A DNA stretch of 64,000 nt from Deltaproteobacteria bacterium (GTDB lineage Bacteria > Desulfobacterota > GWC2-55-46): positions 1 to 64,000 of the forward strand of contig JACREU010000002.1 in NCBI GenBank assembly GCA_016212705.1, read 5' to 3'. Positions 1-64,000 of the stretch are shown here, in pieces; position 1 is the first letter of the stretch, and every line of letters begins with the position of its first letter. The position numbers and the translations under genes are program-made. The notes beneath the pieces were generated by a model, which worked only from the letters and a program-made list of their open reading frames with translations, searched no databases and was not told the DNA's origin.

Positions 1-156
1 GAGGGCGACGATAAAGGCGGTAGTCACGCCCATGGAGCGCCACTCCCTCTTCCTGACCGGTGCGATGAAGCTCATTATAAAAAAAAGGAAGAGGATGACG
101 TTTACTGCGACAAGCGTCCAGAGCCCGTAGGCGTATGAGAGGGAGTCTCCATGCAT
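1..156 (-). CDS. Isoprenylcysteine carboxyl methyltransferase (ICMT)-family membrane protein, N-terminal part (runs off window start)
   Basis: Reverse-strand ATG at 156; translation MHGDSLSYAYGLWTLVAVNVILFLFFIMSFIAPVRKREWRSMGVTTAFIVAL resembles the N-terminus of this family. Confidence 0.55.
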   Translation of the reverse strand, partial: MHGDSLSYAYGLWTLVAVNVILFLFFIMSFIAPVRKREWRSMGVTTAFIVAL

Positions 157-296
157 ATAAGCCTCTGATCTGTGGCTACCTCTAAAAATTGTTCTTTTCC
201 CTAGTCTCGAACGGAGCCTTTGTGGGGTAAATCCAATCTCAACCGTTCAATACGGATTTGCCCGTCCGGCAAGGACTGCGTTAATCAGGCTGCGCC

Positions 297-506
297 TTAG
301 TGGCACTTCGGCGGCGTCCCTTTCGGCTCCTTCAGTATCCTCTGCCACCATTTCTTGTCGGCTCCTTCATGCCGGAGCCCTTCCTTGACTTCGAATGTTT
401 CCTGGCAAGCCTTCGAGCAGAAGTAGTACGTCTCATGCTCCATGTGTGTCATGTAGGTTGCGTCCTTCTCCTCGACCTCCATGCCGCATACAGGGTCTTT
501 TGCCAT
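297..506 (-). CDS. YHS-domain (metal-binding) small protein
   Basis: MAKDPVCGMEVEEKDATYMTHMEHETYYFCSKACQETF matches the YHS signature; start at 506 preceded by AAGGAGG; the ORF-track start at 623 is too far upstream. Confidence 0.85.
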   Translation of the reverse strand: MAKDPVCGMEVEEKDATYMTHMEHETYYFCSKACQETFEVKEGLRHEGADKKWWQRILKEPKGTPPKCH

Positions 507-545
507 ATCGTCCTCCTTGCCTTGATGTGAGGGACTTACAATTCC

Positions 546-574
546 AGTATATTCTACGTTTTGTAGAAAGTCAA
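546..574 (-). promoter_or_regulatory. Candidate sigma70 promoter of the YHS gene with an inverted repeat in the spacer
   Basis: Reverse strand TTGACT-N17-TATACT; the spacer is TTCTAC-AAAAC-GTAGAA, a perfect 6-5-6 inverted repeat. Confidence 0.55.
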
Positions 575-746
575 ACTTGGGGCAAGCTCTTTGTATTTGC
601 TTAACTGATGAATAACACGCCAAGCCTTAAGACAGCCTTTAATGATTCAAGTCCCGAAGCTGTCTGTCGATAAGTGGGTATCTGTAAGCCCTTTTATTTT
701 AGGGCGTTATGCATATGATGTCGCTTAAGACAGTGCCCGAAAACCG

Positions 747-775
747 TTGACAAGACGCGTGGTTTCGGATATGTT
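747..775 (+). promoter_or_regulatory. Candidate sigma70 promoter for the pilus operon
   Basis: TTGACA (747-752) - 17 nt - TATGTT (770-775), about 40 nt before the start codon at 815. Confidence 0.5.
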
Positions 776-814
776 GCCGGAAAAGGCACTACTAACAGGA
801 ATGGCAGGCAAGGG

Positions 815-2518
815 ATGACCGTAGTAAAAAAGATCCAGCCCATGGGCGAGATACTCAAATCCAAGGGGCTACTGACGGATACCCAGCTCGAGGAGGTCCT
901 CCGCATCGGCAAGAGGACCAACACGAGGGTGGGAAAGGTCGTCGTAAACCTGGGCTACGCGACCGAAGAAGACATCGCGAACGCCCTTGCCGAGCAGTAC
1001 CAGATACCCGCAATCATCCTCTCCAACGCCATACTCGACCCCCAGATAATAAGGACCATCCCCGAAGCGGTCGCCAGAAGGCACATGGTCGTCCCGTTCG
1101 CCGTCGAGGGCGACGACCTCAAGGTCGCCATGCTCGACCCACTTAACGTCTTCGCCATAGACGAGATCAAACGCATAGCGAGAAAGAACATCGTCCCGCT
1201 CGTCACGACCGAGACAGAGGTCTTGAAGGCCATAAACCAGTACTACGGCATGGAGACCTCTCTCGATGAGATGATTAAGAAGATACAGTCTTCAGGCCTT
1301 GAGCTCCTTAAAGGCGAGGAGGACCTGCCGGAGAAGCTCGAAAAGATCGCGGGAGAGACCTCCGTCGTACAGCTCGTGAACCTCCTCATCTCCCGCGCCG
1401 TAGTAGACAACGCCTCCGACATACACATAGAGCCGGACGAAGACACGCTCCGAGTGCGCCTGCGCATAGACGGCGTCCTGACGGAGACGATAAACCTGCC
1501 GCTCAAAATTCACCCGGCGGTCATCTCAAGGGTAAAGATACTCGGCGAGCTCGACATCGCGGAAAAGAGGCTCCCGCAGGACGGCCGCTTCAAGACCAAA
1601 CTCGGCAACCGCGACATAGACATAAGGCTCTCGACGCTCCCCACTCTCTTCGGGGAAAAGGCCGTCCTCCGGCTTCTGGATAAGAGCTCTATCATACTCG
1701 AGTTCGAGCACTTGACGCCCATGCCCGACGTCCTCGACGTTTTAAGGCGCGTAATAAGGCGCCCCTACGGGCTAATACTCATCACCGGCCCCACCGGGAG
1801 CGGAAAGACCACTACCGCGTATACGCTTTTAAGCCTCCTGAATACCATCGACAAAAACATAGTCACCGTCGAGGACCCGGTAGAGTACCACCTTAAGAGG
1901 GTCAACCAGGTCCAGGTAAATGTAAAAGTCGGCATAACATTCGCCAGCGCGCTCCGCCATATACTCAGGCAGGACCCGGACATAGTGATGATAGGAGAGA
2001 TACGGGACAGGGAGACGGCCGAGATAGCCATACACGCCTCCTTGACCGGGCACCTCGTCATATCAACGGTGCACACAAACGACGCCGTCGGCACAATCTC
2101 AAGGCTCATGGACATGGGCATAGAGCCTTACCTCATTTCTTCAGCCTTGACGTGCGTCGTCGGACAGAGGCTGGTCAGGAAAGTCTGCAAGTCGTGCGCC
2201 GTAGCCTACGACCCGGACCCGCGCATGCTCACCGACCTCGGCGTTAAATTCACCGGCAACATCCCGCAGTTCTACAGGGGCGCCGGATGCCCGGCCTGCA
2301 AGGACACGGGCCTCAAAGGCAGGCTCGGCATCTACGAGGTCCTGCTCCTCGACGATGAAATCAAGTCCCTCATACTCGCAAAGGCGAACAGCAACCTGAT
2401 CCTCGAAGCCGCCAGGAAAAAAGGCTACAAGACGCTGCGCGTCCAGGGCGTAAGAGCGGTGGCCGGAGGATATACCACGGTAGAGGAGGTGCTCCAGGCT
2501 ACTCAGTCGATAGACTGA
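815..2518 (+). CDS. GspE/PilB/MshE-type secretion/pilus assembly ATPase with N-terminal MshEN-like domain
   Basis: Walker A GPTGSGKTTT, Asp box EDPVEYHL, Walker B IGEIRD, tetracysteine CKSC...CPAC; N-terminal MGEILKSKGLLTDTQLEEVL. Confidence 0.93.
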   Translation: MTVVKKIQPMGEILKSKGLLTDTQLEEVLRIGKRTNTRVGKVVVNLGYATEEDIANALAEQYQIPAIILSNAILDPQIIRTIPEAVARRHMVVPFAVEGDDLKVAMLDPLNVFAIDEIKRIARKNIVPLVTTETEVLKAINQYYGMETSLDEMIKKIQSSGLELLKGEEDLPEKLEKIAGETSVVQLVNLLISRAVVDNASDIHIEPDEDTLRVRLRIDGVLTETINLPLKIHPAVISRVKILGELDIAEKRLPQDGRFKTKLGNRDIDIRLSTLPTLFGEKAVLRLLDKSSIILEFEHLTPMPDVLDVLRRVIRRPYGLILITGPTGSGKTTTAYTLLSLLNTIDKNIVTVEDPVEYHLKRVNQVQVNVKVGITFASALRHILRQDPDIVMIGEIRDRETAEIAIHASLTGHLVISTVHTNDAVGTISRLMDMGIEPYLISSALTCVVGQRLVRKVCKSCAVAYDPDPRMLTDLGVKFTGNIPQFYRGAGCPACKDTGLKGRLGIYEVLLLDDEIKSLILAKANSNLILEAARKKGYKTLRVQGVRAVAGGYTTVEEVLQATQSID

Positions 2519-2606
2519 GGCTTGAAGAATATTGAGGGAACATTTACGAAAGAGACCCTGTCAATACTCCTTCAAACCGCAATCGATCGTCCGTAATCTG
2601 GAAAGT

Positions 2607-3827
2607 ATGCCTTCATTCCAGTACAGGGCAAGAGACAGGCAGGGCGTGCTTGTGGTGGGCAACATGGACGCCGCGAGCCGGACCGAGCTTGAGGCCTCGT
2701 TGGACAAGCTGGGGCTTATCCCATTAAGTGTCGCCGCCGGCGGGAGGAAGGCCGCGTTGCCTCCTTTTCTTGACGCGCTTTTTAAGGAAAAGGTCAAGGA
2801 GCGCGACATCATCCTCTTTTCCAGACAGCTTGCCACGCTCTTCGGGGCGGGCGTGCCGCTCACGAGGGCGCTCTTCACCCTCGAGCGCCAGATACAGTCA
2901 AAGGTGTTCGTCGAGGTAGTAAAGAGGATCCGGGAGGACGTCGAAGGCGGCTCGTCGTTCTCAGGCGCCATATCGAAGCACCCCAAGGTCTTCGGCGAGC
3001 TCTACGCGAACATGATAGAGGCGGGAGAGGCGGGCGGCATACTCGACAACGTGCTTGACAGGCTCGCCAACATGTCCGAGAAGAGCGCCGAGAACAAGGC
3101 GAAGGTCAAGGCCGCGACCCTCTATCCCAAGATAGTCATGGGCGCGATAGGCATCGCGATTGTGATCCTCATGAACTTCGTCATCCCCAAGTTCGCGAAG
3201 CTCTACGCGAGTTTCCAGGTAGAGTTGCCCCTGCCTACGAAGATACTCATCAAGGCCTCGAACGCCTTTACCTCTTACTGGTATCTTGCCATAGTGGTCG
3301 TCGCGGCGGCCGTCTTCGGGTGGAAGACGTATGCCGCGACAAAAGAGGGGAGGCGGACCCTGGACGCCGTCCGCCTCATGGTCCCGATATTCGGCCCGCT
3401 CCTCCTTAAATCCATGCTCTCGCGTTTTTCAAGGGTCCTCGGCGCGCTCTACAAGAGCGGGCTCCCGATACTGCAGTCTCTCGACATAGTATCGCGCGCC
3501 GTCGAGAACACGGTCCTCGCCGTCGAGATAAAGAAGATAGAGGACGAGGTGAGGGCCGGCAAGGGGCTCGCCGAGCCGATGTCAAAGGCCCCGCACTTCC
3601 CGCCCATGGTAGTGCAGATGGTGACCGTCGGCGAGGACACGGGCAATCTCGACCAGATGCTCGATAAGGTCGCCGAGTATTACGACGGCGAGGTCGACAA
3701 CACCATAAGGAACCTGACCACCACGCTCGAACCAATTCTCCTCGCCTTCATATTCGCCATAGTCCTCTTCATCGCGCTCGCGATATTCCTCCCGATGTGG
3801 GACATATTGAAGATAGTGAGGCGGTAG
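2607..3827 (+). CDS. GspF/PilC/MshG inner-membrane platform protein
   Basis: Two GspF repeats (FSRQLATLFGAGVPLTRAL; FSRVLGALYKSGLPILQSL); start taken at MPSFQYRARDRQG. Confidence 0.92.
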   Translation: MPSFQYRARDRQGVLVVGNMDAASRTELEASLDKLGLIPLSVAAGGRKAALPPFLDALFKEKVKERDIILFSRQLATLFGAGVPLTRALFTLERQIQSKVFVEVVKRIREDVEGGSSFSGAISKHPKVFGELYANMIEAGEAGGILDNVLDRLANMSEKSAENKAKVKAATLYPKIVMGAIGIAIVILMNFVIPKFAKLYASFQVELPLPTKILIKASNAFTSYWYLAIVVVAAAVFGWKTYAATKEGRRTLDAVRLMVPIFGPLLLKSMLSRFSRVLGALYKSGLPILQSLDIVSRAVENTVLAVEIKKIEDEVRAGKGLAEPMSKAPHFPPMVVQMVTVGEDTGNLDQMLDKVAEYYDGEVDNTIRNLTTTLEPILLAFIFAIVLFIALAIFLPMWDILKIVRR

Positions 3828-3828
3828 C

Positions 3829-4257
3829 GTGAAGAAGGCCGCGGAGGGCGCGTTGCGCTCTGAAGAAGGCCGGTCGGTAATCGAGGCGCTCCTTGTGGCC
3901 GTCCTCGTCGCCGTCTTCGTCCTCATAGCCGTTGACAGGTACTATTCGTCGATAAGGGCCGTCAGGGAGACGGCACTGCTCGTCGAGATGTCGAACTTAA
4001 GGAGCGCCTTCAGCTATTATCTAATGTTTAACGGAAAACCGCCGATATCGTTAAAAGAGCTGGTTGACAAGGGCGTTGACGCCTCGAAACGGGGGATAGA
4101 AGGGGCCGATTACAGGATAGTCATATCCGGAAAGTACGTCGAGACGATGACCCTGGACTCTGAAGGTTTTCCCATGGACCCGTTCGGGAACAGGTATTCG
4201 TATGACGCGTCTTCGGGGATGATCAGGTCGTCGACTCGCGGCTACGAGAGATGGTGA
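3829..4257 (+). CDS. Prepilin-like protein with non-canonical N-terminus
   Basis: GTG start; EEGR-SVIEALLVAVLVAVFVLIAVDRYY is a type IV pilin-like helix retaining Glu at +5 but with Arg at +1. Confidence 0.6.
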   Translation: MKKAAEGALRSEEGRSVIEALLVAVLVAVFVLIAVDRYYSSIRAVRETALLVEMSNLRSAFSYYLMFNGKPPISLKELVDKGVDASKRGIEGADYRIVISGKYVETMTLDSEGFPMDPFGNRYSYDASSGMIRSSTRGYERW

Positions 4258-4286
4258 GGCGTTTTTCACAAGGTAAAACAAATATA

Positions 4287-4315
4287 TTGACCGTTTTTTG
4301 GGGCTGTGTTATAGC
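4287..4315 (+). promoter_or_regulatory. Candidate sigma70 promoter for the major pilin gene
   Basis: TTGACC - 17 nt - TATAGC upstream of a strong RBS (AAAGGAGG) and the ATG at 4354. Confidence 0.45.
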
Positions 4316-4353
4316 TAATATCGAGCATATTCAATAATCAAAAGGAGGCAGGG

Positions 4354-4761
4354 ATGAGAGGGAATAAGGGTTTTACGCTTATAGAGCTTGTTATGGTCAT
4401 CGTCATTCTCGCGATACTCGCGGCAGTGGCTATTCCGAGGTTCGTGGACTTGCAGTCCGACGCGAGGCTCTCTACCGCCAAGGGCATAGGCGGGGCGATA
4501 TCAGGGGCAACGAACATACTGCACTCGCAGTTCCTGGTGCGGGGCACGGCGTACCAGCTCGGCACCACAGCGGGTTTTGCAAGCACGACCGCCGTTCTTT
4601 ATGACGCCAACATAGCCGGAGCTACCGTCACCGCCGCCGACAACGTCACCATGGCCGGCAACGCCGTCCTCATCACGATCGACATCGGCGGAAACCCTTA
4701 CACCATGACCTTCACAGGCGGCAACACGACCCTCTCCCCGAGGGTACAGTACAATTTCTAA
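4354..4761 (+). CDS. MshA-like type IV major pilin/prepilin
   Basis: MRGNKGFTLIELVMVIVILAILAAVAIPRFVDLQSDAR prepilin signature. Confidence 0.9.
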   Translation: MRGNKGFTLIELVMVIVILAILAAVAIPRFVDLQSDARLSTAKGIGGAISGATNILHSQFLVRGTAYQLGTTAGFASTTAVLYDANIAGATVTAADNVTMAGNAVLITIDIGGNPYTMTFTGGNTTLSPRVQYNF

Positions 4762-4785
4762 CCTCATCTGAGACGCATTTAAAAC

Positions 4786-4828
4786 GGACCCGTTATCGCC
4801 CTCTTAAGGAGAGTGGTAACGGGTCCTT
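4786..4828 (+). terminator. Candidate hairpin terminator after the pilin gene
   Basis: GGACCCGTTATC ... GGTAACGGGTCC inverted repeat followed by a short T-rich stretch. Confidence 0.5.
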
Positions 4829-4884
4829 CACTTTAGGAAGGTAAAATCGACGCCGCGAATGTCAGCGCGGCGTCCGGTCCCTTA

Positions 4885-7275
4885 ATGTTTTTTTTTGCCG
4901 CCATATACCTTGCCGCGCTCGCGTCATTATACTTCTCTCAGGCGCTCGGCGGCGCGTTTCTCCTCACGGAAAGGGACTTAGGCGTCTATTTCCTGCCTCC
5001 GAGGCATCTCTGGGTCGAGATACTAAAGAACGGTGAATTCCCGCTCTGGAACCCGTATTCGTACAGCGGCCACCCGCTCCTTGCGACGCTCCAGCCGGGC
5101 ATATTCTATCCCGTAAATATAATACTGCTCATATTCCCGTTCGACCTCGCGTTCAACTTATCCATTGTAGTCCACTTTTTTCTCGCCGGGATATTCACTT
5201 ACGCGCTCGTCCGGGAGCTTGGCGGCGGAAAGTGGGGCTCTCTCGCCTCGGCGGTCGCGTTCATGCTCGGAGGGTATCTCTTTTCCGCGCACAACGTGAT
5301 GTCCACGCTTTTTTCCGCCGCGTGGACGCCGCTTGCGGTATTCCTCTTCTTAAGGGCCTTGCGGCGCGCCTCGTTTGGCTACGCCGTTTTCACCGGCATA
5401 GTTATGACGGTTATGTTCACCGGCGGCGGGATTGAAGTCTTCCTCGGCACTTTCGGGCTCTTGTCCGTACTCGCTTTTTTCCCGGGCATCTTTGATTTTG
5501 ACGGCGCCGCGGCGAGGGCGAGTCTTGTCAAAAGGGCGGCCCTGCTTATTACAACAGCCGCTGTCTTCGTATCATTAGGGGCTGTGCAGTTATTCCCATT
5601 CATCGAGCTGGCGCGCCATTCGACGAGGGCAGGGGGGCTCTCCTTCTTTGAGGCGACGACGTGGTCGCTGGATGTCAAGGACTTCATCCAGTTCCTCATC
5701 CCAGACCCGTTCGGGTACGGCGTGAACGAGGATAAATACTGGGCCAACCAGAGCTGGCTTAAGACCATATACACCGGGGCAGTGCCTTTCGTGCTTTCCA
5801 TATTCTTTTTCATGAAGGCAAGGAGAAGGGCCGTGCCTTTCGTGCTTCTCGCCCTCGTTTTCTTGAGCCTCTCGATGGGCCGCAACTTCCTATTTTACCA
5901 GTACCTCCACGCATGGTCGCCTTTTTTTGACAAATTCAGGTATCCGGTAAAGTTCCTCTTCGCGCCGTTCCTCTTTATCTCCATCGCCGCGGGGCTTGGC
6001 TGTGATGCGCTCGTCGAGGCCGCCGGAAAACAGCGGAAGTCCGCGTTGAAAGTCATTTTTTTGCTCCTTGCGGCCGCCACACTCTCTGCCGCCGCATTCG
6101 GGTACCTGAGCTTCTCAGGCCAGGCGGTCAAGGCGTTCCTTGTGGATAGGGGAATAGACTATCCCGAGTACAACAGGGCTGAAATAAATATTTTCAACAC
6201 CAAGCGGCTCCTCGCCTTCTTCATTGTATTCTCTATCGGCCTGTACTTCGCGTACAGGTCAAAGGCCCTGCGGCTCCTCCCCTGGTTCGTCGTCGCAATG
6301 CTGTCAATAGACCTCTTTTTCGCGCACGAGGGCTACTACTTCTCGACAAAGAGTACGGCCTATTACGACAAGGGCAATGTGATGGGTTTCATGACCGGGC
6401 GGATGGCGGCGGAGGACAACGGGCTCTTCCGGGTATTCGTCACGCCGAAGACGATGGACGTGAACGTCGAGGTGAAGGACGCGGGAAAATTCGACAGCGA
6501 CGTCTTAAGGAAAATGGACCTCCACAAGGAGCGGCTGACCGGCTACAACCTCCTCTTCCGCGTATTCGACATAAACGGCGTCGAGGTGATGAAACGCGGG
6601 GACTATGCGAGCCTCTACGACATCATGTCCAGGCGGTCTTCGATAGACGAGACCAATATACCCTCTTTGCTGAACGTAAGATACGTGGTATCTATACCTG
6701 AGATAAGGTCAAAGCGATACAGGCTCGTAAAGGTCGTAGGCGCGCTTCCAGGCGCGACGGGCTTGGAGGCTGAGAGGGCCTTGAAGATTTATGAGAACCT
6801 CGACTTCGTGCCGCGCTTCAGTCTGGCCGCTGATTACAGGGTGATTACGAAGTCCGACGAGTTCGCCGCAACAATCTCCGGCAGAGGCTTCGACCCTAAA
6901 AAAACAGTCCTGCTTGAAGAAGAACCGTGGCCGGGCGGACAGGCCGAGGCACGCCCCATGCGGAACTGCAAAGTCGAAGTCGTAAGTTATAAGATGAACT
7001 CAATGGAGCTCCATACCGACTGCCCTGCGAGGTCCGTGCTTGTTGCTTCAGAGTCCTGGTATCCCGGCTGGAAGGCATTTGTAGACGGGAAGGAAGAGAG
7101 GATTTTAAAGGCCGACTACGTGCTCCGGGCCGTGCCGCTTGAGGGCGGAGCGCATGTCGTAAGGTTCGAGTACCGCCCAATGAGCTTTTACGCGGGCGCG
7201 TGGGTGAGCGTTGCCGCCGCCATGTCGCTCGTTGTATTCGGGATATTCCATTTTGCAAGGAAGAAAAGGGACTGA
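4885..7275 (+). CDS. YfhO-like polytopic membrane protein
   Basis: Many TM helices; N-terminal LTERDLGVYFLPPRHLWVEILKNGEFPLWNPYSYSGHPLLA and C-terminal ASESWYPGWKAFVDGKEERILKADYVLRAVPLEGGAHVVRFEYRP are YfhO-like. Confidence 0.8.
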   Translation: MFFFAAIYLAALASLYFSQALGGAFLLTERDLGVYFLPPRHLWVEILKNGEFPLWNPYSYSGHPLLATLQPGIFYPVNIILLIFPFDLAFNLSIVVHFFLAGIFTYALVRELGGGKWGSLASAVAFMLGGYLFSAHNVMSTLFSAAWTPLAVFLFLRALRRASFGYAVFTGIVMTVMFTGGGIEVFLGTFGLLSVLAFFPGIFDFDGAAARASLVKRAALLITTAAVFVSLGAVQLFPFIELARHSTRAGGLSFFEATTWSLDVKDFIQFLIPDPFGYGVNEDKYWANQSWLKTIYTGAVPFVLSIFFFMKARRRAVPFVLLALVFLSLSMGRNFLFYQYLHAWSPFFDKFRYPVKFLFAPFLFISIAAGLGCDALVEAAGKQRKSALKVIFLLLAAATLSAAAFGYLSFSGQAVKAFLVDRGIDYPEYNRAEINIFNTKRLLAFFIVFSIGLYFAYRSKALRLLPWFVVAMLSIDLFFAHEGYYFSTKSTAYYDKGNVMGFMTGRMAAEDNGLFRVFVTPKTMDVNVEVKDAGKFDSDVLRKMDLHKERLTGYNLLFRVFDINGVEVMKRGDYASLYDIMSRRSSIDETNIPSLLNVRYVVSIPEIRSKRYRLVKVVGALPGATGLEAERALKIYENLDFVPRFSLAADYRVITKSDEFAATISGRGFDPKKTVLLEEEPWPGGQAEARPMRNCKVEVVSYKMNSMELHTDCPARSVLVASESWYPGWKAFVDGKEERILKADYVLRAVPLEGGAHVVRFEYRPMSFYAGAWVSVAAAMSLVVFGIFHFARKKRD

Positions 7276-9317
7276 TGACTGACAAGAGGCCGGGACTTAA
7301 TCTCTTCATCATAAGCTTTTTGACGCTCTTCGGCGAGATGATGTTCATAAGGTACGTCTCCTCGAACATATACCTGCTGTCATACTACAAGAACGCGATT
7401 TTGATCGCCATATTCCTCGGGATCGGCATTGGTTTTCTCACGTCGAGGTCGAAGAGGAATTACATCGAGTTCATCCCCATAGCCTCGCTCGTACTTGTCA
7501 CCATCATCATCTATTTTAACGACTACCTCCGCATAGACCTCGACCACTCGCTCAAGGACGAGTCTATCTGGCCGGAGTTCTGGGCGAACACCAGGGCGCA
7601 GTCCGTCCCGATACTGGGCGTCCTCGTGTTCTTCTACGTCGCAATAGCGCTCTACTTCATCCCGCTCGGGCAGGAGACGATACGGGCCATGTCGGCGTTC
7701 AGGCCTTTGCGCGCCTATTCCATAAACGTAGCCGGGGCGCTCGCCGGCATTGTCCTCTTCGCCATCGCGGGGTGGCTCTGGACGACGCCTCTCGTCTGGT
7801 TCGCCGTCTTCCTCGTGCCGACGCTCTGGCTCAGCCGAAAGTATTCGAACAGAGTGGTCTTTTATCTCAACGCCGCCTCTATTATCATAACCCTCTTCCT
7901 CGTCTTTTCGGCCCACTTCGGCGCCGAGGTATGGTCCCCGTACAGCAGGATCAGGGTCTATCCGTTCTCGGCGCAACCGGGCTCCGGCTTCATCTCTACG
8001 ACGAACGGAAACCCGCAGGTCGGCTCCATGAACTTCGATCTCGTTTACAAAGGCCCGGAGGCGGCCCTCAACAAGGAGTCCCGCCGCATCTACGAAATAC
8101 CATATGACCTCGGCGCTCCAAAGACCGTCATGGTAGTCGGCGCGGGGGCGGGCAACGAGACGGCGATGGCGCTCCGGCAGGGCGCCTCCTACATAGACGC
8201 CGTCGAGATAGACCCTGTATTCATCACGCTCGGCTCTCATTTGTCCCCGCACAGGCCGTTTTTGGACGAAAGGGTCTCTGTCCACGTGGACGACGCGAGG
8301 GCCTTCTTCCACAAGACTAAGAAAAAATACGACCTTGTCGTCATAGGCTTCCTCGACTCCCAGTACCATCTCACGCACATGTCGAACATAAGGACCGAAA
8401 ACTTCGTCTACACCTACGAGAGCCTCAAACAGACGAAAGAGCTCCTGACCGGCGACGGCGTCCTCCAGCTCAACTACAACGCGCCCAGGCCTGACATGCG
8501 CGCGAAGCTCTATGAGATATTAAAAGACGTATACGGCGCAGACCTCGTCGTATACGCGCCGATCGGCCCGGTCTCCGGCAACATCTCCTACGTCGCTGGC
8601 CCCGGCGTGAGGGGCAAAAAGAAGGCGATCGAGGGGCTCCAGGAGATATCTTTCGGTACAATAGGGGCCCTGACGCTCCCCACCGACGACTGGCCGTTCC
8701 TCTATCTCGACGGGAAGAAGATACCGAGGGAGTACTGGTCGATGCTCCTCCTGGTGCCCGTCATCTCTTTCGCGCTCATAAGGGTCGTAGCAGGGCGTCA
8801 TGGGGCCTTCAGCCTCAAATTCTTCATGCTCGGGCTCGGGTTCATGCTCCTTGAGACAAAATCAATAACATCATTCGCGCTCCTTTTCGGCTCGACGGTG
8901 ACGGTCGTCTCCATAGTCATCGCGGCGATACTCTCATCCGTCCTCCTCGCCAACTTCATAATACACAGGTGGTACATGGAGTCCGTCATTGTCCCGTACC
9001 TGCTTATTTTCGCATCGCTCGCCGTCCTTTACTTCCTGCCCTTGAGTCTGTTTATCGGGCTCAACTGGACTGCAAAGCTCGCCGTATCGCTCCTCCTCAT
9101 TTCGGCCCCGATATTCTTCGCGTCGTTCGTCTTCGGCATATCCTTCGCCGGCTCGGAGAGGATGGACGTCGACATGGGCTCGAATATCTTCGGCGCGGTC
9201 GTCGGCGGTATGTCCGAGTACCTTTCGATGGCGATGGGCTTCAACGGGCTCTACGTCGTCAGCCTCGTAGCGTACGCGATCGCCTTTATAATAGACATTA
9301 AGGGGAGGAAGGCTTGA
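7275..9317 (+). CDS. Polytopic membrane protein with spermidine-synthase-like (SAM-binding) domain
   Basis: VMVVGAGAGNETAMALRQGASYIDAVEIDPVFITLG SAM-binding motif flanked by TM segments; start at MTDKRPGL overlaps the upstream stop. Confidence 0.75.
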   Translation: MTDKRPGLNLFIISFLTLFGEMMFIRYVSSNIYLLSYYKNAILIAIFLGIGIGFLTSRSKRNYIEFIPIASLVLVTIIIYFNDYLRIDLDHSLKDESIWPEFWANTRAQSVPILGVLVFFYVAIALYFIPLGQETIRAMSAFRPLRAYSINVAGALAGIVLFAIAGWLWTTPLVWFAVFLVPTLWLSRKYSNRVVFYLNAASIIITLFLVFSAHFGAEVWSPYSRIRVYPFSAQPGSGFISTTNGNPQVGSMNFDLVYKGPEAALNKESRRIYEIPYDLGAPKTVMVVGAGAGNETAMALRQGASYIDAVEIDPVFITLGSHLSPHRPFLDERVSVHVDDARAFFHKTKKKYDLVVIGFLDSQYHLTHMSNIRTENFVYTYESLKQTKELLTGDGVLQLNYNAPRPDMRAKLYEILKDVYGADLVVYAPIGPVSGNISYVAGPGVRGKKKAIEGLQEISFGTIGALTLPTDDWPFLYLDGKKIPREYWSMLLLVPVISFALIRVVAGRHGAFSLKFFMLGLGFMLLETKSITSFALLFGSTVTVVSIVIAAILSSVLLANFIIHRWYMESVIVPYLLIFASLAVLYFLPLSLFIGLNWTAKLAVSLLLISAPIFFASFVFGISFAGSERMDVDMGSNIFGAVVGGMSEYLSMAMGFNGLYVVSLVAYAIAFIIDIKGRKA

Positions 9318-10999
9318 GAGGGGGGGGGGCCTCAAAAGCAGGCGTTATCTCCGGAGCCATAGCCGCGTGCATCCTCGTCGTATTCATCGCAACCGCTTCA
9401 TCCGTCGCGCTTAAAAAAAACAACACATGGGACGAGTCCGCGCACATACTCTCGGGTTACGCCTATGTAAAAAACGGGATGGACTGGCTCTCGCCGCTTA
9501 ACCACCCGGTCCTGGGCAGAGCCATATCAGGCGCGCTCCCGGCCGCGTTTCTCGACCTCGACTTTGACGAGAAGGTCCGTCCGGAGGGCGCGCCCGACTC
9601 AAACTTCTTCCCGTATTCGCTTAAGTTCCTCTACGAGAACAGCGTCGACGGCGGCACAATCCTTTTCTGGAGCAGGCTTGGCAATATAACCCTCGCCGCA
9701 CTACTCGGTATATTCGTCTTTGTCTGGTCGCGGGAGCTCTGGGGGGGAAAGGGCGCGCTCCTATCTCTCTTTCTCTATGCGCTCTGTCCCAATATTATCG
9801 CGAATGCCTCCATCGCCACGACAGACCTCCCTATTACCGCCTTTTTCTTTATATCGCTCTACTTCCTCTATCGCCTTGACGCGAAGGGGGTTACGGCATG
9901 GAGGGCCACAGCCGCGGCAGTAGCGATAGCCTTCGCGCTCGCCTCGAAGCATACGGCATTACTCCTTTCCCCTATTGTCCTTGCGTCCTTCGGAATCGCA
10001 TTAAGGCGGGAGGGCAAAAAGGCCCTGCCGTATTACGCGTTACTGGTCATTACCGTCTATCTCTGCCTCTGGGCCTTGTACGGTTTCAGGTTCCGGTCCG
10101 GGAGCCCCAACTACGAGCCGCTCAATTGGTCCGCTTTCCAATCATCTTCACTGACGCCTGCCTTTGACTTTGCGAGGTCCTGGCGGCTCCTCCCGGAGGC
10201 GTACCTTTACAGTGTCGCCGGGGTCGTCATGGGGGCGTCCACCGGCAAGGCGGCCTTTCTCATGGGAGGGTATACGAGCACGGGCTGGTGGTATTACTTT
10301 ATCGTCGCGTTCCTCATAAAGACGCCTATCCCGGCGCTGATACTCCTCGTCGCCTCCGTCCTCTACCTTTTCGCGGTCCGTGAAATCAGAAAGTGCCTGT
10401 GGCTCGTCATTCCGGCGCTTATCGTTTTTACGGCGATGTCCCTTCAAAAGGTCAACATCGGCATCCGCCATATACTCCCGGTCTATCCGTTCATATTCAC
10501 GCTCATCGGTTTCGTCCCGCTAATAAATACAAAGAGCGCGAGGGTTGCCAGACTCGTCTTCGCCCTATTGATAGCCTGGTACGCCTTTTCGGCGGTTTCG
10601 ATTTATCCGCACCAGCTCGCTTATTTTAACGAGTTCATCGGAGGCCCTCAAAACGGCTACAAATATCTTGTGGATTCCAACCTCGACTGGGGGCAGGACC
10701 TTAAGGGTCTCAAGGATTACATGGATAAAAACCATATCGACAGGATAAAGCTTGCGTACTTCGGCCTCTCTGACCCGAGGTATTTCGGCATAGACTATGA
10801 GTACCTCCCGAGCTACGCGATACTCGCGCCCGTGAACGTAAAAGACGCGGTCGCTCTCAAGGGCTCTTTCGCGATAAGCGCTACCATGCTCCAGGGCGTC
10901 TACCTCGCTGACAGGGACTATTACAGGGTCTTTAGGGATATGAAACCCTCCGGGAACGTCGGATACTCCATATTCATCTATGACCTCGATAACGATTGA
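9314..10999 (+). CDS. GT-C glycosyltransferase (GT39/PMT/ArnT-like)
   Basis: TTG start; NTWDESAHILSGYAYVKNG...LNHPVLGRAISG, multiple TM helices, VDSNLDWGQDLKGLKDYM. Confidence 0.75.
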   Translation: MRGGGASKAGVISGAIAACILVVFIATASSVALKKNNTWDESAHILSGYAYVKNGMDWLSPLNHPVLGRAISGALPAAFLDLDFDEKVRPEGAPDSNFFPYSLKFLYENSVDGGTILFWSRLGNITLAALLGIFVFVWSRELWGGKGALLSLFLYALCPNIIANASIATTDLPITAFFFISLYFLYRLDAKGVTAWRATAAAVAIAFALASKHTALLLSPIVLASFGIALRREGKKALPYYALLVITVYLCLWALYGFRFRSGSPNYEPLNWSAFQSSSLTPAFDFARSWRLLPEAYLYSVAGVVMGASTGKAAFLMGGYTSTGWWYYFIVAFLIKTPIPALILLVASVLYLFAVREIRKCLWLVIPALIVFTAMSLQKVNIGIRHILPVYPFIFTLIGFVPLINTKSARVARLVFALLIAWYAFSAVSIYPHQLAYFNEFIGGPQNGYKYLVDSNLDWGQDLKGLKDYMDKNHIDRIKLAYFGLSDPRYFGIDYEYLPSYAILAPVNVKDAVALKGSFAISATMLQGVYLADRDYYRVFRDMKPSGNVGYSIFIYDLDND

Positions 11000-11022
11000 A
11001 TGTTCACTCCCAAAATACTATA

Positions 11023-11622
11023 ATGCCGTCCGTGAATAAGGGCTTTACCCTGATAGAGCTCGTCCTTGTGATCACGCTTACGGCGATAGTCGCCGCCGTC
11101 GCGTATCCGATGATCTTTGGCGGGACCTCTGCCATCTCCGTCCCTGTCTTTACAAAGAAGGTCCAGGAGGATATCCGCTACGCGCAGTCCTTAGTGCTCC
11201 TCCGCTCAAACCTCGACACCCCGAACGCCACGAACCCGACCTTCAGGTACCGCATAAGGTTCAACGTCGCGGACGCGAGCTGTCCCGGCTCGTCCCAATA
11301 CACCATAGTAAACGACGCGGACAACAACGGCACATGGGGCGAAAATCCCAACGGCTCCGGAGCCGTGGAGAGCGCAAGGGACCCCGCGTCCGGCGACTCC
11401 TTCTTCTGCGTACGCATGGACACAGGCGACTTCGATGGATTTCAGGTCTCGGCGGACTTCGGCGGCTCGGCGCCCGGGATATTGGAGTTCGATACGATGG
11501 GCGTGCCTTACGACAGCGACGGAGTGAGGCTTACGGCCTCAAAGACCGTAACTGTCGCAAAGGGCGCGATTACGGGGACAGTGACAGTTACGCCGGTCAC
11601 CGGCATGGCTACGGCACAATGA
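11023..11622 (+). CDS. MshC-like minor pilin
   Basis: VNKGFTLIELVLVITLTAIVAAVAYPMIF prepilin motif; locus position. Confidence 0.8.
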   Translation: MPSVNKGFTLIELVLVITLTAIVAAVAYPMIFGGTSAISVPVFTKKVQEDIRYAQSLVLLRSNLDTPNATNPTFRYRIRFNVADASCPGSSQYTIVNDADNNGTWGENPNGSGAVESARDPASGDSFFCVRMDTGDFDGFQVSADFGGSAPGILEFDTMGVPYDSDGVRLTASKTVTVAKGAITGTVTVTPVTGMATAQ

Positions 11623-12035
11623 TGAGAAACGAACAGGGCTTCACCCTTATAGAGGTCGTAATGGTCATAGTGGTGCTGGCGATAGCCGGCACCGGCATCC
11701 TCATGTACTTCGCTGGCCTCTCCGGCAGGCCCGACGCGGTAACGCTCGCGCAGGCCGCCGCGCTCGCGCAGGAGAAGGTGGAGAGGTTGATCGCCGACAA
11801 GAAGGCGAACGGCTTCAATACTATAGTCTCTGAGGTCCCGGCTACACTGCCCGCGCCGTTCGACAGGTTCACCCGCGAGGTCGAGGTCTTCTGCGTGCAG
11901 GAGGCCGATCTTGACACCTCAAACGGCACCATGCCTGGTTGCTCCGACTCCGACATAAACGCCAAAAGGGTGAGGGTGAATGTATCGTGGGGGGGCGGCT
12001 CATCGGACTTTGTGACCGTCATGACAAGCCACTGA
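11619..12035 (+). CDS. MshD-like minor pilin
   Basis: MMRNEQGFTLIEVVMVIVVLAIAGTGI prepilin motif; true start is inside the longer tracked ORF. Confidence 0.8.
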   Translation: MMRNEQGFTLIEVVMVIVVLAIAGTGILMYFAGLSGRPDAVTLAQAAALAQEKVERLIADKKANGFNTIVSEVPATLPAPFDRFTREVEVFCVQEADLDTSNGTMPGCSDSDINAKRVRVNVSWGGGSSDFVTVMTSH

Positions 12036-12580
12036 TGATGACCGGTCCGTTCGATAAAAAGGGGTTCACCCTTATCGAGACGGTCATGGTCATCGTCCTC
12101 GTCGGCATCATCGGCACCGTCATATCCTCCATCATGTTCCAGGGGGCGAAGTCGCTGGAGGCCGGGGACATAAGGAAAGAGCTCTCGTCCCAGGGGAGGC
12201 TCGTTGTCGAGAGGGCTTCCCGCGAGATGCGCCTTATGCGCTGTACCACGGCAGGGAACTCCTGCGTGCCCCAGGCCGCGGACGTAACGACATGGACAGC
12301 CACCGACTTGAAGTTCGTAACGGCCAATTACGAGAGGGTGGGGTTAAGGTACGACGCCGGGACGCTGAAACTCAGCTATGGCGTTGGAGCAGTTGCCGTC
12401 GACCCGGAGTACACGCTCGCCGATAACGTATCCGCGGCGTCTTTCGAATACCTTAAAAGCGACGGCACCCCGGCGGCCGCCGTGAACGAGACGTGGGTGA
12501 TAATACTCAACATGACGCTCACAAGCGGCGCCGAGTCCGTGCCGTTCAGGGCCTCGGTCCACCCGAGGGGCTTTAGATGA
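12035..12580 (+). CDS. MshO-like minor pilin
   Basis: FDKKGFTLIETVMVIVLVGIIGTVISSIMF prepilin motif. Confidence 0.8.
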   Translation: MMTGPFDKKGFTLIETVMVIVLVGIIGTVISSIMFQGAKSLEAGDIRKELSSQGRLVVERASREMRLMRCTTAGNSCVPQAADVTTWTATDLKFVTANYERVGLRYDAGTLKLSYGVGAVAVDPEYTLADNVSAASFEYLKSDGTPAAAVNETWVIILNMTLTSGAESVPFRASVHPRGFR

Positions 12581-13347
12581 AACGGTTGATATCGAACGGA
12601 CGGGGGGCGTCGATCATCGGCGTGATACTTGTCCTCGCGGTCCTGACCCTCTCGGGCGTGATATTCGTTTCCATATTTTCTACAGGCGTGGAGGAATCCA
12701 CCGGAGAGGTCTTGTCATCAAGGGCGCTTTTCGCGGCAGAGGGCGGGCTTGAGGCCGCGATAGGGCATCTTAAGAGAACGCCTGTAAGCACTTACTGGCT
12801 ATGGAAGGACGGCTACCTCGCCAAGCCCGTCGGCGGAGGCACAATGGACGTTGAGGTGCTCGAGTACGAGTCGAGGGACTCTACCCTCACGGCATCGAAT
12901 AAATGCGAGCCGTTCGAGTCCGTCATAGTCTCAACCGGCGCAAACCCCGCGCGCACGGTCTATGTGTCGCTTGCGTGGTCGTCGGCGTCGAACATGGCGC
13001 TTGAGCTCTACGACAACAGCGTCGCGGACTGCAACAACCCCGCGGCCTCGGCCACACTCATTGCGTCCTCGGCTACGGCAAATATACCGGAGACGGTCCG
13101 CTACCGTGTCCAGACCGCGCCTCCGGCAACCCTTACGTACACCGCGCGCGTCACCGGGGCCGTCGGGGACGTTTACAAGCTCAGGATAGCCCACCCGGAC
13201 GAGACGAACTTCGGCACAGGGTCCACATGCGGTCAACCGGCCGGGCCTCCGTACGACTCCTGCATGAGGGCCGTGATATCATTGGGCAGGCATCAGAACG
13301 CGAGGAGAGAGGTCTTCTCCGGTTTCAGCCGCACGCCTTTAAGGTGA
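12577..13347 (+). CDS. MshP/PilX-like minor pilin-class protein
   Basis: RGASIIGVILVLAVLTLSGVIFVSIFSTGVEESTGEVLSSRALFAAEGGLEAAI; locus order. Confidence 0.7.
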   Translation: MKRLISNGRGASIIGVILVLAVLTLSGVIFVSIFSTGVEESTGEVLSSRALFAAEGGLEAAIGHLKRTPVSTYWLWKDGYLAKPVGGGTMDVEVLEYESRDSTLTASNKCEPFESVIVSTGANPARTVYVSLAWSSASNMALELYDNSVADCNNPAASATLIASSATANIPETVRYRVQTAPPATLTYTARVTGAVGDVYKLRIAHPDETNFGTGSTCGQPAGPPYDSCMRAVISLGRHQNARREVFSGFSRTPLR

Positions 13348-13351
13348 ATAA

Positions 13352-15853
13352 ATGAGAGCACGCACATACATCTTTTTTGCGCTCGCGTTGGTCACGGCGC
13401 TTTTGTTCCACGCGCTCGCCGGGGCCGCCGAGACATTCTCAGTGACCGTCCCAGCTGGCACGGAAGTCACCATGCAGGACCCGAACGCCGTAATCCCGTT
13501 TACGGTTACGAATATAACCGGCTCCACCAAGGACATAAGGGAGATAACATTCAGGATAGACATCGCCAAATACAACTTCAGCACAGCTACCGTCCCTCCG
13601 GCAGGGTGGTGCATAAAGGAGGCGGAGCCAGACAGGATAACCTTCGCGCTGACACAGGGCTCAGGCGCGTGCAGCAGCGGCTCCACCACGAGCCGTATAT
13701 CACCCGGCGGGAGCCTCGTCTTCAATATTACAATGTTGCCGCTTGCCGCCTCTGCGGACGTCGCCGGGGATACGCTTACGAGCGTTACCGTCGACACCCA
13801 GGGCGGGTTCTCCCGCTCTGGCGCGCTCCCGACGTGGACACGGAGGTCCTTTGAGGCGACACTCGTTGCAACACCTGAGTCCCTCGGCGTCGGAGGGACG
13901 ATAACGCTCACCATGCAGGTGACAAACCGCTCGACAACAACGCAGTCGAATATAACATCTACCCCGACGCCGCCCACGCCGTCGAGCGCGATTGCGACCC
14001 TCTCGGAGGGCCCCTACTACGGCTCGACCGGACTCGACGGCAACCACACCTCCTCGGCGACGATTATAACCGTAGCGTCGACCGCCGGCTTCACCTCGCC
14101 GGGGGCCATAAGGATCGACTCAGAGGACGTCTGTTACACCGGGACGACCGCGACTACCTTTACCGGCGTTACGCGCGGGTGCAACCTGACGACGGCCGCC
14201 TCCCACACGACAGGCGCCGTTGTCTACGCGAAGACGCAGTACTCGCTCACGGCTGGGCAAACAGGGGTGCTAATATGGTTGTATGGCGCGACGTCGACCG
14301 GGACGGTCTACTTTACGACGCGCGCGACAAATTCCGGGTCCACCGCGAACTCCGTACTCCTTAACTCGAACACGGTCCTCATCGGCAACTTCACCGCCTT
14401 TATCACCGTAACCCCTGAAAGCGTCATAACCGGGCAGTCTGTGACTGTAGAGATGGAGGTCAGGAACAACGGTACGTCGGCCCTCATCAATATCGCGCCT
14501 TCGGCCCTTACCCCATGCGCCGGCGGGGCGACAGAGACGCTCTTAAGCGGCCCCTCGCCATCGTCCATCTCATCGCTCGGAAGCGGCTCAACAGGGGCAT
14601 TCTCATGGACTTACGCCATAACCGGGTCTCTCGGCCAGACGTACTGTCTCACAGGCTACGGTACGGCCTCGGGAGGCGCGACAACGAACACCGCTACGTC
14701 GAACTCCGGCGCTATCTCCCAGTACTCGGCGACGGTCTCTCCTTCGGTCATAGCGAGCGGGACTGCGAACCAGACCCTAACCTGGTCTGTCTACAACGGA
14801 GGCGCCTGTACCCTTAAAAATATCGAGATATCTTTCCCTGGAGGCGGAGGCAACTGGACCTGCTCGTCGGTTATTGCCCCTGCCGGGTGGACAGGCTCTT
14901 GCGGAGGGACAAAGGTGACGTTTCAATCGAGCAGTTCCGCGAACGACATACCAACGGGCGGCACAAAGGCGTTCTCGATAACGTACTCGACGACCGAGAC
15001 GGTCACTTCAGACAAGGTAGTCGCTTTCCCGGTAAACCCGGTCCCAAGGGGAGGGTGCGGGGGGTCGGAGGCGGAGATAGGCACCTATGTGACGGTTACG
15101 GCCTACGGACTCTCGGTCGCGCACTCTCCGGTCGGCCCGGTCTACGCCGACGGTAGCGCGACCTACACCATGACCGCCACACTCGTCTCAGGTAGTACGC
15201 CGGTCGCCGGAAAGACCGTGACCTTCTCGACGACGAACGGCACGCTCTCTCCGGCTACAGCCGTGACCGACGCAAACGGCGAGGCAACGGTCGCGCTAAT
15301 AGCCCCGAACAGCACCACAAACACCACCGCGACCGTCACCGCGGCCTATTTGAACTCATCAGGGACCGATATTGTCAGCTTTACCGGCTGGAACAAGGCG
15401 AATATCCAGTACTGGGGGTCGCTCTCCCCGGCGTCCGCCTCTTGCAACGCGACAGTCTCCTTTACCATGGTCCTTAAGAATATAAGCGGAACGACGTCCA
15501 TGACGCCGAATACCGGGAGTTACTTCGCCTTCAACGACTCGTCAGCCGGCGGCTCTTCCGTCTTTCAGGCGTACCTGAATTCCGCCGTGACGCTCTCGGC
15601 TGGCGCGACACAGACGCTCGTATTCGGCTCTCCTACAAGCTCGGGCGGAGGCGGAGGGGTTGTCATACCGTCCACCTTCCTTGCCGGGACATACTCTCCG
15701 ACGCTTAACTCCGCGCCGCCCCCGGCGAGCGGGCTCTTTTTGACCGACGGCGGGACAAACGACCAGTACCGGACGATTACGGATACCGTGACCATTTCAG
15801 GTGACTGCGGGTCGGTCAACGTCTACATCATAGAGTGGCACGAGTTCAGGTGA
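13352..15853 (+). CDS. Secreted Ig-like (Big_1-containing) repeat protein in the MshQ position
   Basis: Signal peptide; Big_1-like segment TYTMTATLVSGSTPVAGKTVTFSTTNGTLSPATAVTDANGEATVALIAP; Thr/Ser-rich. Confidence 0.7.
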   Translation: MRARTYIFFALALVTALLFHALAGAAETFSVTVPAGTEVTMQDPNAVIPFTVTNITGSTKDIREITFRIDIAKYNFSTATVPPAGWCIKEAEPDRITFALTQGSGACSSGSTTSRISPGGSLVFNITMLPLAASADVAGDTLTSVTVDTQGGFSRSGALPTWTRRSFEATLVATPESLGVGGTITLTMQVTNRSTTTQSNITSTPTPPTPSSAIATLSEGPYYGSTGLDGNHTSSATIITVASTAGFTSPGAIRIDSEDVCYTGTTATTFTGVTRGCNLTTAASHTTGAVVYAKTQYSLTAGQTGVLIWLYGATSTGTVYFTTRATNSGSTANSVLLNSNTVLIGNFTAFITVTPESVITGQSVTVEMEVRNNGTSALINIAPSALTPCAGGATETLLSGPSPSSISSLGSGSTGAFSWTYAITGSLGQTYCLTGYGTASGGATTNTATSNSGAISQYSATVSPSVIASGTANQTLTWSVYNGGACTLKNIEISFPGGGGNWTCSSVIAPAGWTGSCGGTKVTFQSSSSANDIPTGGTKAFSITYSTTETVTSDKVVAFPVNPVPRGGCGGSEAEIGTYVTVTAYGLSVAHSPVGPVYADGSATYTMTATLVSGSTPVAGKTVTFSTTNGTLSPATAVTDANGEATVALIAPNSTTNTTATVTAAYLNSSGTDIVSFTGWNKANIQYWGSLSPASASCNATVSFTMVLKNISGTTSMTPNTGSYFAFNDSSAGGSSVFQAYLNSAVTLSAGATQTLVFGSPTSSGGGGGVVIPSTFLAGTYSPTLNSAPPPASGLFLTDGGTNDQYRTITDTVTISGDCGSVNVYIIEWHEFR

Positions 15854-15886
15854 GATAATTTTCTTTCAAAAAGGTGTTGAACTGGA

Positions 15887-15892
15887 TATAAT
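15887..15892 (+). promoter_or_regulatory. Candidate -10 element (TATAAT) upstream of the MshM-like gene
   Basis: Perfect TATAAT in an AT-rich intergenic region; -35 not convincing. Confidence 0.3.
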
Positions 15893-16006
15893 AGCCGTAA
15901 TTTTTAAAGGTTTTTTGACAAAAGGGCTATAGATTTCCCCAAAACTGCCGATTTTTTAGTCATGGGGGGGCGAAGACCCCCTAAAATCCTGAAAAAAAGG
16001 CCCCTA

Positions 16007-16969
16007 ATGTACGAGAAATTCTTTTTCCTCAAGGAAAAGCCCTTCCACATCACGCCGGACCCCAAGTTCCTCTACTTGAGCAAGAAGCACCGCGAGGCGA
16101 TAGACCTCCTTTCGTTCGGCATCGTGGAGAGAAAAGGGTTCATACTGCTTACCGGCGAGGTCGGCACCGGCAAGACTACGCTTTGCAGGGCGCTCCTTGA
16201 GAAACTGCCCGCGCTCACCGAGAGCGCGCTTATTTTGAACCCGGTCCTCTCCGAGGAGGACTTATTAAAGACGATCACCGCTGACTTCGGCCTTAACCCC
16301 GGAAAGGACACGGTAAAGGAACACCTCGACGAGCTCAACAGGTTCCTCTTGAAAAAGGCGTCCTCGGGCGGCACGGCCGTCGTCATCATAGACGAGGCGC
16401 AGAACCTTAACCCCGCGACCCTCGAGATGGTCAGGCTCCTTTCGAACCTCGAAACGGAAAAGGAGAAGCTCCTCCAGATAGTCCTCGTCGGCCAGCCTGA
16501 GCTTCGGGACAAGCTCTCGCTCCCGGAGCTCCGGCAACTCAATCAGAGGATCATCGTAAGATACCATCTGAACCCGCTCGACCTCCTGGAGACGAAGTCG
16601 TATATCGAAAACAGGCTGAAGGTCGCCGGCGGCGGAAAGGTCGAGTTCAGGGAAGACGCCATGAGGCTCGTATTCGATAAGAGCCAGGGGATTCCGAGGA
16701 TGATAAATATAGTCTGCGACAGGGCCCTTACCGCGGCATTCATCGACGAGAGCCGGACCATAGGCGCCGAGACCGTCAGGAAGGCGGTATCCGAACTCGA
16801 GTCTGACGGGTATCTGCAAAACGGAGCCTCGGCGGCAGTCGCCGGAAGCGAGGCAGGACCCTCCTATGGCAGGTACATGGCACCGATTGCGGCGACTGCC
16901 TTTGTCCTTGCCTTTATAGCCGGGCTCTTCATAGGCCCGGAGGTCTATAACTTCACGGTGCTACCTTAG
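16007..16969 (+). CDS. ExeA/GspA/MshM-type AAA ATPase
   Basis: MYEKFFFLKEKPFHITPDPKFLYLSKKHREAIDLLSFGI; Walker A TGEVGTGKTT, Walker B VVIIDEAQNL. Confidence 0.9.
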   Translation: MYEKFFFLKEKPFHITPDPKFLYLSKKHREAIDLLSFGIVERKGFILLTGEVGTGKTTLCRALLEKLPALTESALILNPVLSEEDLLKTITADFGLNPGKDTVKEHLDELNRFLLKKASSGGTAVVIIDEAQNLNPATLEMVRLLSNLETEKEKLLQIVLVGQPELRDKLSLPELRQLNQRIIVRYHLNPLDLLETKSYIENRLKVAGGGKVEFREDAMRLVFDKSQGIPRMINIVCDRALTAAFIDESRTIGAETVRKAVSELESDGYLQNGASAAVAGSEAGPSYGRYMAPIAATAFVLAFIAGLFIGPEVYNFTVLP

Positions 16970-17728
16970 ATGAGCCTAATACACCAGGCCCTTAAAAAAA
17001 TCGAGGCCGCCAGATCAGCTTACAACCCACCTGCGGAGTTTACGCCGCCTTCCGCGGGCAGTAGGCGGCCTAAGGCCGCGGTTATCGTTGCCGTGTTGCT
17101 CGTCGTTCTCATCCCGGCCGGGTACGCGGCGTACTCGCTCCTATCATCCGTTGAGAAGGTTGAGCGCGCCGCTAATGACGACCCCGGACTTGACGCGCTT
17201 AAGGCCTCCATCTCCGCGCCGCGGAGACCAAAGACGGACGTGGACCCTTCGGCGCATAACGCCAAGGGGATTGAGCTGTTCCGGTCCATGCAGTACGGGG
17301 ACGCGGAAAAGGAATTCAAGGCCGCGCTCGCTCTAAGGCCGGTTGAAGCGGCATACTACAACAACCTCGCGCTCGCTCTCGCTCTCAGTGGGAGGGAGGA
17401 AGAGGCCTTGACGCTCCTTAAGGAGGCGCTCGACTTGAACCCGCGCCACATCGAGGCGCTCAATAACCTTGGCGCGCTCCTCGAGAGGAAGGGAGATGCC
17501 GCCTCAGCGGTCAAGAGGCTCAAAGAGGCGTTGAAGATAGACCCCGGCTACGCGGACGCGCTTTTAAACCTTGGAGTGGCGCTGGAAAGACAGGGGAGGA
17601 CAAGGGAGGCGCTGGAGGCATACGAGCGCTTCCTCGAGAAAGACCGTACAGGCCCGCAGGGCGAAGAGGCGGCTAAAAAGGTCATGAGGCTTAAATCCGG
17701 GCTCATAATAAAAGCGCGTGAGGGCTGA
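16970..17728 (+). CDS. TPR-repeat protein with GspB/MshN-like N-terminus
   Basis: MSLIHQALKKIEAA N-terminus, single TM segment, several TPR repeats. Confidence 0.8.
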   Translation: MSLIHQALKKIEAARSAYNPPAEFTPPSAGSRRPKAAVIVAVLLVVLIPAGYAAYSLLSSVEKVERAANDDPGLDALKASISAPRRPKTDVDPSAHNAKGIELFRSMQYGDAEKEFKAALALRPVEAAYYNNLALALALSGREEEALTLLKEALDLNPRHIEALNNLGALLERKGDAASAVKRLKEALKIDPGYADALLNLGVALERQGRTREALEAYERFLEKDRTGPQGEEAAKKVMRLKSGLIIKAREG

Positions 17729-18771
17729 TGCTACCCGGCAAACGTAACCTCATAGGCGTTGACATCGGGTCGTATTCGGTGAAGGTCGTCTCTCTCGTTG
17801 GGACTGAAGGCTCCTATACCCTCGCAGGCGCGGCCCTCTTCAGATTGCCCAGCGAGGGCGGAGAGGCAGTGCCGGTGACGCCCCCCTTTCTCTCCGGCAT
17901 ATTGCAGGCCAAAAGGATAAAGGGCAGGAGGGCCGCCGCCCTTATGAACGGCCCCTCTCTCATATTCAAGCATTTGAAACTCCCGGTCATGCCGGAAAAG
18001 GACCTGAAGGAGGCGGTCCGCTGGGAGGTGCGCAAAGACCTCGCCATCGCGGTATCCGCGGCAGACCTCATCCTCGATTACATGAGCGCCGCAAAGACAG
18101 CCAAACCCGGGGACAATACCGTATCCATCGTCGCCTTCGCGGCGGTAAGGAGCGACGTTGAACGCACCATCTCCCTTTTCAGGGACGCGGGCCTCGAACT
18201 CCGCGTCCTCGAGGTCGCTCCTTCCGCGCTCCTATTCTCATTCAACATCAGCAACGCCTGGGAACCCGGCGTCAACTACGCGATGCTCGATATCGGCGAG
18301 ACCAAATCCACGCTCGCCATACTCAAGGACAAGAAGCTCTCCTTTACGCGCGAGATAGGGATGGGAGGCGCTGACTTCACTAAGTTCCTCGCCTCGGGGA
18401 TAGGTAAGCCCGAGGCGGACGCCGAGGATTACAAGATAGCCTTCGGTCTTACTGCCGAAGACGAAAATGAGGACAAGGCGAAGGAGCTCCTCACCCAGGC
18501 CGTCGAGAGGCTCTGCACCGAGGTCCAGCGGTCGTTCGATTACTTCCAGGCGCAGTTCAGGGAGGGAAGCGTAGCCAAGCTCTTCATCTCTGGCGGCTCG
18601 TCAAGGCTCAAGGGCATAGAGGCTGTCATCTCGAAGATAATAGCGGTCCCTGTCTTCAAGGACGACCCATTGAGGTCCATACAGATACCGAAGGCGTTCG
18701 ACAGGGCGGAACTCGCGGAAATCGCCCCGTGCCTGACGATAGCCGTAGGGCTCGCCGCGAGGAAGTCATGA
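17728..18771 (+). CDS. pilM: Type IV pilus assembly protein PilM (MshI-like)
   Basis: NLIGVDIGSYSVKVV actin-like fold; MLDIGETKSTLAIL. Confidence 0.9.
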   Translation: MLPGKRNLIGVDIGSYSVKVVSLVGTEGSYTLAGAALFRLPSEGGEAVPVTPPFLSGILQAKRIKGRRAAALMNGPSLIFKHLKLPVMPEKDLKEAVRWEVRKDLAIAVSAADLILDYMSAAKTAKPGDNTVSIVAFAAVRSDVERTISLFRDAGLELRVLEVAPSALLFSFNISNAWEPGVNYAMLDIGETKSTLAILKDKKLSFTREIGMGGADFTKFLASGIGKPEADAEDYKIAFGLTAEDENEDKAKELLTQAVERLCTEVQRSFDYFQAQFREGSVAKLFISGGSSRLKGIEAVISKIIAVPVFKDDPLRSIQIPKAFDRAELAEIAPCLTIAVGLAARKS

Positions 18772-19367
18772 AGGGCATAAACCTCATACCCGAAGAGATA
18801 CAGAGGGGATGGCGCATAAGGAAGTGGCGGCTCGCCTTCATCGCTTCTTTTGCCTGCTATCTCCTTTTCCTCGTAGCGGTCTTCGCGCTCCAGCGAACGG
18901 AGCTTAAGGGGCTTAAGGCCGTGGAGGCCGCGCTCATCTCCCAAAAAGACGCCCTCTCGGGCAGGAGCTCCGAGTACGCGCTCCTGACAAAAAAACTCTC
19001 GGATATACACGCGGCGGAAGGGGAGCTCAGCCAGAGGCTTGGAGTCGCCTCTGAGCTGAAGGACAGGAGGGTATCCTGGTCGTTCGTGCTCAAAAAGCTC
19101 AGCCACGAGGTGCCTAAGGGCGTGTGGCTCCGGTCCCTCTCCACATCCGACGTACAGGGCACGACTGAGAAAAAGGTCAAGTTCCTCGGCTCGGCCACAA
19201 ACAACAGGGCGATCGCCGACTTCATCTTCAAAATAGAGAACTCCGGCAACTTCAGGGACGCGGCCCTCTCGTACTCGCAGAAAAGGGAGATGGGCGGCAC
19301 ATCCGTCTATGACTTCGAGGTCTACGCGACCTTGAGAAAGACAGGCGAGGTGCTCTATGAATGGTGA
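18768..19367 (+). CDS. pilN: PilN-like assembly protein
   Basis: MKGINLIPEEIQ motif plus TM and coiled coil; tracked ORF start is 39 nt upstream. Confidence 0.85.
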   Translation: MKGINLIPEEIQRGWRIRKWRLAFIASFACYLLFLVAVFALQRTELKGLKAVEAALISQKDALSGRSSEYALLTKKLSDIHAAEGELSQRLGVASELKDRRVSWSFVLKKLSHEVPKGVWLRSLSTSDVQGTTEKKVKFLGSATNNRAIADFIFKIENSGNFRDAALSYSQKREMGGTSVYDFEVYATLRKTGEVLYEW

Positions 19368-19956
19368 CGCGCTAAGGCGCTTGAAGGACGTGGACTTCTC
19401 TTTCCTTAAGTCGTTTAAGCGGGAGGCCCTCGCCGTTGGCGTACTTGTCATCCTCTCGCTCCTCTTCTACAGGTTCGGTTATAAGAGGAATATAGACGAG
19501 ATGCATGCGCTGAGGTCGGGTAGCGAGGCCCTGCGCTCGGAGATACAGATGGCGGAGGCCCAGTCGCGGGCGTCGGAAGGGCTGTCAAAGGCCGTGAGCG
19601 ACGCTACGGTAAACCTCAAGACCGTCGAGGGGAGGCTCAAAAGCCTCAAGGAACGTTTGCCGTCGGATAAGCAGGTCTCCAGAATACTCTCGGAGTTCTC
19701 CGAGAGCGACTTCCCGCGCGGCATAAGGATAGTATCGATAAAGCCTCTGGAGCCCGAGGCAAAGGGCGAGCTCTCCAGGCTACCGTTCCATATAAAGATG
19801 GAGGCGAAGTTCCAGTCATTCGGGGATTACCTGGAGCGCATCGAGAGGCTCCCGAGGCTCATGGTCGTCGATAACTTCATGATAGAGGGCGGCGACGCCG
19901 CGGACCTTACGGCTGAAGTATATCTCAGCGCCTATATATTGAGCTACGGAAGATGA
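19357..19956 (+). CDS. pilO: PilO-like assembly protein
   Basis: TM + coiled coil + SFGDYLERIERLPRLMVVDNFMI; position after pilN. Confidence 0.85.
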   Translation: MNGDALRRLKDVDFSFLKSFKREALAVGVLVILSLLFYRFGYKRNIDEMHALRSGSEALRSEIQMAEAQSRASEGLSKAVSDATVNLKTVEGRLKSLKERLPSDKQVSRILSEFSESDFPRGIRIVSIKPLEPEAKGELSRLPFHIKMEAKFQSFGDYLERIERLPRLMVVDNFMIEGGDAADLTAEVYLSAYILSYGR

Positions 19957-20333
19957 AGACCTGCATACCCATACTACTGATAACGATATCCCTGCTGATA
20001 ACTCCCTTTGCCGGCGCGGCTGAAGAATCCCTCTCCTTACGGAACGCGCTCCCTGAGACAAAGGCGGAGCCTCTCGCGTGGGGAAGGGACCCTTTTGTCC
20101 CCGAGGTGCGCGTCTCGGGCCCCTCGACAGCCCCTCAGCAGGAGCTCCGGCTTAAGGCCGTCTTCTACAACGAGACGCGTCCGTCGGCTATCATCAACGA
20201 GAATATCGTCTACAGGGGGAGCCTCATCGGAGGGCAAAAAATCGTTGATATAGGCAGGACTCATGTTATACTTCAAGGAGAAAATGGCTCTATAAGGCTC
20301 GAACTCACAGAGGTCCCGGAGCTAAAAAAATGA
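19953..20333 (+). CDS. PilP/MshK-like periplasmic protein
   Basis: Signal peptide, WGRDPFVP, LKAVFYNETRPSAIINENIVYRGSLIGGQKIVDI. Confidence 0.75.
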   Translation: MKTCIPILLITISLLITPFAGAAEESLSLRNALPETKAEPLAWGRDPFVPEVRVSGPSTAPQQELRLKAVFYNETRPSAIINENIVYRGSLIGGQKIVDIGRTHVILQGENGSIRLELTEVPELKK

Positions 20334-21658
20334 GGTTAAACAGGCCTTCACGACGCGCCTTCGCGTCCTTCCTCCTCGTCCTCTCCATCATTTTCATTAT
20401 CCCGGCCCCCGCGTCTCCAGGCCAGGCCGAGGACGCCTTACGGAATGAAAAGAGGCTCTTTTCCATCGAGGTGAGGGAGGCCGACATTACGGACGTTCTC
20501 CGCGCGCTCGCGCAACAGAGCGGGCTTAACATCATACTCGGCGAGGGTGTCTCAGGAAAGGTCTCGGTTAGCTTCAAGGACATCCCGTTCAGGGACGCCC
20601 TTGAGATCATCATCAAGGCGAACGGGCTCACATATACCATACAGAACAACGTCTTCTGGGTCGGGAAAAAGGTCGACTTCTCGGACGAGATGTCGATAGA
20701 GACGGTCAAACTCAACTACGCGGACCCGGCTGTCGCCGTGCCCCAGTTGAAAGGCATATTGAGCGCCGACGGTGTGGCGTATTCGGACGCGAGGACGAAT
20801 TCCGTCATCTTAAGGGACCTCCCGAGGAACATCGCGAGGGCGCGCGCACTTTTAAAGAGCGTTGACTCCCCCTCGGCGCAGGTCTTGATAGAAGCGCGCA
20901 TAGTCGAGGCGTCTTCTACCTTCTCCAAACAGCTCGGAATCCAGTGGGGAGGGGCGTACAACTCCGGGTCGGACTCCGTCACAGGCGGCCAGTCGCTCTC
21001 GACTTCGACCGGCGGCAGGAGCTTCGCCGTCAACCTCCCCGTAGCGTCGCCGACATCAGGCGTCGGCATCATCATCGGGTCGCTTTCGAGCAAGCTGACG
21101 CTCGACCTCGAGCTTACCGCCGCGGAATCCAAGGGGGACTTGAAGATCGTCTCGAGGCCGAGGATAGCCACCATAAACAACAAGGCCGCCAAGATCCACA
21201 GCGGGACGACATACAGGGTGAAGTCCTCCGAGACGACGTCCACGGATACCACGACTTCGTCTTCGTCCGGCCTTGAGGAGATATCCACGGGCATTGACCT
21301 TACCGTAACGCCCCAGATATCCGACGACGGCTTCGTCCTCCTGAACATATCGACTGAGAAGAGCGAGGCTGATTTTTCCAGGACCGTCGACGGGATACCC
21401 GGCGTGACGGAAAAGAGCGCGTCGACCTACGTGCTCGTCCGCGACGGCGACACAGTGGTCATAGGCGGGCTATACAGGTCCGTTGAGAGCGGCACCGACT
21501 CTTCGGTCCCGTATCTCTCCGAGATACCCGTCATCGGCCCCATACTCTTCAAATCGAAGTCGAAGGAGCTCCAGAACGAGGAGCTCCTCGTATTCATAAC
21601 GCCAAGCATCCTAAAGCATGAAAAAACGGAGGCCTCGATTGGGAACGCCGCAAGGTAA
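20330..21658 (+). CDS. Secretin (PilQ/MshL-like)
   Basis: STN-like N-terminal domain, secretin core VLIEARIVEAS...GGLYRSVESGTDSSVPYLSEIPVIGPILFKSK. Confidence 0.9.
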   Translation: MRLNRPSRRAFASFLLVLSIIFIIPAPASPGQAEDALRNEKRLFSIEVREADITDVLRALAQQSGLNIILGEGVSGKVSVSFKDIPFRDALEIIIKANGLTYTIQNNVFWVGKKVDFSDEMSIETVKLNYADPAVAVPQLKGILSADGVAYSDARTNSVILRDLPRNIARARALLKSVDSPSAQVLIEARIVEASSTFSKQLGIQWGGAYNSGSDSVTGGQSLSTSTGGRSFAVNLPVASPTSGVGIIIGSLSSKLTLDLELTAAESKGDLKIVSRPRIATINNKAAKIHSGTTYRVKSSETTSTDTTTSSSSGLEEISTGIDLTVTPQISDDGFVLLNISTEKSEADFSRTVDGIPGVTEKSASTYVLVRDGDTVVIGGLYRSVESGTDSSVPYLSEIPVIGPILFKSKSKELQNEELLVFITPSILKHEKTEASIGNAAR

Positions 21659-22451
21659 GACTAAACTGAAAACCATCTCAGCCTTATCGATCGCCGCCTT
21701 TCTAATGGCCGTTATGCTCCTGCCGTCATGCAAGAAGGACGACGCGACGGAAGAGGTCATATCCAAAAGGGTGAGGATCGGGCTCCAGGAGGCGGGCTCA
21801 AAGGCCGCTCCGTCAGAGGGGGGGCAGGGCGCTGACGTCCATACGACTGAGGCGCAGAAGGCGGAGACAAAGCCCGCTGAGCCTGTGATGGAGACCGCGC
21901 CCTTGGCAAAGCCGTCCGACGCTGTAAAGGCCCTTGAGGCGCCGCAGAAGCCGGAGGAAAAGGCCGCTTTGAAAAAGGCAGAGCCGGCCATCGAAAAAAA
22001 GGCGGCTGAACCCCCAAAGCCGGCCGTAAAAAAGACTGAACCCGCGGCTCCTCAGAAGTCCGGCAGTAAGGCAGGGCCGGTCAAGGCGCAGAGGCCTGAA
22101 GTAAAGGTCTCCAAGGCGGAAAAGGCAAAAGACGCTCGACAGATGTGGCTTGACAAGGTAGCGAAGGCAGGCAAGGCCCTCGCCAAAAAGCCGTATGCGG
22201 TAAACGTCGCCTCTTTCCCGAGCTTGAAAGAGGCGCACTCGCTCCTTAAGTCCCTCAAGGCATCCGGCTACATTGCGTACACGACCGAATTCACCAAGGA
22301 GGGGGTCAAGTGGTACAGGGTGCGGGTCGGCTTTTATAAATCGAGGGAAGAGGCCTCAAAGGTCGGGGACAGGCTCGAGTCCAGATACAACGTACAATCC
22401 CCCTGGATAGTAAAACCGCCTAAGGAAGAGGCGGCCGGTCTGATACAATAG
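21618..22451 (+). CDS. SPOR-domain protein with Ala/Lys/Pro-rich linker
   Basis: C-terminal YAVNVASFPSLKEAHSLLKSLKASGYIAYTTEFTKEGVKWYRVRVGFYKSREEA; start uncertain, overlaps secretin 3' end. Confidence 0.75.
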   Translation: MKKRRPRLGTPQGKTKLKTISALSIAAFLMAVMLLPSCKKDDATEEVISKRVRIGLQEAGSKAAPSEGGQGADVHTTEAQKAETKPAEPVMETAPLAKPSDAVKALEAPQKPEEKAALKKAEPAIEKKAAEPPKPAVKKTEPAAPQKSGSKAGPVKAQRPEVKVSKAEKAKDARQMWLDKVAKAGKALAKKPYAVNVASFPSLKEAHSLLKSLKASGYIAYTTEFTKEGVKWYRVRVGFYKSREEASKVGDRLESRYNVQSPWIVKPPKEEAAGLIQ

Positions 22452-22488
22452 CGGTTTAAAGCCTTTGTAAAACAACAAGTTAATTAAA

Positions 22489-22520
22489 AAGGCCCTTGAC
22501 TGCCGAGTTCCAGGGGCCTT
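22489..22520. terminator. Hairpin, terminator-like
   Basis: AAGGCC-CTTG ... CAGG-GGCCTT inverted repeat between the SPOR gene and miaB; A-rich on the 5' side on + strand. Confidence 0.35.
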
Positions 22521-22567
22521 AAAATGAAATACCGGCGAATTATGCAAAAAATGGACCTTTTTGATAG

Positions 22568-23911
22568 ATGGAGCAGAGTGCAGAAGGCGTAAAAAGGGTT
22601 TTTCTTGAGACCTTCGGGTGTCAGATGAACGACAACGACTCGGAGAGGATACTTGGGTTCCTTAAAAATATTAATTATACGCGCACCAGCAAGCCGACGG
22701 ACGCCGACCTTATCATCCTGAACACCTGCTCTGTCCGGGACAAGGCGGAGCAGAAGGTCTACTCGGCGCTCGGCAGGTTCAAGGAGCTGAAAGAGGAGAG
22801 ACCGGGGCTCATCCTGGGTGTGGCCGGCTGTGTCGCCCAGCAGGAGGGCAAAAAACTCCTGAAGAGGGCCCCGTACCTCGACCTCGTCTTCGGGCCCCAG
22901 AATATTCACAGGCTCCCCGACCTCATAGGAGAAATAAGTAAAAAGAGGGGACGGCTCGTAGCCGTCGAGCAGTCCGAGTCAATCGATGAGAACGAGTACG
23001 GACTCTTATCCGCCGCGGACGGGAGGGCCTTCGTCTCCATCATGCGCGGGTGCGACAACTTCTGCGCCTATTGCATCGTCCCGTACACGAGGGGGAGAGA
23101 GGTAAGCAGGAGGAGCGCCGATATAATCGGCGAGGTATCGAGGCTCGCCGAAGGCGGCGTAAAGGAGGTAACGCTCCTCGGCCAGAACGTCAACTCCTAC
23201 GGCGCGGGAGGCGCTGAAGTATCCTTCCCGGAGTTGCTCCGCCTTGTAGCCCGCATAGACGGCATAAGGAGGGTGCGTTTCATAACCTCGCACCCCAAGG
23301 ACATCTCCGTTGGGCTCATACGCCTCTTCGGAGAGGAGCCAAAGCTCGCGAGGCACATACACCTGCCTGTCCAGTCCGGCTCGGACAGGGTACTTAAGGC
23401 AATGGGCAGGGGCTACACTGCCTCGCATTACTCTTCGAAGGTAAGGCTCATCAAAAATCTCCACCCGGATATCTCCGTCACGACCGACATAATCGTCGGC
23501 TTTCCAGGGGAGACTGAGGACGAATTCGAGGAGACGATCGCGCTTCTTCGCGACTTGCGCTTCGACAACATCTTTTCGTTCATGTACTCGCCGAGGCCGC
23601 TCACGAAGGCCGCGGCGTTCACTGGCCATGTCCCGGCGGACGTAAGGTCAAAGAGGCTTCAGAGGCTCCAGGACGCCCAGCGGTGCATAACCCTTGAGAG
23701 GAGCAGAGAGCTCGTAGGCAGGAGGGTCGAGGTCCTTTTGGAAGGAGCCTCCACCGCGCCCGGCGAGCGCGAGTTTTCAGGCAGGACCTCCTGCAACAGG
23801 ATAGTGCGTTTCCCGTATGAAGGCGTTTTACCCGATTCCATCGTCGAAGTAGTCGTAACGGAGGCATATCCGAACTCGCTCCGCGCGGAATTCCCCCCGC
23901 AGGGAAAATGA
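22568..23911 (+). CDS. miaB: tRNA-2-methylthio-N6-dimethylallyladenosine synthase MiaB
   Basis: ETFGCQMNDNDSERI, radical SAM CDNFCAYCIVPYTRGREVSR, TRAM domain. Confidence 0.95.
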   Translation: MEQSAEGVKRVFLETFGCQMNDNDSERILGFLKNINYTRTSKPTDADLIILNTCSVRDKAEQKVYSALGRFKELKEERPGLILGVAGCVAQQEGKKLLKRAPYLDLVFGPQNIHRLPDLIGEISKKRGRLVAVEQSESIDENEYGLLSAADGRAFVSIMRGCDNFCAYCIVPYTRGREVSRRSADIIGEVSRLAEGGVKEVTLLGQNVNSYGAGGAEVSFPELLRLVARIDGIRRVRFITSHPKDISVGLIRLFGEEPKLARHIHLPVQSGSDRVLKAMGRGYTASHYSSKVRLIKNLHPDISVTTDIIVGFPGETEDEFEETIALLRDLRFDNIFSFMYSPRPLTKAAAFTGHVPADVRSKRLQRLQDAQRCITLERSRELVGRRVEVLLEGASTAPGEREFSGRTSCNRIVRFPYEGVLPDSIVEVVVTEAYPNSLRAEFPPQGK

Positions 23912-23924
23912 AAAGGAGCAACAG

Positions 23925-24425
23925 ATGCTGTTAAAAATGAAGGTCTCCGGGCTTGCCATCGACCCGTTTACCAACGTCCCGATAGTCATATTGAAGGACA
24001 TGGAAGAGAAGAACACGCTCCCGGTCTGGATAGGCGTGCTTGAGGCGAGCGCCATAGCCTCTGAGCTCGAAAAGATCCAGTTCTCGAGGCCGATGACGCA
24101 CGACCTCCTGCGGGAGATACTCAAGTCCCTCGGCGCGGCCATAGAAAAGGTCGAGATAGTGGACCTCAGGGACAACGTCTACTACGCCCTCATACAGATG
24201 ACTACCAAGGACGGCGGCTTTACAATCGACGCGAGGCCGAGCGACGCCATAGCCATCGCCTTAAGGGCCGGCGCGCCGATATTCGTCGAGGCGAAGGTCG
24301 TCGAAAAATCGAAGTCCATTGATCTGCGTGATGCCGGGAAGGACGGCCTGAAGGAAGGGGCCAAGAACTTTCTGGATTCCCTCGAGGACATGAGCCCGGG
24401 GGACTTCGGCAAATACAAGATGTAG
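23925..24425 (+). CDS. Bifunctional nuclease (BFN) domain protein
   Basis: VIVLKD-like core, LPVWIGVLEASAIASELEKIQFSRPMTHDLLREIL, RPSDAIAIALRAGAPIFVE. Confidence 0.9.
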   Translation: MLLKMKVSGLAIDPFTNVPIVILKDMEEKNTLPVWIGVLEASAIASELEKIQFSRPMTHDLLREILKSLGAAIEKVEIVDLRDNVYYALIQMTTKDGGFTIDARPSDAIAIALRAGAPIFVEAKVVEKSKSIDLRDAGKDGLKEGAKNFLDSLEDMSPGDFGKYKM

Positions 24426-24514
24426 GGTCTCCATCGCCTCCGGCAGAAGGGGCTATTAAGAAGCCCCGCATACGGTTGCGGGGACCTGATGAGAAGACTA
24501 CGGAGTTTTTATTT

Positions 24515-25510
24515 TTGGAAAGCGAAGCGTTATCAGCTCTTGCGGGAAAGCTCGTGCCGGGGAGGTTCTACGACGGCTTTTTCGTAAGCGAATACGGGCG
24601 GCTTGAGGCCCTCCGCGCGGCGCGTTACAACAGCGCCTTCTCGGTAATCATCCTGACGATCGACCACGGCCCCGCAATTGACGAGGGCGCGGGCCTTGAG
24701 GCCCTTAGGGCTACCGCCAGGGCCTGCGTGGACTCCATCAGGAACTGCGACGTAGCCGGGCTTACCGGCGACGGGCAGATAACCGTCATACTCCCGGAGA
24801 CCGACTGGTTCGGGTCCCTCGCCGCGACGAGGAAGATCTCGAAGGCCGTTTCCGCTAACCTTCCGAGGGAGCGGGGACAGCCCTCGGCCATACTCTCCAA
24901 CGCGACTTTCCCAAAGGACGGCAGGGGCTACGGAGAGGTCGTAAGCGCGGCCCTCAAAAGGGCCTCTGACCGCAGGGGGTCCGTCTGGGAGAAGGCGGGC
25001 TTCAGAAACAGGCTCTTCTGGGAGATACTCGGAGACCTTACGGGCGCGGGGCAAAAAGGCGCCGGGTGCGCCACGTTCGACGCGGGCGCGAATCAGGAGC
25101 TCAATGAATTCTTTCTCGACCAGATCAACGACTTCGTCGCCAAGGAGGTCTTGCGGTCGCCGCAAAGACGCGGCATAGCGTACTTCGCGTTCAGGGACAT
25201 CGACCCGGGGCTCCCGCTCCTTAAGTCCCTCAATTCCTCTGGGGCGCTCTCGGCAAAGGTCTTCCTCGTAGGCGAAGGCGGCTCCCGCTCGATCGAGGTC
25301 AAGAACGCGACCCCCATACTGCTTGACGACCCGAGGCTCCGTGAGACGTCCTTCACTTTTTATTTGAGCGAGGAGTCGGGCTACGCCCTCGTCTGCAAGG
25401 AGAACTGGGGCGAGACATTCTCGTGCTTTCATACGTCGGACGAGTTCCTCGTCGAGGGGCTCATAACGAAGTTCCAGAACGAATACTCCTTGCAGGAACA
25501 ACTCGGCTGA
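24515..25510 (+). CDS. Protein with degenerate GGDEF-like domain and an unassigned C-terminal domain
   Basis: FYDGFFVSEYGRLEALRAARYNSAFSVIILTIDH...SIRNCDVAGLTGDGQITVILPETD; only alternative start codons available, TTG 24515 chosen because of upstream GGAG. Confidence 0.6.
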   Translation: MESEALSALAGKLVPGRFYDGFFVSEYGRLEALRAARYNSAFSVIILTIDHGPAIDEGAGLEALRATARACVDSIRNCDVAGLTGDGQITVILPETDWFGSLAATRKISKAVSANLPRERGQPSAILSNATFPKDGRGYGEVVSAALKRASDRRGSVWEKAGFRNRLFWEILGDLTGAGQKGAGCATFDAGANQELNEFFLDQINDFVAKEVLRSPQRRGIAYFAFRDIDPGLPLLKSLNSSGALSAKVFLVGEGGSRSIEVKNATPILLDDPRLRETSFTFYLSEESGYALVCKENWGETFSCFHTSDEFLVEGLITKFQNEYSLQEQLG

Positions 25511-27030
25511 TGGATAGAAAGCACATCCTCCTCGCATTCAGGGACGAAGGCGAGATGAAAGAATTTTCAGACCATATCTCCGGGCTCGGCTTAGAGGTAG
25601 AGTCCGCCGGCGACGGCGCGCGCGCCCTGGAGCTCTCCATTCAGGACCCGCCCGCGATGATAGTGGCGGACTTCGATCTCCCGGTCATAAGCGGCGAGCG
25701 GCTCTTCCAGATACTCAGGAATAACCCGCACACGGCGAAGGTCCCGTTCCTCTTTATATCCGACGGCGTAGCCGACATAAAGGGGTTCAGGACCGGCGTC
25801 GACATATTCCTCTTGAAACCCGTCAACCTCGAAGAGGTCTCCGTCAGGGTCAGGAAGTCGCTTTCATCCGCGCCCTCAGGCATGGGCTCCAAGGAACTCG
25901 AGGGCAGGCTCAATCACATGCCGCTCGCCGACATCCTCCAGTTCCTGCACCTGAACAGGAAGGAAGGGGAATTAAGGCTTAAATCCGGGGAGAGCTCAGG
26001 CGCCGTATTCGTAAAAGACGGCCACATACTGAACGCCGTCCTGGACGGTATAGAGAAGGAGAAGGCGCTCTTCAGGCTCCTCGCCTGGACGGACGGCAAG
26101 TTCGAGTTCATCCCGAAGGCCATAACCGCGCCGAGGAAGATACGCGGGAGCGCCGGGGGCGTCCTCATGGAGGGGATGAGACAGCTCGACGAGTTCAGGA
26201 AGCGCGAGTCTGAGTTCCCCTCGAGGGACGCGGTGCTCCGGCCCCGCGCCGGGGCCGAGACGCTCCCCAAGGGGCTTCAGCCGATAGTCTACGAGGTCGT
26301 ACAGATATCAAAGGCGCTCGGCAGGGTAGGGGAGATCGTCGAGAGGTCTTCGCACCCGGACTACGACGTCTATGTGACTATACAGGGGCTCCTTGCCCGG
26401 GGGGTCCTCGCTGAGGAGCCGGCCGGGACTTTTGCCCGCGACGAGGTCTTTCTCACGAACGACCAGATGATAAGCATAAGGGAGAAGATAATAAGCAGGT
26501 TCTCCGGGATTGGGAGCTTGAATTACGGGAGGGTCCTCATCCTTGCCACCTCCGGCAAGCTCGTTCAGGCGTTCCTTGCCCAGTGCAGGAGGATACCCGG
26601 ACTGCATGTGGACGCGAGGTCGGCCTTCTCCCAGATGGATAACCCGCTCGGGCCCGTTGCAACGCTTAAGCTCTACGGCGGGCTCGACCTTACCATCTTT
26701 TCCATACCTGCGGTCAGGAACATGGGGCCGCTCTGGAGGGCGTTCTCATCGAACCTCGTCTCCATCGTCCTCCTATGGGACAGGGAAGGGGCGGAGTCTT
26801 CGTTAAAAGACCTCGCCTCGGCAAAGAGGGAGATACTCCTTGGGAGACGGGTCCCGGCGGCGCATGTCTTCGTGGGGGCAGAGGGCGAAGAGGCCCGGTA
26901 TAAGAAAGAGATGGGCCTTAAGTCGGACGAGCCGCTCTTCAGGATCGAGGAGAACGGAAAGGCCGTCGCGCAGGACGTCTTCTACAGCCTTTTCAGCAAC
27001 CTTTTAAAGGAAGATTATGCCGCAATTTAA
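25510..27030 (+). CDS. Response-regulator receiver + DUF4388 (PatA N-terminal-like) protein with an extra C-terminal domain
   Basis: Receiver core IVADFDLPVISGERLFQIL...FLLKPVN; DUF4388-like MPLADILQFLHLNRKEGELRLKSGESSGAVFVKDGHILNAVL. Confidence 0.75.
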   Translation: MDRKHILLAFRDEGEMKEFSDHISGLGLEVESAGDGARALELSIQDPPAMIVADFDLPVISGERLFQILRNNPHTAKVPFLFISDGVADIKGFRTGVDIFLLKPVNLEEVSVRVRKSLSSAPSGMGSKELEGRLNHMPLADILQFLHLNRKEGELRLKSGESSGAVFVKDGHILNAVLDGIEKEKALFRLLAWTDGKFEFIPKAITAPRKIRGSAGGVLMEGMRQLDEFRKRESEFPSRDAVLRPRAGAETLPKGLQPIVYEVVQISKALGRVGEIVERSSHPDYDVYVTIQGLLARGVLAEEPAGTFARDEVFLTNDQMISIREKIISRFSGIGSLNYGRVLILATSGKLVQAFLAQCRRIPGLHVDARSAFSQMDNPLGPVATLKLYGGLDLTIFSIPAVRNMGPLWRAFSSNLVSIVLLWDREGAESSLKDLASAKREILLGRRVPAAHVFVGAEGEEARYKKEMGLKSDEPLFRIEENGKAVAQDVFYSLFSNLLKEDYAAI

Positions 27031-27048
27031 ACACAGAGGGGGACCCCG

Positions 27049-27699
27049 ATGATAGACCTCCACACGCACAGCCTTTTGAGCGACGGCGCGCTCATACCCA
27101 CCGAGCTCGTAAGGAGGGCGCGCGTCGCCGGATACGCGGCGATGGCCATAACCGACCACGCGGACGCCTCCAACATCGAAGACGTCCTGAAAAAGCTAAT
27201 CAAGGTCGCGAGGCAGTTGAATACGGACAGGACCTTCAAGGTCATACCCGGAGTGGAGCTTACCCACATACCGCCGAGGCTCATACCGGTGATGGTCAAG
27301 AAGGCGCGCTTACTCGGCGCGCGCGTCGTTGTGGGCCACGGAGAAACGCTCTCGGAGCCCGTGGAAGCAGGGACTAACAGGGCGTATATAGAGGCGAAAA
27401 CCGACATACTCGCGCACCCGGGGCTCATAACCGAGGCAGACGCGGGGCTCGCCGCGAAAAACGGCGTGCACCTTGAGATAACGACGCGCGCCGGGCATTC
27501 GATCTCGAACGGCCACGTCGCCGCGCTCGGAAAAAGATGCGGCGCGGGCTTGCTTCTGAATACCGACTCGCACGCCCCGGGGGACCTCGCAGGCGACGAG
27601 CGCGCGCTGAAGGTCGCGTTAGGCGCGGGTCTAACCGAAGACGACTTTAAAAAAATGCAGGATAATGCCGATGCCATCGTTAAGAAAATTCGCGTTTAG
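27049..27699 (+). CDS. PHP-domain phosphoesterase (histidinol-phosphatase-like)
   Basis: MIDLHTHSLLSDG, AITDHAD, ILAHPG, LLNTDSHAPGDL. Confidence 0.88.
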   Translation: MIDLHTHSLLSDGALIPTELVRRARVAGYAAMAITDHADASNIEDVLKKLIKVARQLNTDRTFKVIPGVELTHIPPRLIPVMVKKARLLGARVVVGHGETLSEPVEAGTNRAYIEAKTDILAHPGLITEADAGLAAKNGVHLEITTRAGHSISNGHVAALGKRCGAGLLLNTDSHAPGDLAGDERALKVALGAGLTEDDFKKMQDNADAIVKKIRV

Positions 27700-28891
27700 C
27701 GCCGTCCTCGGCGCGTTGCTCTTCCAGGGTTGCGCGTCAGCCCCTCCGATAGGGGAAAAGACCGCGTGGCAGACCTTCATGAGGTCGTATTCGAGGACTA
27801 ACGTATCGGAAGATTCTATCATTCTTCCGCTCGTCGTAGCGTGGGAGGACGACGTATCCGCCTCCACGGCCTTCAAGGGATATACGAAGGAACAGCCCTC
27901 GTCCCCGGTCTTCTACGACGGGGCGCTCTTCGTCTCGTCGACGGATGAACGGCTCTATTCATACGACGCGGCCTCCGGGAAAATAATATGGACGTTCAAC
28001 GCCTCCTTTCCGATAGAGGCGACGCCGACGGTAGCCGGAGACCGCGTCTTCTTCGGCTCCGGAGACGGCGCAATGAGGTGCCTGGACAAGGCGACAGGCA
28101 ACTCGATATGGAGCTACCAGACACGCTCGGAGATACTCTCCTCCCCCATAGTAGTGGACGGGCGCGTAATATTCACGTCATCCGACGACAGGGTCCACGC
28201 GGTGGATGAGAAGACCGGGGAGAGGCTCTGGACCTTCGCCCGCGCGACGTTCAGGGCCGTCCAGCCGAGGGTCAACGGCTCCCCGGCATACTCCGACGGC
28301 CGCGTCTTCGTATTCTTTTCCGACGGCTCGCTCGCCGCGATTTCCGTTGACAGGGGCGCGGAGCTCTGGTCAAAGGCCGGAGTGGTCAGGGACTTCGATT
28401 CGCCGATAAAGACGAGAAGGACCCCGCTCGTCGACAACGGACTCGTTTATGTGATAGACGACAAGAACTCCGTCCAGGCGTTTTCCGCCGTGACAGGCGA
28501 GGCGAAGGGGTCTTTCGACCTCCTCAAGGCCTATGACTTTGTCCTGCCGGACGCGCGGACGATAACGATACTCGGCGTTGACCAGATAATCTCGCTCGAC
28601 AGGATAACAGGCTCGATACTATGGAAAAAGGACCTCCGGAACAGGCCGTCTTCGTCGATATTCGCCGTCAAGGGGATGGTCTTCGTCCTCTCCAATCACA
28701 GGACGAGCTTCCTTAATACCGGCTACTTTGAGAAGGACAACGGCTATATCGAGGCGCTGGACATGAAGAACGGCGATACGCTATGGGGCGAAGGGTTGAA
28801 GTCCGGCATATCGTCGAACGGCTCCTCTGGACATTCGAGGATAGCCTTACTCACCGACAGCGGCATCATAGAGGTATTCAGGGGCAGGTAA
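27665..28891 (+). CDS. PQQ-binding-like beta-propeller lipoprotein
   Basis: Lipobox LLFQGC; repeated blades e.g. LYSYDAASGKIIWTFNAS, VHAVDEKTGERLWTF. Confidence 0.88.
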   Translation: MPMPSLRKFAFSAVLGALLFQGCASAPPIGEKTAWQTFMRSYSRTNVSEDSIILPLVVAWEDDVSASTAFKGYTKEQPSSPVFYDGALFVSSTDERLYSYDAASGKIIWTFNASFPIEATPTVAGDRVFFGSGDGAMRCLDKATGNSIWSYQTRSEILSSPIVVDGRVIFTSSDDRVHAVDEKTGERLWTFARATFRAVQPRVNGSPAYSDGRVFVFFSDGSLAAISVDRGAELWSKAGVVRDFDSPIKTRRTPLVDNGLVYVIDDKNSVQAFSAVTGEAKGSFDLLKAYDFVLPDARTITILGVDQIISLDRITGSILWKKDLRNRPSSSIFAVKGMVFVLSNHRTSFLNTGYFEKDNGYIEALDMKNGDTLWGEGLKSGISSNGSSGHSRIALLTDSGIIEVFRGR

Positions 28892-28915
28892 CCAGCAAGC
28901 AAGGAAAGAGACGCC

Positions 28916-31141
28916 ATGCCGAACAGGCTAAACATCGCTTTTATGTGGCACATGCACCAGCCCCTCTACAAGGACCCGGCCACGAACGAGTACACCATGC
29001 CGTGGGTCCTCTTCCACGCGACAAAAGACTACTACGACATGGTCGCGATATTGGACGAGTTCCCGGAGGTCCACCAGACCTTCAACCTCGTACCGTGCCT
29101 TATCGAGCAGTTGAACGAGTACGCGAGCGGCAAGGCGAACGACTCATACGGGAAGATAAGCGCCAGGACCGTCGCCGAGCTTACGAAGGAAGACAAGTCC
29201 TTCATGCTCCAGTACTTCTTCCAGGCGAACTGGGACCACATGATAAGGCCGGTCCCGAGGTATCTGGAGCTCCTCCGGAAGCGCGGCCTCAACAACACCA
29301 AAGAGGAGGTCCAGGCTGTCCTCCGGTACTTCAGGGACGAGGATTATCTCGACCTCCAGGTGCTCTTCAACCTCGTCTGGATTGACCCTGTGTTCAGGGA
29401 GAAGGACCCGTTTCTGCGCGCCCTGTACGAAAAGGGCGGCGGATACACCGAGCAGGAAAAGAAGAAGCTCCTGCAGAGGCAGACCGCGATAGCCGGCATG
29501 GTAGTGCCCAAGTACGCGGAGATGATGGAGAAGGGGATAATCGAGGTCTCGACTACGCCGTATTATCATCCGATACTCCCGCTCCTTTGCGACAGCCTTT
29601 CGGCAAGGGAGGCTATGCCCGGCGTGACGCTCCCGAAGGAGAGGTTCATCCACCCGGAGGACGCCGTTGTTCAGCTCAAGAGAGGCGTGGAACTCTACGA
29701 GAAGACCTTTGGCAGAAGGCCGGCGGGGCTCTGGCCGTCCGAGGGTTCGGTGTCCATGGAGATGCTCCCGCTTGTGGCGGCCGAGGGTTTCAAGTGGCTC
29801 GCGACCGACGAGGAGATACTCTCGAACTCGCTCAAAAGGCCTTTACGGAGGGACAGCTCCGGCAACTGCTACGACCCGTTCCTGTACAAGGCATATTCGG
29901 TGGAGGCGGCCGGGGAGAGGTTGTCGATGGTATTCAGGGACCACGTCCTCTCGGACCTCATCGGATTCGACTACTCGAAGCTCGACCCCGAGGCCGCGGC
30001 GAACGACATGGTCTCAAGGCTCATACACATACACAACATGCTCGAGGAGCCCGGCAGGCACATCGTCCCCATCATACTCGACGGCGAAAACGCCTGGGAG
30101 CACTTCAGGAACGACGGGAGGGATTTTCTGGTAGCCCTGTATTCGAAGCTCGAACGCCACACTAAGCTCAAATGCGTGACGATCAGCGAGTTCCTTGCCA
30201 ACGAGACGCGCAGGGACGAAATCCAGTGGCTCTTCCCCGGCTCCTGGATAAGCCACAACTTCCGTATCTGGATAGGGCACCCCGAGGACAACGCGGCCTG
30301 GGACTTCATAGCGGATGCGAGGTCGGCGCTCGTCCAATACGAAAAGGCCCTTACCCCGCAGGAGAGGGAAGAGAAAAAGGACAACCTCGTTGCGGCGTGG
30401 GACGAGATCTACGCCGCCGAGGGGAGCGACTGGTTCTGGTGGTACGGGGAGGAGCACTCGTCTTTGAGCGACGAGCACTTCGACAACCTCTTCAGGCGCC
30501 ACATAAAGAGGATATACGCCCTTATCGACGCGGAGCCTCCGGACTCGCTCGATATCCCTATTTCGTCCGAGGTCAAGGGGTTCGTGCCGCCGCTTACGCC
30601 TACCGCCCTTATAAAGCCTGTCATAGACGGGACGATATCCAATTACTTCGAGTGGCTCGCCGCCGGAAGGCTTGAGAGACAGTACTACGGCTCCGCCATG
30701 CACAGGGAACTGCAGAGCAACGGTTTGATCGAGTCCGTCTCCTACGGCTTTTCGGAGGAAGAGCTTTTTTTCCGTTTCGATTACCTCGCCGAGGCCGCGT
30801 CCTTTGAAAAGGAGTGGTCCCTCTCCATCAACTTCATGCACCCGTCCGACGTAAGGCTCGCGGCCGTCGTCAAGGGGGCGGAGTCCTCCGTGACGGCGCA
30901 GGCCAAAAAGGACGGCAAGTGGGCCGAGGAGAAGGACCACGGCGTACGCGTCGCTTCCGACGCGGTAGTTGAGCTATCGCTCCCGCTCTCGCTCCTCGGC
31001 GGCATCGACAAGGGCGCGGAGATACGGCTCGTAATAACCATCAACGCCGGAGATCGCGGGATAGAACGGTGGCCGGTCAAGGGATTCATCGTCTTCCACG
31101 CGCCGTCCGAGGACTTCGAGGAGCAGAACTGGATAGTGTAA
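28916..31141 (+). CDS. Glycoside hydrolase family 57 protein
   Basis: IAFMWHMHQPLYKDP, FNLVPCLIEQL, GLWPSEGSVSMEMLPLVAAEGFKWLATDE, ILDGENAWEHF. Confidence 0.9.
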   Translation: MPNRLNIAFMWHMHQPLYKDPATNEYTMPWVLFHATKDYYDMVAILDEFPEVHQTFNLVPCLIEQLNEYASGKANDSYGKISARTVAELTKEDKSFMLQYFFQANWDHMIRPVPRYLELLRKRGLNNTKEEVQAVLRYFRDEDYLDLQVLFNLVWIDPVFREKDPFLRALYEKGGGYTEQEKKKLLQRQTAIAGMVVPKYAEMMEKGIIEVSTTPYYHPILPLLCDSLSAREAMPGVTLPKERFIHPEDAVVQLKRGVELYEKTFGRRPAGLWPSEGSVSMEMLPLVAAEGFKWLATDEEILSNSLKRPLRRDSSGNCYDPFLYKAYSVEAAGERLSMVFRDHVLSDLIGFDYSKLDPEAAANDMVSRLIHIHNMLEEPGRHIVPIILDGENAWEHFRNDGRDFLVALYSKLERHTKLKCVTISEFLANETRRDEIQWLFPGSWISHNFRIWIGHPEDNAAWDFIADARSALVQYEKALTPQEREEKKDNLVAAWDEIYAAEGSDWFWWYGEEHSSLSDEHFDNLFRRHIKRIYALIDAEPPDSLDIPISSEVKGFVPPLTPTALIKPVIDGTISNYFEWLAAGRLERQYYGSAMHRELQSNGLIESVSYGFSEEELFFRFDYLAEAASFEKEWSLSINFMHPSDVRLAAVVKGAESSVTAQAKKDGKWAEEKDHGVRVASDAVVELSLPLSLLGGIDKGAEIRLVITINAGDRGIERWPVKGFIVFHAPSEDFEEQNWIV

Positions 31142-31192
31142 GACCGGAATCCGTCATTCCCGCGGTCTCTAAGCGGGGACCGGGGTCTTTTA
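31141..31192 (+). terminator. Possible terminator hairpin between GH57 and mutS
   Basis: CCCGC-ggtctctaa-GCGGG with outer AGACC/GGTCT pairing followed by TTTT. Confidence 0.35.
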
Positions 31193-31299
31193 GCGATAGG
31201 ACTTAACAGCACGGGTTCCTGTCCACGCGGAAACCGTCAAGCGCATTTATTTTCCGGAAGTCTATAATCTGACGTTTGTATCTGGCTACCTCTCATCCT

Positions 31300-33882
31300 A
31301 TGAAAACCGTAACCCCTGCCATGCGGCAGTACCTCGATATCAAGGCCCTGCACAAGGACTCCATCCTGTTCTTCAGGATGGGGGACTTCTACGAGATGTT
31401 CTTTGAGGACGCGCTCCTCGCCTCGCGCGCGCTCGGCATAGCTCTCACGTCCAGAGACAAGGAACGCAAGGTCCCTATGTGCGGCGTGCCGTATCATGCG
31501 GCGGCCTCATACGTCGCGAGGCTCGTTAAAGACGGGCACAAGATCGCGATATGCGAGCAGACGACCGCCCCCGTGGATGCGAAGGGCATCGTCGAGAGGG
31601 CCGTAGTAAAGGTCATAACGCCGGGTGTCGCGCTCGATGACGAGCTCCTCGATCCCAAGTCGAACAACTTCATAGCCTCAGCCTGTTTGAACGGCACAAG
31701 GGCGGGGTTCGCCTACATGGACGTCTCGACCGGAGAGTTCAGGGCGACGCTCCTCTCGTCCTTATCCGCCGTCGATGAGGAGATCAAAAGGATAAGGCCG
31801 CTCGAACTGCTCGTTCCGGATGGCGCTGTCTTCTCTTTTGAAAATGCGGACATCCATGTCAGGAAGGTCACGGAGCTACCCGCCTGCGAGTTCGACTTCG
31901 CGTCCGCCGCTGAGAGGCTCTCCGCCCAGTTCGGGACAACGTCCCTGGACGGCTTCGGCCTCTCCGAGCTCTCGGACGGCGTGAGAGCCGCCGGGGCGCT
32001 CCTCGCCTACGTCAAAGAGACGCAGAAGGGCGCGCTTGGCCATGTCACGAGGTGCACGCCCTATTATACTGAGGACTATCTCGTCATGGACGCCTCCACC
32101 AGGAGGAACCTCGAGATAACCGAAAATTTAAGGGGAGGCGGAAGGGAGGCAACGCTCCTTGAGCTACTCGACAGGACGCGGACCGCTATGGGGGGCAGGC
32201 GCCTCAGGTCCTGGCTCATCCACCCGCTAAAGGACATCGCCCCCATCCGCGACAGGCAGGAGGCGGTCTCCGAGCTACTGGACAAAAGAGAGGCGCGCTC
32301 GGCGCTAAGTGCGTCTCTCTCAAGTCTATACGACATCGAGAGGCTCTCAGTTAGGGCCTCTCTCGGGGCCGCGGGCCCGAGGGACCTTGTCGCCTTAAAG
32401 GACTCGCTCAAGGTCATACCCGAGCTGATAGATGCGCTCTCCAGGTTCAATGGCGCGCTTTTGAAGGACGTCTCCGCCGCGTTGGACGCGGTGCCGGAGG
32501 CGTCCGCGCTCATAGAGAGGGCGATAATCGACGCGCCTCCGGTGAACGCGAGGGACGGCGGCTTCATAAGGGCGGGCTTTGACGCTACACTCGACGAGCT
32601 GCGCTCCATACGTTCCGGAGGCAAGGACTGGATAGCCGCGCTCGAGGCCTCCGAGAGGCTAAAGACAGGGATAAATTCGCTCAAGGTCGGTTACAACAGG
32701 GTCTTCGGCTACTATATAGAGATTACGAAGTCCAACCTCTCGTCGGTCCCGGCTGATTACATAAGAAAGCAGACGCTCGTCGGAGCGGAACGCTTCATCA
32801 CCCCGGCGCTTAAGGACTGGGAGGAGAAGATACTCTCGGCCGAGGAGAGGTCCATCGCGCTCGAGGGAAGGCTTTTTTCAAAGATACTTTTTGAGACCGC
32901 GCGCCACGAAGGGCGCGTGCTGAGGACCTCGGACGCCGTTGCGGTCCTCGATACCCTGATTTCTTTCGCGGACGCCGCCTCCGAAGGCGGGTACGCGAGG
33001 CCCATCGTCGACGATTCCGACTCAATCGACATAGAAGGCGGCAGGCACCCGGTCGTTGAGCGCCTCTCGAAGGACGGGTTCGTCTCGAACGACCTCGCGC
33101 TCGGGCCAGATACGAGGGTCGTAATACTCACCGGCCCGAACATGGCCGGGAAGTCCACTTATCTACGCCAGAACGCGCTCATCATACTCCTTGCGCAAAT
33201 CGGGTCATTTGTCCCTGCCGCGCGCGCGCGCATAGGCGTAGTTGACAGGATATTCACGCGGGTCGGGGCCTCAGACGACCTCGCGCGGGGGCATTCGACG
33301 TTCATGGTGGAGATGAACGAGACGGCGAACATCCTGAATAACGCGACACCCAGGAGCTTCATCGTCCTTGACGAGATAGGCAGGGGGACATCGACCTTCG
33401 ACGGCCTCTCCATAGCCTGGGCGGTCGTCGAGCACCTGCATGACAAACAGACCGTCGCGGCAAAGACGCTCTTCGCCACGCATTACCACGAGCTCACCGA
33501 CCTTTCCTTGACAAGGGAAAGGGTCAAAAATTATAATATGGCTGTAAAGGAATGGGGAGATAATATAATCTTTTTAAGGAAGGTGGTGCCCGGCGGCGCG
33601 TCCCGGAGCTACGGGATACAGGTCGCGAGGCTCGCGGGCCTGCCCGGGGAAGTGATAGCGCGCGCGCGGGAGATACTCAAGAACCTCGAATCCGGCGAGC
33701 TCAACTCGTCCGGAGTGCCGAGGATATCCGTTCAGGCGGAGAGGCGCGAAGCGCGCCAGTTGAGCCTGCTCGGAGGCCGCGACGATGTGCGCGAAAGGCT
33801 CAGAGAGCTTGAGATAGAGCGTCTGACGCCGCTTGACGCGCTCCTTGAGCTCAAAAACCTCAAAGACATGCTGGAGAACTGA
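31300..33882 (+). CDS. mutS: DNA mismatch repair protein MutS
   Basis: DSILFFRMGDFYEMFFEDA, TGPNMAGKSTYLRQNALI, DEIGRGTSTFDGLSIAWA. Confidence 0.97.
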   Translation: MKTVTPAMRQYLDIKALHKDSILFFRMGDFYEMFFEDALLASRALGIALTSRDKERKVPMCGVPYHAAASYVARLVKDGHKIAICEQTTAPVDAKGIVERAVVKVITPGVALDDELLDPKSNNFIASACLNGTRAGFAYMDVSTGEFRATLLSSLSAVDEEIKRIRPLELLVPDGAVFSFENADIHVRKVTELPACEFDFASAAERLSAQFGTTSLDGFGLSELSDGVRAAGALLAYVKETQKGALGHVTRCTPYYTEDYLVMDASTRRNLEITENLRGGGREATLLELLDRTRTAMGGRRLRSWLIHPLKDIAPIRDRQEAVSELLDKREARSALSASLSSLYDIERLSVRASLGAAGPRDLVALKDSLKVIPELIDALSRFNGALLKDVSAALDAVPEASALIERAIIDAPPVNARDGGFIRAGFDATLDELRSIRSGGKDWIAALEASERLKTGINSLKVGYNRVFGYYIEITKSNLSSVPADYIRKQTLVGAERFITPALKDWEEKILSAEERSIALEGRLFSKILFETARHEGRVLRTSDAVAVLDTLISFADAASEGGYARPIVDDSDSIDIEGGRHPVVERLSKDGFVSNDLALGPDTRVVILTGPNMAGKSTYLRQNALIILLAQIGSFVPAARARIGVVDRIFTRVGASDDLARGHSTFMVEMNETANILNNATPRSFIVLDEIGRGTSTFDGLSIAWAVVEHLHDKQTVAAKTLFATHYHELTDLSLTRERVKNYNMAVKEWGDNIIFLRKVVPGGASRSYGIQVARLAGLPGEVIARAREILKNLESGELNSSGVPRISVQAERREARQLSLLGGRDDVRERLRELEIERLTPLDALLELKNLKDMLEN

Positions 33883-33887
33883 AGACC

Positions 33888-35144
33888 TTGCGACCTTGCC
33901 GCCACGCCCTTAAGCGCCTTATGCCCATCTTCCTTTTTGCCGCGCTCTTCCTTTGGCCGCTTCACGCGCGCGCCGGAAAGACCGCCGACGTAACGGAGGT
34001 CAAGCACTGGTCCAACCCGAATTATACAAGGATAGTCATAAGCCTCGATAAGACGGCCGCCTTCTCGCACAAGCTCCTTAACCCGGACCCGGCGATAAAC
34101 AAGGACTGGCGGCGGCTCTACGTCGATATAAAGAACGCTCATCTCGGAGAGACCCTCAACAAGAACATACCCATAAACGACGGGTTGCTCAAGGTGGCGA
34201 GGGCAGGGCAGTTCGACAAGGACACGGTCCGGGTCGTCTTCGACATAGAGTCCATAGAGGACTTCAAAATATTCCCCTTGAGCGACCCGTTCAGGATAAT
34301 CGTCGACGTTACTGGAAAGGGCGAGGCCCTGGCAAAGGCGGAGAAGCCCCCTCCAGCGGCAAAAGAGCCTGAAAAGCCGCAGGCCGTCATAGAGAAGCCC
34401 TCGGCCGGGAAGGCGCCGGAGATAAGGAGCGCCTCTCCGACGATAACACAGCAACTCGGCCTTAAGGTGAGGAAGATAGTCCTCGACCCCGGCCACGGCG
34501 GCAAAGACCCCGGCGCCATCGGCAGGGGCGGCCTTAAGGAAAAAGACGTCACATTGAGGCTCGGCAGGATGCTCCGGGAGACGCTCTCCGCCAGGCTCGA
34601 ATCAAAGGTCGTGATGACGCGCTCGACCGACGTCTTCATCCCGCTTGAGGAGAGGACCGCCATAGCGAACAGCCAGGACGCCGACCTCTTCGTCTCCATT
34701 CACATAAACGCCTCGCCCCGGAGAGCGGCCTCGGGTGTGGAGACATATACGCTCGGGCTCTCAAACAGCGAGGAGGCGAAACGGATCGCCGCGCGCGAGA
34801 ACGCAACATCCACGCGCTCGGTGAGCGACCTCGAATTCATTTTGAACGACCTCATAAAGACCGCGAAGACGAACGATTCGGTGAGGCTTGCCGCCTCGGT
34901 GCAGGACAAGCTCGTCTCTGGCCTTAAGGCGAAATACAAATCGACAAAATCCAACGGCGTCAAGGGCGCGCCATTCTACGTGCTCGTCGGAACTAAGATG
35001 CCCGCGATACTCATCGAGGTCTCTTACATCTCGAACCCGGACGAGGAAAAGAGGCTTAAGGACGAGCGGTACCTGAAAGAGGTCGTCGAGGGCATCACAT
35101 CCGGTCTGCTTAAGTACATAAACGGCGGAGGCCAGTCGTTATAG
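33888..35144 (+). CDS. N-acetylmuramoyl-L-alanine amidase (AMIN + Amidase_3, AmiC-like)
   Basis: KIVLDPGHGGKDPGAIG, VMTRSTDVFIPLEERTAIAN, SIHINASP; AMIN-like N-terminal domain; TTG start, exact start uncertain. Confidence 0.9.
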   Translation: MRPCRHALKRLMPIFLFAALFLWPLHARAGKTADVTEVKHWSNPNYTRIVISLDKTAAFSHKLLNPDPAINKDWRRLYVDIKNAHLGETLNKNIPINDGLLKVARAGQFDKDTVRVVFDIESIEDFKIFPLSDPFRIIVDVTGKGEALAKAEKPPPAAKEPEKPQAVIEKPSAGKAPEIRSASPTITQQLGLKVRKIVLDPGHGGKDPGAIGRGGLKEKDVTLRLGRMLRETLSARLESKVVMTRSTDVFIPLEERTAIANSQDADLFVSIHINASPRRAASGVETYTLGLSNSEEAKRIAARENATSTRSVSDLEFILNDLIKTAKTNDSVRLAASVQDKLVSGLKAKYKSTKSNGVKGAPFYVLVGTKMPAILIEVSYISNPDEEKRLKDERYLKEVVEGITSGLLKYINGGGQSL

Positions 35145-37796
35145 ATGCACAACCAGGTCCTCGATAGATTGAGAAAGAGCGCGCAGGCCGCGCCTGTCGT
35201 GAAGGAATTCCTTGCCAGGGGGGAGGAAGAGTTGAGGCGCCTGCACCTCGCCAGCCTCTCGGGCCGCGAGATATGCGGGTCGTACACTCTGCTCGTCGAC
35301 AATATCCTGAAAGGGCTTTTCACCTTCAAGAAGGAGGAGCTCAAGTGCGGCGACCCCATGACCCTCGTCGCCATAGGCGGCTACGGCAGGGGCGAGCTCA
35401 ACATACGGTCCGACATAGACCTCATGCTCCTTTACGGCAGGAAACTCACCCCCGCTATCGAGGACCTGACCCAGCAGATGCTCTATGTCCTCTGGGACAC
35501 GGGGCTCGACCTCGGCTTCAGCATCCGCTCCTTATCCGAATGCATAGCGCTCGCCAAAGACGACCTTAAGACCATGACGGCGGTCCTGGACTTAAGGTTC
35601 ATCGACGGGGACGAGAAGCTCTTCCAGGCGTTGCATTCAAACGCAAGGAAGCACCTCTTCAACAAGGGGCGCATCGGGGATTTCGTAAGGGACAAGGTCG
35701 AGGAGACGAGGCAGAGGCACGCCAAGTACGGCGGCTCGGTCTACATCCTCGAACCGAACGTAAAGGAGGGCGAGGGGGGCCTGCGCGACCTCCACACTGC
35801 GATGTGGGTCGTAAAAGCCGGAAGCGGCAAGATCCTTGAGCCTTTCTCGACGTCCCTCATATCCGACCATGACAGAAAGACGCTCGACGCCTCGCTCGAC
35901 TGCCTCCTCTGGGTGAGAAACGAGCTCCACTTCGCCACCGGGAGGAAGAACGACCAACTCACCTTCGACCACCAGGAGAGGATAGCCTCGCTCCTCGGTT
36001 TCGAGTCGAATGAAAAGGCGCTCGCGGTCGAGCAGTTCATGCAGAAGTATTACAAGGACGCCTCTAACGTAAACCATTACTCGAACCTCATATTATCCCG
36101 CTCCCTGCATACCGGAGACGAAAAGGTCTTCTCCTGGCCGAAGAAGAAGGTCCGCATAGACAAAAACTACTGCATAGCCGAGGGGGTGCTCGCTTTAAAA
36201 GACAAGGGCGCGCCCTTCGACGACCCGTCTGTCGCCATAAAGGCGTTCGAATACTCGCAGGCCTTCAACGTGGAGATACACCAGTCCACGAAGGACGCGG
36301 TCCTGCATTACCTCGACGGCGCCGGGGACGAGTTCAGACGCTCGCGCGACGTATCCGACTCGTTCCTGAAGATATTGAGGCACAAGGAGGTTTACAGGAC
36401 ACTCCTTGAGATGCAGAGGCTCAAATTCCTCGAGAAATATATCCCCGAGTTCGGGGATATAAGTTGCCGCGTACAGCACGACCTCTATCACGTGTACACG
36501 GTCGACGCGCACACGCTCTTTGCAGTCAGGGAGCTTGAGAGGCTCCGCGGCCAGTACAAGGCGGATTTTTCGCTCCTGTCCACCATCTTCGAAGAGATTC
36601 CTAACCCGGAGATACTCACCCTCGCAGTCCTCTTCCATGACATCGGAAAGGCGCACGGCAAGGGGCACGCCGAGAAGGGGGCCCACATAGTCCCAGCGAT
36701 ATGCGAGAGGCTCCATCTCTCGGAGGACGACACGAACCTCATAAAATTCCTCGTCAGGAACCACCTCATCCTCGCGGACACCGCCCAGTACAGGGACCTG
36801 CACGACGAGAACCTCGTAATAGAGTTCGCGAAGAAGATAGGCGACATGGAGAGGCTCAACCTCCTCTACCTCCTTACGTTCGCGGACGTCAGGGCAGTTG
36901 GGCCGGACGTCTGGAGCCAGTGGAAGGGCGCGCTCTTTCAGGAGCTCTACTTCAAGGTGCTTACCGTGCTTGAGCGCGGGACGTTCGAGCCAGAGGACGC
37001 GGCGGTAAAAATCGCCGTTGTAAAGGAGAGGGTCTTCGAGGCGTTGAGGCCTGATTGCGTGGACAGGTACTGCGTGGACGAATACTTCGGGCTTCTCCCG
37101 CCGAGGTACTTCCTCTCGAACCGCCCTGATACCATCGCCGAGCACATAAAGACGCTCCGGGATTTTACAGGCAGGCCCTATGTGATGACAGTCCGCCAGG
37201 ACACGTTCAGAGAGTACACGGAGGTCCTCATCTGCACGCACGACGTACACGGGCTCTTCTCCATGATAACGGGGGTAATGGCCGCCAACGCCGTCAATAT
37301 ACTGGGCGCGCAGATCAATACGCTCAAAAACGGCATAGTCCTCGACGTATTGCAGGTGGTGAACGCCACAGGCGAGCTCATTACGGATGAGACCAGGCTT
37401 AAGAAGATGGAGCACGACCTCTCGGAAGTCATAACAGGCAGGGTGAAGGTGGCCGCGCTCGTCGGCAGGAGAAAGCCATCGATACTGGATAAAAAGGCGA
37501 AGCCGACGGTGAGGACATCAGTCGAGATAGACAACGAGGTATCCGACGCATACACCGTTATAGACATGCACGCGCAGAACAGGATCGGACTCCTTTACGA
37601 CATAACGAGCACATTATCCCGCCTCGGCTTATATATCTACATAGCCAAGATATCGACCAAGGGAGACGCCGTTGCGGACATATTCTACGTGAAGGACATC
37701 TTTGGGCAAAAGATTTTCTATAAGGAGAAGCTTAAGGAGATGGCCGACCTCCTCCACAAGGCGCTGACCGAACGGCATGACAAGGGAGGCGCTTGA
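35145..37796 (+). CDS. glnD: [Protein-PII] uridylyltransferase GlnD
   Basis: Nucleotidyltransferase GGYGRGELNIRSDIDLMLLY; HD domain LFHDIGKAHGKGHAEKG; two C-terminal ACT domains. Confidence 0.95.
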   Translation: MHNQVLDRLRKSAQAAPVVKEFLARGEEELRRLHLASLSGREICGSYTLLVDNILKGLFTFKKEELKCGDPMTLVAIGGYGRGELNIRSDIDLMLLYGRKLTPAIEDLTQQMLYVLWDTGLDLGFSIRSLSECIALAKDDLKTMTAVLDLRFIDGDEKLFQALHSNARKHLFNKGRIGDFVRDKVEETRQRHAKYGGSVYILEPNVKEGEGGLRDLHTAMWVVKAGSGKILEPFSTSLISDHDRKTLDASLDCLLWVRNELHFATGRKNDQLTFDHQERIASLLGFESNEKALAVEQFMQKYYKDASNVNHYSNLILSRSLHTGDEKVFSWPKKKVRIDKNYCIAEGVLALKDKGAPFDDPSVAIKAFEYSQAFNVEIHQSTKDAVLHYLDGAGDEFRRSRDVSDSFLKILRHKEVYRTLLEMQRLKFLEKYIPEFGDISCRVQHDLYHVYTVDAHTLFAVRELERLRGQYKADFSLLSTIFEEIPNPEILTLAVLFHDIGKAHGKGHAEKGAHIVPAICERLHLSEDDTNLIKFLVRNHLILADTAQYRDLHDENLVIEFAKKIGDMERLNLLYLLTFADVRAVGPDVWSQWKGALFQELYFKVLTVLERGTFEPEDAAVKIAVVKERVFEALRPDCVDRYCVDEYFGLLPPRYFLSNRPDTIAEHIKTLRDFTGRPYVMTVRQDTFREYTEVLICTHDVHGLFSMITGVMAANAVNILGAQINTLKNGIVLDVLQVVNATGELITDETRLKKMEHDLSEVITGRVKVAALVGRRKPSILDKKAKPTVRTSVEIDNEVSDAYTVIDMHAQNRIGLLYDITSTLSRLGLYIYIAKISTKGDAVADIFYVKDIFGQKIFYKEKLKEMADLLHKALTERHDKGGA

Positions 37797-37799
37797 CGC

Positions 37800-38693
37800 A
37801 TGGAGGGGCAAGAGCTCATAGACTTTTTCCTCGACTACATAGTCGTGGAAAAAGGGCTGGCCGAGAACACCAGGGCCTCATACTGCCGGGACCTCCTGCG
37901 GTTCAACGCCTATATCGTTCAAAAAGGCTCGTCCCTTGAGGCCGCCTCGCCTGAGGGTATCTCAGAGTTTCTAAAGTACCTGAAAGAGGCGGGGCTCTCG
38001 GTCGGGTCTTACACAAGGGGGCTCATCGCCCTGCGTTCCTTTTACAAGTTCCTCGTTAAAAAAGAGCATATAAAACTCTCCCCGTGTATTGCCATCGACA
38101 TCCCCAAGGCCGTTAAAAAGCTCCCGGAGTTCCTTAAATTCGAAGAGGTCGAGAAGCTCCTTTCGGCGCCTAAGACGGATAAGCCGCTCGGGGCCAGGGA
38201 CAAGGCGATGATAGAAGTGCTCTACGCAACCGGGCTCAGGGTATCCGAGCTCGTGACGCTTAAACTTAACGACTTGAACCTTCAGGCCGGCTATCTGACG
38301 GCGTTCGGCAAGGGGTCAAAGGAGCGGATCGTGCCTCTTGGAGAGGCGGCGCTCATCTGGCTCAAAAGGTACATGGAAGAGGCCCGGCCCGTTATACTAA
38401 AAATGAGGCAGAACAAGTACCTTTTTGTGACAACTAGAGGCTCTCGCATGACGCGCCAGAACTTCTGGGTCATCATAAAGAGAGCGGCCGTTGATGCCAA
38501 GATTGACAAGCGGAAGATCAAGCCTCATATCATACGGCATTCTTTCGCCACACACCTCCTGGAAGGAGGCGCCGACCTCCGGCTCGTGCAAGCGATGCTC
38601 GGCCACGCCGACATATCCACCACCCAGATATACACACACATCACAAACGAACGCCTCAAGAACCTCCACAAATCGAAGCACCCGAGGGGATAG
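37800..38693 (+). CDS. xerD: Site-specific tyrosine recombinase XerD
   Basis: ATGLRVSELVTL, HIIRHSFATHLLEGGADLRLVQAMLGHADISTTQIYTHI, C-terminal HKSKHPRG. Confidence 0.93.
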   Translation: MEGQELIDFFLDYIVVEKGLAENTRASYCRDLLRFNAYIVQKGSSLEAASPEGISEFLKYLKEAGLSVGSYTRGLIALRSFYKFLVKKEHIKLSPCIAIDIPKAVKKLPEFLKFEEVEKLLSAPKTDKPLGARDKAMIEVLYATGLRVSELVTLKLNDLNLQAGYLTAFGKGSKERIVPLGEAALIWLKRYMEEARPVILKMRQNKYLFVTTRGSRMTRQNFWVIIKRAAVDAKIDKRKIKPHIIRHSFATHLLEGGADLRLVQAMLGHADISTTQIYTHITNERLKNLHKSKHPRG

Positions 38694-38763
38694 GAGCGCC
38701 AGAGGTCACGAAGACATCCTATAAAAGGACCGTGGCAGAGCCTGTGGATCTCCCCTTGAGGTA

Positions 38764-38791
38764 ATTTGACATAATATCCATTATGCGACAT
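38764..38791 (-). other. Candidate dif (XerCD chromosome dimer resolution) site
   Basis: Reverse strand ATGTCGCATAA-TGGATA-TTATGTCAAAT; 22/28 identical to E. coli dif GGTGCGCATAATGTATATTATGTTAAAT, XerD arm 10/11; 70 bp downstream of xerD. Confidence 0.85.
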
Positions 38792-39218
38792 TGATTCCTA
38801 TCCCTGACAATCAGCGCTGGACCCACATATATTCCTCAACTATCTATTTTAATAATGCCCCCTCCCGTGCCGTATCTATAAAATATTACATTACAAATTT
38901 AGCGCTGATGTTTTATATTTTAGCGACTATGGTGTATTATATTGCGCTGGCCAGGACATCAATGGCCGTTTATCTCCTGAACTCCAGCTTTCTCTATCTT
39001 CAATTCGCTAACTAAAACCATTTGAAAAACAACACGTTAGTTGCCTGATTGCAGTATCGATCGCCTGAAAATATCTTATGTAGTGCCTGATATGACGGCC
39101 GCACCTGCGTAATAATCAACGTCAAGCGGTCTTTTTTCTCTTGTTCACAAAACCGTAAAGTTTTACGCATTAACGTCGATAAGGAATTATCCAAATAACG
39201 GCTTATTCAGGACGATCG

Positions 39219-40073
39219 ATGAGCACTAAAAGGGAAGAACTCTTAAGCAGGATATACGAGATCATAAAGATTTCGACTATCCCCTCAATTTTAAAGAAGA
39301 TTATCGAGGTAACCGAGGACTCAAACTCCTCAGTATGCGAGCTTGAGCGCGTGATCGAGCACGACCAGTCGATAGCCGCGAGGGTAGTCGGGATATCTAA
39401 CTCCGTATACTACGGGTTCCCGAGGAAGATAAACTCCATATCCCAGGCGATACTCGTACTCGGCTTTGAGATGGTAAAGGGGCTCGCGATATCGACCGCG
39501 GTCTTCGACGTCTTTGACAAGGGAAAGCGCCCTGACATAGTATCCCTCTGGCGGCACTCATTCGAAGTGGCTATGGGCTCGGTCCTCCTCGCCGAAAAGT
39601 CCGGTGGCGTAGCCAAAGACAGTGCGTTTTTAGCCGGGCTCCTTCACGATATAGGAAGGCCGATTCTCTATCAGATATTCGGAAGACAGTACCTGGATGT
39701 AATAGGGTGCGACGCGATGGGGCTACTGTCAATTGAGGAGGAGACTTTCGGCGCCGCGCACCCGGAGGCCGGCTCCTGGTTCGCCGACAGGTGCAAACTA
39801 CCCGAGAGTTGCGTTAATTCGATAAGGTTCCACCACAACCCGGAGCTCTACCTCTCGACAGTAAAGACAGGGAAGCCTTCACCCCTCGTGCCGATGGTAT
39901 ATCTCGCGGACCTGATAATATCGGAAGGCAACGACTGTTCGGGGAAATGCACGATCATATCACCGAGACACTCGGATATAATGAAGGCCGCCTGCGTGGA
40001 CAATATGGTCCTCCATGAAGTGGCTGAAACGGTCAAAAAGATGAGCGCACAGCTCGATGGTTACTTCAATTAA
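39219..40073 (+). CDS. HDOD-domain signalling protein
   Basis: SIAARVVGISNSVYYGFPRKINSISQAILVLGFEMVKGLAIS; LAGLLHDIGRPILYQIF. Confidence 0.9.
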   Translation: MSTKREELLSRIYEIIKISTIPSILKKIIEVTEDSNSSVCELERVIEHDQSIAARVVGISNSVYYGFPRKINSISQAILVLGFEMVKGLAISTAVFDVFDKGKRPDIVSLWRHSFEVAMGSVLLAEKSGGVAKDSAFLAGLLHDIGRPILYQIFGRQYLDVIGCDAMGLLSIEEETFGAAHPEAGSWFADRCKLPESCVNSIRFHHNPELYLSTVKTGKPSPLVPMVYLADLIISEGNDCSGKCTIISPRHSDIMKAACVDNMVLHEVAETVKKMSAQLDGYFN

Positions 40074-40091
40074 AGTTGCTTTAGCCCCCCC

Positions 40092-40325
40092 CTACTCCAT
40101 TATCACGTTCGTAAGCGTCCTCTTCACATGGTTCACCGCCTGTATCCTGCTTATAACGACGTCCCCCAGTATCTTGAAGTTTGAGGCCTGAACAAGGGCT
40201 ATGAGGTCGTAGGGGCCCGTGACGATCCTCGCGTTCTCTACGCCGGCTATCTTCAGGAGGTGCTCAAGGACCTCCTTTGACTTTGCGTGCTCGCACTCTA
40301 TGAAGACATAGGCCTCGACTGACAT
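40092..40325 (-). CDS. Lrp/AsnC ligand-binding (RAM/ACT-like) domain protein without DNA-binding domain
   Basis: AYVFIECEHAKSKEVLEHLLKIAGVENARIVTGPYDLIALVQASNFKILGDVVISRIQAVNHVKRTLT. Confidence 0.85.
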   Translation of the reverse strand: MSVEAYVFIECEHAKSKEVLEHLLKIAGVENARIVTGPYDLIALVQASNFKILGDVVISRIQAVNHVKRTLTNVIME

Positions 40326-40437
40326 GACACCTCCATTATAATTACTATTAAGTTAGCCATATAACAAGCAGATTTTATTGAATTTTTTCGCCTCGCCAAG
40401 CCTGTTGCCATGTATCGCACCAAAAATCATTTCTCCA

Positions 40438-41010
40438 CTATCCTCCCCTCAGCGAACCCCTGTCAAGGTCCTCCTCAGGGACCCTCTTATGAAAGATGTT
40501 CTGATGGCAGTCTATGCAGGTCTTCTTGCCTTCCTTCATCTCCTCGTGGAAGGGCCGGGCCCAATCGTTTCTCGGGACCGGGTTCCTGTGGCAGGTCCTG
40601 CATGGAGAGCTGTCCCATTTTTTGAGCCTGACCCTAGCCTTGTGCGCGAACCCGGCCCTGTATCGGTCGAACTCCTCCTCGCTTTTAATATTATACCGGA
40701 CCTCGTTCACGACGTCCTTTACGCCGTCGATGGCGTGGGTAGCCGCCCTCTCAAAAAAACCTGGCGGCAGGTGGCAGTCCCCGCACTCCGGCGCGAAACC
40801 GAGCGGGCCGAAGTGCGATGAGGCCCGTAGCTCTCTTTCCGGATAGGTCATGGAATGGCAAGAAACGCAGAATTTTGTCGAGCTGAAATACCCCTCGGTC
40901 CCCGCGTAAAGCCATGAGAGGACGAGGAGCAGGAGGGGCGCAAATATCAATATGTTTCTGGCGTATCTGGGAGGGGGCATTTTTATAATTGAGCTGGAAG
41001 ATAAAAGCAA
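40438..41010 (-). CDS. NapC/NrfH-type multihaem c-type cytochrome
   Basis: One N-terminal TM and four CXXCH motifs: CVSCH, CGDCH, CRTCH, CIDCH. Confidence 0.88.
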   Translation of the reverse strand: MLLSSSSIIKMPPPRYARNILIFAPLLLLVLSWLYAGTEGYFSSTKFCVSCHSMTYPERELRASSHFGPLGFAPECGDCHLPPGFFERAATHAIDGVKDVVNEVRYNIKSEEEFDRYRAGFAHKARVRLKKWDSSPCRTCHRNPVPRNDWARPFHEEMKEGKKTCIDCHQNIFHKRVPEEDLDRGSLRGG

Positions 41011-41115
41011 GAATGAAATCCACTCAATTTATATCAGAAAAACCGATTATTAACAAGGAGGGCGCCTTCTACTAAGAAGTGGTTATACAGAGGCTGAACA
41101 ACCACCCTTCAAAAG

Positions 41116-41150
41116 AAAAAGGGTTACAGGCCTAAGGCCCGTAACCCTTT
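41116..41150 (-). terminator. Rho-independent terminator downstream of the tRNA
   Basis: AAAGGGTTAC...GTAACCCTTT perfect stem with inner GGCC/GGCC; on - strand followed by a T-rich stretch. Confidence 0.75.
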
Positions 41151-41158
41151 GATTTTAC

Positions 41159-41235
41159 TGGTGCCCCCGAGACGATTCGAACGTCCGACAAACAGATTAG
41201 GAATCTGCTGCTCTATCCATCTGAGCTACGGGGGC
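41159..41235 (-). tRNA. tRNA-Arg (anticodon CCT)
   Basis: Reverse strand GCCCCCGTAGCTCAGATGGATAGAGCAGCAGATTCCTAATCTGTTTGTCGGACGTTCGAATCGTCTCGGGGGCACCA folds as a cloverleaf; loop TTCCTAA; CCA encoded. Confidence 0.95.
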
Positions 41236-41389
41236 TTTATGTAAAATTTTCATGTGGTTAGAGCGGGGTGGCTGGCTCCTCCAGGTTAAATCCGCGCCTC
41301 CACTCAGTCCACACAAGTCAGTTATATTCTCAAAATAAGGTTTTGATGTCAATATTTTTTTGTTCCACATATGCAGGCGCTTCGGTTCC

Positions 41390-43048
41390 TCAGAAGATAG
41401 AAGAGACCTCTATGCCAATAACGGCGCCGTCTCCCTCTTCCCCGCCGGTAACGCCCGCGACACCCTTAACCGACAGGCCGCCGAATGACCGCGTTATGTC
41501 GGCGCCGAGCCATCTTGAGGTCTCTGGGTCCTCCCCATGAACGCCGGAGCGCTCGTAGTCGAACTCAATGCCGTAGCTCACGCCATCTGAAGCGCGATAC
41601 TCGGCCCTTGCAAAGAGGTCGCGCGCGTCCGCGCCCATGTGGTGGCCGATCTCTCTCCCCTTATACCTGTATCCGGTATAATATACCCCGTGCTCGTACC
41701 AGAGCGGGCCGTACCTTTCGCTGTGCGCCGTGTCGGCCCACTCCACCCTAAGGTCGAGGCTGTCGATTGCGATGCCCTTGAAAAACACCCCGAGTAGCGA
41801 CGCCTGCCCGGTAGGCGTCTTTGTGTCACCCGAGGAGTCCTCGAAACCCCATTCGGTATAGAGCTTCATGGAGGCGAAGGGGAGGTATTTTATTTTGTTC
41901 AGATATATGAGAGAGGCGTCGATGGAGGCGAGCTGGTTTCCGTTAATGGGCGAATCCCCGTGGTCGACGCTGTCGGAGACGATGAAGACCTGTCCCCATT
42001 CGCTTAAGCTCAGGCCTCTTCTGCCGTCGCCTCCAAACATAAACACCCTGCTGAACCCGAGCTGAAAGGCCGGCGCGGGCCGTAAGTCCAGCCTCATGCC
42101 GAGGAGGGAGGCGCGTGGATAATCCCTTTCCTCTTCGAGGCGGGCGAGGAAGACGGTGGGTTTTATGAGGCCGATGCGTTTTAAGACCCAGGGGAGGATG
42201 AATGGACGGCTTGACGTTATTTTTACGGACTCGAAAGGCTCCGCGTTGTCGCTCATAATGAGCGAGCCGTGAAAGGAGGCCCCCCACCACATCGGGTCCC
42301 TCCCTGCCACTACTTCGATATTATACAGGCTTCCGACGATATAGACAGACCTTGCCTCAACAGCGGATGAATCATCCGAGAGCCTGTACTCAGGGGAGAG
42401 ATTGAATGACAGATAATCAGAGCCGGCCATGAGGTCGACTCCTGCCCTCGCGTTGGAGCCTTCCTTAAATGTGTCGCCGCCCCTTGCCATATCCGGCGTG
42501 ACAAGGGCGCCGCTGGAGAGGTAGTAATACTTCACATACGGGTTTGCGATAGGTTTAACTGACAGGGAGTCTTTACGCGGCATAAGGTTTTCAAGCGCCC
42601 TCTCTATCCTCGATATGGCAACAGAGGCGGGCCCAAGCCGCGCCCGTTCAGTCGCATCGAGCCTGTCCCACCTGGACTTCGCCTCAATGGTGAGACGCGC
42701 GGCCTCTTTATAGGTGAACGGCTTTGAAGCAAGGAATGCGGTCGTTACGAGCCCGTATGATTCAAGCGTCTCAATATCACTGTATGCCTGGTTGCCAATC
42801 GGGATGTTTATATGGCCCATGCCCGCTACGCAAATGCGTGAGGCAAGGAGGACGATAAGCAGGGCGAGGGGCGCAAAAATTGCGTTTCTTTTTATTTTAA
42901 TATCAATTCCGCTCCCACTCCTCGTCCCCTTCACCGGGTCATATCTTAAAGATCGCACGCGGTAGTTATCCTTCCATATCATACCCCGTTGCCTCCCAAC
43001 CTCCATCCTCCACACCCTTACTCGCTCGCCCCACTCCCCCCCCCGCAA
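41390..43048 (-). CDS. wzi: Capsule assembly Wzi-family outer-membrane protein
   Basis: Signal peptide then MGHINIPIGNQAYSDIETLESYGLV; AGRDPMWWGASFHGSLIMSDNAEPF; beta-barrel-like C-terminus; true start unresolved. Confidence 0.75.
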   Translation of the reverse strand: MRGGEWGERVRVWRMEVGRQRGMIWKDNYRVRSLRYDPVKGTRSGSGIDIKIKRNAIFAPLALLIVLLASRICVAGMGHINIPIGNQAYSDIETLESYGLVTTAFLASKPFTYKEAARLTIEAKSRWDRLDATERARLGPASVAISRIERALENLMPRKDSLSVKPIANPYVKYYYLSSGALVTPDMARGGDTFKEGSNARAGVDLMAGSDYLSFNLSPEYRLSDDSSAVEARSVYIVGSLYNIEVVAGRDPMWWGASFHGSLIMSDNAEPFESVKITSSRPFILPWVLKRIGLIKPTVFLARLEEERDYPRASLLGMRLDLRPAPAFQLGFSRVFMFGGDGRRGLSLSEWGQVFIVSDSVDHGDSPINGNQLASIDASLIYLNKIKYLPFASMKLYTEWGFEDSSGDTKTPTGQASLLGVFFKGIAIDSLDLRVEWADTAHSERYGPLWYEHGVYYTGYRYKGREIGHHMGADARDLFARAEYRASDGVSYGIEFDYERSGVHGEDPETSRWLGADITRSFGGLSVKGVAGVTGGEEGDGAVIGIEVSSIF

Positions 43049-45766
43049 TCAGAAGGCGACTATGATGACTCCGGCGGTTACGGCTATCTGGTAGAGTATC
43101 TGCGTAAGGTCTTTGATCTCGCTCATCCAGGCTACGCGTTCTATCTCCTCCGGCACTACAATGGTATCGCCGGGATCAAGCCGGGACGTGAAAGAGAGCG
43201 CGTCCCATGCGTGGGACGCGGAGTTCCACTCGAAGTCGAATGACCCGATGGACGGCGTAACAGAAGAGCCGTCGGCCTTTATCACATAGAGTCTGTCCAT
43301 GTCGGCGGTCCGGGACGCTCCGCCTGCCCTTCCGATGTATTCGGTTATCCCGTTGCCGGGCTCGTAGACGAAAGAGGCCGGGTTGACTACTGAGCCGGAG
43401 ACGTTCACGACAGCGGACCTCTCGGGGACGTAGAGGGTGTCGAGGGATTCGAGCGCGAGGTCGTGGGGAGAGCCTTTAAGCCTCTCAATGGAAGCGAGTT
43501 TCACAACCACCCTGCCCCTTGGTTTAGCGTCTCTTATTAAATTGACGAAGGCCCTTTTCTTTTCGGTCGCAAGGTCATTTTGCATTGAGGTCTCGGCTGA
43601 GAGCGATTTTTCGGCCTTGGAAGCGGAACTCGATAAGAGCTCAGCCTCAAGCCTGCGCGTGTATTCATCGAGCCTTTCCTGCTGAACGGCCCTTACCGAC
43701 TCTCGCGTGAAGACCGCGCCTAACAGGTACGCCTTTTCAGTGAAGCCGCCGGCCCTCTCTATGACCGAGCTGAGAGGCTCGCCCTTGTTTATGGGGTACT
43801 TTCCAGGGAACCTGACCTCGCCGGAGACCGTAACGGACCTGTCAGCGCCCCAGTCAGGTATCTTTTTGACGAAGAGGCTGTCAAAAGGCGACAGAGACGC
43901 GTTATCTGGACCATTGGAGAGTATATCCTTCAGGCTCACCTTTCTGACGCTTATCGCAGAGACCTCCCCTTTTACGACTACGTGGGAGGTGATCTCGGCC
44001 TCATCCAGGTAGGCCGACCCGAGGAGACCGCCTCCGGCGAAGACGAGGTCGCTTATCTTCATGTTGACCGCGTACTGGTACTTTCCGGGGTTCGTGACCT
44101 CGCCGTTTATCGTCGCGTAAGGCTTAAACTGCGTCTCCCATACCGAATGCACTACTACCCTGTCGGAGACTGCGAGCCTCAAATTATCGGACGCCTCCCC
44201 TGCAAGCGCCTTCGAGAGGTTGAACTTGAGGAGCCTGACGTCTTTCGTGTCCCTGTCAGTCCTGTAGAGCTCGGCGTCTTTAAGAAAGGCGTTCCCGGTC
44301 AGGTCTCCGGCCTTTTTCACAAGGTCTTTGACAGTGAGGTTCTCCTCAAGGTCGAACGTCCCCGGCCTTCTTACCTCTCCCGCGATAGTGACGCGCGGCC
44401 TTTCCATGAACTCCCACCTGGGGTATACGACGATTGTGTCTCTCGGCTTTAGCGCGATATCGGCTTCGCCCGACCCCTTGAAAAGCTCCCTTAGGCTGAA
44501 CGGCAGGAGGGCTGTCTCGCCGCCCGGGCTGACAGGCCTTTTTACGACGCCGTAGTCGAGGTAGGTCTCATCGAGGAGGTCTGATATATCCTTAATGACG
44601 TCCTTAAGCGTCATCGAGGGTTTGAGCTCGTACTTGCCCGGACGCTTGAGACTGCCCTCTGCGTAGACGGCGTTCGTATCCATCTCGACAATGGAAAGGA
44701 CCTTGACGAGGTCCGCGTCCTGGAGCTTGAAATTAAATTGACGGCCCTCCGAGGCGTTGACGTCCACGACGACCCTCCGGACGTTCCCCTCGACCCTCTC
44801 GACCTGCACCTTCTGCGTGTACGCCGTGGGGATTATGCCGCCTGAGAGCTCAATGAGCGTTTCAAGGTCCGCCTTTTCACCAAGCTCGTAGACGGACGGC
44901 CTCCTGACGTTGCCGGCGATGGCCGCGAGCGGCCCGACAGTCGGCACGAAAACGACGTCGCCGTTTGAGAGCCTCGAATCCCTCGACCTGTCGCCGGAGA
45001 GAAGGAGGTCGTAAAAGTCCATCCGCGCGACCGTCTTTCCGCCGCGCTTGAGCTCGGTCTTTCTTAGCGACCCTATCTCAGTAGGCCCGCCTGAAGCGAG
45101 GAGCGCGTTAGTGATCGTCGACATGGCGCTCAACGAATAAGCGCCGGGCTTTTTGACCTCGCCAAGCACAAATACCTGTATGGAGCGGAGCCTCCCGGCC
45201 GTTATGCTTATGTCAGTCCCGATGATATTCGCTGACTGCCTCGACAAAAACCTTTTCATCTCGTCGAACGTCATTCCGGCGACGCTAAGAGGCCCTATAT
45301 TGGGGAAGAGAATCGTCCCCTCACGCGTGACGGTCAGCGTGTGCTCTCCGTTGACCCTACCCCAGAGGAGGACCGTTATCTCGTCGCCAGGGCCGATTAT
45401 GTAGTCTGATGAGACAGGGAGGTCCGCGGGCGGGGTTAGCGTCGGGCCGCTGAAGAGGTCGTAGCCGAAAGGTTTGAGCGTTATCGCCGGCTCAGCAGGT
45501 GACGAGGCCGAAAGATATCTCTCGAAGAGAGAGACCGTGGCGCTCGCTGGAGGCGGCGCAGATATTGCGGGCGACGCCTTTGCCTCATTTGGCGAGCCCG
45601 CCTTTGCCACGGCCTCTCTGCCCACGGGTACGCACCCTGCCCTTGCCAATATCTCAAGCGGAGCGCCGCCTGCCTTGAGCGCGTCGCACTTGTCATCGGC
45701 GATAGAGCGGCTGTTCAGTATAAAAACGCCTGTCAGAATGAGAATAACCCTTAATATCACTTGCAT
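43049..45766 (-). CDS. Polysaccharide export protein with multiple SLBB domains (Wza-like)
   Basis: YIIGPGDEITVLLWGRVNGEHTLTVTREGTILFPNIG; about seven SLBB-like G-[ES]-[VL]-x-x-P repeats; start at MQVILRV (45766). Confidence 0.88.
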   Translation of the reverse strand: MQVILRVILILTGVFILNSRSIADDKCDALKAGGAPLEILARAGCVPVGREAVAKAGSPNEAKASPAISAPPPASATVSLFERYLSASSPAEPAITLKPFGYDLFSGPTLTPPADLPVSSDYIIGPGDEITVLLWGRVNGEHTLTVTREGTILFPNIGPLSVAGMTFDEMKRFLSRQSANIIGTDISITAGRLRSIQVFVLGEVKKPGAYSLSAMSTITNALLASGGPTEIGSLRKTELKRGGKTVARMDFYDLLLSGDRSRDSRLSNGDVVFVPTVGPLAAIAGNVRRPSVYELGEKADLETLIELSGGIIPTAYTQKVQVERVEGNVRRVVVDVNASEGRQFNFKLQDADLVKVLSIVEMDTNAVYAEGSLKRPGKYELKPSMTLKDVIKDISDLLDETYLDYGVVKRPVSPGGETALLPFSLRELFKGSGEADIALKPRDTIVVYPRWEFMERPRVTIAGEVRRPGTFDLEENLTVKDLVKKAGDLTGNAFLKDAELYRTDRDTKDVRLLKFNLSKALAGEASDNLRLAVSDRVVVHSVWETQFKPYATINGEVTNPGKYQYAVNMKISDLVFAGGGLLGSAYLDEAEITSHVVVKGEVSAISVRKVSLKDILSNGPDNASLSPFDSLFVKKIPDWGADRSVTVSGEVRFPGKYPINKGEPLSSVIERAGGFTEKAYLLGAVFTRESVRAVQQERLDEYTRRLEAELLSSSASKAEKSLSAETSMQNDLATEKKRAFVNLIRDAKPRGRVVVKLASIERLKGSPHDLALESLDTLYVPERSAVVNVSGSVVNPASFVYEPGNGITEYIGRAGGASRTADMDRLYVIKADGSSVTPSIGSFDFEWNSASHAWDALSFTSRLDPGDTIVVPEEIERVAWMSEIKDLTQILYQIAVTAGVIIVAF

Positions 45767-45836
45767 GTAGCGCTTCCCCCTTGTGCCCTCTCGCGGGTGA
45801 CGTTGCGTTCGGCCTTTTTTGTTCTTGTTTACGCCC

Positions 45837-46832
45837 TCAGTCGCTCCCGGTCTCCTCGTCAACGGCTAATTCCGGGACTGACCCGTCCCCTTCCACCGCC
45901 TTTTGACTCGCCATAAGAAGCGAGACGAACTCAAGGACAAACGCCGCCAATACTCCGGCGAGGAGCGATAAGGCCGCGCCGGCCTCCACGATACGCGCCT
46001 TTCCCGGCCTCACGCGCCTGTCCGGGACCCTTGGAGGGTCTATGACCTTGAAGGCGAAGTTCTCCTTGACCTCGGACATCATGTAGACTTCTATCTGCTG
46101 TGCAATGAGGTTATATATCTTTTGCCTGATAAACGGATCGTTCGCGGCCCCAAGCTGTTCGACGAGGTAGCGCTTGTTCGTCTGGGCGACCCGCTTCGCC
46201 TCGCCCGACATGTGCAGATTGAGGGTGGAGAGCAGTAGCTCTATAACCCTTGAGGCAAAGGCCGGGTCCCGGTGCTCGGCGTATATGGCGATCGTGTTGT
46301 CTTTGGCGCTCGCCGATACCGTTACGATGTTATCGAGCTCGCGGAGCCCGTCCCATAGCGAAGGGCCTCTGTTACTTCCGCCTGAGGCCTCAGCCGGGCC
46401 GGCTATGAAAAGCCGTTTCATCCGCCCGGTCAATCCGTTGTCTGGCGCTTGCTTCCAGCCTTTCATCTCGGCGTCCCAGTTATCGCTGAATAGGAGAGGT
46501 AGGAGGTTATGCGTCTCTATGACCTTTTCTCTCAGTATGTTTGAGTTGAGGAGGCCTATTATCTCGGAAGACGGGCGGGACGCCGGAAAAGTTATGCCCG
46601 ATATCCCGCCAAGTTGCTGTGCGACCATCGACATCTCCGAGCCGCCAGTCTCCCTGCCGGCCACCGGGGTTATTACGGCGGAGGCCCTGTAAATGTCGGT
46701 CATGAAAAAGGTGCCGGTTGCCGCTGATATCGTCCCTGCCGCGAAGAATAGCGCCGCGTACATCCGCCACTTCCAGATTATCAGCAGGTAAGCCATGACC
46801 CCCGCCTCTTTTTGCGTACTCGTCGCGCTCAT
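45837..46832 (-). CDS. wzz: Wzz/chain-length determinant family protein
   Basis: Two TM segments flanking a periplasmic domain; PPRVPDRRVRPGKARIVEAGAALSLLAGVLAAF. Confidence 0.85.
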   Translation of the reverse strand: MSATSTQKEAGVMAYLLIIWKWRMYAALFFAAGTISAATGTFFMTDIYRASAVITPVAGRETGGSEMSMVAQQLGGISGITFPASRPSSEIIGLLNSNILREKVIETHNLLPLLFSDNWDAEMKGWKQAPDNGLTGRMKRLFIAGPAEASGGSNRGPSLWDGLRELDNIVTVSASAKDNTIAIYAEHRDPAFASRVIELLLSTLNLHMSGEAKRVAQTNKRYLVEQLGAANDPFIRQKIYNLIAQQIEVYMMSEVKENFAFKVIDPPRVPDRRVRPGKARIVEAGAALSLLAGVLAAFVLEFVSLLMASQKAVEGDGSVPELAVDEETGSD

Positions 46833-48856
46833 GCGAGGGCTTCCTTTTCCTGCACCATGACTGACGGCCTTTCCTCTTCCCTCGTCTCTCTTGGAGCAAC
46901 GGCCGCTATCTCCAAGCGCGGCTCTTCGAAGTGCCTTACGTACTTTTTCAAAAGGTCTTTTACGGCCTCTGGCTTCGGGCGCGCGTGGATAAGCGCGTCG
47001 AACTCGCCCAATATTATCCTGATCTCCTCAACCGTGAACCTGTCGCTGTTCTTCGCGACGAAAATCTGCCTGTGGAGGCTCGCGGTGGTGCCCTCCTCGG
47101 CCGTGAGTATCTCCTCGAAGAGTTTCTCTCCCGGCCTCGGGTCAATGAACTCGATGTCTATGTCCTTGTGCGGCACAAGACCGTTTATGCGAATGAGCTC
47201 CTCGGCAAGGTCGACGATCCTGACAGGCTCGCCCATGTCGAGGACGAGGACCTCTCCGCCCCTGCCTATGACCGACGCCTGGAGGACGAGCGAGACGGCC
47301 TCGGGTATGGTCATGAAGTATCTCTTCATCTCTCGGTGAGTTACAGTGAGCGGGCCCCCGTTCTTAAGCTGTTCCATGAAGAGCGGCAGGACGCTACCGC
47401 GGCTACCGAGGACGTTGCCGAACCTTACCGAGACGAACTCGGTCCCTCCGGCGGAATTCATGGCCCTGCAGACGTTCTCGGACATCCGTTTTGTAGCGCC
47501 CATGACGCTTGTGGGCATCACGGCCTTATCAGTGGATATCATGACGAATTTTTGCGCACCGCTCGAAACCGCGGCGTGCGCCACCGCGTGCGCGCCGAAT
47601 ATGTTCACCTTTACCGCCTCCGTCGGGTTATGCTCCATCATCGGAACGTGCTTGTAGGCGGCGGCGTGGAAGACTATGTCGGGCCTGACTGAGTCAAAGA
47701 CCTCGTTTACTCTTTGCGAGTCCCTTATGTCCGCGACTATGAACGAGACCTTTTCGCGGCCTCTCGAAGCGTCCTTGCTGAAATGCCGCGGGAACATGCG
47801 CTTCAACCTCATCTCCATGTTATGCAGTTCGGTTTCGTCTATGTCGAGGAGCGCTACCCTTCCCGGAGCGGACGAGAGGACCTGCACGGTTATTTCCGAC
47901 CCGATAGAGCCGCCGGCTCCGGTTATGAGGATGTTCTTGCCCTTGAGGAACTCGTTTATCGAGGCGTAATCGACCTCGACCGATTGTCTGCCGATCAAAT
48001 CCTCTATGCGGATCGATTCGAGGTTTTTAAGGTTCACCTCGGGGCTTGTAAAGTCGTATATGCGCGGCACTATCTTGATAGTCTTGACCCCGGCCTCCGT
48101 AGCCGCGGTATAGATGGCGCGGAGCACCTTCTGGTTGAGCGACGGGATGGCTATTATCACCGCCTCTATACCCTTCCGGAGCACCATCGGCTTAAGCGTG
48201 TCGATGGCCCCCAGGACCTTTACGCCGTGCATGTATGTGCCGGTCTTGTTCTTGTCGTCGTCGAGGAGCCCTATGGGGTTGAAGCCCGCGAAACCCTGCC
48301 GCGACATGTCTCTTATTATCATTTCACCCGCGTTTCCAGCGCCGACTACGATTGTTCTAATGCCGCCCCCGGTGGCCTTGTTTTTCTTGAAGACCTCGAG
48401 ATAAAGCCTCTTGGATATCCGGAGCAGGAAGAGGAGTATGAGCGTGTTGGCGGCGTCTATGATAAAGACCGACCTCGGGAACCCGTAGAGGCGGACCCCG
48501 GCTACGCTGAGCACCGACAGTACGCCATCTCCCGGCGTCGGAAGGTACACGAAGAGGACGAGGACGGCCTCCGAGACTATGATAGCGCCTGTCATGTTAA
48601 CGAGGTCCTTAAGCCCGACGTACTTCCAGGTGACCCTGCAGAGGTTGAACGTAGTGAATACGGCGAGCTTTATCGTGATGAAAAGCGGGAGCACTCCGTA
48701 TATGAGCGCCTTCTGTGACTCAAGGAGGTTGAGATCGAACCTCAGGAGGAACGAGATGTACAGGGACGCCGAGATCACGAGGATGTCCGAGATGAAGAAG
48801 AACGCGTACCTCTTGAAATAGGTAGGGTACATGAGCTTTGATATAAATCCGTTCAT
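46829..48856 (-). CDS. CapD/FlaA1-like NDP-sugar epimerase/dehydratase with N-terminal TM domain
   Basis: ITGAGGSIGSEITVQVL, AAYKHVPMMEHNPTEAVKVNIFGA, STDKAVMPTSVMGATKR. Confidence 0.93.
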   Translation of the reverse strand: MNGFISKLMYPTYFKRYAFFFISDILVISASLYISFLLRFDLNLLESQKALIYGVLPLFITIKLAVFTTFNLCRVTWKYVGLKDLVNMTGAIIVSEAVLVLFVYLPTPGDGVLSVLSVAGVRLYGFPRSVFIIDAANTLILLFLLRISKRLYLEVFKKNKATGGGIRTIVVGAGNAGEMIIRDMSRQGFAGFNPIGLLDDDKNKTGTYMHGVKVLGAIDTLKPMVLRKGIEAVIIAIPSLNQKVLRAIYTAATEAGVKTIKIVPRIYDFTSPEVNLKNLESIRIEDLIGRQSVEVDYASINEFLKGKNILITGAGGSIGSEITVQVLSSAPGRVALLDIDETELHNMEMRLKRMFPRHFSKDASRGREKVSFIVADIRDSQRVNEVFDSVRPDIVFHAAAYKHVPMMEHNPTEAVKVNIFGAHAVAHAAVSSGAQKFVMISTDKAVMPTSVMGATKRMSENVCRAMNSAGGTEFVSVRFGNVLGSRGSVLPLFMEQLKNGGPLTVTHREMKRYFMTIPEAVSLVLQASVIGRGGEVLVLDMGEPVRIVDLAEELIRINGLVPHKDIDIEFIDPRPGEKLFEEILTAEEGTTASLHRQIFVAKNSDRFTVEEIRIILGEFDALIHARPKPEAVKDLLKKYVRHFEEPRLEIAAVAPRETREEERPSVMVQEKEALA

Positions 48857-48959
48857 ACTCTCCCGTTCCGTGTTTTTTTGTCCGGGTGAGCTTGCAAGAA
48901 GAGGTCGAGGGGCGCCATGTCATGGTGTCGTCCGTTGTCTGTTCAGCGCGGCGTTTAAG

Positions 48960-49964
48960 TTAACTGTCGTACTTCTCCGATATCGCCTGCGGAAGCCCTG
49001 CAACCTTCGGCCTTAGCCCTTTTATCGACCTGTAAACGGCTATGAATGCGAAGGAGAAGGCGACGGCAACGAAGACCTGCCAGAATATGCCTCCGTAATA
49101 TGCGGCGAGCGAGGCCGCGCCGATAAGGAGCTGGAGTACGCAATAGACGAGCGACACGACCCAGTGCCGGTACCCGAGCTCGTTGGCGAGGTACTGGTAG
49201 AGATGGCTCCTGTGGGCTAAGGCGATGCGCTCACCAGTCCTGAAACGCAGGTACAGCGTCACAATCGCATCCGCGTAAAAGAGGCTCAGGAACATCCCCA
49301 TGCAGATAAGGTCTTTGAGGCCCTCAGTCAGCCTGAACGCGAAGAGGGCGAAGAGAAAACCGAGGAACATGGAACCCGCGTCGCCCATGAACGTCCGCGC
49401 CCTTGGCAAATTGAACGGCAGGAACCCGATGCAGGCCGCGGCGATTGCGAGGGAAATGACGCTTATGGCATGGTCAGCGCCGGTGAGGAATGCAAAGACC
49501 GAGAGTAGCGTGAAGGCCGCTGCGCCGGTCAGCCCTGCAATGCCGTTAATCCCGTCCATGAAGTTATAGAAGTTAGCCGTACCGGTCATGAATATGACCC
49601 AGAAGACAAACAAGGCCGCGCCGTAGACGCCCAACTCCATGTAGGGCAGTACGACGACGGCGGAGATCAGTAGCTCGATTGAGAGCCTTAAGGAAGGAGA
49701 GAGGCTGAACGAGTCCTCGATCAACCCGAGCAGACCCATGCCGAAGCCGATGATCGTGTCAAAAAAAACACCGGTGACGTATACGCCGACGATTAGAAAG
49801 GCGAGAACGATCCCTATGCCGCCCCCCCTCGGCGTGGGCACGGTATGAGAGCTCCTTTCGGAGGGCTCGTCATACATGGCGAGTCTTCTACCCGATGCGC
49901 TTACAAAAGCCGCTCCGGCCGCTCCGACAAAAAAGCCCGTCAACACAAGCGCGGTATCCATCAT
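48960..49964 (-). CDS. WecA/TagO/MraY-family undecaprenyl-phosphate sugar-1-P transferase
   Basis: PTPRGGGIGIVLAF, NFYNFMDGINGIAG, FMGDAGSMFLGFL. Confidence 0.9.
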   Translation of the reverse strand: MMDTALVLTGFFVGAAGAAFVSASGRRLAMYDEPSERSSHTVPTPRGGGIGIVLAFLIVGVYVTGVFFDTIIGFGMGLLGLIEDSFSLSPSLRLSIELLISAVVVLPYMELGVYGAALFVFWVIFMTGTANFYNFMDGINGIAGLTGAAAFTLLSVFAFLTGADHAISVISLAIAAACIGFLPFNLPRARTFMGDAGSMFLGFLFALFAFRLTEGLKDLICMGMFLSLFYADAIVTLYLRFRTGERIALAHRSHLYQYLANELGYRHWVVSLVYCVLQLLIGAASLAAYYGGIFWQVFVAVAFSFAFIAVYRSIKGLRPKVAGLPQAISEKYDS

Positions 49965-50005
49965 TTGGCACCTCTTATACCTTGATATTTACAGTCCACC
50001 TGCCG

Positions 50006-51163
50006 TCAGGCCCTGCCTGCCTTTTCCCACGCCGGTTTCTGCGCGCCAAGGACCGCCTTTATAAAGCCTATGAGGAGCGCGAGGTTCAGGTTGCATAAAT
50101 AAAAAGGTATGTAGACGAAAAAGGGGAGACTCCTTGCCCTTGACGCCGCGAGCCCCAGGAGGGCCGTGGAATAGAAGATTGCCTGGATATAAAAAAGCGT
50201 CTCGAATAAGGCGCCGTCGAGCAGGCGCATGTTGAGGAAGATGAGCGCGACCATTATGAACGGGACCGCCCACCTGAGCACCCTGTGCGACCAGTATATG
50301 AACGAGCGCGCGCCGAGCGCCGGATTGAGGAGCGCCAACAGGTGGAGCATCGCGATATAGTGGCCGGCCCCGTCCCTCACGTGCCTCATGAACTCCCCGC
50401 TGGCGTCTTCCGCGACGTCCTCATAGGCCAGCGCCTCTTCCTCGTATATAGACAGCCGGCCTTTTTCCACGACCTTCATCGAGATGGTGAAATCGTCGTT
50501 TATCGCGGACTTCTCAAGCGGCTCGAAAAGCTCTCTTCGAATGGCGTATATCGCGCCGTTCGCGCCTGCTACATACCCGATCCTCGATTCAAACCTCTTG
50601 AGCATCGCCTCGTACCTCCAGTACGCACCCTCGCCCCTGCCGCTTATGTTTCCGGACGGGTTCCTGTATACGAGCCTCCCAGAGACGCACCCTACGTCGG
50701 GGTCGAGAAAGCGTCGGGAGAGCCTTTTGAGCGCGTTTTTTTCAAGCTCGGTGTTGGCGTCGGTAAAGACCGCAATGTCGGAGGCGACCTCGCGCATAGC
50801 GGCGTTTATCGCGCTACCCTTCCCTGACCTCGGCAGGCTCAAGAGACGGATATTCCCGAACTTGCCTGCGTACCCGCTCACAATGCCATTGGTCGAGTCG
50901 CTTGACCCGTCAGAGGCGATAATGACGGTAAGGAGCCCTTGCGGGTAGTCGAGCGCAAGAGAGTTCTCTATTTTTTTCGCAATTACAGCCTCTTCGTTGT
51001 ACGCCGCGATGACGAGCGTCGCGGCAGGCAAGGCGCGAGCCGCTCCGTTTTCATGGTACTTGCGCTCAGGCCCGAGCCGAGCTACCGCGATAAGCGCAAG
51101 CGGGTAGACCGCGTATGTATACGCTATCGTCGCGAGCCCCGCCCAGAAAACGACCTCAAGCAT
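50006..51163 (-). CDS. GT2 family glycosyltransferase (membrane-associated)
   Basis: ATLVIAAYNEEAVIAKKIENSLALDYPQGLLTVIIASDGSSDST; C-terminal TM helices. Confidence 0.9.
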   Translation of the reverse strand: MLEVVFWAGLATIAYTYAVYPLALIAVARLGPERKYHENGAARALPAATLVIAAYNEEAVIAKKIENSLALDYPQGLLTVIIASDGSSDSTNGIVSGYAGKFGNIRLLSLPRSGKGSAINAAMREVASDIAVFTDANTELEKNALKRLSRRFLDPDVGCVSGRLVYRNPSGNISGRGEGAYWRYEAMLKRFESRIGYVAGANGAIYAIRRELFEPLEKSAINDDFTISMKVVEKGRLSIYEEEALAYEDVAEDASGEFMRHVRDGAGHYIAMLHLLALLNPALGARSFIYWSHRVLRWAVPFIMVALIFLNMRLLDGALFETLFYIQAIFYSTALLGLAASRARSLPFFVYIPFYLCNLNLALLIGFIKAVLGAQKPAWEKAGRA

Positions 51164-51168
51164 ATCCC

Positions 51169-52614
51169 TTAGCCCTCCCTCAAAAGGTATTTTGCGAATA
51201 CGCGGGCGGATTTGACGGTCTTTTTCATCTCCTCAGGCGACCTTAAGACCCGGAGGAGTTTACGCGCAAGGTATCTGGGCCCCAGGTAGTATTCCCTGCG
51301 GGCGCGTCCGCAGAACCTGACCAAATCTTCTGACGAGAGCGCTGGTGTGGAAACCACACAGTTGTGGAGGCCTTCGGAAGTGAGCCACTTGCTGAAGTCC
51401 GTCGTCTCAAGGTAGCCGTTCCTCCTCGCCCACTCGTAAGTCTCTGTACCCGGATAAACCATCAAAGGAAAGAACTGGCAGGTATCGGCGTTTATTTCTC
51501 TCGCGAACGCAAGCGACTTAAGAAGCGTGTCTTTCGTCTCCCCGGGGTTCCCGGCCATGAAGCAGGAATGGAGCATAACGCCCGCCTTTCTCGCGTCCTT
51601 GACAAAGGTCCTCATGCGCTCAATTGTCAGCCCTTTTTTTATGTTCTTTAATATCCCGTCGTCCGCGGACTCGAAACCGACTACGATGAGCCTGCAACCG
51701 GCCCGCTTCATCGCCCGCATCGTATCAAGACTCAGATTGGCGCGGCACTCGACGGTCCAGGGGACCTTTACGCGCCTTTTTAACATCAGCTCTGAGAACT
51801 CTACCGTATGCTTTTCATTGAACGAGAACGTGTCGTCGTCGATCAGGACCTCCCTCACCTCAGGGAGCTCTCGTTCTATATACTCAAACTCGGAGACTAT
51901 GTTCTCAGGGGTCCTCTGCCTCTGCCTCCTCCCGAACATCTTTTCCGGGTATACGCAGTACGAGCACCGCGCGTTGCACCCCCTGGAAGTAAAGATGGAC
52001 ACGACCGGATACCTGCAGTGGGCGTAGAAGTAGTTCCTTATGTTCAGGTGTTTTTTGTAGACCTTTGATACGAACGGCAGGGAGTCGAGGTCTTCGATAA
52101 AGGCCCGATCCGGGCCTGAGATTATCGTTTCTCCGTCCCTGTATGTGAGGCCGCTGACGGCCTCAAGGCCGCCCTTTTCCATGAGCCTTTCGGCAAGCTC
52201 GGCTATGGTCAAGTCGTACTCGCCCCTTGCGACGGCGTCAACGCGCCTGTCGAGGGCGAGGGATTCCTCCGGCAGCGCCGAGACGTGAGGGCCTGTCAAC
52301 ACGACAAAGCTCGACGGCAGGAGGTCTTTTATCTCTCCGGCGACAGAGCAGTCGTTATAGATGCTCGGCGTACCGGTGTAGACGACGACTATCTCCGGGG
52401 AAAAGCCGTTTACCGCCTTCAATGTCTCGCCCCTTGTGAGCCCTTCGGCAGGTGCGTCGATGATCATAACCGTATGCCCTCTGTCCTCAAGCAACCCGGC
52501 GGCATAGGCGTGCCATATCGGATAATAGATCGTCCCGCTCTTCGTAACGGCAGGAGAGCGAGAGAACCTTGAGTACCTCGGCAGGAACGGCGGATTAAGG
52601 AAAAGCACCTTCAT
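51169..52614 (-). CDS. B12-binding domain radical SAM protein
   Basis: MKVLFLNPPFLPRYSRFSRSP; CNARCSYCVYP radical SAM motif. Confidence 0.9.
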   Translation of the reverse strand: MKVLFLNPPFLPRYSRFSRSPAVTKSGTIYYPIWHAYAAGLLEDRGHTVMIIDAPAEGLTRGETLKAVNGFSPEIVVVYTGTPSIYNDCSVAGEIKDLLPSSFVVLTGPHVSALPEESLALDRRVDAVARGEYDLTIAELAERLMEKGGLEAVSGLTYRDGETIISGPDRAFIEDLDSLPFVSKVYKKHLNIRNYFYAHCRYPVVSIFTSRGCNARCSYCVYPEKMFGRRQRQRTPENIVSEFEYIERELPEVREVLIDDDTFSFNEKHTVEFSELMLKRRVKVPWTVECRANLSLDTMRAMKRAGCRLIVVGFESADDGILKNIKKGLTIERMRTFVKDARKAGVMLHSCFMAGNPGETKDTLLKSLAFAREINADTCQFFPLMVYPGTETYEWARRNGYLETTDFSKWLTSEGLHNCVVSTPALSSEDLVRFCGRARREYYLGPRYLARKLLRVLRSPEEMKKTVKSARVFAKYLLREG

Positions 52615-54053
52615 CGTGTCCCTCCCCTGAAACGTACCCTGTCGGATAATTTCCTCAAGGCATTGTTGTTGAAGAAGAGCCTCTGGAAGGCCATCGTGGA
52701 GCCGATATACGAGAGCGGGTACTTAAATGGGCCGTACCTCTCGAAGACCCTCTCTATCCCTTTTTTCTGGATATTCAGTGTAACGTCTCGGAGCCTTTTC
52801 GCTAGCGCCTCCCTCTCCTCAATGGATAGCTCGGGGGTAGTAAAGAAAGGTTTGCCTGTTTTTTTAGAGAACCGCAAGTTCTTGTCCATGCTGTTAAGGA
52901 GTTCGAGCGGGTCGGCGGTCCAGGCTTTTTTTCCCTCAACCCAGTCCCAGAGCGCGGTCCCCGGAAAGGGCATCAGGTTGTAAAAATCGGCCTTGAATAC
53001 CGGGTACTTCCGCGCTATTTTTATTGAGTCTTCTATGTCTTCGACCGTCTCCCCAGGAGTGCCGTATACGAAAAAGAGCGAGACCTCGAACCCGAGCTCA
53101 CAGCTTAACTTTATCGCCGACTCTATCTCGGCCATCGTCTCGCCTTTTTTGAGGGTCTTAAGGACCTTGTCGTTACCGGCCTCAACGCCTATGCCGAAGC
53201 TCTTGAAGCCGGCCTCTTTCATGCGCACAAGCATCTCCCGCTCGATCTTATCGGCCCTTATGCCGTTAGATGCCCTCAAGGTGAGACCCTTGAGCCCCCG
53301 CTTCTCTATCTCGTCGCAGAGGGCGAATACCCGCTCTCTATAGAAGGTGAAGTTGTCGTCGAGGAAGTTGAATATGCGCGTGCCTTTCGCGTACCAGAAT
53401 TCGAGCTCGGAGCCTATGCCCTCTATCGACCTCGTCCTTATCTCTTTTCCGAGCGTGAGCCCGACCGAGCAGAATATGCACGAGTACGGGCACCCGCGGG
53501 ACGTGATTACGCCCATCTCGTTGGCGTACTTATCAAGCTCGAATTTTTCATACCTCGGCCAGCCTATGGCGTCGAGGTCGCCGGGCCTCTCTAAGGGATT
53601 CGCGCATACGCCCTTAGCCCCGTCCCTGTACACGACGCCGGGTATGGAGGACGGCTCCTCGCCCTTGAGGTAACGGACGAGCGAGCGCTCAGCCTCTCCG
53701 GTAAACGCGATATCGACCTTCGGATATTCTTCAAGTATCTTCCTGCCGAGTATCGTCACATGAGGGCCGCCAGCAATAGTCGCGACACCTGGGCACGCGT
53801 CCTTGATCGCGCCGAGGAGGCCGAAGAACCTCTTGTGCCCCACGGTGTATACGGTTGTCCCGACGCAGTCGTAGCCGCCTTTCCTTACCCTCTCGATAAC
53901 ATCGTCTTCCGAGTAGCCGAGCTTCATGTCGATCACATCGTAATCGATGCCCTCATCAGCCAGCGCCTCCGCGAGATAGCCGGTGCCGAGCGGCGGCCTG
54001 CTCGACCCAAGCTCGTCCGAATAGACGTTATAAAGGAGCAGTACCCTCTTCAA
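52611..54053 (-). CDS. B12-binding domain radical SAM protein
   Basis: RPPLGTGYLAEALADEGIDYDVIDM; GGPHVTILG; CPYSCIFCS radical SAM motif. Confidence 0.9.
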   Translation of the reverse strand: MKRVLLLYNVYSDELGSSRPPLGTGYLAEALADEGIDYDVIDMKLGYSEDDVIERVRKGGYDCVGTTVYTVGHKRFFGLLGAIKDACPGVATIAGGPHVTILGRKILEEYPKVDIAFTGEAERSLVRYLKGEEPSSIPGVVYRDGAKGVCANPLERPGDLDAIGWPRYEKFELDKYANEMGVITSRGCPYSCIFCSVGLTLGKEIRTRSIEGIGSELEFWYAKGTRIFNFLDDNFTFYRERVFALCDEIEKRGLKGLTLRASNGIRADKIEREMLVRMKEAGFKSFGIGVEAGNDKVLKTLKKGETMAEIESAIKLSCELGFEVSLFFVYGTPGETVEDIEDSIKIARKYPVFKADFYNLMPFPGTALWDWVEGKKAWTADPLELLNSMDKNLRFSKKTGKPFFTTPELSIEEREALAKRLRDVTLNIQKKGIERVFERYGPFKYPLSYIGSTMAFQRLFFNNNALRKLSDRVRFRGGTR

Positions 54054-55275
54054 TCGACGTCCCTCCCTTGAGTAGCGACTTCGCCTCCATAAAGACCTCT
54101 TCAGCGGTTATGTCGGATATGCACCTGCCTGCGCCCCCTCCCTTATTGTGCACGCATCCGAATTGCCAGCACGGGGAGCATGGATATGCCTTGTATACGA
54201 CCCTTTCGCGGCCGGCTGACCTCGGCCCGAAGACCTCAGGCGACTGCGGCCCCATGAGCGCCACCACAGGGATGCCTGCGGAGGCCGCTATGTGCATGGG
54301 GCCGCTGTCGAGACCTATGAAAAGCGAGCCTTTCTCAAAGACCGCCTTCAGTCCGGCTATCTCGAAGGCCCCGCAGCCGTTCACCACGCGCCCTGACGGG
54401 TGTTTTATACGCGCCATGACCCTTCCCGCCCTTTCGTAATCCGACTTTGCCCCGATAAGGGTAATGTCGAGCTTTCCATCGAGTTCAAGGAGCCTTTCGG
54501 ATACTTCCGAGAACCTCTCCTCTGGCCATCTCCGGAGTTCCCCTCCTGAGCCGATATGGATGAATATCCTCTCGTCCGCCTCTTCATCCACTGACCTGGC
54601 GGCCCCTTCCGATTCGCGCGCCCCTCTTTCTTTTTCGTGATGCTTTATCCCACCGACCGCCATGATGGAGTCGACGAAGTGCTGGCAACTAACTTTTTTA
54701 TTTATACGCGGCCCGGTCTCCCCATCGAGCCCTCCCCTCATCAGCGAGAGCCATGAAGACCTCATGGGGTTCGGGAATGCGGCTACACTCCTTAAAGGCA
54801 CCCTATTGCCGACAAGCCACCTGAATGTCCGTCCGTCGCCGCGCAGCCAGAGCGCGCAATTGAATCCGTGGCCGGAAAGCGCCCTTGCCGGGAAAGCCGT
54901 TCTTTTTTGAGACCTGGAGTATTTTTCGGAGTCGTAGACGTATGTCTTCTCTATCCCCTCGCAAGTTCGGGCGAGGTTTGAGTTTATCGAATCGATGAGG
55001 ACCGAGATGCGTATGGAGTCGCCGTGCTTTTTTCTGAGGGCGTCTATGAGGTGAATGGTGAGCACAAAATCGCCTATCGCTCCGAGCTGTACGATAAGGA
55101 GATCGCCGTTCACTGCGGCGACCGGCATGAGCCGTTCGTATGCCCTCAGCAGGAGGGCCTGCGCGTATGAGCCGAGCGACAGCGCGATCGATCTTGAGAT
55201 AAACGAGTATCTATGCAATGCGCCCCCGGTTACGGCTTTGATTAACGCCAATGGACGGGTGAGACGGCTGTGCAA
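54028..55275 (-). CDS. GT9 (heptosyltransferase-like) glycosyltransferase
   Basis: DLLIVQLGAIGDFVLTIHLIDALRKKHGD; FIGLDSGPMHIAASAGIPVVALMGPQSPEVFGP. Confidence 0.9.
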   Translation of the reverse strand: MHSRLTRPLALIKAVTGGALHRYSFISRSIALSLGSYAQALLLRAYERLMPVAAVNGDLLIVQLGAIGDFVLTIHLIDALRKKHGDSIRISVLIDSINSNLARTCEGIEKTYVYDSEKYSRSQKRTAFPARALSGHGFNCALWLRGDGRTFRWLVGNRVPLRSVAAFPNPMRSSWLSLMRGGLDGETGPRINKKVSCQHFVDSIMAVGGIKHHEKERGARESEGAARSVDEEADERIFIHIGSGGELRRWPEERFSEVSERLLELDGKLDITLIGAKSDYERAGRVMARIKHPSGRVVNGCGAFEIAGLKAVFEKGSLFIGLDSGPMHIAASAGIPVVALMGPQSPEVFGPRSAGRERVVYKAYPCSPCWQFGCVHNKGGGAGRCISDITAEEVFMEAKSLLKGGTSIEEGTAPL

Positions 55276-55479
55276 AAAAAACAGACGTCTGTCCCAGGGG
55301 ACAAAGTTGAGTTTTCCAGGTGATTGGCTTTAAGGCTCAGATGAAGATCGAAGGTGTGAGTCGGGGAGTTTCAGGATGATGGAACGCCGGGGGCGTTTAG
55401 AGACCCACCCGGCTTAACATTGAATTTCAATTAAGTCGATTATAGCATCTTTTATTAAAATGTAAAGTAAAATATTAAA

Positions 55480-56883
55480 CTAAGATTTGCCATTTTTGAA
55501 GGCCATCATGCCAGCAACATACATGGCTATGAGAAGATTGAAGCATCCGATGTAGAATATAGACCCATAGGAATTGGCCGAAATCGCGAGCGCAACGAGC
55601 GATCCGCCGAATGAGAACCTGATGAAATCCAACTCGTTCGAGGCGATCCCCTTTCCGAGAGAATGGATTCGTAATCCGGTGAAGACGAGGAGCGCGAGCC
55701 CTATGACGCCTGTCTCGGCGGTCCACTCGATGTACGAGTTTAGTATCGCCACCCTGAAGGCCTCGAAGTCAAGCGAACCGAAGTTTAAGTTTATGGACCC
55801 GGACACGGCCTTTGTGAGAAGAGGCGATTGACCTATACCAACACCTGTAAACAGGTTGTCCGCTATCATCTCCATGCCTATCTTCCAGGTAAGGGTCCTG
55901 CTGTTAATGGTAAGCGCTTCGCTTATCAGCTTGCCGGTTATCGCCGAGCTTACGAACTCATGGAACGAGTATATGATGACGCCTATGAAAAGAGCGGCCC
56001 CCGCGAGCGCCCTCCCCTTGACTCCTTTTCTGAATATCAGAAGGACTGAAAGAACGCTCAATATCATCGATACCGAAAAAGTGAGGGCGAGCGCGATGGC
56101 CGTAAGCGAGAGTATGAGCTTTAGCGTCCGTTTGGAGTATCGGCAACCCTCGTAGCCGTACCGTGTCGCTCCGATAACGGGGAATGTCATCGTAACGAGC
56201 AGTAGCCCGTAGGTCTGCGGCTCTCCGACGTATCCTCCAATCCTCAAAAAAGGGAATGTGATCACGCTCCCGAGCCTTACGCCCGCGGCCGCGTATAAGA
56301 TGAACTGCAGGAGCCCGAAGCAGACGGCCGCTGTATGGAGCTGTATGGCGAAGTTGATGGCGGTAGCGATCCTCTTTCTGCCGCTCAGGGCCGATATGAC
56401 GAAGTCGATTGCGAATAGCGAAAGGAAGAGCCTTATAAGGAACGAAAGCCCCCTGTACCCCGGGGAGTTGATGCCGACGGCCCAGGGCAGTGCGTAGCTC
56501 TCCGCAGGAAAGGCCTTCCCTGGGATGAGGCTCGATAGCATTAGGGAGATGGACGCCCATATGAATATGAGAAACAAAGGCGCCTGCAACGGGTGTGGTT
56601 TGGGATCGAACGAGCCTTTTGCGAGTACTTCGACGATGGATACCGCGAGCATGGCAACGGCAGTGAGGGATGAGGCGCTTATCGAGCCCAACTTCAGCGC
56701 ATTGTCGTTCGACATAACGAAAGCTGAGGCTATGAAGGCCATGGTAAGAGCGAACCTGGGGTTTGCGCGGCCCGCGCGCGTCAAGGGATAAAACAGCGTG
56801 CCTTGGAAGCGGCCCGCCACGCTGTCTGCAAGCGCTACTGTCGCCTGCCTGTTTGCCTCTCTTGTCCCCTTCACCACTTCCAC
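55480..56883 (-). CDS. O-antigen ligase/polymerase-like membrane protein
   Basis: Polytopic; GEPQTYGLLLVTMTFPVIG, NSRTLTWKIGMEMIADNLFTGVGIGQSP. Confidence 0.75.
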   Translation of the reverse strand: MEVVKGTREANRQATVALADSVAGRFQGTLFYPLTRAGRANPRFALTMAFIASAFVMSNDNALKLGSISASSLTAVAMLAVSIVEVLAKGSFDPKPHPLQAPLFLIFIWASISLMLSSLIPGKAFPAESYALPWAVGINSPGYRGLSFLIRLFLSLFAIDFVISALSGRKRIATAINFAIQLHTAAVCFGLLQFILYAAAGVRLGSVITFPFLRIGGYVGEPQTYGLLLVTMTFPVIGATRYGYEGCRYSKRTLKLILSLTAIALALTFSVSMILSVLSVLLIFRKGVKGRALAGAALFIGVIIYSFHEFVSSAITGKLISEALTINSRTLTWKIGMEMIADNLFTGVGIGQSPLLTKAVSGSINLNFGSLDFEAFRVAILNSYIEWTAETGVIGLALLVFTGLRIHSLGKGIASNELDFIRFSFGGSLVALAISANSYGSIFYIGCFNLLIAMYVAGMMAFKNGKS

Positions 56884-56924
56884 TCCCTCGATGCCGGACT
56901 CGTCAAAAAAAAACGCCTGCCGCC

Positions 56925-58577
56925 TTACCTCTTTCTGTATATCTGATAAGAGCCAAGTTCCATCACAGGTTCGAAGGCCAGGTCGATCTTCCGCATCTGA
57001 TCAGGCGCGAGCCTCGCAAAATTGACCCTTCTCTCGATTATCCAGTCCCAATTGTTCAGGTCGCCGGAAAGGGCCGTCAGGGACCCTGCCTTACTGAATT
57101 CCATCCCTGTGTAGTACATTATGTCGCCGGGGATGACTACCGCGCTCCAGGACGGGATTGCCGCCCTTACAAACCCTATCGTCTCTTTTGCGCCGGTCTC
57201 TCCGTACTGGACCCTTGTCTGGTACTGACCTGTCGCCTGTGACGCAAAGAGAGAGATGAAGGATGCGATGGAGAGCGCGACAAGCGTACTTCGAACCGTC
57301 GTTCCTGCGCGCCATCTGCAAAAAAGACGCGCCATTGCAAAGACCGCCGCGTTCATCGCCGTGTAGACGAGGAGATAAGAGGCGAGCCCCGTATAATCGC
57401 GGACCCTGTAGCGCAGAAGCGTCTCATACATGGGGTCGCCTGCAATCACATAAAAGATGCCGGCAAAGACGGCAACCACAAGCAACGCAGGAGCGAAGCG
57501 CATCTCAATTAATTCGCGCCTGAGGGAGGTAAAAACAAAGAGGGCCGATAACGGGTATAACGGGTAAAAATATTTAAGCTCTCCGAAGGGGTACGGGTGC
57601 AGGAATAAATAAAAAAAGAATATCGAAGTTATGAGGATCAGGAGGAGATTTTCTACGCCGCCGCGCCTCCATTCCTTAACGACACTGACAGCGGCAGTTA
57701 GGAATAGCGCTATGAAAAACGGACTCAACCAGAACGTCATCGCCATTATCTTCGTAAGCGGCGAGAAGAACGCCACGCCTGAGGCAAATAGCGGCGCGCC
57801 CTCCTGAGTTTTATTGAAGGCGATGAATTCGAAGGAGTTGGGGCCGTCTATGAAAAAGTACGCGTATGCGAGGTAAAACGGAACGAACGTGACAAGGGCA
57901 GACGAGAGGATGAGGGCCGAGTTCCTTATGGCCCTCCTGATGCCGACGCCTGTGGTCGCCTCATAGACAAGCGTTGAGAAAACGAGGAGGAACGGCGTAA
58001 AAAAATATTTTGCCCACATGGCAAGACCAACAAGGAAACCGGCCTTGAGGTAAAAGGCCGTTGATGATTCTCCGATGGGGCGGCCCTTGATATAGTAGAG
58101 GAGCGCGATGAGGATAAGCGGGGTCAGCACAACCGGCTCCATCTCAAGGAGGAGCGAGCCGTGGACAAAGGGCGGCATAATGGCGATAAAGGCGAGCGCA
58201 AAAGGCGCGACCCCGCCTATATCAATCGCCTTCATGATCCTCCAGAGGAGAAAGAGGCTCAAGACCGCGGAAGCGGCCCCCAGAAAATAGAGCGAGTGAA
58301 AACTGTCTCCCAACAGGGTCCGCGCGGCTTTCCCCATTAGCGCGTAGAGCGGCGGGTGGCAATAATAGGCGAGCGCCCTTCCCCAGCTCGCGGTGTCCCT
58401 GATGTGTATTACCTCCTCGTGCATCGGGAGCTGGAACAGGAACGGCGCCGCTAAGACGAGATAAATGGCGGCAGAGGTAGAAAACGGCCGGCCTTCCGTG
58501 AATGAGAGAGAGCGCTCCGAGGTTCCCTCCCACCCCCTCTTGTCGTTCGCCAGTGCTTTATCTATCGGGTCGCTCAT
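56925..58577 (-). CDS. GT39/GT83-like membrane glycosyltransferase
   Basis: HEEVIHIRDTASWGRALAYYCHPPLYALMGKAARTLLGDSFHSLYFLGA; polytopic; start at MSDPIDK preceded by GGAGGAG. Confidence 0.8.
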   Translation of the reverse strand: MSDPIDKALANDKRGWEGTSERSLSFTEGRPFSTSAAIYLVLAAPFLFQLPMHEEVIHIRDTASWGRALAYYCHPPLYALMGKAARTLLGDSFHSLYFLGAASAVLSLFLLWRIMKAIDIGGVAPFALAFIAIMPPFVHGSLLLEMEPVVLTPLILIALLYYIKGRPIGESSTAFYLKAGFLVGLAMWAKYFFTPFLLVFSTLVYEATTGVGIRRAIRNSALILSSALVTFVPFYLAYAYFFIDGPNSFEFIAFNKTQEGAPLFASGVAFFSPLTKIMAMTFWLSPFFIALFLTAAVSVVKEWRRGGVENLLLILITSIFFFYLFLHPYPFGELKYFYPLYPLSALFVFTSLRRELIEMRFAPALLVVAVFAGIFYVIAGDPMYETLLRYRVRDYTGLASYLLVYTAMNAAVFAMARLFCRWRAGTTVRSTLVALSIASFISLFASQATGQYQTRVQYGETGAKETIGFVRAAIPSWSAVVIPGDIMYYTGMEFSKAGSLTALSGDLNNWDWIIERRVNFARLAPDQMRKIDLAFEPVMELGSYQIYRKR

Positions 58578-58670
58578 GGACTTCTCCTCCCGCGTTGATT
58601 CATTGCCGCCCACATGCGCCCACCCGCCCCCACACCCATTAAACAAGGTATGCCGCTCCCCGCTATGCCA

Positions 58671-58704
58671 CCCCACCCCACCCCACCTGCCCACCCACCT
58701 GCCC
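58671..58704 (-). repeat. G-rich GGTGGG-type microsatellite, G-quadruplex motif on the coding strand
   Basis: Reverse strand GGGCAGGTGGGTGGGCAGGTGGGGTGGGGTGGGG in the intergenic spacer. Confidence 0.75.
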
Positions 58705-58712
58705 ACCTGTTT

Positions 58713-59693
58713 TCAGCGATAGAGACGCAGTCTCACGTCGTCTGTCAGGTCCGCGTCTTTGGCCCGTTCAAACCCTGACGTGCTCTCTATTATGTAATTG
58801 GGCCTTTTTTTGTTCTCGTTGTAGATGCGCCCTATATAGATGCCGAGTATGCCGACGGTAAAGAGCTGTGTGCCGCCGAGGAAGAGCATGGTGGCCATTA
58901 TCGCAGACCAGCCCGGGAGGTTCATGCCCAGGAACTTCATTACGATGATCGCCACAAGATACATGAACGCGCCGACTGATACGAGGAAGCCTATGATGAG
59001 CGACAGGCTCAACGGCGCGAGAGAGAAAGACGTGAGCCCTGAGGTGAACGCGCTTATCGGGCCGAGCCCGAAGATCGGGTAGTGTGTGTCGCCGGCGAAC
59101 CTCTTTTCCCTCGAATAGAATACCTGGACCTGCCTGAAACCGACCCATGAGACGAGCCCGCGCATGAAGGCGTCCTTTTCCTTGAGTTTGAGGACCTCCT
59201 TCACCACCCGCCTGTCGAGCAACTTGAAATCCCCTGAATCGACAGGGAGGTCTATTTCGGAGAAGAGCCTCAACACCCTGTACGCCTTCTTCGTTATCCA
59301 CATCTTCAGGGGGTTCTCCCCGTCCCTCGCGACCCTTGTGGTGTAGACTACGTCGGCCCCCTCCTTCCATTTGGAGACGATCTCGGGTATGAGCTCCGGC
59401 GGGTCCTGGAGGTCGGTGTCCATATAGATGACCGCGTCACCCTTGGCAAGCCTCATCCCGGCGAAGACGCACGGGGTCGAGCCGAACCTCCTCGACATGT
59501 TGATTATCTTTATCGCAACGTCGTTTTTCATGAGTTCCGTGAGGAGCCTCAGCGAGCCGTCCGTCGAGGCGTCGTTGACGAATATGAATTCGTAACCGCA
59601 CCCGGTCGTCTTAAGGGACTTATGCAGTCTCCTTACGAGCTCCGGGATGTTAGCCTCCTCGTTCCTGAATGACAGCACAATGGAAATCAGCAT
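58713..59693 (-). CDS. GT2 DPM1/ArnC-like glycosyltransferase
   Basis: ISIVLSFRNEEANIPELVRRLHKSL, FVNDASTDGSLRLL, YMDTDLQDPPELIPEIVSKWKEGADVVYTTR; two C-terminal TM. Confidence 0.92.
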   Translation of the reverse strand: MLISIVLSFRNEEANIPELVRRLHKSLKTTGCGYEFIFVNDASTDGSLRLLTELMKNDVAIKIINMSRRFGSTPCVFAGMRLAKGDAVIYMDTDLQDPPELIPEIVSKWKEGADVVYTTRVARDGENPLKMWITKKAYRVLRLFSEIDLPVDSGDFKLLDRRVVKEVLKLKEKDAFMRGLVSWVGFRQVQVFYSREKRFAGDTHYPIFGLGPISAFTSGLTSFSLAPLSLSLIIGFLVSVGAFMYLVAIIVMKFLGMNLPGWSAIMATMLFLGGTQLFTVGILGIYIGRIYNENKKRPNYIIESTSGFERAKDADLTDDVRLRLYR

Positions 59694-59729
59694 CCTGGCC
59701 TCCTTTTAAGCGAAAAAAACCGCCTCGTT

Positions 59730-60797
59730 TTAAGTAGTTGCCGCTTTCCTTTTGCACCCTGGCGCTATCCACCTGTAGAGATCGGCCAGCTCCCCGCATA
59801 TGGCGCGAGGGTCGTGCCTTTTAAAATCGTATTCGTATAAGACCTCTCCCCGCGGAAGCTCCGCTCTCGCAAAAAGCCCCGGCAGGTCCTTGACCGCGTC
59901 GCTGAATGTAAACTCCTCGGGTATGCACGCGATCGACCCCCTCACAGACTCGTGGCAGATGACCATACGGCGGGCGTAGAGCGCCTCAAGGCAAACCCGC
60001 GGCATGCCTTCGGAGGCCGAGGGGAGCACGACGGCCTTGTATTCGCGTATCCGGTCCGGCACGTCCCCGGGCGGCACGTATCCCTGATACGCGGCGCCTT
60101 CGATATTAGAGACCCTCTCCGTGAAGACCGCGCCCATCGCGTTGAACCCGTAGAAGTCGAGTTCGAGCGGGTTCTCCGAGCCCTTCCGGTACGCCGCATA
60201 AGCGTCAAGCAATTCCAATACGCCTTTGTTCGCCGCGATCGTCCCGAAGTACGCAAGCTTGCGCCCTGGCTCGACCGCGGACCTTAAGGGTTTCAACGCA
60301 AGCGGCACCTGAATAACTATGGCGTTTTCTATCCAACCGTAAAACTCCCTTAAATCATCCGAGCAGAATATGAAGTTGTGTCCGAAGCCGAAGTTCCCGT
60401 AGAACCTGTCCCTTATGTCGATGACGACCTTTGAGGGAGACAAGAGCAACGCGAGCCAGATGAGCCGACCTATGTACCTGCCGTATACGTACCTCGCGTG
60501 AATGTGGACGACGTCCGACCCTGAAAACAGTATCTCTCTCAATATCTTCAGATAGTTGACCGCCTGATGTGCCCGCCTTTTAATCGGGGCCGAGTCATAG
60601 CTCAAGAGGCTGTCGTCATAGGAGACCCCTTCCGCCTCTTTGGAGCACCCGCGCTCGGTCAGTACCCTGATATCAAAATCCCTGTTGAAACCCGCCCCGA
60701 GACGCTCAAGTATTATGCCGTAGTCCACTGCGGCCCCGCCCTGGTAAGGGGGCATTATCGAGACTATGCAGAGGACTTTGAGCCTCGTCTTTGGCAT
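59730..60797 (-). CDS. GT4-like glycosyltransferase
   Basis: KVLCIVSIMPPYQGGAAVDYG; YKAVVLPSASEGMPRVCLEAL. Confidence 0.88.
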   Translation of the reverse strand: MPKTRLKVLCIVSIMPPYQGGAAVDYGIILERLGAGFNRDFDIRVLTERGCSKEAEGVSYDDSLLSYDSAPIKRRAHQAVNYLKILREILFSGSDVVHIHARYVYGRYIGRLIWLALLLSPSKVVIDIRDRFYGNFGFGHNFIFCSDDLREFYGWIENAIVIQVPLALKPLRSAVEPGRKLAYFGTIAANKGVLELLDAYAAYRKGSENPLELDFYGFNAMGAVFTERVSNIEGAAYQGYVPPGDVPDRIREYKAVVLPSASEGMPRVCLEALYARRMVICHESVRGSIACIPEEFTFSDAVKDLPGLFARAELPRGEVLYEYDFKRHDPRAICGELADLYRWIAPGCKRKAATT

Positions 60798-62025
60798 CTT
60801 TTCTCCTCCTTTTATTGAGCGCCTTGCTACAACCTATAGAGAAGCCCCGCAAGAAGGCCGAAAGGAAGACGGCCGGACCGTATCGGAACATATTGGAGAA
60901 CGACCCGAAGGCCGGGGCCAATTTAAGCTTAGAGAGCTGAAAGAGCATGAGTATCACGAGCCTTATGACGTGGTTCTTCTTGAATACGGCGTCCCTGTGT
61001 ATCACAGCGTCCCTCTGCGGGTGGGAAGAGCTGTCGAGCAGGCTCAGAAGTCCTTCGACAAGCCCTGGAAAATAGGCCTCTGCCTCAAACCTTAAGGCCT
61101 TGTTGAACGCGGCCTCGGCTATTCGGGTCCTGAGAGAATCGTTTGCGAGGTAGTGCCTGACCCTTTCAAGGAGCGACCTTTCGTCATGAAATACGTCTAT
61201 CTCCTTTCCAGGGACAAAGGTCTCGCCAAGAGACGGGGAGTGCTCGCTCAGGCAAAAAGACCTTGTAAGGGCGATTTCCATCGGACGCCCCTTGTTCTGC
61301 CTTACGATATTTGTCAGCGCGTTTTCGTTAAGGAACCACGCAAGGGGTCCCGCGGAATCAACCTTAGTGAAGTTCAGGTTTATCTTCGAGCGTGAAAAGA
61401 TGGACGGAATATCCTCCTTTTTCAAAAACCCGTTCTCAGAGCCGTCCCCGAAGGTCTCGACCGAGATACCGTTTCGCCTCAGATATTCGATGCAGTCGGC
61501 CCTGCCGCCCTTGGCACAGTCGCCTACGAAACTTACGTCAATATCCTTTTTAATATCAACTGGATGAAAGTCTTTCTTTAGATAGCTTGAGAAGTAATAC
61601 ATGGAAGGGACGCCGAGCTTTCGATAGGCGAAGCATGCGTAGTAATCGGTTGTAATCGCCGCGTCAAAGACCTGCGCGTAGTATTTCGAGAGGACGTCGA
61701 ATATCATTTCATCGTCGAGCGCCCAGAGGACAAGCCTTGCGCCGGTCCGTTCCCGCAAGTCCCTGAAAAACTCGATCGATAACTCATAGCTGTCGCCGTT
61801 AGGCGCGAAGAAGACGGTATCGACGGACTCGTCCCTGACAATCCTCATTATCTCTCTTTCAGTCGGCCTTATGCCTGTCTCTGCGACCGAGTCGGAGAAA
61901 TGGAATACCCTGCCTCCCCCAAAGCCCTCGATAAGGAGGCGCGCGTTCTGGTCCGCGAAGTCGTTCATGGTCGCGGCGTCCTTCTTGTGGACGTTAAGGA
62001 CGAGTATGCGTCCGGCCGGCTTCAT
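60706..62025 (-). CDS. CgeB-like (Glyco_trans_1_2-type) glycosyltransferase
   Basis: VDTVFFAPNGDSYELSIEFFRDLRERTGARLVLWALDDE; INLNFTKVDSAGP...LTRSFCLSEHSPSLGETFVPGKEIDVFHDERSLLERVRHYLAND. Confidence 0.8.
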   Translation of the reverse strand: MKPAGRILVLNVHKKDAATMNDFADQNARLLIEGFGGGRVFHFSDSVAETGIRPTEREIMRIVRDESVDTVFFAPNGDSYELSIEFFRDLRERTGARLVLWALDDEMIFDVLSKYYAQVFDAAITTDYYACFAYRKLGVPSMYYFSSYLKKDFHPVDIKKDIDVSFVGDCAKGGRADCIEYLRRNGISVETFGDGSENGFLKKEDIPSIFSRSKINLNFTKVDSAGPLAWFLNENALTNIVRQNKGRPMEIALTRSFCLSEHSPSLGETFVPGKEIDVFHDERSLLERVRHYLANDSLRTRIAEAAFNKALRFEAEAYFPGLVEGLLSLLDSSSHPQRDAVIHRDAVFKKNHVIRLVILMLFQLSKLKLAPAFGSFSNMFRYGPAVFLSAFLRGFSIGCSKALNKRRRKDAKDEAQSPLHSLDNAPLPGRGRSGLRHNT

Positions 62026-63488
62026 TTTACAATCACACGCTCCACATGGAGCCTCCTTCCCTTCACGTCTATCATCCCGAGGATGACGAGAGTACCGAGG
62101 ACAGCCGCGCCGTATGCCGCTACGGTTACAGGGAGCTTTACATAAGGGCTAAAGCCTGTTGCCGAATACGATAACCTCAATACAGAAAGGGCCCCCAGGA
62201 GCGGGAGGACGAACGCAAAGACCCTCGCGACTAACCTTTTATCAAGAAGCTCGACCCCGCAGTCCCTTACCTTTTTAATGAAATAGACCAATATAAGGCA
62301 CTCAATCGCCGCAACGGATGCCGCGGCGCCCGTTGCTCCCCATAAATATATGGCCGCGCACCCTAATGTGGCGTTAAGGAGGGCCGCGTAGACTGATGGC
62401 CTCAAAATCTCCCTGTCCCTGTACATGGCGAGGAGCACCTGCATCCCGAGTATCGAGCTTATGTGTATCGTTATGAAGTTAAGCGACAGCAACCGTAAAG
62501 GCAGGACAGCGGGGAGCGCCTCTGTTGAGAAGAAGGCCGTCAATATCTCCTCCGTGAAGAACTGCGTAAAAAGAAACCCGGAGAGCGCCATTATCGATAC
62601 CGCGAAGATTGATTCCCTGGCGGCCTCCCTCCCCTTCGAGATGGAATCTGAAAAGGCCTGCATCGTCTGCGGCTGGTATACAGTCGATACCTTCCCCTGT
62701 ATGTTGGAATAAGCGTAAGTCAGCTGGTCGGCGAGCGAGTAATAACCCACCGCCGCGTCACCGGCGAATACCCCGAGGAATACGGCGGTAGCCCTCGTAT
62801 ACAGGATTATGAATATGTTCGAGACGAAAAAGTTGAAGTTTACCCGCATCTTTTTCAGCACAGTCTTAAAATCCGGCAGGGAGAGCGAGATGTTGAACCG
62901 CGCGCGCAGAAGCGCTATCGACGCGAGGTACGCCATGACCCGCGGGAGGGTGAAGACGAGCGGCAAAAGCCTGTACCCGCTCTCGTCCCTTACAAGGGCA
63001 AAGAGGAGGAGAACGACCACAATGTTCCCGGCAAGGCTCATGTGCACGAAGTCCTTGAGTTTCTCTATGCCCTGATATACGAACGACGTGTCCAGGAACA
63101 CGGCGACGAGCGTCAAAAGCGAATACATAAACAACTCAGGCTCGGATGAGAACCTCATTAAAAATAGAAGAGGGAGCGCAATAATGACGGAGAACGCGAG
63201 CGCCATAAGCTTGGAAAACATTATCGCCGAATATTCCGAGTTAAGGCATTTAAGGTCCTCGCTCATGGATATGTCCCGGACCCCTGTCTGAACGAACCCG
63301 TAGCCCGCCACTACCGAGAGCAACCCGGCTACGGCCTGGAAAAAAGCGTATTTGCCATAGTTTTCTATGCCCACGGTCTTAACCGTATAGGGGATAGTCA
63401 CAAGCGGCAAGGCGTAGAGCCCGAGCTGGATAACGATGAGGTTAACCCCGGACTTGAGCTTGGAGTCCTTTTTAATATCTGTTGGCAT
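62022..63488 (-). CDS. wzx: Polysaccharide flippase (Wzx/MATE-like)
   Basis: Polytopic; VNLIVIQLGLYALPLVTIPYTVKTVGIENYGKYAFFQAVAGLLSVVAGYGFVQTGVRDIS. Confidence 0.9.
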   Translation of the reverse strand: MPTDIKKDSKLKSGVNLIVIQLGLYALPLVTIPYTVKTVGIENYGKYAFFQAVAGLLSVVAGYGFVQTGVRDISMSEDLKCLNSEYSAIMFSKLMALAFSVIIALPLLFLMRFSSEPELFMYSLLTLVAVFLDTSFVYQGIEKLKDFVHMSLAGNIVVVLLLFALVRDESGYRLLPLVFTLPRVMAYLASIALLRARFNISLSLPDFKTVLKKMRVNFNFFVSNIFIILYTRATAVFLGVFAGDAAVGYYSLADQLTYAYSNIQGKVSTVYQPQTMQAFSDSISKGREAARESIFAVSIMALSGFLFTQFFTEEILTAFFSTEALPAVLPLRLLSLNFITIHISSILGMQVLLAMYRDREILRPSVYAALLNATLGCAAIYLWGATGAAASVAAIECLILVYFIKKVRDCGVELLDKRLVARVFAFVLPLLGALSVLRLSYSATGFSPYVKLPVTVAAYGAAVLGTLVILGMIDVKGRRLHVERVIVK

Positions 63489-64000
63489 TTCGGAGACTCA
63501 GGTATATGGACTTGAGGTTAGGGAAGACCGAAAAGACGAAAAAGCCGACGGCCTTTCTCGCGTCGATCCTGCCGGTTTTCAGTATGGTCTCAATCTCTTC
63601 GAGCGCGTAACGCCATCTGCCGAGCGCGACAAACCTCGCGAGCATCCTCACCCTGAAAGTGGCGTAGTACCTCTCGAAGTGGCTGTCTACGCAAACAGGA
63701 GAGAAACGACGGCGTCTGCCGCGCCTCCCTTCATCTATAAGGGCGACGAGCCTTGGTATCGCGGTCATCACGTCGTAGTCCCTGACCGCCCTTTCGTGCC
63801 CGGCCTCGGCTATCGCTCCCCTCTCGGCATCGTGCGCGAGATAGTATCTTATCTTTTCAACGAGCTCGTCCCTTGAATCGAAAACCTCTACCTCTTTTCC
63901 AGGCTCGTAGGCCTCCTCTATTCCAGGCACATATTCCGTAAGGACGAAACCGCCGGAGAGGGCTATCTCGGATATCCTCCCCTTCACCTGGCGGAGCCTT
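63472..64000 (-). CDS. CgeB-like glycosyltransferase, C-terminal part (runs off window end)
   Basis: LRQVKGRISEIALSGGFVLTEYVPGIEEAYEPGKEVEVFDSRDELVEKIRYYLAHD; frame stays open to the window edge. Confidence 0.75.
   Translation of the reverse strand, partial: RLRQVKGRISEIALSGGFVLTEYVPGIEEAYEPGKEVEVFDSRDELVEKIRYYLAHDAERGAIAEAGHERAVRDYDVMTAIPRLVALIDEGRRGRRRRFSPVCVDSHFERYYATFRVRMLARFVALGRWRYALEEIETILKTGRIDARKAVGFFVFSVFPNLKSIYLSLRNANRY

Follow-up and report, generated by a model that had tools for sequence, protein, structure and literature searches.

A pilin-linked YfhO gene cassette in MSHA-like type IV pilus loci and its possible role in pilin modification

Described systems of pilin and surface modification

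Glycosylation of pilins is best known from pathogens, for example Pseudomonas and Neisseria. TfpW of Pseudomonas aeruginosa is described as a GT-C enzyme, and a terminator is reported after the pilin gene in pilin-accessory cassettes (PMC11841053). YfhO is needed for the glycosylation of lipoteichoic acid in Bacillus subtilis (PMC5836110), and PgfM1 for protein modification in Streptococcus mutans (PMC5856776). NHMT, an N-terminal methyltransferase of Aspergillus, acts on secreted proteins (PMC10349129). No description of a pilin-linked YfhO cassette was found; among the papers searched, YfhO together with type IV pili led to work on teichoic acid alone.

The locus described here lies in a window of 64,000 nucleotides, which is the whole stretch of DNA that was analysed. 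It belongs to a 2.0 Mb draft genome that is 86% complete, and its named relatives are 'Deltaproteobacteria bacterium' MAGs. The findings point to an undescribed cassette that decorates the pilus, of which yfhO is the constant part and the spermidine-synthase-like gene an occasional add-on.

Organization of the locus

The pilus locus contains, in order, the genes of an MshEN/T2SSE ATPase (MshE, at 815) and of PilC/MshG (at 2532), both recognized by profile matches of the Pfam/NCBIfam type, and the gene of a 135-residue major pilin in the MshA position (4354..4761, plus strand; Pfam N_methyl), whose orthologues lie directly 5' of yfhO. The intergenic stretch of 4762..4884 is followed by three genes for membrane proteins on the plus strand: yfhO (4885..7275, 796 residues), the middle gene (7275..9317) and gtc (9314..10999, 561 residues). 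The downstream border of the cassette is a minor pilin gene in the MshC position (11023..11622, plus strand, likely ATG at 11023), identified by N_methyl and by its sequence; N_methyl minor pilins are matched by Pfam over 10996-12580. A Ser/Thr-rich protein in the MshQ position (13352-15853) and profile matches to a second ATPase (15962), a TPR protein (16970), PilM/N/O (17728-19956) and a secretin (20330) complete the locus. MshE with MshEN, MshG, pilin, minor pilins, MshM/N-like and PilM/N/O-like proteins and the secretin thus occur together, as in MSHA-type loci. MshP and MshQ are assigned by position, and as the profile search gave no family match for the product of 13352-15853, 'MshQ-like' is a positional label.

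The gene borders are tight. The stop codon of yfhO (TGA, 7273-7275) overlaps the likely ATG (7275) of the middle gene, which probably does not start at the GTG of position 7200. The stop of the middle gene (9315-9317) overlaps the TTG start of gtc at 9314. The open reading frames, their close or overlapping borders and the pilus surroundings all agree with the placement of three membrane-protein genes inside an MSHA-like locus, between the major and the minor pilins, that had been proposed in the preliminary description. Relatives share this order of genes, so the arrangement is not due to chance.

Elsewhere in the window, a 344-residue reading frame without a Pfam match (24476-25510) overlaps a DUF4388/response-regulator reading frame at 25423. 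The minus strand of 41390-63987 holds a polysaccharide export and assembly locus with Wzi, SLBB/Poly_export, Wzz, Polysacc_synt_2, Glycos_transf_4 and several glycosyltransferases. It also includes a member of the O-antigen-ligase family (55480-56883), a second PMT_2 GT-C protein (56925-58706) and two B12-binding radical SAM proteins.

Conservation and link to pilin genes

For the survey of the class, the pilus genes of the window were mapped onto the loci of class genomes. In 21 of these genomes yfhO and gtc adjoin or are split solely by the middle gene, and a pilin gene precedes them in all 20 whose contig extends upstream. The gtc gene lies in the yfhO locus in 21 of 24 class genomes and elsewhere in three (L127, L132, L133). 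Minor pilins follow the cassette wherever the contigs show that side, with the exception of genome G011, whose MSHA-like locus (L090, 5398-11876) has two pilins, yfhO, gtc, a short reading frame and mshM, without minor pilins or MshQ. Of the 21 yfhO-gtc loci, 9 contain the middle gene (five of the genus of the window, G020, G022 and two from family f7) and 12 lack it. A fixed three-gene unit is therefore rejected: the supposed conserved trio is a yfhO-gtc duo with an optional middle gene.

Two features of layout were noted in the same loci. In three genomes gtc is separated from the pilus gene that follows by a reading frame for a small membrane protein of 72-76 residues (L090, 6451-6669; L091, 7848-8078; L097, 1211-1429). 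In family f11 (L099, L100, L101) the mshM-mshL part of the locus is separate from the mshE-pilin part.

A sample of 395 genomes from one phylum yielded YfhO matches in 54 genomes and GT-C matches in 20 (both at E<=1e-30), and matches of the middle protein in 18 (E<=1e-40). In 39 YfhO neighbourhoods pilin-type reading frames were sought upstream on the same strand. In a tree of 58 YfhO proteins, built quickly without bootstraps and with unsure long outer branches, every pilin-linked protein falls within one clade of 45 (SH-aLRT 100). A pilin gene stands directly 5' of yfhO in 43 of the 44 evaluable members of this clade, a count in which L036 and L130 are scored as linked from pilin matches of the locus mapping and L220, at a contig edge, is left out; L234 is the sole unlinked member. 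Outside the clade the linkage is 0/13. The clade spans 13 families (f1, f2, f5, f7, f11, f20, f22, f31, f36, f46, f61, f64 and f84), across which neighbourhoods and tree together uphold the tie of YfhO to pilin genes. The preliminary description had named an occurrence of the genes mostly away from pili as evidence against its proposal. That is not the case for YfhO; it is so for the middle gene, and for GT-C the picture is mixed, none of the distant relatives fetched from outside the class being at a pilin locus.

These data bear on what is modified. The cassette might decorate a surface polysaccharide or lipid such as LPS or capsule, its position beside the pilin gene reflecting shared regulation or inherited order, so that the acceptor could be another surface glycan instead of pilin. 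YfhO of B. subtilis acts on lipoteichoic acid (PMC5836110), the minus strand of the window carries polysaccharide export genes, and the distant GT-C relatives outside the class lie away from pilin genes. The pilin-yfhO adjacency is nevertheless kept over the 13 families despite differing surroundings, and YfhO proteins without a pilin link branch separately, which makes a surface-glycan target unlikely. The minor pilins or the Ser/Thr-rich protein of 13352-15853 are less probable again as targets in place of the major pilin. The cassette does stand directly 5' of the minor pilins in the window and in the class; the two-pilin locus of G011, however, keeps yfhO and gtc without minor pilins or MshQ, and in families f20 and f31 no minor pilins come after the pilin-yfhO pair. 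Of the two modification targets first put forward, pilin or the MshQ-like protein, the former gains from its tie to yfhO and the latter is weakened by G011.

The YfhO-family protein

The Pfam matches of the cassette proteins are partial and weak. YfhO matches PF09586 (E=1.7e-8, 33.8 bits against a gathering threshold of 28.5) over residues 694-775, in its C-terminal part, and because the match is confined to this domain the fold was examined with a structure model. The AF2 model (pLDDT 82, pTM 0.84) retrieved with Foldseek AftD, AftA (TMt 0.52), ArnT (TMt 0.54), OST and DPY19, and each of the 13 PDB matches at E<=0.001 is either a GT-C enzyme or a complex that includes one. With query-normalised TM-scores of 0.31-0.43 for these 13 matches, the relation is one at the level of fold. 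Among the structural matches ArnT, AftD and OST use lipid-linked sugars, and the predicted GT-C fold supports the link to lipid-linked sugar transfer that had been drawn for YfhO at the outset.

The first outer loop carries E29-R30-D31, a motif with acidic residues of the GT-C type, and the C-terminal beta domain carries ESWYPGWKAFVDG. The ERD motif is found throughout the pilin-linked clade where it is covered, with DRD once. A PDB sequence search gave no match for either YfhO or GT-C. The genome of the window also encodes a YfhO paralogue (L137, 7364-10113), which is split over two reading frames of 377 and 580 residues, perhaps by a frameshift or an assembly error.

The second GT-C protein

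The product of gtc (9314-10999) matches PF13231 PMT_2 (E=6.6e-9, 36.6 bits against a gathering threshold of 26.1). Alignment of 20 orthologues revealed invariant D40-E41, H44, D57 and H64-P65 near the first outer loop. A protein search of the draft genome found no paralogue at E<=1e-3. That YfhO and GT-C form one homologous pair was considered and rejected: profile-profile comparison yields no alignment, so it is gene order alone that suggests a joint function.

The middle protein

The middle protein matches PF01564 (E=3.6e-6) over residues 306-424, a spermidine-synthase-like Rossmann domain placed between two predicted blocks of 7 TM helices; the blocks are drawn from an AF2 model of moderate confidence (pLDDT 66), as are its Foldseek matches. 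It contains SAM-binding-like motifs (GAGAGNE, VEIDP, DDAR), and a profile search leads to spermidine synthases, with an alignment to 1uir. In aminopropyltransferases the first Asp of the DxxD stretch is catalytic. Aminopropyl transfer requires an acidic residue in GxG(D/E)G (PMC10349129). The corresponding positions of the middle protein are A317 and G383 (numbered from the GTG at 7200). All aligned homologues have Ala or another non-acidic residue at that place in GxG(D/E)G, and Gly, Ala or Ser instead of the first Asp of DxxD; the second Asp is kept. Spermidine synthase activity is rejected on the loss of both residues. The protein may instead be a methyltransferase; of the methyl and aminopropyl transfer suggested in the preliminary description, the former is retained as a possibility and the latter dropped.

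Relatives of the middle protein outside the class lie at pilin-yfhO sites in 4 of 15 loci and elsewhere in 11. A spermidine-synthase-like gene stands behind pilin-yfhO in L217, L225, L226 and L236, on the opposite strand in L217 and L236. The tree of the protein needs two state changes, and the pilin-linked proteins are monophyletic in 0 of 200 bootstrap trees. Two separate recruitments to pilin loci are the probable history of the gene; the alternative would be one early gain followed by losses.

The topology of the protein poses a puzzle. By positive-inside counts in 23 homologues, each half of the protein puts the Rossmann domain on the outside, which is hard to square with a SAM enzyme. 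One reading is that the protein methylates pilin, at its N-terminus or on its glycan, from a catalytic domain that faces the periplasm. It draws on these counts, the lost aminopropyl residues, the fungal 7TM SpdS-like methyltransferase (PMC10349129) and the methyltransferases that recur beside or fused to pilin-linked YfhO. It would require SAM outside the cytoplasm, and it is a doubtful proposal with little probability.

The pilin gene and the hairpins behind it

The major pilin has a GFTLIE motif, no Cys and 21% Ser/Thr after residue 30. The pilins contain 47 N-X-S/T sequons against 31 in shuffles; the sequences are related and the rows not independent, and the excess identifies no site; it was set aside.

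The stretch between pilin and yfhO (4762..4884, plus strand) contains two strong GC-rich hairpins, with a fold energy of -53.4 and z of -4.9. In 13 class relatives the median z is -3.3, compared with 0.0 and 0.3 in two control intergenics; a third control, the mshE-mshG gap, has a median of -3.4 over 5 loci with strong folding in 3 of them, and with mononucleotide shuffles and few controls the comparison is not clean. Scanning for a terminator consensus gave no more matches than expected by chance, and the fold-energy comparison alone was retained. By analogy with pilin-accessory cassettes, the hairpins are a possible attenuator.

Partner genes and proposed function

In other families the gene next after yfhO varies. 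It encodes a GT2 in L215, L216, L220, L223 and L228 and a member of the O-antigen-ligase family in L227, L231, L234 and L229, and a methyltransferase gene lies behind yfhO in L218, L223 and L244. The ten partner proteins scanned with profiles were chosen by hand, so that this is a list and not a frequency test, and those of L220, L244 and L229 were assigned by eye from near-identical N-terminal sequences. In L214 (8656-11805) YfhO itself is fused to a C-terminal methyltransferase domain, giving a protein of 1049 residues. The GT2 of L215 resembles DPM synthase and ArnC, and the genome of the window holds a GT2 that is 54% identical to it, next to reading frames that resemble, by eye, a GDP-mannose dehydratase, a reductase and another GT-C. 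Of the flippases that a three-component scheme (GT2, flippase, GT-C) would use, the GtrA type (PF04138) was the one sought, and it was not found in the 86% complete draft.

It has to be considered that the proteins are membrane chaperones or pilus assembly factors whose catalytic function is lost, since some pilin-accessory genes, such as TfpY, serve assembly without glycosylation (PMC11841053). The GT-C acidic residues kept in both YfhO and GT-C and the recurrence of sugar enzymes as neighbours make this very improbable.

The reading preferred here, with a probability of roughly 0.68, is that these genes form a cassette for modifying the major pilin, and that the modification is most likely glycosylation. 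A cytoplasmic GT2 encoded elsewhere in the genome would load a sugar onto undecaprenyl phosphate, and the loaded carrier would be flipped across the membrane. At the outer face of the inner membrane, YfhO would move the sugar to newly inserted major pilin; the second GT-C may add a further lipid-linked sugar or act together with YfhO. Where present, the 14-TM middle protein would probably give a SAM-dependent methyl group, not an aminopropyl group, to the glycan or the pilin, and the hairpin after the pilin gene may hold expression of the cassette below that of the pilin.

If this is true, a YfhO-family enzyme that is tied to the major pilin in 13 families, all of them environmental bacteria, would extend pilin glycosylation to MSHA-like pili, and it would hint at what a large set of YfhO proteins without annotation do. 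A pilin gene directly followed by an ERD-type YfhO would then be a bioinformatic marker of modified pili, and the exchange of partners next to an unchanging pilin-yfhO pair would open glycan diversification to testing.

Comparison with known systems

The middle protein is like NHMT in having 7 TM helices with a SpdS-like domain in which the acidic residue of GxG(D/E)G is replaced (PMC10349129); the likeness is one of architecture, and unlike the fungal enzyme it has a second 7-TM block. In the Pgf operon of S. mutans, two multi-TM proteins and a glycosyltransferase modify surface proteins and are encoded beside the substrate gene cnm (PMC5856776). The link to the present case is a weak match of the NCBIfam PgfM1 model (E=2.8e-4), far below the cut-off. 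CsbB-YfhO of B. subtilis combines a PF09586 protein with a GT2 thought to make the lipid-linked sugar (PMC5836110), and here too a GT2 follows yfhO in several families. B. subtilis, however, is Gram-positive and its acceptor is lipoteichoic acid; the Pfam model matches only the C-terminal domain here. TfpW/TfpO of P. aeruginosa shares with the present locus a membrane glycosyltransferase gene in a major-pilin cassette, with a terminator reported after the pilin (PMC11841053). It differs from the present case, in which the pilus is MSHA-like, a YfhO-family protein is constant, a second GT-C is found in the class and the partners vary. On the best reading the cassette would work like tfpW/tfpO, to which it is likened by description.
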